Source of the DNA: Syncephalis plumigaleata
Lineage: Eukaryota; Zoopagomycota; Zoopagomycetes; Zoopagales; Piptocephalidaceae
Reading direction: 5' to 3'
DNA length: 40,564 bases
Assembly: GCA_025201365.1 (NCBI GenBank)
Contig: JAIXMF010000095.1
Span: forward strand, 1-40,564
Shown: positions 1 to 40,564 of the stretch, piece after piece
Layout of the letters: the number at the start of each line of letters is the position of its first letter
Numbering within the stretch: position 1 is the stretch's first letter
The notes under the pieces: model-generated
What the model saw: the letters and a program-made list of their open reading frames with translations, nothing else
The model's database searches: none
What the model was told of the DNA's origin: nothing
Made by a program: the position numbers and the translations under genes

Positions 1-450
1 AACAAAGCAATCCGATGGGTATTAGTAAGCTAGCTGACTTTTATTAACATTTATTAATAACAATGGCTTCACATTAATGGGTCTATAGGTAAAGCCATGG
101 TGATCATGACAACATTCATTATTGTTTCAATACTGAGACATATGCATGACGATGACCACACACTCTGGCCTTCATGACTATACCTCCTTCTATATCCCTT
201 CAATAATAATACAACACATACCAGCATGTTCCTCATTTCAATATGATTGAATGAATGCACTTGTAGTGTTCTCGCTTCATTACCCATGTCATGAAAAATC
301 GGCGAGTGTTATTGACATGTTCACTATACACATGGCTCCCATGTCGCTACCTCCTCTAGTATGCTTCCTATATTGTTTTAATAAATACCACCACGTTCTC
401 CATTACAATGCTGTAGCTTTGTTACACGATTTATTATACATTATTGCATT
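1..450. other. AT-rich intergenic DNA, no gene seen
   Basis: No reading frame here looks coding. The palindrome TTATTAATAA at 51-60 recurs at five other places in the window, several of them near element ends or gene ends. Otherwise I see nothing. Confidence 0.5.
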
Positions 451-1625
451 CATTCAATGTTGTTATGCTCATTTCTTTACTAATCCCGCTCCTTCCTCGC
501 ATGTTATATTCATTACTCTCATTCACTCACTCGCTCGCTCTACTCATTCCTTGCATATTCTTGTCACTATACTCACATTCCTCTCGCTCAATCTCATCAC
601 TTCCCTCACTCGATCTTATTTTTTATACTTACTATACTCACTCATCTCTCTTCATCTCGTCACTATATCCACTCCTCTTGCTCGATCTACTCGTTCGCGG
701 CGTGCTTTACTCCTTCTTCTTACTCGATCTACTCGTTCGCGGCGTGCTTTACTCCTTCTTCTTACTCGTTCTATTCATTACTCGTGTGTTCTACTCAATA
801 CACTCACTCCTCTCGCTCGGATCTACTCACTATACTCATTACGCTCACGCATTCGTCTTACACTCCTCGCTTATTCTACTTGTTTCTCGCTCGATCTTGT
901 CACTATACTCACTCCTCGCGCGTTCTACTCCTTCCACCCACTTCCTCGTCCGTTCTACTAATTACTCTTACGTTCGTCGCGCGTTCTACTCACTTCTCTT
1001 GCACTTTTATTCATTCGTCGTGTGCTATACTCATTACATTCAATACGCTTTCTATCGCATGCTAACTAAGTAACGTTCAGCATATATTCTTTTATTATAC
1101 GTGTATGCACTCGTTACTATTAACTAACCACACTACTACAGCAACTATTCTTCTCGCTCGATCTCGTTTCTCTTGCACGATCTACTCATTACACGCCCGT
1201 TCTCGTCATACTACTCACTCCTTCCGCTTGATCCCGTTCCTTTGCTCGATCTACACGTTTCCCGCTCAACCTACTCATTCGTTGCGCGCTTTACTCTCCT
1301 TTCTCTCGTGTTCTACTCGCTTCTCCTATACGATCTACCCACTATGCTCGTTTCTCGTGCGCTTCACTCATTCCTCTCGCTCGATCTTATCCTTTTACTC
1401 ACTTCTTTCGCTTAAGCTCACTCCTCTTGCACGATCTAGTTCGTTGCGCGCTTTATTTATCCCTCTTATTCACTATACTTGTTTCCTGCTTGATCTCCTC
1501 GCTCACTCGTCAACCGCGTATCTATCACCGCGACACTCATATGAGGTGGATATGCTCATTAGTGCACTTGTGAACGCACTCGCTTTGTTTACGCGTTACT
1601 TCTTTATTCCTCTCACTATTTGATC
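450..1625 (+). repeat. Degenerate pyrimidine-rich repeat block
   Basis: About 1.2 kb in which the + strand is built from diverged copies of short C/T-rich words such as CTCGCTCGATCT, TTCTACTCGTTC and TACTCACTCCTC. Because the words lack stop codons, several frames stay open at once, giving overlapping Leu/Ser/Thr/Tyr-rich reading frames that are not credible proteins. Related words recur at about 16095-16160, 17737-17790 and 21776-21890. The 42-bp exact duplication at 681-764 shows that the block grows by local duplication. Confidence 0.75.
681..764 (+). repeat. Exact 42-bp tandem duplication
   Basis: Positions 681-722 and 723-764 are identical, starting CTCGATCTACTCGTTCGCGG, and the next four bases continue the unit. 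The exact identity suggests a recent slippage or unequal exchange inside the otherwise diverged pyrimidine block. Confidence 0.9.
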
Positions 1626-2572
1626 TGCCAATCGTCATTCCTGCTTCCCTTGATTCTTTTGCTTACTCTTCCACCTCTACCCGTCTTTCCCCGTTAGCCA
1701 CTCTCCACCTGCTCCTCGCTACGCTAACACTACACGTCTCTTACCTGAATACACTCTCATACCTGTACTCTTCTTCTCATTACTCGTTTGTTGTTCTCGG
1801 TCACCTTCACTATTCGTATATTCCTATTCCTATTGTTGCTGCTGCTGCTCTAGCTATAGGTCAACGCCATGTCATACGTTTACGCGCTCTATTCGCTCTC
1901 TCTATTGCCTTTACTTCTTTGCAGCTTGTGATGCTTCTCTACGGACAGTCACTGCAATTACACTTTATATGCACTTTATTCCGCTGTGTTTGTCCTCCAC
2001 TCTATAGCACTCGTACACGATAAGTCTACACTGTTTATTTGTATTCTATGCTGGTGCTTGTACCTGTGCACGATACTCCTGCTACTTGTTGACCCTATCC
2101 CTTGTTTATCAAACTACGATACTGCACTCTCGTCAGATCCGTACCATTTACCCGTATTCTATCACTGTATGCTCCTATGGAATACTCACACCGTTTGCTT
2201 ACCAGTCTGTATGCGTATCGTCATCAGTCTGTATTGACTACTAAGAGTAGCTTTATATGCGTACATGCAGGCTAGTCGACCAGGAATGTACTGCTATAGC
2301 TTCTCCCGATAGTATACCACTTGCTAAAGCATATTGTTTGGTTAATATCACTCACAACGAACACTGCTTCTCAATAGTTTGTTGACAGCACTGCTTGTTG
2401 CTTGTACTGATAGCTCGTTCGCTTACTCGTCCACTACTCTATTCATACACTCGTATCTCTACTGTTTATTTGTAATCTACAGGGTAAGTGGTGTATACGC
2501 GGTATTCACTCTATTCACTAGCTGCTGCTGCTGCTCCTCTTTCTTGTCCTGTCAACTCTGTTTATTTGTTTA
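1625..2572 (+). repeat. Pyrimidine-leaning low-complexity DNA
   Basis: The C/T bias continues but more weakly. The word CTGTTTATTTGTA or a close relative appears near 2032, 2463 and 2559, and there is a short CTG run at 2521-2535. No reading frame with plausible composition or a known family was recognised. Confidence 0.5.
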
Positions 2573-2754
2573 TTTGTTTGTTTGTATTCTGTAAGCATAT
2601 GTGCTCATTCGCTCTATTCACTCCTACTGCTATCCATACTACTTGTCTCTCTGCTTCTATTCTCATTCAGCCAATAAACACTATATCAACTTCATACATA
2701 TCATTGTATTCTCTACACTCTATTGAACATACTCTGCTTTCAACCAATACAACT
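2573..2754 (+). repeat. Left arm of an inverted repeat pair
   Basis: This stretch matches the reverse complement of 5354-5536 along its whole length. By eye there are about 14 mismatches in about 175 aligned positions, roughly 92% identity. The two arms enclose about 2.6 kb containing the kinase-like gene. Only one frame is open across both arms, but the composition is low-complexity and I do not call it coding. Confidence 0.85.
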
Positions 2755-3597
2755 AGTTACTACTACTGCTACCACTGCTATTCCTATCATTCATATTCAG
2801 TTGTCAGCAGTATACAATCAACTAGAATATATCACTCATCCACTCACTGATTATGCATTAATATCAATGGATGTATATTTACCTGTAGTCATTGTAGTGA
2901 ATTGTATAGCAAATCATCGAACAACACAATAGATACTGACCATCTGACGTGATCGTGTGTGCATTGACATGGATACACTACTACTACCTAATACTTGAAT
3001 CATAAACTATAACTGAATGACAGCATGGCTTACAAGTTGAAACAATGGTTTAATGGTCATTACCATCATAGTTAGAGTGTATTCAATGACTTTATTATCT
3101 CGAATGCTCTAATGTTAGCTAGTTGCATACCAATGCATTATGTAGACCGAGCTATTGTTGGAACTAAATCGAATTCCATTGCATTTCAACATCAATCATA
3201 CACGTTTCAATTGCATCTGTATTCAATACATTATTGTAACGACCTCACATGCACACACGAATTCGAAAAGTAAGATATCGTTTTTATTAATAAAAGTATA
3301 ATCGTATTTATAATTGCTTATGCTTACTAATTCTCTGTAAACGAAGATGTAAATATACTCACGCTTCGGTAGTAGTTACCGAGCTTTTCCCATAAGAATA
3401 TAAATAAAAATTGTTTCGTTACAATTATTATGGATTTTATTCATGGTAGCTGTAACCGAAGCGGAACTATAAATGACTGCCATAAATGGCATCCAAGCTC
3501 TATAATTGGTAATTACACATGGTGAAATACCGTATTCTGTTTATTCGATACTTCGTTTTGAAAGACGTTCCAATGCCGTAGCCATCGGCCTTTCACC
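2755..3597. other. AT-rich intergenic DNA upstream of the kinase-like gene
   Basis: No gene recognised. TTATTAATAA occurs at 3284-3293. A segment at about 3376-3400 (TTACCGAGCTTTTCCCAT) loosely resembles the outer end of the TIR-like family seen at 5598-5661, but the match is too weak to call. Confidence 0.4.
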
Positions 3598-3603
3598 TAT
3601 AAA
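3598..3603 (+). promoter_or_regulatory. TATA box candidate for the kinase-like gene
   Basis: CTATAAAT lies 113 nt upstream of the proposed start at 3711, a spacing similar to that of the TATA boxes before the 16201 and 19947 genes. Confidence 0.4.
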
Positions 3604-3710
3604 TGAGCAGCCATTTGACGTGAATAAGTCAATAGCTCACGATTTTCTTTTCATTTACGCGCACAATACAAGCATATTCACTTCTTTACTCTTAGACCGT
3701 AACGAACAAT

Positions 3711-4978
3711 ATGCGAGTAACTCTACATTCTACATTGGCTATTAGTACTTGTGCTCTAGCGCTCTTATCCCGAATATCTAGTGTTTACCCGTATGGCGGT
3801 GTTTTCAAAGAAGGCAAGCTATTCATATGTGCTCTATCCTATGTCTGCTAACTTGCTTATAGGTGATAACACTGCCACTACTTTTGCTCAGAGATACGTT
3901 ATGGAACACCAGAAAAAGCTTGGACTATCGAAAATCCAGTGGTCCAGCAGATATAAGAAGACGCTTAGTCTTGCTCGGGTAACATGGGATAAGCAAGATG
4001 CTATTATGAAATGCGCTATAGTATCAGTATCTGGCCCAATAAGGGATCCGGAAATAAATATGTTTGAAGTAACCGCAAAAGAAGTTATTGCATTCAACGT
4101 AAGTATATCGATCTATTATTCAGATCACTTCACTCACCATATGGCATAAAATAGGAGTTGGCGGAAGCAAAAGAAAGGTTGAAAGGTGCCTACGTAACAG
4201 GTCGACAAAATGTCATGGATCCATTGTATCGATTTAGCTTTTCTGAAAAACAACGCATAAGATATTTCTGACATCTTTACAGCTACATCGATGGTGAAAC
4301 TTTAGAAGACTACTTCAAGAAGCAAACCGTTTCCCAGGCATATATTACTGCTGCCAAAATATTACCTGATATTGTAAGAGGTAAGTATGGTGATTACTTC
4401 TAGAGCATGCTAACTAATGGTTTTGTAGGTTTGATTTATCTTTACAATGCCGGCATTATTCATGATGATATGTTTCCGAAAAGTAAGTAAGCATTCATAT
4501 TCATGAAATACGCTAACAATAAAATATAGATGTCATGCTACAGCTAGATTCAGATCGTAGAATAATTGGAGTAAAGATTATTGATCTGGATGCAACAAAA
4601 GTATTTAAAAATGGACGAGGTTCGACTCTTATAAACTTGGATGACGAGGAAAACTTATCACCGAATCCACGTCAAAGATACGAGAGTTGTAATGGACTTA
4701 AGGGTGCGATAGCTGTATTCTTAAAAGTGTTCGTTTCCCTCAATGGAGGAAAAAACCCATTTACTCCTAACTATGTGTTGACCGAACAAGTTGCACGAAG
4801 CTATTTAGAAAGATTTAAGCAATCTTCACGTTATGCCAAGTTAGAAATAGGCAATGTGGAAGCAGCCATTCCTGCGATACATTCTCTTCTTAAAGCGATG
4901 CACACATTAGAGTTTGATCCATTTATCTGTTCGTCTCCTATACTCGCATTAAGAGGACTGCCACCGCGCACTCTCTAG
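3711..4978 (+). CDS. Kinase-like protein, probably secreted or lumenal
   Basis: Five exons join in phase and read as a protein-kinase fold: 3863-4098, 4155-4225, 4283-4380, 4429-4482 and 4530-4978 (stop). The introns are 47-57 nt. Visible motifs are a Lys in AIMKC (beta3-like), a helix-C region with Glu, the catalytic loop IIHDDMFPKNVMLQ (Asp and Asn kept, the usual Lys replaced by Phe), and VKIIDLD where the DFG motif is expected. The loop also resembles the HGD..N style of phosphotransferase-like kinases. The N-terminus is less certain. An exon at 3711-3780 encodes a hydrophobic signal-peptide-like start (MRVTLHSTLAISTCALALL) and joins in phase through an intron 3781-3862 with a clear branch point and acceptor (TGCTAAC...TATAG) but a weak donor (GTGTTT). 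The product would be about 325 aa. The intron at 4226-4282 has donor GTATCG; without it the frame meets a stop. Substrate unknown; it could be a pseudokinase because the DFG glycine is replaced. Confidence 0.6.
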
Positions 4979-5353
4979 TTATAATCGATACACTATTAGT
5001 ATACGGTAAGTACCGAGCAATAGCTGATTCATTCTACTAAAATACTAATAGGTCATTGAATGGATTATCAATCATATAGACAATGAGAATGTGATGGCAC
5101 TCGCACAGCATGACCATACAACTACCGATATCGCTCTATGATTTAATGATTTCATCATCAATAAAACATATTCACTATTTCGATACAATATTATTATAGC
5201 TTTTAGATGTACTGCTGCAATATAATGTGCTCGTCATTAGGAGTATAGCCAGCAATGGACTTGGCTACGTGTATACAACTAGATATACAATGGCTATACA
5301 GAATGACTGATGCTAACTGATAATTATTAATGGTGAATGCTTGCTTACTGACA
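4979..5353. other. Intergenic DNA, no gene seen
   Basis: AT-rich stretch between the kinase-like stop codon and the right inverted-repeat arm. The AATAAA at 5161-5166 could be its polyadenylation signal. Nothing else recognised. Confidence 0.4.
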
Positions 5354-5536
5354 TAGCTATACTGGTTGAAAGCAGAGTATGTTCAATAGAGTGTAGAGAA
5401 TACAGCGATATGTATGAAGTTGATATGGTGTTTAATAGCTGAATGAGAATAGAAGCAGAAGGACAAGTAGTATGGATAGCAGTAGGAGCGAATAGAGCGA
5501 ATGAGCACGTATGTTTATAGAATACAAACAAATACA
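5354..5536 (-). repeat. Right arm of an inverted repeat pair
   Basis: Reverse complement of 2573-2754 at roughly 92% identity by eye. On the + strand this arm is purine-rich, the mirror image of the pyrimidine-rich DNA from which the left arm seems to derive. TTATTAATAA lies just outside it at 5550-5559. Confidence 0.85.
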
Positions 5537-5597
5537 AAATTCTACACGTTTATTAATAAAGAGTCCATTTAACTAATGATGTTAATGAATATGTAAA

Positions 5598-5661
5598 ATT
5601 ATTTATTACTAAAAATAAGAGTTCAAGGCTAACAACGCTAATCGGTTGGAGAAACCCTGTA
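5598..5661 (-). repeat. Solo copy of the TIR-like 60-bp family
   Basis: Read on the minus strand it starts TACAGGGTTTCTCCAACC, continues through GTTGTTAGCC and ends in AATAAATAAT. It matches 9819-9876 and 24425-24482 over about 60 bp. No convincing partner in opposite orientation was found. It may be a solo end, or the relic of a larger unit beginning near 3376. Confidence 0.6.
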
Positions 5662-5808
5662 GATAGGATAAACAGGCTTTTTTTTGCGGTAACAATTAGT
5701 TGTTGTTGTAGTTGCTGCTGTAAATTGAATGACTAAACATGTAACATATGTTACTACCATTGCCACTGTTTGTGTTCAATTATTAATAGTAATATTGTTA
5801 GTATATCA

Positions 5809-7036
5809 CTATTCAAACTTAATGCCTTGTGCCAATGGTAGTTGTCCACTATAATTAATCGTGCTATATAAATAATATATGAAAGAATAACATGATTAGT
5901 CGTCAAAATAAACAGCGTTACTATACTTTCTATTTTGACTTACCATGTCTGTCGACGCATGTATTGCTTCCATGAATCACTGCCAGATTCACGACCACCG
6001 CCAGTCTCCTTTTCACCACCTATCATCATCATCATCATCATCATCATTAATGCATGTCATGTCATGTCAATGTAGTATGCTTACCGAATGCCCCACCGAT
6101 CTCCGCACCATTGGTAGGAATGTTCACGTTAACAATACCGCAGTCTGAACCTGAAGGTCTATTAGTATACAGCAGTGACAACGACCAATTAGATTAGTAA
6201 GTTGTTTACACGTTTATCATTATCATTATTGTAATTACCCTGTCCATTTAAACATGTGTTCCGGACTACGTGTAAATAGACTGCTGCTTAATCCTTGACC
6301 GACCACATTGTTGTATCGAATGGCTTCCTCGAGTGAACTCACACGACTAGTATGAAGGATAGGCGCGAATATCTCGCGTTGTACCACGGCAGCATCCGGC
6401 TTAATACTGGTGAGTGTAGGTTCCACGAAGTTGCCCGCCTTCTCGGTGAGTGCACGACCACCGAATAGAATGGTGCCACCCTGCGCTTTCACATCCTCGA
6501 TACCTTGAAGGAAGTGTTCAACCGCGGTCTTCGTGTGTAATGGTCCGCATAGTACGCCCGCCTCGGTTGGATCACCAATACGCACTTGACCATAGGCTTT
6601 CTTGAGTCGTTCGATAAATGTGTCATGGATCTTTTCGTGCAGGAACTGTAGAATAAAACCAAGTAATTAATATTATTATTACTATCATTCTTTCTGTCTT
6701 TCTCTAGTACTACTTACCAATCGACGTGTAGTGGTGCAACGTTGACCGGCTGTACCAACAGCTGCAAATAGAACTGCACGTACTGCCAAGTCAATATCGG
6801 CATCGTCCATTACTATATGAGTATACATATATATATATATATATACATGAATGATATTCGTATATTTGATTAGTAATGAAATAATAATAAGCGTGTATAG
6901 TTATCATTATAAATACCTACCAATAATGGCATTATTACCACCTAGTTCCAAGAGTACACGTCCGAATCGTTCTTGCACCGTTAATGCAACACGACGGCCA
7001 ACCTATAAGACAATCATATTGTTAGTTGATCAGTAT

Positions 7037-7080
<44 letters not shown>

Positions 7081-8181
7081 ACAGGAGTGCTACCGGTGAA
7101 TGAAAGTAAATCAATACGACGATCCTTGGCCATTGCCTCACCAATATCGGCACCACCGGCTACGAGGGAACAAATGGCGCCGGGCAACTTGTTCTTCTCG
7201 AGTACATCAGCGAGTATTTTAGTAACAGCCACCGAGCATAGATTAGTAGTAGGTGCTCCTTTCCTATATATATATATATATATATTAATACACGCTGTCC
7301 ACAGATGCATCCTCTATCTTTACTACTTACCATAAAATAGTATTACCGCACACTAGACCAATAGCACTATTCCAACCGTAAACGGCCACGGGAAAGTTGA
7401 ACGCACTAATGACACCGACATTACCGAGTGGATTCCATTGTTCCATCATGAAATGGCCAGGCCCTAATAAACAATTAGTAATTAACAATAGTACGTTTGT
7501 CTCTACTTACTTTCCGATGGAATCACTTGACCATTAAGCATGCGACTTAATCCAACTGCATAATCGGCGACATCAATGTACTCTTGCACCTCGCCCAATC
7601 CCTCTTGGTAGATCTTGCCCATTTCAAGTGCCACCAATTGGCCTAATGGTCCCTTCTTGGCCGATAATGCCTCGCGCATTTGACGGACAATTTCGCCGCG
7701 TTGTGGGGCGGGCATCTAAAGATAATCGCATACATTATTGTTATTACTATCAGTATTGCTTGGCTGGCTGACTGGCTAGCTAGTTAGTTACCTCGCGCCA
7801 CTGCACTTTAGCTGACTCCATGGCTTGCAAAGTCTCGTCCAGTTCAGCTTGCGTACCCTAGTAGCAATAGTATATATATATACGCGTGTATATGTATACG
7901 TTAGAATAGCATTGATGCAAACGGTTTTGTTTACCACTTACCGTGCGGACATGAGCTAGTGTCTGACCGGTTGCCGGATTCACCGACTCGACAAGCTGAC
8001 CGTTACCGCCCCAGCGTCCGTTGTAAACACCGGGATTTTCGTCTTTTAGTCCGAGTTCCTGTAGGACACGACGAGCAGTATTAGCCGAAGCCGAGCTACT
8101 ATAACGACAAGCGGTCAATGTAGACGAACGCATGGAGGTTATAGCGCGACCGCTATAATTAGCAAGACGTAAACGCAACAT
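5809..8181 (-). CDS. ALDH7 family aldehyde dehydrogenase (antiquitin type)
   Basis: Oxidises alpha-aminoadipic semialdehyde and related aldehydes with NAD(P)+; in this family the role is lysine/pipecolate breakdown and aldehyde detoxification, commonly in mitochondria. Eleven exons on the minus strand join in phase to 537 aa: 8181-7942, 7857-7792, 7715-7511, 7463-7331, 7263-7083, 7002-6921, 6812-6718, 6645-6239, 6158-6085, 6019-5944 and 5863-5809 (TAG stop). Human ALDH7A1 is 539 aa. The first ~35 residues are Arg/Ser/Ala-rich, a likely mitochondrial presequence. Family hallmarks are [47 protein letters not shown], catalytic Glu in LLELGGNN (about residue 295), nucleophile Cys in TAGQRCTT (about 327) and the C-terminal [18 protein letters not shown]. 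The acceptor of the penultimate large join is at 6159; the nearer AG would break the frame. Most introns carry microsatellites. Start chosen as the only ATG giving the presequence. Confidence 0.95.
6020..7900. repeat. Microsatellites inside the ALDH7 introns
   Basis: Simple repeats lie inside intron limits: ATC run about 6022-6047, AT run about 6826-6845, TAC run about 7033-7079, TA run about 7265-7285, and TA-rich DNA about 7870-7882. None reaches an exon. Confidence 0.85.
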
Positions 8182-8263
8182 GTTAAAGGATAATAAGGAG
8201 AAAGAGAAAGAAGCAATACGCGTTACACTCCGAATACAAGAATGATTCAGAGAATAGCCTAGT

Positions 8264-8272
8264 ATTTATATA
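8264..8272 (-). promoter_or_regulatory. TATA box candidate for ALDH7
   Basis: On the minus strand GCGTATATAAATA lies about 85 nt upstream of the ATG at 8181. The neighbouring 8279-8325 holds a 7-bp purine microsatellite (GAGAGAA repeats on +, pyrimidine-rich on the gene strand). A similar GCGTATAAATA precedes cytochrome c peroxidase. Confidence 0.5.
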
Positions 8273-8627
8273 CGCGAAAAGAGAAGAGAGAAGAGAGAAG
8301 AGAGAAGAGAGAAGAGGAGGAAAAGAAGAATACGAAAAAGTAACCAGCTGTTGGTGTTGTCTTGGTCGTACAACTATGTCCTATACAACGTGTAGAGAGA
8401 TATCACTCGCTACTCCACAAATGATAAATAGGATGAAAGAAAAGAGGGAGTACGTTGATAGCGATAACTATGGCTTGGCCGTGTGTAGTAGTTTATATAG
8501 ATGCGTTTACATGTCAGTGAATAGGATTGGATATCCCATAAAAAGTAACACCCTGGTTCATATTCAAACTATCGTGGGAAAAATGCCAGTTTTAACGATG
8601 AGCCAATAAAAATTTACATTTATTATT

Positions 8628-9876
8628 ATTGTTTTTCCATACAATTTGCGCATTTATCCTTTAACTTTAGTTCTTATTAATAAATAAATTTACTCAATTG
8701 TTAACACCATTATTGCAATAGAAATGCCAATTGATATAGCATGATAATAATAACAATTCAGTATTTAGTAATGGATCCTATATTTATAGCGATAATTATC
8801 ATCATCAATTCTATAAGGTAGATGATACAAGTGTACTAGTATAGTTGGATACTGCCATGTCATGTACTTACAAGTAGTAATAAACTAGTATGGTAGATAA
8901 ATTATGATTATAATGTTTACGATTGATTGCATAGAGAGCAACGAGTGAACAAATAGAATACACGATAAACAATGTAATAAACAAGCAGTAACTAGTTGAA
9001 TGACTGACTTGTCACGAAGGAGCAAGGAAGGAGCAAGGAAGGGTGCATGAACACGTATGCCAGTTTATTTGAAGAAGCAGTATATGCTTGTATGCGGTAG
9101 ATAGAGTATCTAGATGGAAATAAACAAATAAAAATACATATAAAAGCATGACGTAATAGTGGCATACAAACAGATGACGGAAAAGAGTGGCAAAAGTAAA
9201 AGGTACATATTACAACGAGAGTAGTGAACGCTTAAGCATTGATAAATAAGCAGGACAGTGATAGAAAACAAAGCACTAGAACGAACAATAAACAAGGCTT
9301 ATTGGTATAGTAATAATAACGACAAGTGAGCATGTAGATAGTTTAGAGCAAGAGGAAAACAAAGAGATAAATAAACGTCATAGAGATAGTATGCAGGATA
9401 GCTGCTATTGGGAATGTGTATGTTAAAGTGAAAGAGGAAGTAAGTGGAATAGAATGACACGAAGAAGACACGTATTACTGAGAAAGTAAATAAAAGAAAG
9501 AGGAATAATTAGCATATAGTCAAGAGGAAGTAGACGTGTGTTGTTTACTGGCAAGTGGAATGCAGTTAAGAAGGCACTTACTGTTTAGTGGTAAGGGAAT
9601 GACGGGGAAATGAGGTTGGCACGAATAAGACAGTATGTGAAAGAAATCAACGACAAGTGGAATGTAGTCAAGACTAAGAAGACAGCATTGATAAAGAAAT
9701 AAAGGAAAACAACAATGAAATGGATACTTAGAAATGGATTAGTACATCATTAATGACCGTTAGTAAAGTGTTAACAAACAGTTAAAAAGAAATTGCTAAT
9801 GGAAGCATTAGTAAAACTATTATTTATTCATAAAAACAAATGGCTAACTGCGCAAATTGGATGGAAAAAGCCTGTA
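8628..9876. mobile_element. Candidate TIR-bounded element without coding capacity
   Basis: The left end (8628-8690: GTTTTTCCATACAATTTGCG, CATTTATCC, then AATAAATAAA) and the reverse complement of the right end (9819-9876: GCTTTTTCCATCCAATTTGC, GCAGTTAGCC, then AATAAATAAT) match with only three or four differences over their outer ~29 bp. The interior of about 1.2 kb is AT-rich, then purine-rich on the + strand (about 8930-9720), with no plausible protein. The right end starts directly after the stop codon of the minus-strand gene at 9877. An alternative reading is that this end is simply the 3' flank of that gene and that the other family copies are relics of it. Confidence 0.5.
8930..9720 (-). 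repeat. Purine-rich low-complexity block
   Basis: The + strand is dominated by A and G in words such as GAAAGAGGAAGTA, AAGTGGAATG and GACAAGTGGAATG. It is a mirror image of the pyrimidine-rich DNA at 450-2570. The phrase GACAAGTGGAATGtAGT/GGCAAGTGGAATGCAGT recurs near 9550 and 9652. No gene recognised. Confidence 0.5.
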
Positions 9877-11025
9877 CTATAGAAGATAAACAAATGCCGA
9901 ACCTAGCAGGGCAAGCACAGCCATGACTGATGTCGCATCATTTGATATGAGAAGCGCTGATTGACCAGCACCGGATATATCAATTTGACTTGCATTGATA
10001 TTACGACGTGGCGACGAGGATGACGGCTGAATGGTGGAGCGTGGCGTAGTAGAAGCGGGTGCTTTGGTGGAGGAAGCATTGTTGTTACTAGCATTATTAC
10101 TCTTGTCAGAGTTTACCGATTTATTACGATCATTAGATGATGATGATGATTCCTCGGATGCTTTGGCTGCAGTCGGTTCTGGCGAGGCAGCATTAGACGA
10201 TCCTTGTTCATTGATCATCGAATGAATAATGTTGTTTAGATCAGGTTTACCCGTGGATGAGGATGATGATGCCGGCAATTTCTGTTCATTATTTGGCGAC
10301 GATGATGACGATGATGACGATTGAGCTTTCGCCTTTTCTGTGGGTGTAGCCATTTGTTTACTAGCATGACTATTGTTATTATCGTTGTTATCAGGCTTGT
10401 TGCTACCATTGGTAGATGTGGTAGCCGGCGCTTGTTTCTCGTCTGCTTGTTTCGTTTCCTTACTACCTTGCTTCTCATCTACGTGTTGCTCCTCTTTGTT
10501 CGCTGGCTTGTCATGCTGATTCGTAGATGAGCTGGATCCATTTGCGTTTCCTTCTGGCTTCATGGGTGTTGCGCCAGTATTGCCATTTGGTTTTTTATTT
10601 GCATCGTTATTGACCGTGTGCTCCATCGGGATTTCCTTCTTTTCACGACCACCATCCATGATAGCGTGAATAACAGGCTTAGGCTCGGACGACGACGCTG
10701 CTGCTGATGATGATGAGGGTGCCTCGTTCGGTTTTGATTCCTTTGATGGCTTATTATTATTATTATTGTGAGCAAACACTTTTTCCAAATGATCAGGTAT
10801 CGTCACCGTGATTTCACCCGTGACACTGCTACCTACTGGCATGTATAATCCTTCAATATCAATGGCTCCTAAGGGACCGGCAACGACCGATTTACCCTGC
10901 GATTGGTTACTAGGGGTTTCCTTGGCGGCATTGGATGCCACGGTAGAACTGGCAGCTAGTGTCACACTAGCTAAACTACTCAAGAGCAGTGCCGCTACCA
11001 AAGGACGAAGCATGGATGACATCAT
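9877..11025 (-). CDS. Ser/Asn-rich GPI-anchored cell-surface protein
   Basis: One uninterrupted exon of 382 aa. The N-terminus is a signal peptide (MLRPLVAALLLSSLASVTLA). A short conserved-looking segment follows, including GAIDIEGLYMPVGSSVTGEI, and then about 270 residues dominated by Ser, Asn, Lys, Thr, Pro and Ala with runs of Ser and Asn. The C-terminus is a hydrophobic tail (ATSVMAVLALLGSAFVYLL) with small residues before it, as expected for GPI attachment. Several N-x-S/T sites are present and O-glycosylation is likely. This arrangement is typical of fungal cell-wall mannoproteins; no family was recognised from sequence, and adhesive or structural roles are guesses. Two ATGs are adjacent at 11025 and 11022, and a third at 11010 would still keep the signal peptide. 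Many codon repeats (GAT/GAC on +) suggest fast length evolution. Confidence 0.8.
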   Translation of the reverse strand: MMSSMLRPLVAALLLSSLASVTLAASSTVASNAAKETPSNQSQGKSVVAGPLGAIDIEGLYMPVGSSVTGEITVTIPDHLEKVFAHNNNNNKPSKESKPNEAPSSSSAAASSSEPKPVIHAIMDGGREKKEIPMEHTVNNDANKKPNGNTGATPMKPEGNANGSSSSTNQHDKPANKEEQHVDEKQGSKETKQADEKQAPATTSTNGSNKPDNNDNNNSHASKQMATPTEKAKAQSSSSSSSSPNNEQKLPASSSSSTGKPDLNNIIHSMINEQGSSNAASPEPTAAKASEESSSSSNDRNKSVNSDKSNNASNNNASSTKAPASTTPRSTIQPSSSSPRRNINASQIDISGAGQSALLISNDATSVMAVLALLGSAFVYLL

Positions 11026-11542
11026 ATTAGTAATAATAGTGAACGGTTAAATAAAATGATGATAATAGAGTGAACACGTAAAAGAGATGGTTGCACTAAT
11101 GGCCTTATTCTTGTTGTTGCTAAGCTTGAAAGAGAGAGAGAGAGAAACAAAAATAGTGGAATAATACTAGTGATGTAATAAAACTAATCAAGAACGTTGA
11201 CACGTACACTCTTACATTTATACATGAATGCCAATGATATTCTTAGATACATTAAAAGCAACAAATAAACAAACGAATGCACTAACAAATGGTGTAATGT
11301 AGGATTTATTAAGAATAGACATGACATGAAATGATTATACGATGAATTACTACAATAATAATAATGGCGAATTGGTTGATTGCTTGCTTAATTGACTAAC
11401 AAATTAATTACCAAGGAAACTGTAATAGCCTGGTAGTCAATTAAAACATTTTCTCTCACTCTCACTTTCAAGTAAGTAAACAAACAAACAAACAAAGTAA
11501 GAAAGAAAGGAACAAACTAGAAAGCTTTCCTTCTATTGCTAT
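11026..11542. other. Intergenic DNA between two minus-strand genes
   Basis: Holds the promoter of the GPI-anchored protein gene and the 3' flank of proline dehydrogenase. A TATA-like TATAAA on the minus strand lies at 11217-11222, about 195 nt upstream of the ATG. A GA run is at about 11131-11146 and a CAAA run at about 11480-11496. No gene seen. Confidence 0.5.
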
Positions 11543-13786
11543 TTACACTTGACGTAAACCGAACCATCGACGCCAACCTAGACGTTCGCGTAATATATGA
11601 ATAATGGCGTTACGATCCTCGCCTGGCATGCCCGCGTCAATATCGACCTCCATCTCCTCTGGCGTGGATGCTATTTCATTCGGTGTTACAAACATGGCTC
11701 CATTCTCCTCCGCCCTCCTTAATAGATACGGCACGACCTCTTGCACTGGCCCGTACGGCACGTATTTGGCCGATTGATAGCCTTGTTCAAGAATGCGCGT
11801 CATAATCAACTCACCCATACCGAGTAGTTGTGCGAAATGAATACGCTGCCTCAACGACTGCTGTCCCGCCTCGTTCGCCTTTCGTTGCTGGTCAAGCCTC
11901 TCCATAAGCTTCATTGCCCGCGCCACCGATCGATTGTTATGGGTGGCCACCACGACATGAGCTGAGCCTTGGTTTGCCTGTTCAATGGCCATGGCCGCGC
12001 CGATATCATAGGATCGATCGGTGTCCGGCTTGCTCGGCCAGATGGCGTTCGTTTGATTGTGCTTATGCGCGTATCGTTGCTCCGTAGACACATAAGCACC
12101 GCGTACCAATTTGCCCGCCCAGTGATATCCGTTGCGCTCGGCCATCACCATGTCCTCGACTAGATTCTTCAGTCCTTGACGTAAATACAACTGGTAAGTG
12201 TCATAGATTTGCGGTGGTGTCGCACCATCTCGTTGATTATACTTGCGCGCCACTTGACGTGCCATATAAGCAATGGCAGGTTGCAAGTAACTTTGTTCCG
12301 CGTCAATCATTAAGCGTACCGATGTCTCACCCGCTTCATGTGCAATTGACGCTTCGCACAACCGTTCTAAACGAGCAAGCGCTTCTAACATTTCCGCTTG
12401 CGTGTCAGGATGCAAGCAACAATAAATCTCGTTTTGATCCACTTTATCCGGCAATGTATTACGCGTCATATTTTGGCATTTTTCCGTTTCATCCGGTATT
12501 AAACGGATCTGACCATTGCGCAATCGTTCACTATTGAATAGTTGCACGTAATCCACCCAGTCGATACGTCCTCGTTTCCTCGTGTCAAGTTGATGGAATA
12601 TCGTTTTTAGTTGTCGTTCCGTTTCATTGGCACTCATCGGTATGCCTGATTCCGTTTTCGTAGATAGATACGGCCAGGCTAAGGCAATAAAGTCTGATTC
12701 ATCAATTGTGTGCTTTTCCAATTGCTCTCTCAAGTGTTTTACGTTCATTTCATTTGGATTTACTGGTGGATTCAATATTTTTGTTTGTTGCTCTTTTTGC
12801 TGCTGCTGCTGCGGCTCTTGTTGTTGTTGTTGTTGTTGCTCTATATTTTGTCGTCCAGTCAATTCGTCAAATTCACGTCGTGCATTACGTAATGCCACGC
12901 TCCATTGTTCAAATATCTCTGGATCCGATGCAAGTGCCGTGCATTTCACGGCGAAAAAGGTGCCTGGTGCCGCTTTGCCTGCACGTATACCACGCTCAAT
13001 CAACGACATCACATGGTCGGCACGCGTTGCTTGTCCCTCGCGGTTATTTCGCCAATAGGTGGTGGATTCGCCTCTTGCCGCTGCCGCCGCATCCTCGGTC
13101 ATGTTGCGTGTGGCCTCACTAATATCCGCTTCAATCGATAGGTCAAGTATGCCGCTGATATTTTGACGGTGCATACGTGTCAGCAGTGGCAGCGTCTCCT
13201 CGACCGTTTCGCCACCACAAAATTGACGGAATGCCGTTTCACGCACGGCAAATCGTACCGGAAGATTCAGTAGTGGCATGTTCTCCGCCAGGTTGATCAC
13301 CTTGGAAGCGAGCGTTACTAACTGGGGATAGGCGCACACTTCGTAGATAAGCAGCGAGCGAAGTAACGACAACGTTGAACGATCCTCGAATGTTCGTCGT
13401 ATCAACGCGAGGTTAGCATCCAAACGAGGCCCCCACTTTTGGTTGTCATGACTCGCTCCCTCCGCCATAACGTTTGACCTACTGGAAAACAAAGGCTCCG
13501 GGTCTAGCAGGATGATAGCCGTACCAATACCGAGTGCACTAAACAAAACGGCACTCGACATATACGACGATTGACGATGCTGATGGTTTGACTGTCGTTG
13601 CCGTTGCTGTACTATTGATGAATCGGCTTCTTTTGTCGTTGCCGTTGCCCTTGTTGTATATAAACTACGATAGGTACCGAGTCGTAAACGGTTGGTTCTT
13701 AACGAGGTTGTAGCAATCGACCAACGCACCGAGCCTTCCCCAATACGACGTCCACTTGAAGTAAGCGCGCGCGCGAGTATATTCAT
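11543..13786 (-). CDS. Proline dehydrogenase, mitochondrial, with EF-hand-like insert
   Basis: FAD-dependent oxidation of proline to pyrroline-5-carboxylate on the mitochondrial inner membrane, the first step of proline catabolism. A single 747-aa exon. The N-terminal ~60 residues are Arg/Ser/Thr-rich (presequence), and a hydrophobic segment follows at about 78-95 (AVLFSALGIGTAIILL). The catalytic barrel is split. N-terminal part: LPVRFAVRETAFRQFCGGET and a DLSIEAD segment. Insert: poly-Gln at about 315-330 and an EF-hand-like helix-loop-helix at about 388-420 (FHQLDTRKRGRIDWVDYVQL). C-terminal part: MIDAEQSYLQPAI (about 497), KLVRGAYV (about 558), ATHNNRS (about 615), FAQLLGMGE and KYVPYGPVQEVVPYLLRR. 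The insert layout resembles animal PRODH rather than the compact ~470-aa yeast enzyme. The total absence of introns contrasts with its neighbour ALDH7. Confidence 0.95.
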   Translation of the reverse strand: MNILARALTSSGRRIGEGSVRWSIATTSLRTNRLRLGTYRSLYTTRATATTKEADSSIVQQRQRQSNHQHRQSSYMSSAVLFSALGIGTAIILLDPEPLFSSRSNVMAEGASHDNQKWGPRLDANLALIRRTFEDRSTLSLLRSLLIYEVCAYPQLVTLASKVINLAENMPLLNLPVRFAVRETAFRQFCGGETVEETLPLLTRMHRQNISGILDLSIEADISEATRNMTEDAAAAARGESTTYWRNNREGQATRADHVMSLIERGIRAGKAAPGTFFAVKCTALASDPEIFEQWSVALRNARREFDELTGRQNIEQQQQQQQEPQQQQQKEQQTKILNPPVNPNEMNVKHLREQLEKHTIDESDFIALAWPYLSTKTESGIPMSANETERQLKTIFHQLDTRKRGRIDWVDYVQLFNSERLRNGQIRLIPDETEKCQNMTRNTLPDKVDQNEIYCCLHPDTQAEMLEALARLERLCEASIAHEAGETSVRLMIDAEQSYLQPAIAYMARQVARKYNQRDGATPPQIYDTYQLYLRQGLKNLVEDMVMAERNGYHWAGKLVRGAYVSTEQRYAHKHNQTNAIWPSKPDTDRSYDIGAAMAIEQANQGSAHVVVATHNNRSVARAMKLMERLDQQRKANEAGQQSLRQRIHFAQLLGMGELIMTRILEQGYQSAKYVPYGPVQEVVPYLLRRAEENGAMFVTPNEIASTPEEMEVDIDAGMPGEDRNAIIHILRERLGWRRWFGLRQV

Positions 13787-15506
13787 ATAGGTAAGCGTTG
13801 AAAAATAAGTCGCTATAGATAAACCGACTGAGAGTAGCTTGCAATAAGAGCTAAAAAGAAAGATACAAGCGTATGTTTGTGTGTGTACGTTTGCGTGCGA
13901 AGAATAGAAAAGGTGCGGTTGCTTATAATAATAAAATTACCAACTTCATTTGTCATTGACAACGTAGTTGGGGTGACGAACACGGAAGAGTGTGATCCGT
14001 CTGATGCGATTGGGGTGACACATGATGTCGTTTAAGATGGTCAGTATTGAAAATGGCATCGTCATCACCACCAACATCCACATTTAACCTGTGCGCCTTC
14101 CTATTTGGGCTTATGATAAATGTGGCTCTATTCCACCTTTAAATGGCGATACCTATTTCTTTCCCTTTTCCAATGCTTAGTTTCTTGTCTCTGCCTAAAG
14201 TATACTACAGTAGCGGCTTCAGTTTTCATTTGTCTTATAAAATTGAAACCATGCTTGTTACGACTATCTTGGATGATGATTATTGACATGCAAGTATCTA
14301 ATGCTTTATTCCATGCTGAGTTGATTGTCATGTATTACTTAATATCTGTGTTTATTCGAGTATGTATCGTGAATACGGCAATGTAAGCTTCGTATCATTT
14401 AATATCATTGATAACTTTGCTGCAATGGTATAATGCTGCTTATAGCTCAGCAACAAACAGATAAAGTGACAAAGGATAGTGGTATAATGCTGGGTATTGC
14501 TAGTAATTGTACTAGTAGGATTCAGTATGTGCTACACGAGTTTATGAGCAATTGGGGAGACTGTTGATAGAGTAAACTGCATGTGTATGTAAATGAATGA
14601 ATGGATTGATTAGATCATCAAGTATGCTGGTTTATACAGCATAATTAATAATGACAATAGATCATATTAATTGGATGAATGTCGTATCACATTATAGATA
14701 CCATCAAACATATTCATGTCCATATGGTTGTAGGATCATTCGATGACATGTCATGATGCATTGCAATCAGTATCGATCATGTCAATTGACAATGGAATGA
14801 GCAATGATAGATTACATACAAATGAACATGTCATGCAGATGTCATGACAATGAATGACATTTGTATGGATGTGACAATCAAGTCAGAATAATAATTACTT
14901 GCACGCTCTATTATTGAAAGCTATCGTGTATTGTTCGTAATTCGCACGTATTTCTATGCTAAAAGAGCATAATATCGGCTATTCAACTTGGTTTGCCATC
15001 ACTGTCCAACTAGGCAGACATGCCTCCTATTCTTACCTATTCACTTCTTAATCAACTTAATCGAACAACCGACTATCCTCACCACACATGCATGTAATAC
15101 GCATAACAATCCGAGCATAGCATAATGTCTAATGGTGGTGAAATGCGAGACTAAGGAGTTAAAGCAAGTGATGATGGAAATGAGTACTTTTATTGGCCGG
15201 GAAGAATGATGTCGAACAAATAAGTGGATGTAAACGAGCTACGTCAGTTCCTAGACTAATGATAGTTGCATTCGATAATTCCAAGCAAGTAAACACTCCC
15301 TCCTTCGGCAAATGATCATATCCCCCATCTTGCTTACATTGGACTGACCAATCCGATCACTTTGAAAGCAACGGATATCATGAAATACTCGTACATTGTT
15401 GTATGCTTGCATTTGTGCCATTGTATCGCAGATGACGGTTACTTCATTCCTCGTTAAATGATTGGCTATTCTAATGATTTAGCACAGACCTCTATTCAAA
15501 AACGAA
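13787..15506. other. Intergenic DNA with PRODH promoter and repeats
   Basis: The first ~300 bp upstream of 13786 should hold the proline dehydrogenase promoter; no clear TATA box was found. Both strands have short frames at 14120-14386 that overlap each other and look random. A 100-bp direct-repeat arm lies at 14661-14760. The stretch 14740-14870 is rich in CATGTCATG-type palindromes. Nothing else recognised. Confidence 0.4.
14661..14760 (+). repeat. Direct repeat, upstream copy
   Basis: Matches 18829-18941 in the same orientation at roughly 88-90% identity, except for a ~13-bp insertion in the downstream copy. Shared words include TTGGATGAATGTCGTATC, CATTATAGAT and GGATCATTCGATGACAT. The pair brackets the microexon gene. 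Confidence 0.85.
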
Positions 15507-15764
15507 ATGGCTGTAACACGCTCTGTTGAACTGGTATGTTTTACTCAAACTGAGGCTAATTGCTTAACCCTTGACCAGCAAACACCTGTCCAGTTCCCTC
15601 ATGTGGGGTTTGTAAAGCGTATGGACAAAAGCCATGGTGCTGGGACCTTCCGGCTTCTTCTTACAAAACCGGCTTATTCAAATACCAGTCCTGCTACCTT
15701 TGAACAATGGCGACTTCTATCACACCACCACCAAAGTAATCCCAATGCGAATGTTTCTTCCTAG
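15507..15764 (+). CDS. Possible short hypothetical protein (85 aa)
   Basis: An ATG-started frame of 85 codons with balanced composition, overlapped by only one minor frame at its end. No domain or family recognised, no signal peptide, and no TATA box seen upstream. A possible intron (GTATGT at 15534, GCTAAT, CAG ending about 15580) lies within it, so even if real the structure is uncertain. It may equally be chance. Confidence 0.15.
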   Translation: MAVTRSVELVCFTQTEANCLTLDQQTPVQFPHVGFVKRMDKSHGAGTFRLLLTKPAYSNTSPATFEQWRLLSHHHQSNPNANVSS

Positions 15765-16064
15765 AACTAGCAGGTAAAAAGAGAAATGGGAGTGGCGAGT
15801 ATGGAGGAAATAGTGGATGGCAGCATAGGATTGGTTACAAGACCTCGTGAAAAATATCTCAGGTGAAGGAAATAAGAGAGAAGGCCTCTTAGAGCTAAAA
15901 CAATGTAGCAAAATGTGTAATACAGCGTTATAATATCATTTCATGTCGTTACAACATAGCATCACGTGGAGTAGATGCTTAGGGGAATTACTCGCGTGTA
16001 TAATGAATGACACCACGATAGCCATCATCATGCTTTCCACCTAAATATTTAGCATCATCTCGGC

Positions 16065-16070
16065 TATAAA
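16065..16070 (+). promoter_or_regulatory. TATA box of the microexon peptide gene
   Basis: GGCTATAAATCAAG lies 131-136 nt upstream of the start codon and is followed at about 16108-16162 by a pyrimidine tract made of CTACTCT words, the layout seen before other genes in this window. Confidence 0.55.
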
Positions 16071-16192
16071 TCAAGCACTTTTGACACACTCATCTTGCCA
16101 TCTTCATACCCACTCTTCTACTCTACTCTACTCTCTCTACTCTACTTTCTACTCTCGTTCTAGTCAGCTGAGCTATCCATTCCACTAGGCCA

Positions 16193-16204
16193 ATGTTAAC
16201 ATGA
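16193..16204 (+). promoter_or_regulatory. Three-codon upstream ORF overlapping the start codon
   Basis: ATGTTAACATGA: an upstream ATG reads Met-Leu-Thr-stop. Its TGA (16202-16204) overlaps the main ATG (16201-16203). Ribosomes finishing the uORF would sit on the main start, which suggests leaky scanning or termination-coupled restart. Confidence 0.5.
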
Positions 16205-17454
16205 AGTTCTCTACCATCATCGCTATTGCCGTCGCCGTTGTCGCTGTCGCCAGTCTGGTCGCCGTTGAAGCTAGTCCTGCCCTGGAACGTCGTAGTATGT
16301 CTGGCCGTGATCCTATCAATTGATGTACTAATCGTAGTCTATTGTTTCATTGCCCACCGATGATTAGCGATAGCTCGTAAGTTCATGTATATTAAATGGT
16401 TATTTTGACATGCTAATCACATCATAATGTTTATTCCACATATTAATTTGTTAGCTGAATGGGGTAAGCTAGTTTATTGACCATAATAAGTACTATGCTA
16501 ACAGTAATATAAACTAAAATCATGTGTGATTACCATTTCAAGGACCTGTAAGTTATCATTCTGACTATGATGTACGAATACTAACTACGACATGGTTCGC
16601 CATTCTTGTATGCTTGTGGATAACAGCCTGTAAGCTAGTATCCTGATTGTAATGCACAATGTATTAAGAACTATGATATGATACATGATCCACGTATGTT
16701 TGTATACTAGCCTGTAAGTTATCATTCTGATTGTAATGAATGGCGTACTAACTCTGCTATGACACATGATCCACATACATTTTGTATGACAGCCTGTAAG
16801 TTATCATTCCAGTTATAAACTATGCTGTGCTAATTACGATTTGGCACACGATCCACGTATGCTTGTGCATAACAGATGGTAAGTAATCAGAATGATTGCA
16901 ATGAATGATATGCTAATCGCGCTATGGCATACGACCCATTTATGTTTGCGTATGATAGATGGTAAGTTAATATTTCTGGCTGCAAGGAACCGGGCACTGA
17001 TCACAATATGGCACACAATCTATACATTATTGTATGATAGTGGGTAAGTTATCATTCTGACTACAATGAATGGGTACTAACTATTACATGGCACACGATT
17101 CACATACGCTCCTGTATAATAGAACGTAAGTTACCATTCTAATTGTAATGATCGAGATACTAATTACGATATATCACACAAACCATGGATGTTCCTGTAT
17201 AATAGAAAGTAAGTAATCATTCTGACTACAATGAATGAGATACTAATCACAACGTGGCACACGATCCATCTGCCTGTTTACGCTAGCCTGTACGTTACCA
17301 TTCTAATTGTAATGAACGGGTACTAACTATTACATGGCACACGATCCACGTATTTTCTTGTATAACAGCTTGTAAGTAATCATCCCAATCGTCATCTACG
17401 CTACACTAATCACAATACAATCTATATTAATTGATTGAATAGCCACGAGATTAA
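16201..17454 (+). CDS. Secreted-peptide gene made of single-codon microexons
   Basis: Exon 1 (16201-16294) encodes a signal peptide (MKFSTIIAIAVAVVAVASLV, cleavage likely after VEA) and a short pro-segment SPALERR, a Kex2-like dibasic site. Then come exons 16374-16376 (CTC), 16455-16463 (CTGAATGGG) and 16543-16547 (GACCT), followed by ten 3-nt exons: 16627 CCT, 16711 CCT, 16793 CCT, 16876 ATG, 16959 ATG, 17041 TGG, 17123 AAC, 17206 AAA, 17287 CCT and 17369 CTT. A last coding exon 17443-17457 carries TAA at 17452-17454. All join in phase to 50 aa; the predicted mature peptide is TPEWGPPPPMMWNKPLPRD. Introns 1-13 are 78-81 nt, each with GTAAGT (or GTATGT, GTAAGC, GTACGT), a branch point such as TACTAAC at about position 33-40, and a TAG/CAG/AAG acceptor. 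Intron 14 is 71 nt and a following intron 54 nt. Function unknown. The exon structure is predicted only, and alternative splicing could give many products. Confidence 0.7.
16295..17442 (+). repeat. Tandem intron array, ~82-nt period
   Basis: About fourteen consecutive units, each an intron-like sequence followed by a few exon bases. The most similar units share GTAAGTTATCATTCTGA, AATGAATGRGTACTAACT, CATGGCACACGATCCAC and TTGTATAAYAG. Other stretches drift freely, yet donor, branch point and acceptor persist in every unit. Units before 16548 share length and signal spacing but little other sequence, so they look older. The unit length (intron 78-81 plus 3) is nearly constant. Confidence 0.85.
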
Positions 17455-17457
17455 GCA

Positions 17458-17680
17458 GTAAGTAATAATCCACATGCTAATCATACTCATACTAATCCAT
17501 TATGATTACAGGACAAGACAAGGGCATCATCAAGTAGATATTATAGGTATTCAAGTCAAGAATGGATTGGTGCAAGACCCTTTAGTGTCCATGCCATTCA
17601 AGTCATTATTCCTTGGTACAACAACAACAAGTATATCAACAAGTCCCTTACGTCTATTAATCCATGGTCCTATTACATAA
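17458..17680 (+). other. Downstream intron and alternative 3' reading frames
   Basis: GTAAGT at 17458, GCTAAT and CAG ending 17511 form a normal 54-nt intron directly after the stop-bearing exon. The following exon is open in two frames: one to TAA at 17678-17680, the other to a TAA just beyond, about 57 codons. If the acceptor at 17449 or 17455 is used instead of 17442, the stop is bypassed and a ~60-residue C-terminal extension joins in frame. If not, this is 3' UTR. Confidence 0.4.
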
Positions 17681-19840
17681 ATATCCACTAATGGCTGGTT
17701 CATTCATTGAATAAATATGTAATGCTATAGGGCATTCTTCTACTCTATTCATCGTCCGATTCTTTCTTCTACTCCAGCTATGCTCATTACTTATCGTGTG
17801 ACATAAATGAGCATTGTATATCGAGTGAGGTCATCGAGCATTGCTTACACGACTGCTATTTCATCACATATGTCAGTACCCTTAGAACTATGCTTCCTAC
17901 ATATTGTCATTACACTTGGATTACAACCTGTCATAACTATATCTAGTGTTGCTGTATTGCTAGGGAACAAAGACAACGTCAACGTTCCTATACTTTAATG
18001 CTTACATGATACAACAGCATGGAAGCGAGTGATGACAACGCGAGCAATGGGAGTGGTGAAACCACGATTCGATACACATACAAGTGATTATGGAGGACGT
18101 AGTCAAATGTGAAATAGGGAAGAGAGAAAGAGAGAGAGGTAATTGCAACGGATACGTATTCTTCAATGACACATCGTGACACCATTAACAATTGGATCTA
18201 GACATTCTGCTGCACGTCGCATGCATCTACCGCATTGATATACACTAGTGTTTGAATGATTGTGTAGACAACACTAATCAGCATTATTGATAGCAGTTTA
18301 TTCATTATGCACAAGTACATGTATACACTAGTATCAACATCAATCCTCAATCATTATTGTATTGACTGATAATATACGAGGATTGGACAAGTATGAATGG
18401 TCAATCGGTCTATTGATTAATTCGTACTAACTAATGCCATTTACGATAGATGGTGCTCAAAGTGCAAATAGCAGCACTGATCCACATACAATTGTTATGC
18501 TGGAATGAGATGATAAGGAACAGGATAAGCAATTGCAACGTAGCATATGTATGCTGTATACTAACAAGTCATTCTAGATGATTTATACCTTGATCAACAT
18601 TCCGTTACGCTAGCATACGCTATTGGCAAGCTAGGAAAGGCAGTCAAGCCGTTGAATTCTGCTTAATACATGGAATATTCGTTGATCAATAGGAATAAAG
18701 CTTACTTTTGCCCTTCTATTCTTACATTGTTGAACATGCATACACTAGAATGACAATGTCAAACGTATGTCATTTGATTTACATGTAGTCAACGTATATG
18801 TGTGTGAGGGAAGGATACTTGAGCAATGATCATATGAATTGGATGAATGTCGTATCGCATTATAGATATCATTGAGTATGTTCATGCTTTATTGACACGT
18901 CCATATGATTGTGGGATCATTCGATGACATATCATGATGCATTATCTCACTTATTTCCCCTGCTAATCTAAGCTGTCTTGATAGCTTTCTATCATTGCAC
19001 GTATTCTTGCTACTGATCCCGTTTCTGTAAGATGAGCATCATCTTATTATTATCTCGTATGGATTATACGGTTCAATCGAATATAAATAAAATTATTCTA
19101 TTGATAACATTATGAAGCTCTATGTGTACCATTAGGTTCATATAGAGTAGCACAAGTACCTCTCTCTATAGGTGGTATACTATCGTACTATCCTGATTGG
19201 ATGGCTAGCATTTTTTATTACGAACTTGGTCAGTGTACATAATAAATGTAGCATACGTATTTCCTCGCAACAATCAATACAAATAACATACGTGAATGTT
19301 TGATTAGTAATATATTATTTTGACAATAAACATAGTGATATTGAATTTAGTATAGAATATCTGTTGACGTTACATCGTGATCGTCAATTGCAATGGCTAC
19401 AAGGCTTCATTTGACGCGACAATACGAAGAGATATGTACGTTCCAGTCGGATAAACGGAATGCATGATTCCAGTCGGATAAATGTGATCTAAACTCCGTC
19501 CTTAGCCGTTCAAATCGTAACGCGTGACCCAAAATTAGGAAGTCACTACTACCATCATCAGCATCATTGTTTATGCGTAAGCTTACTACTCGTTTCTTAT
19601 TAGTCATATTTTATCTGATATGCCAGCAATGTATATACGCTGTAGCACATAGAATGCAGCTCAACAAGAATAGGTGGAATTATTGATAAAGCAAAAAAAC
19701 ATCGAATAATACTGTGTTATGCACAGCTAAAGCATGCTGGGCCAACTCGAAAGAGCACATGGTTTATTATTCTACGTTACGGTGATAGTAACGATGTCAA
19801 TACCAGTATGAATGATGTTAAAAGAATGACCATACATTGC
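17681..19840. other. Long intergenic stretch with repeats, no confident gene
   Basis: Contains a small pyrimidine-rich piece (17737-17790), a direct-repeat arm (18829-18941), and a short internal duplication around 19440-19485 (TTCCAGTCGGATAAA twice). Frames of 60-67 codons at 17807-17998, 17988-18191 (-) and 19407-19607 (-) show no family likeness. A segment at about 18440-18505 faintly resembles a decayed microexon unit (TACTAAC, GATAGATGGT, GATCCACATACA). Confidence 0.4.
18829..18941 (+). repeat. Direct repeat, downstream copy
   Basis: Same-orientation partner of 14661-14760, carrying an extra ~13 bp (around CTTTATTGACACG). The two copies are 4.2 kb apart with the microexon gene between them. 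Confidence 0.85.
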
Positions 19841-19848
19841 TATAAATA
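19841..19848 (+). promoter_or_regulatory. TATA box of the glycosyltransferase gene
   Basis: TATAAATA, 106 nt upstream of the ATG at 19947, followed by a pyrimidine-rich leader with TTCTACTAC words. Confidence 0.55.
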
Positions 19849-19946
19849 AGCAATTGCTAACGATACGTAACATAGTCGTATGTATTATTATTCTGCACTC
19901 TCATCATTGTTTCTACTACTTCTACTACCATCATTACTACTACACG

Positions 19947-21632
19947 ATGTTTTCTAAAAGGATATTGGCCATCCTTCTACTTGGTACGACGATATCTCAC
20001 GGTTCATTAGGTGCCGCTAGAAAGCAAGCTCAAGGCATACTCGACAAACGCGTCAATGATGGTCAACCATTAAATGTTTTCATTAGTACCACGATGGGTA
20101 CATGGTCGCATGCCTCGCCGCAACTCGTATTGTCCGATGTATTGGTGGAGCGCGGCCATAAAGTTGCGTTTGCCAGTTACAATACCTCACTAGATGCCTG
20201 GCTTAAGGACTACCCACACGTACAACCAGTGGATATGGGCACTAACCCGATGCTTAAACACATTGCCATGAGAAGTGCCCATAGAGTGGTATCCGCCGAT
20301 CAAGCTGTAGATTTCATGGAGATGGAACGACTTCTTCATAACATCTTTGGACATAGTTATCGCGATACTTACACATTCTATCGTAATCACTTCACGAATC
20401 ATCCGGTAGATGTGGTCATTTGCGATTTCTTCAATCCTTCCTGCCATGATGCCGCCTATGAGTTTGGCTTACCCTTTGTGGTCACCATGCACATGCTAGG
20501 CTTACTCAGTCAGGAGCGTCCGCCTTACATCACAAATTCATTCGCTGGATTGCCGCCCACCCATGAGACTGCCAGTTTTTTCGAACGTTTCTACGATGCT
20601 ATTGTTCTGCCATTGCGACAACGCCTTTTCTTTAGTGATACTTATAGTGTGCGTCAAGCTGCCATGAAAGAATTAGGCATCGAGTCATATGGTCCATTCG
20701 GTGAACGTTGGCGACACGGTCTCGTGTTGGTTAATACGTTTTTTGGCCTCGAGTTGCCACAACCGGTGCCGCCTAACACGCACTTGATTGGCCCGACTAT
20801 TCCGCACAAGTTCAAGCCGCTACCCGATGATCTACGGGAATTCTTGGATACACACGAGCGTACCGTCTACGTTGGATTCGGTACGGCAGCCATCTTATCT
20901 GGCGAGCGTATCTCGACCATCTTGAGCGCGTTACTCGTCGCACATCGTGACGGTCTGCTCGACGGTGTCATTTGGGGTCTAATGCAGTCGGCCACTAACG
21001 AGAAATCACAACTGCACACGGTTACCGTGGATGGTGTCACGCATAACATTGCTGACATGCGGTCCGGCAAGCATCCGGTGGTGCGTCTAATGGATAAAGC
21101 GCCGCAACGTGCCATCCTAGGCCATTCATCGACCAAGCTATTCATCTCACATTGCGGCGTCAGCTCTCTTTTCGAGACCATGCACGCGGGTGTACCAATT
21201 ATCGGTCTGCCCGCTTTCGGCGATCAGGAGAATAACGCGTTCAAGATGACCGAGATGGGTGCCGCTCTTTGGCTACCAAAGACAAAGGTAACTCAGGATA
21301 CGCTTTACGAGAAACTCTCACTATTACTCTCACCAATGTCGGATGTGGCAAAGACGGCTCGTGACACGATGACACGTCTTCAGAAGATGTTCCACATCGC
21401 CAATCGTGATCATACGAAAGCGGCCGATTTTATCGAAATAGCTGCAATCCCTGGTGCAATGAAATCCTATCAAAGTGCCGACATGCGTATGCCATGGTGG
21501 AAGGCACAAAACTACGATTTGTACGCATTCCTCGTTGCAGTCATTGGCATTGCCACTTTTATTCTTATTTTTATTATTCAATACGTTACAACATTGCTAC
21601 CATTTGGAAAGCGTAAAGAAAAGCAAGCTTAA
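19947..21632 (+). CDS. ER-membrane UDP-glycosyltransferase (GT1/UGT type)
   Basis: Transfers a sugar from a UDP-sugar to a small lipophilic or other acceptor on the lumenal side of the ER. One exon, 561 aa. An in-frame non-ATG extension to 19854 exists, but the first ATG (19947) begins a good signal peptide (RILAILLLGTTISHG). The GT-B C-domain carries the UGT signature at about 385-435: RAILGHSSTKLFISHCGVSS, then LFETMHAGVPIIGLP and FGDQENNAFKM. A single membrane span lies at about 527-550 (FLVAVIGIATFILIFIIQYV), followed by a cytosolic tail ending KEKQA, which fits the KxKxx ER-retrieval pattern. This type I layout with dilysine tail matches animal UGTs rather than the soluble fungal sterol glucosyltransferases (Atg26 type). 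The acceptor cannot be told from sequence. Intronless. Confidence 0.9.
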   Translation: MFSKRILAILLLGTTISHGSLGAARKQAQGILDKRVNDGQPLNVFISTTMGTWSHASPQLVLSDVLVERGHKVAFASYNTSLDAWLKDYPHVQPVDMGTNPMLKHIAMRSAHRVVSADQAVDFMEMERLLHNIFGHSYRDTYTFYRNHFTNHPVDVVICDFFNPSCHDAAYEFGLPFVVTMHMLGLLSQERPPYITNSFAGLPPTHETASFFERFYDAIVLPLRQRLFFSDTYSVRQAAMKELGIESYGPFGERWRHGLVLVNTFFGLELPQPVPPNTHLIGPTIPHKFKPLPDDLREFLDTHERTVYVGFGTAAILSGERISTILSALLVAHRDGLLDGVIWGLMQSATNEKSQLHTVTVDGVTHNIADMRSGKHPVVRLMDKAPQRAILGHSSTKLFISHCGVSSLFETMHAGVPIIGLPAFGDQENNAFKMTEMGAALWLPKTKVTQDTLYEKLSLLLSPMSDVAKTARDTMTRLQKMFHIANRDHTKAADFIEIAAIPGAMKSYQSADMRMPWWKAQNYDLYAFLVAVIGIATFILIFIIQYVTTLLPFGKRKEKQA

Positions 21633-22218
21633 TCATCTATTAACAAACTAGCATTATAGGACTTATTAATAAATATTGTTTTATTTTCTGATATTTGACA
21701 TGGTTCTACTTGACAGCAATGCTATGATTACTTTCTTATTACAAGTGTTAACGTGTCCATTCTAATAGTTATACCTTTCTCTCTCTCTTTATTCATTCAC
21801 TTCGTCAAGTTTTCTCATTCCTCTCATAGCTTTCCCTCTTCGCTTTACTCCGTTCTACTCGTTCCTCCTTCGCATCGACTAGAGGTCGAATGGCTTTCGT
21901 TCTAAAACACTGAAATTATTCTGCTTTTCTTCTTTCCCACGCTTTAAAATGCAGTTTACTCGGCCGTCACTTCCTCAATCGCGAAATGAGCCCAAATAAT
22001 CGCATTTCGCACTTCGCAGGAGTGCTACTATTGCTCATGCTGGATAATGGTGTATCCATAATCCACTGTTATTGTCATTAAAACGATTATCACTTTACTA
22101 CACTGCGCCAGCAACATTAGTTAACACTTGTATATATGGGATATGTTCCCTTTAATCATTGTTATTTTATTTCATAGTATGAATAAAGCGTTACTTTCAT
22201 TCTTATTCTTTAACTGTT
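21633..22218. other. Convergent 3' flanks of two genes
   Basis: Lies between the stop codons of the + glycosyltransferase and the - cytochrome c peroxidase. TTATTAATAAATA at 21663-21675 is a plausible polyadenylation region. A pyrimidine-rich block (about 21776-21890, with TTCTACTCGTTCCTCCTTCG) resembles the words at 500-1600. No gene. Confidence 0.5.
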
Positions 22219-23577
22219 CTATTCATTCAATGGTTTAAAGTAGTAAGTCTTGGTATCGGGCGGGAATTCAACACCGAGTTCCTCTAGTTTCTGGAATGCC
22301 TTTGCAAAGTCGTCAAAGAATCGTTTCTCGTCTTTAGCGTAGATTTGTGCCCATTTAACAAATTCCTTATCTGTACGGATGGCCATATCCGTGGGCAGCA
22401 TCATTAGTTGACCGGTGGCTTTGTCGACGAATTGAGAGGGTCCGCCCCACTTCTTCTCTACCCAATCTTGCTCTAGTAGCACTTCGAAGAAGTCATTAGT
22501 GAATACGGTAGGTGAGAATGTCCATGGACCTATTATTATTATATGTGTTAGTATTAGTAGATGTGTATAATTATTAAGTAGGCATTTATCTTTAACTTAC
22601 CATCGAATCCAGATCGTGTCGTATGACAACGACCAAGTGCATGTGCACCCACAAGTGCAACAATCTCTTGATCGTTGAAACCCATACGATAGAATATATC
22701 GCGAATATGCTGAGCACCCTTTGAAGCATCAGGTAGACGACCCTCAGGTGGTGTAGCATCCATCGTCTTGTCCGCGCGACCAGGACGCCATGGGATTTGT
22801 GGGCCGCCCTAATAGTAATACACGTACGTAGATTAGTCATCAAATACAGATATACGCTTGTAATGCATCACAATTTCACTTACCATCTCTTGAATAGCGA
22901 CCACGCCACCCAATGACCATAGATCAGCGTAGCTGATATCGGGGAAGCGTGTCTTCACTTGCTCGATGTGTTTACGAGCATGCTCGAGACCGGCATTAGC
23001 ACCATGTGCCGACTAGTAGTTTATCATTATTGATTAGTATAGGATAATGATATGAGTGTCAATACAACTAACTTACCTCTGCTTTGTAGCGCATCGTGGC
23101 ACCGTCGCTACCACCGGTATGCGTTCGTTTGTCATAAGTGCCAGCGGCATGCCATGCCAATCGCAATAGAATGGGGCCATAACTACCGTCGTCATAGTCG
23201 TTATCCTCGAGTAGTTCCGCAATGGCTTTATAGACAGCGTAATAATCTACATCGCCCTTTTTGCCCTTGATAGCACTCGTGGAAGGTGGTGAGTTCAAGA
23301 AGTAAGCGGCACCCGCACCCGCACCAATAAGTAAGGTTGTATAGAGTAGGAAGCCTGCTTGTCTTGGTGGTGGAATAGGACGACCGTGATGGCCACTGGA
23401 CGCGTAATGACGAATATTTTGTACGGAACGAGCAGTAACACCGAATGTATTAAGTGCACTTGGACGGTAAGTAGTAGCAGCAGTGGTACGCGTAGTTGCC
23501 GAAGAAGTGACTAATGAACGAGTGTTACGTTGCGCAGTGGCAGCAACTGTACGAAGAACCGTACGAGGCGATAGCAT
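22219..23577 (-). CDS. CCP1: Cytochrome c peroxidase, mitochondrial intermembrane space
   Basis: Haem peroxidase that reduces H2O2 with electrons from cytochrome c. Four exons join in phase to 382 aa: 23577-23077, 23012-22884, 22808-22601 and 22529-22219 (TAG). The presequence is bipartite: an Arg/Thr/Ser-rich targeting region, then a membrane segment at about 75-95 ([20 protein letters not shown]), as in yeast Ccp1, which is sorted to the intermembrane space. Catalytic features are the distal Arg-Trp-His in [13 protein letters not shown] (about 139), the proximal His in [11 protein letters not shown] (about 264), and the Trp in [16 protein letters not shown] matching the radical-forming Trp191 of yeast. 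The C-terminal MMLPTDMAI and [14 protein letters not shown] also match the family. The gene symbol is by homology. Confidence 0.95.
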
Positions 23578-23790
23578 GTTGGATAGTTAGCGATAGAGGG
23601 ATAGAGAAGAGACGTTTAACTCAATGGTAGAGTATCGACAACGACTATCACAATAATAATAAAGAAAAGAGAAGAGGAGGGGAGGGGAGAGCAGAAAGAG
23701 CCGAGAGACGAGTATATACGTTGTACGTGTACACAGACAAACAAACAAGATATGCATGTGCGAACAGGCACGAGCGGCATCCGGCCTTTT

Positions 23791-23797
23791 ATTTATA
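23791..23797 (-). promoter_or_regulatory. TATA box candidate for cytochrome c peroxidase
   Basis: GCGTATAAATAAA on the minus strand, about 215 nt upstream of the ATG at 23577. The leader between them includes a purine-rich (+) tract at about 23660-23712, pyrimidine-rich on the gene strand. Confidence 0.45.
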
Positions 23798-23895
23798 CGC
23801 TAGACCACGCGTGTATGTGGTGCGGATGTGTATCTGAGGTTTCGTCATGTGCATGCTGACAAATTCGGCAAACAATAAATTCTCAGCCTTTATAA

Positions 23896-24482
23896 TACGG
23901 GGTTTTTCCATCCGATTAACACTGTTGCTCTTTATTAATAATAAAATTTGCACAATTGTTAACATCATTATCGCATTGCTATTACTAATGAGTAGTTGCC
24001 ACGGTCCTAGTAGTCGAGAGAGATGTTAATGATCGCGATAGCATATATTACAACTAGTGATAATAAATAATAGTTATTCCTCATTATTAGTTAATAGAAA
24101 CATATTACTCACTCTAATGTAATCAATAACATAGTGCTATAACAATATACTAATTCATTATTCTATTAGATGCACACATCAGAATTGTAAAGATGACATG
24201 AAAGGTAAAGGATTCGAGTATCGTGTATGGAATCAGGATATGGCAGCATGTCTGAATGTTATTCAGATTATTCTCAGTCTTCGCAATGGAAACGGTGTTC
24301 CAACACAACTACATCAAAGTGCCATTACTTCTAATCATTCAAGAAATGAAGGACAACAGAAAACAACTTAACCGTGATGGTTATCGCTATCACATCTAAA
24401 TATGTAAGTCTTATTATCATAGCTATTATTTATTTGTAAAAGCAACAGGCTAGCAGCGTTGGCTGGATGGAAAAGTCCTGTA
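23896..24482. mobile_element. Candidate TIR-bounded element with a TnpB/Fanzor-like remnant
   Basis: The left end (23896-23942) reads TACGGGGTTTTTCCATCC then AACACTG. The reverse complement of the right end (24425-24482) reads TACAGGACTTTTCCATCC then AACGCTG. Over the first 29 positions about eight differ, and every difference is a transition. The ends belong to the family also seen at 8628-8690, 9819-9876 and 5598-5661. The ~590-bp interior contains the 24171-24371 frame. Confidence 0.5.
24171..24371 (+). pseudogene. Remnant resembling the C-terminus of TnpB/Fanzor
   Basis: A 66-codon frame ending in TAA at 24369. It is preceded by an intron-like end (TACTAAT...CTATTAG), so it was probably a last exon. 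It begins CTHQNCKDD, half of a possible zinc ribbon, then EYRVWNQDMAACLNV, which fits the C-terminal pattern WNRDxxAxxN of TnpB and eukaryotic Fanzor nucleases (the third RuvC acidic residue), followed by a helix and GNGVPTQ. No ATG or upstream RuvC/HTH parts were found, so it is a fragment. The motif match is short and by eye. Confidence 0.45.
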
Positions 24483-24887
24483 TACACTTAGATTAGATAT
24501 AGAAGCATAAACTATCACAAAATGAAATGCTAGTTTTTACGAGATGCCACCAACTATGTATTGATCTGACTCATTATGATGTTGCCTATCCATCTATCGT
24601 CATCAAAGAAAAGAAGAACGCATTTACGGCTAATCTCATGGTATAAACGTGTGTGTGTGTGCTGTTATTTGGAGTTAGTAAAAGCATAACGCGCCATAAT
24701 CACCGAATCGTTCACCTTGTTCGCCTACTACCACTACTACCACTACTATTACTGGCACCGACCCTTTCATTATTATTGATTGTGCTAGGTAGTTTTCTCT
24801 TTTTTCTCTTTTCATCCTATTCCAGTCGATATTGTCTATTCAATCGCGTTATATATATATATTGCTATATAGTTATACGTCGATAGT
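24372..24887. other. Intergenic DNA upstream of GCN1
   Basis: Holds the right end of the element (24425-24482) and the GCN1 promoter. A pyrimidine-rich tract with CTACCACTACTACC words (24725-24755) and a TA run (24851-24862) precede the ATG. No clear TATA box. Confidence 0.4.
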
Positions 24888-27800
24888 ATGGAGTGGAGTG
24901 GTTTCGACAACGAGCAACAGTTGGCGACAAGGTTGCTTAGTGCGCAACTCACGGTTCGTGAAGAACTGTTCCGTAATCAATTATTACCGCGTCTACGTCA
25001 TGAAGGTAATGTAACGTCGTGTTATCACTAGTTGTGGTGCACAATATGCAATCTAGATCTAACCATAAGGGAAACATACACTTTGATAGACTTGACGCCA
25101 CAAACTATTGTTACTATACTACGCTTGTTGACGCTGACCGTATCGCGTTATCAAGATATTCAGTCGCGTCGTCTCGTCCTCGAAGTGTTGGAGGCTCTTT
25201 CTCGTTTCGACGTGTTTAACAAAGCGGCCATCACCGTACTCAAGGAAGTGAGCACGAGTGCGGCACAAGAATCTGCCTCGTAAGTGTTGCCGCATATAAT
25301 CCAATAGGCATCCATAATAGAGGTTGATATCCTATGCATAATAATATTTAGGATAGCGGCCACTGATCGATTTGTCCTATTGACTTGGACCAACAAGCTG
25401 TGCACGCTATGGTTATCACGTATCGAGGAGAAGTCATCGGATACGGATAACGCGCTTTGGTCATCCCTAGTGGAGTGTCAGGCTAGTCTGCTTAATGCAT
25501 TGCTAGCAGATCAGTATGCACGTCGTCGTATACAAAAAGCGGCCGTAGCAGCCGTACGACGAACGATACGCCAGGTAATGCCTACTATTTGTATAATAGA
25601 TGCGTGTACTAATATGATATCTTATTGTATGATAACTGTAATGATTAGCATAAGCAATACGCGGAACAATGGATCAAACCGTTACTTAGTAAGGTGACAC
25701 CAACTTATTGTAATGTAGCATTACTCGGTATTGTCCTAGATGTGATGGGCGATCAAGTTAGCAATAAGGTAAATAAACAGCCAATAGATATTAACAATAA
25801 TCATGTGTATTCATTAGTTGTAATCTATATAGACTGCCATCCTTCAATATTATGCAGATAATGTATGGTCAGCTAAACAGAAACCACCTCATTATGTTTT
25901 GGTATGTGTATTTACTATTTATTATTCAGTAACAACCATAATAATATTATATAAAAGATGGCTTTATCGAAGTTCTTTAGTCAAGCAATTACGCAGGATG
26001 ACGTGTATCAATCGATTGCACCAGTATTAGAAAAGATGTTGCTTCGTTCACCGGAAATTGCACTATCAGGTAATGCTATTATGTTGATTGAGTGTCTCTA
26101 CATATATCTAATATCTAATATGGAATGATGTCTACATGTAGCTGTACGAGAATTAACACTATCAGTGTCATTTGATGCCTCTGCCATGTTCAAGGATAAA
26201 TGGCTTACACCATTGAAGACACAATTGGTATCCACTTCGGAAGCTGTACGTAATGATGCAGCAAGTGCATTTACCGTTCTAGTCGACAAATCTCACGATA
26301 ATGCTATTGTTGAAGGCATTGTCAAGGAACTATTTGATGCATTGGTTGCGGGTAAGCATGATTGATCTAGCTATTACCATGGATTATTACAAACTAATAA
26401 TTACTATAACAATTAGGTAAAATATCTACCTGGAATCATCGTCAAATCTATTATGTGCAATTGACGAAATTTGCCAACAAGTTTGCCAGTGTCGATGCTA
26501 TCCTCCTGAAGAATGCCATTGCCATGCTTGCCAAAGAGAATAACGAAACGGCTCTTGAATCATTAGTACTACTCGCTGTAAAGATGCTATTTATACATGC
26601 GACAGCCGATGAAAGCAAGGATGCCGATACAGGATCTACCGATGAATTGCTAGTTAAAGCGATACCACTACTTACTAAAGGATTGGAGAATAGTAAGCCG
26701 GTAGTTCGACAGGCATGGTATCGAGCATTAGGGCATGCTATACCAGAGGAGATTAAATGGAATACCTCCAGTTTAACAAAGGCACTACCTGATATTGCGT
26801 CTGTTCTACTAAAGGTGGTACAACCACCATCGGGTAAAGCTAGTACTACTGCTGCTGTCACTACTGCCACCACCACTAGTAGCAATCTTTTCCTTGAAGC
26901 CTATATCGCAGTCATGGTTATAGAACGTATGCGACATTCATTAACCGGTACCATTCACGATGAAATTAACGCATTGTTGGATAAATCAAAGTATGAAACG
27001 AATCTACTCAAGGAGACATCGATCATGTTTGCCGAGAAGATTGTATTGAAATTAACCGGTGAATCCGTAATGTGGTATTTCAAGGCATTGGCCACATTTA
27101 CGACCAACTCACATGACATGACATCATCACTCGAGTAAGTGATACTCAATATTCTCTTATGTAACCATAGACTAGTTTGACTAAATAACACACGTTGTAT
27201 GTTTATATATAGAATACTATATGGTGGTGCCTTTATCCATTTCATGCTACATGGCACGGTAGATGAGCGTCAATTGGCCGATCGTATACTACGACAATGC
27301 ACTCATACTAATCCTAAATTGGTGATGAATTGTATTCAACAGGCATTACAAAGCTGGTTACCATATGTAAGTATATAGTTACTACTAATCAATCAACATG
27401 ATAGATACTAATGAATATACAATTATAGATGGAGAAGGGACAACGTACTGAAGGATTGTCCTCTGAGTTGATTACACGTCGTTTACGCCAAGTATTAACG
27501 GCTGCCACATCATTCGCTCCATCATGTGAGACATCAATTAGAAATGATGCACTAGTGAAATTGCTATTCGTAGCACATCATCCATTACTTGGTGAGTAGT
27601 AATAGTAGTAGTAGATAGTATACAAATAACTGATAGTATCATTATCATTAGCTGATAAGGGTAACAAATACACTTGGACAACATTGGCACAACGGGCTCA
27701 ATTCGATTTCTCAATCCTATCACAGCATGTTGATTCACTATTAGCACATATAGTGAATGGTTTGAATGATGTAGACAAGGTGAGTCTAGTTATCTAGATG

Positions 27801-30800
27801 TATATATATATATATTGTATTTATTAACTTGCATCTATTTATAAAGCAATCATCGTCTCTACGTGTTGTGCCCACTCTCGTCTTTGTCGATGCTGATACA
27901 TTTGTGACACCATTGACTAGTTTAGTGACACAGTATCTACTAAATCAACATGAACCAAATACTACCGTATCTATATCAAGTTTATCGTCATTATCACCAC
28001 CTACTCTAAATGATGATGAACTTGCTATCTGGCACACTGAACCTGGTACTCTCTACGTTGATGGTAGGTTCTTATCTTGCTATAGAGTATCACATTCTGT
28101 ACTAATTATAATATCTATAGTATTACGTAGAGGTCAGAAGATAGCCGAAGATAAGAATCGTAAGAATTACGAGATTGAGAAATGGGAACAGCAGGTGAAG
28201 CAGGAGATTGCCAAGAAGAAGGGACAATCCATTGCACAAAAGCTGTCCAAAGAGGAACAAGCTATGGTGGATGCGCAATTAGCCAAGGAGACTGCCATAC
28301 GAGAACGCGTACAACAATGGCACGACTCATTGGTGAAAGGGCTCAAGTTGACGCAAGCACTCATGCAAGGATCTAGTCAAGTGGAGACAAGTCTATCAAC
28401 GTTAACACCATTATTGCTGATGGTACTAGAACAACGAGGTGAAGCACTAGTAGGTCGTCTATTTAGTGATACATTCATGGTAAGTGATCATCTATTTGTA
28501 GGTGTATCTATGTATTTATATATCTATACATATATAGGCATTGGGTCAAGGATTATCGAGTCGATTGGTGCATGCACGTACCACAATTGGCTATGCGGTA
28601 TTACGTGCATTCAATGCTCAATCATTAGATGAACAATGGACACAAGAACCTATGAAAGGTAAGTATGGATATTGTATTACTAATATGCTTACTAATTAAC
28701 AATTCATAAAGAACTTGTTATACGTGCATTGTATCGTATTCGATTTGTATCTGAGCAGAAACCATTATCGCCCGGTTCATTCGCTTATGGTTTCCCATTA
28801 GTGGAGCGTGTCATTCAACAGAATGGTATTGGCTATCCTGAAGGATTCGTTGAAGTATTAGATGATGAAACCGGTGTAACAGAAAAGACCACGGAACAAA
28901 CTATGATCGCTGTGGATATTATACGCTTCCATGCATTATCAGGTAATACTAATAGTATTAGCTAATATTTATATAGTAGTTGACTAACTAGTTGATATAT
29001 TCGTATTATTAGGAGATCAATCGGATATGCCACGACGTAAGATGATTGCCTCGCTATTGACGGTCATTCGTGATTACTCCAAGTTAATGCATCAAGCTAA
29101 GGTAAATAAGTGTAGCATTACATGAATGTATCTATACTGATTAATTATTATAATGCTAGGAAACACTCGAGACATTCTGTGATAGTATGGCCAATGATAT
29201 TGTTAAAGATGAAGTGGACACGTTATACGCGGCATTGTTATGGCCATCTGAATTAGTAAGAATGGCTTGTTTGGATGCATTATCTGTAAGTCATTATTTG
29301 ATCGTTACTTTATTATTCTAGTTACTAATACAGCAATGACATGATTGATTAATAATAGGCATGGAGTTTAACACCATTCGGATATAGTCGTGAATTATGG
29401 ACAGCTTGTCATGATAGTGATGATAACATTGCTGCTACTGCCACAGCATGTTGGAAGGAGGCAGATCTAGCTGTTCCTAATGATTATTTACCTGGTTTAT
29501 TAGATTTGATTGGTATGTCATTATTATGATAATCATTATTGAGTGTGTAAGCTAATGACATAGCATCTATGATGTAGTTAATGGTGCACCCGATATTAGA
29601 AAGAGTGCAGGTCGTGCTTTAGCCGATGCAGTAGAACAATATCCATCCACCTTACCTGAAGTACTCAAGGCTATCTACGAGGAATACGCTAGACTAGTAA
29701 GTTATCGTAGTATGATAATAATAATAATATTGTTATTAATGATAATAATTAGACGGTGGCTGCCATACCAAAATACGATAAATTCGGTCTAGTTATACCA
29801 GAGACATTGAATCAAAAAGATCCATGGGAGGCTAGAGTGGCACTTGGTTATGCACTAAGCGAGTGTGCACCCTTACTTGCTACCACCGAGTTACAATCAT
29901 TGTTCTCCTTCTTATTAGGTGGTGAGGCATTAGGTGATAAAGAGGAAGCAGTTCGTCGATCCATGCTAGAAGTAAGTAACTAGATTAGCTATAGGAATTG
30001 CTTACTTATTTATTCATTCATGATTAGGCTGGTAATATTGCTATTAAATTGCATGGTAAAGACAATCTATCACTCATGACGGTATTTGAGAAATATCTCA
30101 AATCACCCGCTAAAGCCAGCGAGGTACATGATCGTATTAGAGAAGGTGCTGTCGTGTTATATGGCAATATGGCACAATACTTGGAACAAACAGACCCACG
30201 TGTTAATTCAGTGGTGGATCGTTTGATTGATACGTTGAAAACACCATCGGAATCCGTACAACTGGCCGTGTCCGAGTGTATCTCGCCATTAGTGAAACGT
30301 GCCAAGGAAACGGCTCCCGCTCTCGCTGATCGTCTAATGGATCGTATGCTACACGCGAAGAAATACGCAGAACGACGTGGATGTGCCTTTGGTCTAGCGG
30401 GTGTTGTAAAAGGTTACGGTATCTCCTTGTTGAAAGAGTGCCATATTATGTCGTCGCTTAAGGAGGCGGCCGAGGATAAACGACACGTTTACGGACGACA
30501 GGGTGCCATGTTCGCATTCGAGGCATTTGCTCAACTATTAGGTCGTCTATTCGAACCGTACGTGATCCAGGTGATTCCTCTACTACTTGCCGGATTCGGT
30601 GATACTAGCAAGGATGTACGTGATGCCACCATAGAGACGGCACATATGATCATGAGCAAGATTAGCGGGCATTGTGTTAAATTGATCTTGCCATCATTGA
30701 TGATGGGTATACACGATCGACAATGGCGTACGCAACGTGGCTCTGTCGAATTGTTAGGTGCTATGGCCTATTGTGCACCTAAACAATTGTCGGTATCCTT

Positions 30801-33800
30801 ACCGCAAGTGGTGCCACGTCTAGTGGAAGTGTTGAACGATGCACATCAACAAGTGCAAGAATCAGCGAGAGAGGCATTATTGAATTTCGGACAAGTGATT
30901 AGCAATCCGGAGATACAAGCACTCGTGCCCACACTAATGCTTGCCCTATGCGATCCTGATGGTAAAACGACACTTGCTCTATCGGCCCTACTTGAAACGT
31001 CATTTATTCATTATATCGATGCACCATCGCTTGCCTTGGTAAGAAGTCGATTAGCTAGCTAGTTAGTTAGTTAGTTAATCCTTACTAACATATAATGTCA
31101 AATTATTTAGATTATGCCGATTATTCAACGTGGTCTACGCGAACGTGGTGCTCTAGTAAAACAGAAATCCGCGCAGATTATCGGTAATCTTTCTTCATTG
31201 ACGAATGCAAAGGACTTTACACCGTATCTGGGCGAATTATTGCCTGGCCTGCGAGACGTGCTCGTCGATCCAGTACCAAGTGCACGCGCCACCGCTGCCA
31301 TGGCATTGGGTGTACTCGTACAACGTTTGGGCGAGGAACAATTCCCCGACTTGGTGCCGCAATTGTTGCAAACGCTTAAATCCGATACGAGCGGTGTGGA
31401 TCGACAAGGTGCCGCACAAGGTCTTAGCGAGGTGGTTGCCGGTTTGGGCATACAACGCTTGGACGATTTGTTGCCGGATATCATTGCTAACACGTCAAGT
31501 CCAAAGGCGTATGTACGAGAAGGATTCGTGTCGTTGCTCATTTACTTGCCGGTTACATTCGGTATACGATTCCAGCCTTACTTGGGCCAGATTATACCGT
31601 CGATTCTTGCGCGTTTGGCCGATGACTCGGATTACGTGCGTGAAGCATCGTTGAAGGCGGGTCAAATCATTGTGGATCACTTCTCCACAACTGCCATCGA
31701 GTTATTGCTACCCGAGCTTGAACGAGGTCTATTCGAGGAGAACTGGCGTATTCGACAGAGCTCCGTACAATTGATGGGCGACCTCTTGTACAAGATGACG
31801 GGCATTCAAACGAAATCACTTGCTGCTGGCGGTGGTGCAGCAGACATCAACATGATTGCCGGTGCGGATGGCGAGGAGAGTCGTCCAGATGGCGCGGAAG
31901 AAGACGATGAAACGGAAGTGCTCATCACGGAGGAGGGACGCAAGGCACTCGTAGAGATATTGGGACAACAACGAAGGAACTCGGTGCTAGCCGCGTTATA
32001 CGTGGTAAGATCCGATGGTAAGTCTCGACAATGTTTGACGAGGACAGTAGCTAACTCACGAATGATAACGGGTGATAGTGTCGGCTGTGGTACGTCAAGC
32101 GGCCGTTCACGTATGGAAGACGATCGTGTTCAATACACCACGTACAGTTAAGGAGATTCTACCGAGTATCATGGAGATTGTCCTTAGACATCTGGCCAGT
32201 CCCACCGATCTATTGCGACGTGTTGCCGCTTTGACACTGGCAGATCTCGTGCGTAAACTAGGTGAAAGCATTCTATTGCGTATTATTCCCCTGTTGCAAA
32301 CGAGTCTCACCTCCGAGGATAGTCATCAACGACAGGGTGGCTGTATCGGTTTAGCCGAGGTAATGCAGACTGCCGGTAAACTACATGTCCTCGAGGAGAT
32401 TGACCATATGGTGCCTATCATCCGTATGGGTGTATGCGATGCCGTACCGGAAGTACGAGAAGCAGCTGCGCATGGTAAGCTAAAGAAGATTGACTATTGT
32501 TCGAAATGTGCTAATGAACGAGCGATACGTGTTATGATGTGCGGTAGCCTTTGATATTCTACACGGTCTAGTGGGTCCACGCGCAGTGGATGAAATCATT
32601 CCTGCGCTATTGAATCAATTGCACACGGGCGAGGCAAATGCCTTGGAGGGATTAAAGGAGATCATGACGGTGCGTGCCAATGTCGTCTTCCCTGTACTGG
32701 TGCCTACACTCGTACACGTACCGATGAGCGAGTTCAACGCGAATGCACTAGGCGCCCTATTGTCGGTGGCGGGTAACGCGTTGAATCGTCGATTGGATCA
32801 AGTGTTGAACGCGTTAATGGCCTCGTTAAATCAACCGGATGAAGCGGCGGTAACAGCCGTGCGTAACACCATCCAAGTGCTCGTGTCGAATATCGATGAT
32901 GATGATGCGGTACACGCATTGATGCTACGTCTATTCGAGAAGATGAAAGATGAGGTGGATATGGAGACAGGCGAGAAGATCATTGATCCCACCTCGAGTG
33001 TTAAGATTGCTACATGTGGTGTGTTAGCATCATTCGCTCAATCGAATCCGGAAGCAGTTGGTAGATACACGAATGATTGGATTCGTATTCTAGTTGACTT
33101 TTATGGTGTTGACAACGAGTTAACACACGCTGCCTCGAATGCAATGGATGTCATGATACGAACACAGCCCAAGGCGGAATTGGATCGTTACATGAACACC
33201 GTACGAGGATCGTTAAGACGTGCGTATGAATCGTTGAATACGACGACGACATCCTCCAATTTATTACCCGGTCTATGTCTACCAAAGGTGAGTACATTAT
33301 GTAGTCGATTGTTAATATAAGACAGAATAGTAGTAGTAGAAGAATTATATGCTCATACTGGTTTCTATTAGGGTATTTCACCATTCTTATCGGTTTATCT
33401 GCAAGGTTTAATGAATGGTACATCTGATGTACGAGAGATATCCGCCCTAGGATTAGGTATGTAATAGTAGAAGGAGAGGAGAGAATATCAGCAACCAATT
33501 GTATTTATATTGTGTTTGTTTATTAGGTGAAATGATTCAACATACAAGTGCCACGGCATTACGTGCCTATGTCACTCAGATTACCGGTCCGTTAATTCGT
33601 GTTATCGGTGAACGCTATCCTGCACCGGTTAAGGCGGCCATCTTGCAAACACTCGAGTAAGTGTGTGTGTGTGTGTGTTATTTATTGCTAAGTAATAACT
33701 AATCGGCATATTATCTAGCGTTCTACTTAATAAGGTGTCGAATCTATTGAAACCTTTCTTACCTCAGCTACAACGTACATTTATCAAGTCGTTATCGGAT

Positions 33801-35093
33801 ACCGATGCTGCCGTACGATCTCATGCAGCCTCGGCACTTGGCACCTTGATTACGTTGCAAACACGTGTGGACACCCTGGTCATCGAGTTGTGCACGGGTA
33901 TACGTACGAGTGGTAGTCAAGGCATTCGTGAGACTATGTTGAATGCGCTGGCTAGTGTACTGGCCAAGGCAGGCTCATCCATCAATGAAGCATGTCGACA
34001 AGCGGTAGAGAAAGCCATTGCTGAATCACTTACTGATAGTATAAGTAAGTACAAGGTATAGTATATATCTAATTGATGCACTAATGTCACGTTTCCTTGT
34101 AGTGACTATTCAGGTAGCGGCTGCTCGTTGTCTAGGTGCTTATGGTCGTGCTGTTGAACCGAAGTTATCTGAACCATTAGTGCGGTAAGTTTACTCGTAA
34201 TAAATGCTAAACAAACAATTGCAATGATACTAATAGAGGAATACTACTACATGGTATACATACATATTATAGTGCACTTGTTCTCGCTGGTGATGATGAG
34301 ACGGTCCTCGATCTACCGGCCATGCTTAGTGTGGATGCATTGCTAATCGAGAATCCTAGCTACTTTGAACAAATTAACGCGGCCGACACGATTATTCGAC
34401 GTGTTCTACTCACTGCCATGCAACCATCATCTGATGTATGTCATTTGTTATTTTTTTATTCATTCATTAACACTAATATGATTGCATTGCGTAACTAGTA
34501 TCAAACGGTGGAAATGACCGCTTATGCTATTGGTCGTTTATTGGATTGTCCCGCTTACAAGGCGATAGTAGACGATGCTCTGTGGAAGCAGTTATGGCAT
34601 TGCTTACTAACGCTCATCTCTGAGAATACCAGTAATGATGTTCGATTGGCGGCCATCACCGCTACCAAACGTATTGCTAAGCATCATCACGAGGAGATTA
34701 TCGCGTCGAACGAGTTGAATCGTATCGTGTCTGCCATTCTAGGCAATCTACGTGATCGTCCCACACCGGTTAAATTGGCCGGTGAACGCGCACTACTCTA
34801 CGTGTTGGCACTACAACACAACGATGATTTATTGACGGTAAGTGATCATTTATTAATTGATAGTAAGATATGACGTATACTAATATTGATATGAATAATA
34901 GCAATTGACAAGCAACACTGCTAGTGGTAGTGATACGACATTGGCTAAATCACTAGCTGAGTGTCATCGACGTGTACTGGCCAAGATGGCCACCTCCATT
35001 CGTGCTAATGACGAGCAAAGTGACGACGATAGTCATGCAGATGGTCCATTACGTCGAGGTGGTAAATCAGTCGATACTACCAATAGTCAATAA
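24888..35093 (+). CDS. GCN1: GCN1, HEAT-repeat activator of the GCN2 kinase
   Basis: Ribosome-bound scaffold that passes the uncharged-tRNA or collided-ribosome signal to the eIF2alpha kinase GCN2. I rebuilt 31 exons joining in phase to about 2747 aa: 24888-25005, 25057-25279, 25352-25574, 25649-25768, 25833-25901, 25958-26069, 26142-26351, 26417-27134, 27213-27366, 27429-27591, 27652-27779, 27847-28063, 28121-28479, 28538-28658, 28712-28942, 29013-29101, 29160-29285, 29359-29512, 29578-29696, 29753-29971, 30028-31038, 31111-32017, 32079-32474, 32548-33287, 33372-33456, 33527-33656, 33719-34044, 34103-34184, 34273-34435, 34499-34837, 34902-35093. It is almost all HEAT repeats. The eEF3-like core (about residues 1395-1900) is clear: YAERRGCAFGLAGVVKGYG, SVELLGAMAYCAPKQLS, FIHYIDAPSLALV, GAAQGLSEVVAGLG and IRQSSVQLMGDLLY. 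The GCN2-binding region should lie at about 2050-2450. A Lys/Glu-rich coiled stretch is encoded at 28140-28330. The tail is acidic/Ser-rich. Confidence 0.95.
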
Positions 35094-35640
35094 TGACTCC
35101 ACTAATTAAAGAAGGTTTCTACTAACAAAAATAAAGATACATTCTAATAATAAAAAATAATAGTAGTAGGATATTTGATATTACGTATTTAGTTTCCATA
35201 TACACTACTCGATTGGTTTATTTCGATAGTGATAGGAATGACGGGGATGACGCATGGATATCTAGTGAAACCCTTAGGCACGGCTAACTGACGTGATCAT
35301 TGAAATGGGATATGGAAAGAGGAATTCTGTGTAACTTCGCTACGTAATCTTAGGACCTTGATGACGCGTATACTCTTTTTTTGAATAAAAAGATCTTACG
35401 CAAATCCATAGCTGAGTTCGTCATTATGTACGGTACCATCTAAATTATTGTTATAGTATTGCTATATATTTTCTTTGTCAGTAACTATTGAAGGTTAGCG
35501 ATATTAATGCATTGTTACTAGTGTTACTAACGCATTATAATGGTGTAGATAATAAAGTTATTGCCGACTAGTTATGGTGTAGGTAGTCTAAAGAGAGAGT
35601 AAAGAACATCCATTAACGTGTTGCTGTTTTTACTAGATCA
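35094..35640. other. Intergenic DNA between GCN1 and the ABC transporter
   Basis: AATAAA at 35130-35135 is a likely GCN1 polyadenylation signal. The rest holds the transporter promoter. No TATA box or other motif recognised. Confidence 0.4.
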
Positions 35641-38600
35641 ATGTTTGAAGCATTCTCACTGGCCGCGGTGCTGTTATCCGCCGCTATTCTCTTGATCAAT
35701 CGTTTACACTCGTATGTGTATGGTCATGTCACGTATAGTCGTGTCTCGGATGGACAGTCACCGTCGAATGATGCGTTCAAATGCGAGGTACACGACGATA
35801 ACTGGAACGAACTCGATGCGGATGAGTCGACCTTCGAGGTGGCGAGTGTGTTCAGCAGCACTACACACGACCGACTCGACTACACCGATCGTATTAGGCG
35901 TATGATCAAGCGTATTAATACGGATGCCAATCTAGCCAAGATGTTCGGCAGTATGATTGCACTATCCGCGTCCGTGTGGGGTATCTTATGGCAACTACTA
36001 ATGGAACGAAATCGTGGACATCAACACTCAAACCCACATCATGGTCATGGTCATCCACATCATGATCATGGTCATCCACATCATGGTCATGGTCATCCAC
36101 ATCCACAACCGCATCATCGACACTACTATCATCATGATAGCTATGTATATTTCTCTGCTATCAACGCGTGTCTCTGGTTCTACATCACACTGTTGTCCAT
36201 TGCCAATATGCGGTATAGGAAGCAGCACACGTCAAGTCCTCAGATTGTCATACATCAAACGATACTTATTGCCATCGCTTATTGCGGTGGATGGATCGAT
36301 TTTATTACTAGATACTCGACGGGTATTCTGACGGTCTACATTCGTGAAACGCAATGTACACTGATCATTCTACTCGGTGCTCATATCGCGGCCATCGGTC
36401 TACTATGGACGCGTGGTAAAGCTGAGACCACCGCTAGTGGACGATTGAAATCACTGGAATCGAGTGCCTCCATCTACGAGTGGTGCTTCGTCAGTTGGAT
36501 GTCACCGATCATGGCGGATGGCGCGAAGAAACCCCTAGGCAATAGTGATATGTGGGAGTTGCCGGAGAGTAGTCAAACGAGCCCGCTCATCAAACGATAT
36601 GAATACTACAAGTAAGTGGTGAATACACACAACATTCACTAATGATGATGATGATGATCTATTACTAACGAATATGTATATATTATAGTCACAATCGAGC
36701 ATTTGGCACCTATGGACTCTTCATTGCTTGTTGGCCACAACTGGCTAAGCAATTCGTGTATAGCATCCTGTGGAGTATCGTTACCTTTGGCGTGCCAATC
36801 TTCTTTTACCTACTGCTTCAAGATCTTAGCAGTGTCGACGCTCGTGACTCAAAGGCCTGGCTTTACTTGGCCGGTATGTTCATCAGTATGATACTGTGTA
36901 GTATTCTATTCCAGTTATGCTGTATGGCTGGACAATGTGCCGGATTACAGTTCAAAAGTATCATGTCGAATGAGATATTCAAGATGTGTCTAAAACAACA
37001 CATGCCTATCACTAAGCATGACGACAACAACGCGGAATCCACCGATACCACGTCTAATGGCAAGAATAACTCATCCAAATGGGACAAGGGCGCAGTGACC
37101 AATCTATTGGGTAGCGATGCCAACATGTTCCACGAAGCGATCGCTAATCTTCACGCTCTCTTGGGAGGCATTCTACAAGTAATAATTGGTTGCACGCTAA
37201 TCTGGTATATCGTGGGCGAGGCCATCCTGTTCACACTATTGGCCATTCTCTTTTACACTTGCGCGAACTTTGTAGTGATGCGACTTAGCCCTGGATTAAT
37301 ATTCAAGCGTCAGACAGCCATCGGCAAACGTCTATCCTTGGTTAACGAGGTAAGCAATCGATCTACCGTCGTTTTTTTAACATTTCCATTACTAACGATG
37401 ACGATAACTAGATGTTACAATCGATACGAGTGGTCAAGCTATTCTCATGGGAGCAACAATCGTGCGCTCGTATTGATGAAGCGCGTGAAGCGGAACTACG
37501 CGCTATATGGGTGAACTTTTGCAACTTTTGTATTTTCGCCGTGCTAAGCTCAATTGCACCGGTGCTAATCACGGTCGCTACCCTTGGCTCCTACACGCTA
37601 TGGTATGGCAATAAGCTTGAGCCCACCACGGCATTCACTTGTATCGCCCTGCTCGAATCTCTAAGAACCGCAATGAGCATGCTGCCCGACAGTGTATTCT
37701 TCACCATACAATACGTTGTTATTATGAGGCGAATCAAGCAGTTCCTATCCGGGCCCACGGTCGACACGGAATCAGAACGCCTACATCCCGCCGCCGTACC
37801 CGCTAGTTCCGATCGTATCGGCTTTATTAATGGCAAGTTTGCATGGAAGATCAACGAGGACTCGCAAACGCAATCGAGATGTAGCGATACGTCGACCGAG
37901 CATTCCGTGTTTACACTCAAGGAGCTTGATGTCGAGTTCAAGGTTGGCAAGTTAAACGTCGTTGCTGGGCCCACCGGTAGTGGCAAGACCTCGCTCCTTC
38001 TAGCATTACTCGGAGGTAAGTGGCAGGTAACATCGATCGTTGATGCACGCTAATCCAATGAACGCTACGTAGAAATGCCCCGTATCGAGGGTAGAATACT
38101 ACTTCCTCGACCTAGACGACACGTGAATGCAATGGGTGTCGCCTGTAGCGATATAGGCTATGTGGCGCAGCAAGCATGGCTACAGAACTCTAGCATTCGT
38201 GATAACATCCTCTTCGGCCAACCGTACGATGAACGACGATATCAGCAAGTGTTGTACGCATGTGCGCTAGAACGAGACTTGGAGATACTAGATGCCGGTG
38301 ATCGTACCCAAGTGGGCGAGAAGGGCGTGGTGTTGTCGGGTGGTCAGAAACAACGAGTAGCCCTGGCACGAGCGGTCTACGGACCCGCCCAGCATGTTTT
38401 ATTCGATGACTGTTTGTCGGCGGTCGATGCACATACCGCTCGACATATCGTGCAACACTGTCTATCGGGACCATTGATGGATGGACGTACACGTATTCTC
38501 GTCACGCATCACGTCGATATATGCATATCGATAGCGGAATTTGCAGTTCTACTGAACGCTGGTCAAATTGTTGCATCGGGTGATCCAGACACGGTACTCT

Positions 38601-40564
38601 CCTCATTAATCGGCACATCCAGTCATAGTGGATCCGATTCGGATTCAGAGAAACGCACTCATGCAAGTGGTAAACATCATAGGAAGGAAAGCAAGAGCGG
38701 TGGCAAGTTGATGCAACCGGTGAAGGAGCAAGCGAATGTCAATAACACGGGTATTCTCGTTGAAGAGGAGATCTCGGTCAATGGTTCGGTTTCCTTGCAA
38801 ATCTACAAGAACTACTTCCGTGCGGGTGGCTACCGTTTCTGGGCATTGCCGGTCATCTCGTATCTCCTATTCCAATTGGCGGTCATCATGCAAGCGTATT
38901 GGATAGTTGTTTGGACACAAGACTCGCTCGAGAGATCGGATCGCTACTACGTGCACGTCTACATATGGTTCACGGTGGTGGTCGTTATCTTTGCCATTTC
39001 ATCGCCGCTACTCTCGTGCCGGGCTGGCCTTCGCTCGGCTAGAGCACTATTCCGCGATATGATCCATCGAGTGGCCTATGCCTCCATTCGATTCCTGGAC
39101 AAGACACCGATGGGTCGTATAATGAATCGATTCAGCAAGGACATGTATGAACTCGACACGGTTATGGGATTTGTAGGCCAGTACACCCTGTCGTCTGGCG
39201 GTCGTATGTTATTCCAACTGTTGATTGTTGGATTCATCATGCCACAATTCTTTATTGCCATTATCGCAGCGAGTAAGTCCCATTATATTGACAAATACTA
39301 AATGTGTCTAATCACAATGCTACACCATGCTATTCTAGTTGCCGCCTATTGTATCGTTGGCAGTTATTATCTAAAGACAAATCGAAGTCTTAGACGACTT
39401 GAACTGGTCAATTCCTCTCCACTCTTATCCCTTTCCTCAGATATGATCAGGTAAGTGAGAGTATGGCCGTAACCTGTCGACTACCCGTATACTAATGGCT
39501 ACAATGCAATAGTGGTGCTGTCACGGTTCGTGCATTTGGTATGCAGCAATGGTTCTCCAAGCAGAATATCCATCGAATCAATAACATGCAACGTCCATTT
39601 TATTTGAAGGCCGGCGCCACACAATGGATCACCTGTCGTACGCAAGTGATCTCCGCGGTCTTCACCCTACTGGCGACGACATGTTTCATTTGGAAGCGCG
39701 ATCAAATTGGTGTGGACGTCGTAGGATTCACCCTTAGTTACGTGCTAGGTTTCTTGACATCTGCCGCGGTACGTATTGACTCTATGAATGTATCTGATAG
39801 ATCGATGACTAATCATGCAACTATATCCATCGTGTGTAGACTACCATTCAATACTATACAAAGGCTGACATGGTCATGAATAGCGTGGAACGTATCGATG
39901 ACTACTTGAGCATCGAACAGGAACCGCCTGCAATTATCGAGGACAACCGACCACCTCACAATGTAAGCGATACACTAACTAATAATAGATGCAATGCAGC
40001 GACTAACTATACATTTCTTTATTGGAAAGTGGCCGGAAAAAGGTCAAATCGATGTGAACAACATCTCTATTCGATACGCAGAAGATCAAAGTCCCGTCAT
40101 ACATAATCTCTCGTTTTCCGTTAAACCTGGCGAACGTATTGGTATTGTAGGCAGAACAGGCAAGTATTCGCTGCATCAATATTCATTCATTCATTCATTT
40201 ACCTACTTGGTGCTAACTATCATGTATAACAATAGGTGCCGGTAAATCCACCATATCATTGGCATTCTTCCGATTTGTGGAACCCTTCATTGGTAATATT
40301 CTTATCGATGGCGTGGATATTAGCAAGATTGGACTGAGAGATCTACGCTCGCGTCTCACTATTATTCCGCAGGATCCCGTGCTATTTAACGGTACAATCC
40401 GTAGCAATCTGGATCCATTCTCGATGCACGATGATGCCGCATTGTGGAATGCCTTACGTCGAGCGCATCTAATCGATACAGATGTAAATGCCGAGAAACC
40501 TGCCGGTCTAGAACATCTAGATGCACCAATAGCGGAGAATGGTGGCAACTTTAGTCATGGACAA
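35641..40564 (+). CDS. ABCC-type ABC transporter (MRP/YCF1-like), 3' end missing
   Basis: ATP-driven export or vacuolar sequestration of conjugates or other organic anions, by family. Nine exons in the window join in phase to 1462 aa: 35641-36611, 36689-37349, 37412-38015, 38073-39272, 39339-39450, 39513-39768, 39840-39962, 40030-40159 and 40236-40564 (runs off the edge). Order: membrane domain 0 with a His-rich loop at about 129-160, the TMD1 entry motif [20 protein letters not shown]1, then NBD1 with Walker [10 protein letters not shown] (about 729), Q-loop VAQQAWLQN, signature LSGGQKQR (about 832) and Walker [14 protein letters not shown] Ser/Lys-rich linker leads to TMD2 and then NBD2 with Walker A GRTGAGKST (about 1352), Q-loop [19 protein letters not shown], and the signature NFSHGQ cut at the window end. 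The intron at 40160-40235 starts with GC. Substrate unknown; membrane location (vacuole or plasma membrane) not decidable. Confidence 0.92.
36033..36110 (+). repeat. In-frame 21-bp repeat encoding a His-rich loop
   Basis: Three 21-bp units (CCACATCATGGTCATGGTCAT and near copies) followed by a partial one encode repeats of [14 protein letters not shown]. The stretch lies between hydrophobic segments of the transporter's N-terminal membrane domain, and further His codons follow to 36137. The pattern is typical of metal-binding loops. Confidence 0.85.
40160..40235 (+). other. GC-AG intron inside Walker A of NBD2
   Basis: The only way to restore GRTGAGKST is to splice at 40159 with donor GCAAGT and acceptor AATAG (ending 40235), with branch point TGCTAAC. 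All other introns in this window begin with GT. Confidence 0.85.

Follow-up and report, generated by a model that had tools for sequence, protein, structure and literature searches.

In the fungus Syncephalis plumigaleata, a family of genes built as intron arrays very probably consists of working protein-coding genes for small secreted peptides, whose mature part would be spelled one codon, and sometimes two to four codons, per exon. The member from which the analysis set out lies in a stretch of 40,564 nucleotides, here called the window, at 16201-17457. A leader exon of 94 nt is followed by exons of 3, 9 and 5 nt, ten exons of 3 nt and one of 15 nt, and the joined frame closes with TAA (Table 1). 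Introns 1-13 are 78-81 nt long, and intron 14 is 71 nt. The joined peptide is predicted to be MKFSTIIAIAVAVVAVASLVAVEASPALERR/TPEWGPPPPMMWNKPLPRD, with the cut drawn between the two parts; the leader in exon 1, judged by eye, is hydrophobic and terminates in RR. For the intron in the 3' UTR there are two candidate acceptors, 17511, which makes it 54 nt and fits the intronless relative L026, versus 17546, which makes it 89 nt and is the choice of the chain model described below.

These coordinates and this peptide are those of the original prediction, and they proved correct when donors, acceptors and joined frame were read again; the ten successive 3-nt exons, the length range of introns 1-13 and the single frame to TAA were likewise reproduced. 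The prediction had given every unit a GTAAGT donor and a branch point. That description suits most units and fails for 4 of the 15 donors (GTATGT, GTACGT and, twice, GTAAGC) and for introns 5 and 9, where the branch points are weak. Its central proposal, a secreted precursor encoded by exons of one residue each, appears strongly supported by the comparative evidence. The window gene is no longer to be seen as a one-off, since the peptide of exon 1 matches at least 150 places in the genome (haplotype copies included) and at least one unrelated gene is alike in layout.

Table 1. Predicted features of the window gene, in window coordinates
Feature	Position	Strand	Basis
Exon 1, 94 nt: start codon, signal-peptide-like leader, RR (Kex2-like) site; closes in phase 1	16201..16294	+	sequence, gene model, similar peptide at at least 150 places
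Intron 1, 79 nt, GTATGT...TAG	16295..16373	+	sequence, chain model
Micro-exon 2, CTC, phase 1	16374..16376	+	sequence, chain model
Micro-exon 3, 9 nt, CTGAATGGG	16455..16463	+	sequence, chain model
Micro-exon 4, GACCT, 5 nt, brings frame back to phase 0	16543..16547	+	sequence, chain model
Single-codon exon 5, CCT (Pro)	16627..16629	+	sequence, chain model
Single-codon exon 6, CCT (Pro)	16711..16713	+	sequence, chain model
Single-codon exon 7, CCT (Pro)	16793..16795	+	sequence, chain model
Single-codon exon 8, ATG (Met)	16876..16878	+	sequence, chain model
Single-codon exon 9, ATG (Met)	16959..16961	+	sequence, chain model
Single-codon exon 10, TGG (Trp)	17041..17043	+	sequence, chain model
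Single-codon exon 11, AAC (Asn)	17123..17125	+	sequence, chain model
Single-codon exon 12, AAA (Lys)	17206..17208	+	sequence, chain model
Single-codon exon 13, CCT (Pro)	17287..17289	+	sequence, chain model
Single-codon exon 14, CTT (Leu)	17369..17371	+	sequence, chain model
Final coding exon, 15 nt, CCACGAGATTAAGCA = Pro Arg Asp stop; TAA at 17452-17454	17443..17457	+	sequence, chain model
3'-UTR intron, begins 3 nt past the stop codon	17458..17511	+	acceptor inferred from intronless relative L026
3' UTR, AATAAA at 17710-17715	17512..17715	+	sequence
TATA-like box CTATAAAT, 5' of the start codon	16064..16071	+	sequence

Might such an array be an accident of sequence? Shuffles, together with motif counts in this genome, in prokaryotes and in viruses, led us to reject a chance array. 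An intron-chain search that had no exon-length preference returned a chain of 16 introns with a score of 333 at the window gene (one of its introns at the 5' end, with exon '41', seems spurious and was taken out of the model), and 20 mononucleotide shuffles of related loci, of up to 6 kb, gave chains of at most 5 introns and a best score of 49. A strict motif, two successive 3-nt exons between GTAAGT introns, was searched for throughout the 32.6-Mb eukaryotic assembly. It has 1,456 matches (788 + 668), which are not independent of one another because at least some regions occur as two haplotype-like copies, against 11 for the reversed control. Nor can an exon-size preference inside the model be blamed, as none was used and the same motif with a 4-nt middle exon had no match genome-wide. 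With TAG as the middle codon there was again no match in the genome, and with TAA or TGA there were two, which are one sequence found twice, its letters unlike the peptide family. Among bacterial and archaeal contigs totalling 257 Gb, the two-unit motif turned up in 98 stretches, and among viral contigs in nine.

The DNA of the array matches at least 110 stretches of the same genome (40 of the 256 candidates were scored), and 40 loci of at most 6.3 kb were taken for modelling. The chain model scores donors, branch points and acceptors and favours no exon length; in its anchored version, where the sole length term is a penalty on exons longer than 20 nt, it yielded 37 array genes. Loci L005-L008 and the duplicates L001 and L002 stand outside the anchored models. 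The near-copies L009, L019, L020, L024, L028 and L047 were left out of the stop, codon and splice-site counts, and the same set except L047 was left out of the tests of intron similarity; L003 and L004, an allelic-looking pair, were both kept.

The 37 models have 904 internal exons, 765 of exactly 3 nt and 859 of a length divisible by three. The longest unbroken run of single codons is 37 exons (L015), and the most introns in one model is 48 (L010 and L028). Exon 1 is 94 nt long and ends in phase 1 in every model, and the last micro-exon begins in phase 0 in 30 of the 37. Among the 3-nt exons counted for phase (n = 626), 543 are in phase 0, 53 in phase 1 and 30 in phase 2; exons of 5 nt (30 across the 37 models) and 2 nt (10) mostly restore phase 0. 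By the criterion of the script, the frame is open up to the last micro-exon in 29 of the 37 models, and two more, L009 and L023, missed it through the ends of their chains alone. The other six (L016, L021, L024, L034, L043 and the second gene of L036) have no clean open frame: one has an interrupted array, one an in-frame stop, three a 2-nt exon inside the array, and one lacks a phase-restoring exon. L022 also lacks such an exon, yet its frame counts as open. Nine models (L011, L012, L015, L025, L030, L034, L035, L038 and L046) assemble a C...CC...C cysteine pattern from separate codons, L034 being the one among them with an irregular frame. Compared with that of L025, the array of L024 holds about 2.2 kb of extra DNA.

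Are the triplets codons? No stop occurs among the 626 3-nt exons (543 in phase 0), and 41 would be expected from intron triplets. Avoidance of NYA triplets accounts for part of this lack of stops: read as their reverse complement, the 543 phase-0 triplets likewise contain just one. A cleaner test than the raw count is that of TAA and TGA within NRA triplets, the class free of splicing avoidance: of 85 such triplets none is TAA or TGA, and about 29 T-first triplets would be expected from the other triplets. The family itself supplies a second measure. Thirteen intronless members have a similar prepro-region (L026, L027, L033, L041 and nine of 20 short loci), and twelve of them share a common start of the 3' UTR, L065 being the exception. 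Synonymous codon choice in the array triplets correlates with that in the mature regions of 11 of these members at r = 0.85 (Met, Trp, Cys and Tyr excluded, and the near-copies L062 and L063 dropped), and scrambled readings of the triplets give 0.46 for the reverse complement, 0.12 for the reversed and -0.03 and 0.28 for the two rotated forms. Ordinary open reading frames of the window are a poor fit either way, with r = 0.34 for the triplets and 0.33 for their reverse complement. At the third position of the 3-nt exons, codons that begin with a pyrimidine favour T (45 C : 136 T) and those that begin with a purine favour C (125 C : 82 T); in the intronless relatives the former also favour T (29:89) and the latter slightly favour T (92:127).

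The intronless members bear on the 3' end as well. In L026 the stop codon and 3' UTR are contiguous, TAAGCA-AACAAGACAAGG, and removal of the last intron of the window gene joins TAAGCA to GACAAGACAAGG, which is the L026 join save for one base. Among the 13 intronless peptides compared, none is a retrocopy, that is, an intronless copy of an array peptide.

The codons also appear to be fitted to the splice sites on either side of them. Codons that would make a rival YAG acceptor (CAG, or NYA before GT), 3-4 nt downstream of the true one, number 4 among 542 array triplets versus 37 among 514 codons of intronless relatives (p = 2e-8). Codons that create RAG, a poorer acceptor, are equally frequent in the two sets (103 of 542 and 108 of 514). 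In six four-fold boxes, A-ending codons make up 2 of 134 in arrays versus 23 of 181 in intronless members. In all five internal phase-0 6-nt exons that were counted the first codon ends in A, as it does in three more in the L013 gene, as if no intron were tolerated behind it. Within the introns, AG is rare between branch point and acceptor (304 versus about 1,299 in shuffles, with none in 597 of 770 introns), and the stretch from donor to branch point is likewise poor in AG, if less so (441 versus about 1,043). In the stretch before the acceptor, the remaining AGs are YAG in 183 cases and RAG in 110, a bias that runs against a simple exclusion zone.

That codons making a rival YAG acceptor are avoided suggests that precise use of the splice sites is under selection, and this matters for one alternative, in which splicing is variable and the spliceosome joins differing subsets of the codon exons, so that each gene yields a peptide library. 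Skipping of a phase-0 3-nt exon would indeed be frame-neutral, and donors, acceptors and spacing are near-uniform, as such a scheme might have it. Selection for precise splice sites speaks against it, and random skipping would destroy the cysteine pattern of the nine models; we judge a library of this kind distinctly unlikely.

Signals expected at the ends of transcription units are found around the arrays. TATAAA stands 126-171 nt 5' of the ATG in 21 of 31 models versus 2 of 38 control stretches of equal length, and all 31 have AATAAA within 300 nt past the last intron, versus 6 of 38 such stretches. A scan for bacterial promoters, which do not apply to a fungus, had no hit. One might suppose that the arrays are a minisatellite, decayed or never transcribed, whose motifs resemble splice sites, or else an artefact of assembly, given that the copies are repeats and that six of the 37 models are not cleanly open. 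Against this, the triplets lack stops and have the codon usage of the family, the splice constraints hold, and the TATA-like box and AATAAA exceed the control; arrays are moreover carried by many contigs, and that of the window is present on two haplotype-like contigs. Such an explanation seems to us hardly credible. The second copy of the window array is on contig C362 near 391-397 kb, where the array and the 2-kb stretch 20000-22000 of the window are matched at 98-100% identity, and in view of this near-identity the contig of the window (C379) probably represents that region's other haplotype. The short contigs C32, C40 and C164 carry loci that match loci on long contigs in like manner.

Could the 3-nt pieces be non-coding stepping stones, by which the whole array is excised in steps as one long intron? 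Serial donors and acceptors at a fixed spacing do recall recursive splicing. In recursive splicing and stwintrons, however, AG is joined directly to GT, or an intron is nested in a splice site; most units of the fungal arrays have exactly 3 nt between acceptor and donor. The triplets, without stops and with the family's codon usage, would be odd debris, and the constancy of phase at both ends of the array (phase 1 after exon 1 throughout, phase 0 at the last micro-exon in 30 of 37 models) is likewise out of keeping with a non-coding interior. Excision in steps is thus very improbable. A single long intron that omits all codon exons was rejected, since joining exon 1 to the last exon would break the frame in most models.

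What kind of change accounts for arrays of coding single-codon exons? The original prediction invoked tandem duplication of an intron-plus-codon unit. As the chief source, local tandem duplication had to be rejected, because adjacent introns within a gene resemble each other little more than introns taken from separate genes do (mean score 29.4 versus 27.0). In 76 of 216 cases of high similarity, single introns in distant genes are highly similar and the introns that flank them are at background. By their sequences, the array introns appear to make up a single family of dispersed repeats. An intron and its best match in another gene carry an identical codon in 60% of 109 collinear cases and in 9% of 76 isolated ones, with 3.4% by chance; the low figure for isolated matches indicates that a lone dispersed intron usually does not bring its codon along.

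Two allele-like pairs, L047/L048 and L003/L004, are matched along nearly the whole of the spans fetched, yet within each pair the copies differ by two complete intron-plus-codon units, so that the predicted peptides differ in length and sequence. Aligned to the flanking introns of L004, the junction intron of L003 fits a two-parent chimera at 70 of 80 columns, where the single parents reach 46 and 62 and the parents in reverse order 62. In the window gene the junction intron is the tenth in order, in the TGG/AAC region, and it looks recombined relative to the paralog L004, the chimera fitting at 83 of 90 columns against 56 and 77, with 77 in reverse order. The junction of L047/L048 does not discriminate (77 for the chimera versus 76). 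Units thus appear to be gained or lost whole, via a chimera-like intron in two of the three comparisons. In 113 paired codon exons, from six pairs that share members, there are 8 nonsynonymous changes and 1 synonymous change, with intron divergence of 1.2-7.5%, and the codon exons change about as fast as the introns. Neutral or diversifying change could account for these counts, and purifying selection on the residues is not evident.

Introners, large families of similar introns dispersed through one genome, offer another route to the arrays. Mobile introns of that sort might have been inserted serially into a contiguous peptide exon, with the intronless relatives as the ancestral form. The existence of those relatives, the dispersed intron family and the lone introns similar between distant genes (the 76 of 216 cases) are all in accord with this history. 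However, phase-0 insertion at nearly every codon boundary demands a targeting rule, and we know of none for insertion at almost each such boundary; intron-plus-codon units, moreover, are gained and lost whole, and it is as arrays of such units that the fungal repeats appear, unlike introners. Serial insertion strikes us as rather unlikely, albeit not negligible. A bolder reading is a codon-cassette system, in which dozens to more than 100 genes would consist of interchangeable intron-plus-codon units, the intron repeats would recombine within and between genes, secreted peptides would be rewritten codon by codon with the frame intact, and the alleles of a single individual would already encode different peptides. 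This proposal is a serious candidate that falls somewhat short of probable.

Single-codon arrays are not confined to the secreted family. A gene whose product begins MESSADNNNN, on contigs C135 and C364 (L013 with L176, and L014), has an array layout like that of the window family, with most exons 3 nt long, and is by eye unrelated to it in sequence and free of a signal peptide. The longer of its models has 48 introns; exon 1 is 82 and 85 nt long, with the frame preserved. The joined protein had no Pfam match in two forms and no PDB match in the one form compared. More single-codon arrays lie outside the listed matches to exon 1, at C1:2256065-2256396, C1:2473498-2474291 and C1:1413136-1416851. 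As for the surroundings of the window gene, a dispersed repeat at about 21695-22000 has more than 12 other copies, mostly at 81-94% identity; some of them, on C112 and C223, are close to genes of the peptide family. Short tandem repeats are present at 676-773 (42-nt), 8276-8329 (GA-rich) and 36034-36122 (a 21/42-nt unit whose reading as coding sequence would give a His-rich repeat). Neighboring open reading frames at 9877-39301 have Pfam matches to proline dehydrogenase, UDP-glycosyltransferase, HEAT repeats of GCN1/EF3 type, an ABC transporter and, weakly, a peroxidase. In the genome at large, the N-terminal domain of fungal-type chitin synthase has 4 matches, against none in 14 control genomes; IFT57 has no match, a weak sign given that genes are split by introns.

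How do the arrays compare with known systems? In the full-text literature searched, made up mostly of open papers and exclusive of preprints, we found no description of serial single-codon exons. Among the closest counterparts are the micro-exon genes of schistosomes, in which a signal-peptide exon is followed by many tiny exons divisible by three, about 6-36 nt long, and the products are secreted, variable proteins. The fungal coding regions too consist mainly of tiny exons divisible by three (859 of 904). They differ in a modal exon of 3 nt, in runs of up to 37 such exons, and in near-equal introns that seem to come from one repeat family. Conotoxin-type precursors combine a conserved prepro-region with a variable mature peptide, as the fungal precursors would, and the gene architecture differs. 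Eight joined precursors were compared with Pfam and none matched a family above cut-off; that of L012 has a weak match to Conotoxin (PF02950; E = 0.012, 17.0 bits versus a gathering cut-off of 25.1), the other seven had no match to it, and the score below cut-off rules out membership.

The aphid bicycle genes are putative effectors that evolve fast and are split into numerous micro-exons of a uniform phase, nearly all internal exons being in phase 2 and a gene having about 17 exons on average (PMC9168663). The fungal exons differ in being mostly of phase 0 and 3 nt long, with up to 48 introns per gene. By its layout the window family works like a micro-exon gene, and we place it in neither the schistosome nor the bicycle family. 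Isolated exons of 1-3 nt are described for plant APC11 and VPS55, for Ncam and for Drosophila TnT, and two of 3 nt for lipS of the fungus Dactylellina (PMC8831610, PMC8042270, PMC5639578). Such exons lie singly in ordinary genes, whereas the fungal arrays are serial and would spell a peptide. RPS24 is another gene reported to have so small an exon.

The probable course of expression would be as follows. Each intron of about 80 nt would be recognized singly, by its GTAAGT donor, TACTAAY branch point and YAG acceptor, and removed, with one codon left between it and the next. If an intron is recognized by itself (intron definition), exon size hardly matters. Neighboring introns would be removed in succession, because sites 3 nt apart could scarcely be occupied together; stepwise removal and intron definition, applied here to the arrays, are drawn from what is generally known of splicing. 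The conserved prepro-region would direct secretion and cutting after RR, and the array would spell the variable mature peptide. Since the introns share a repeat family and a phase-0 codon exon does not shift the frame, recombination within introns could add, remove or swap whole codons and leave the reading intact. We infer that spliced transcripts of the predicted form are made, that the products are secreted and cleaved, and that recombination is the main source of change. A conserved leader joined to a variable mature part may point to a role in interaction with other organisms.

If transcripts confirm the models, these genes would mark the lower limit of the micro-exon gene, with runs of up to 37 successive one-codon exons. 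Intron definition alone would then join exons too small for any exon signal, dozens of them per transcript. Annotation often overlooks micro-exons of the smallest size or gets them wrong (PMC8831610, PMC8042270), so that similar peptide families could be overlooked elsewhere. Why might so laborious a gene structure persist? A possible reason is that frame-neutral codon cassettes allow a secreted peptide to be rewritten unit by unit. Should the codon-cassette reading be true, this fungus would practice exon shuffling at the resolution of a single residue, and what makes this possible would be a spliceosome for which joining 3-nt exons by the dozen is routine.
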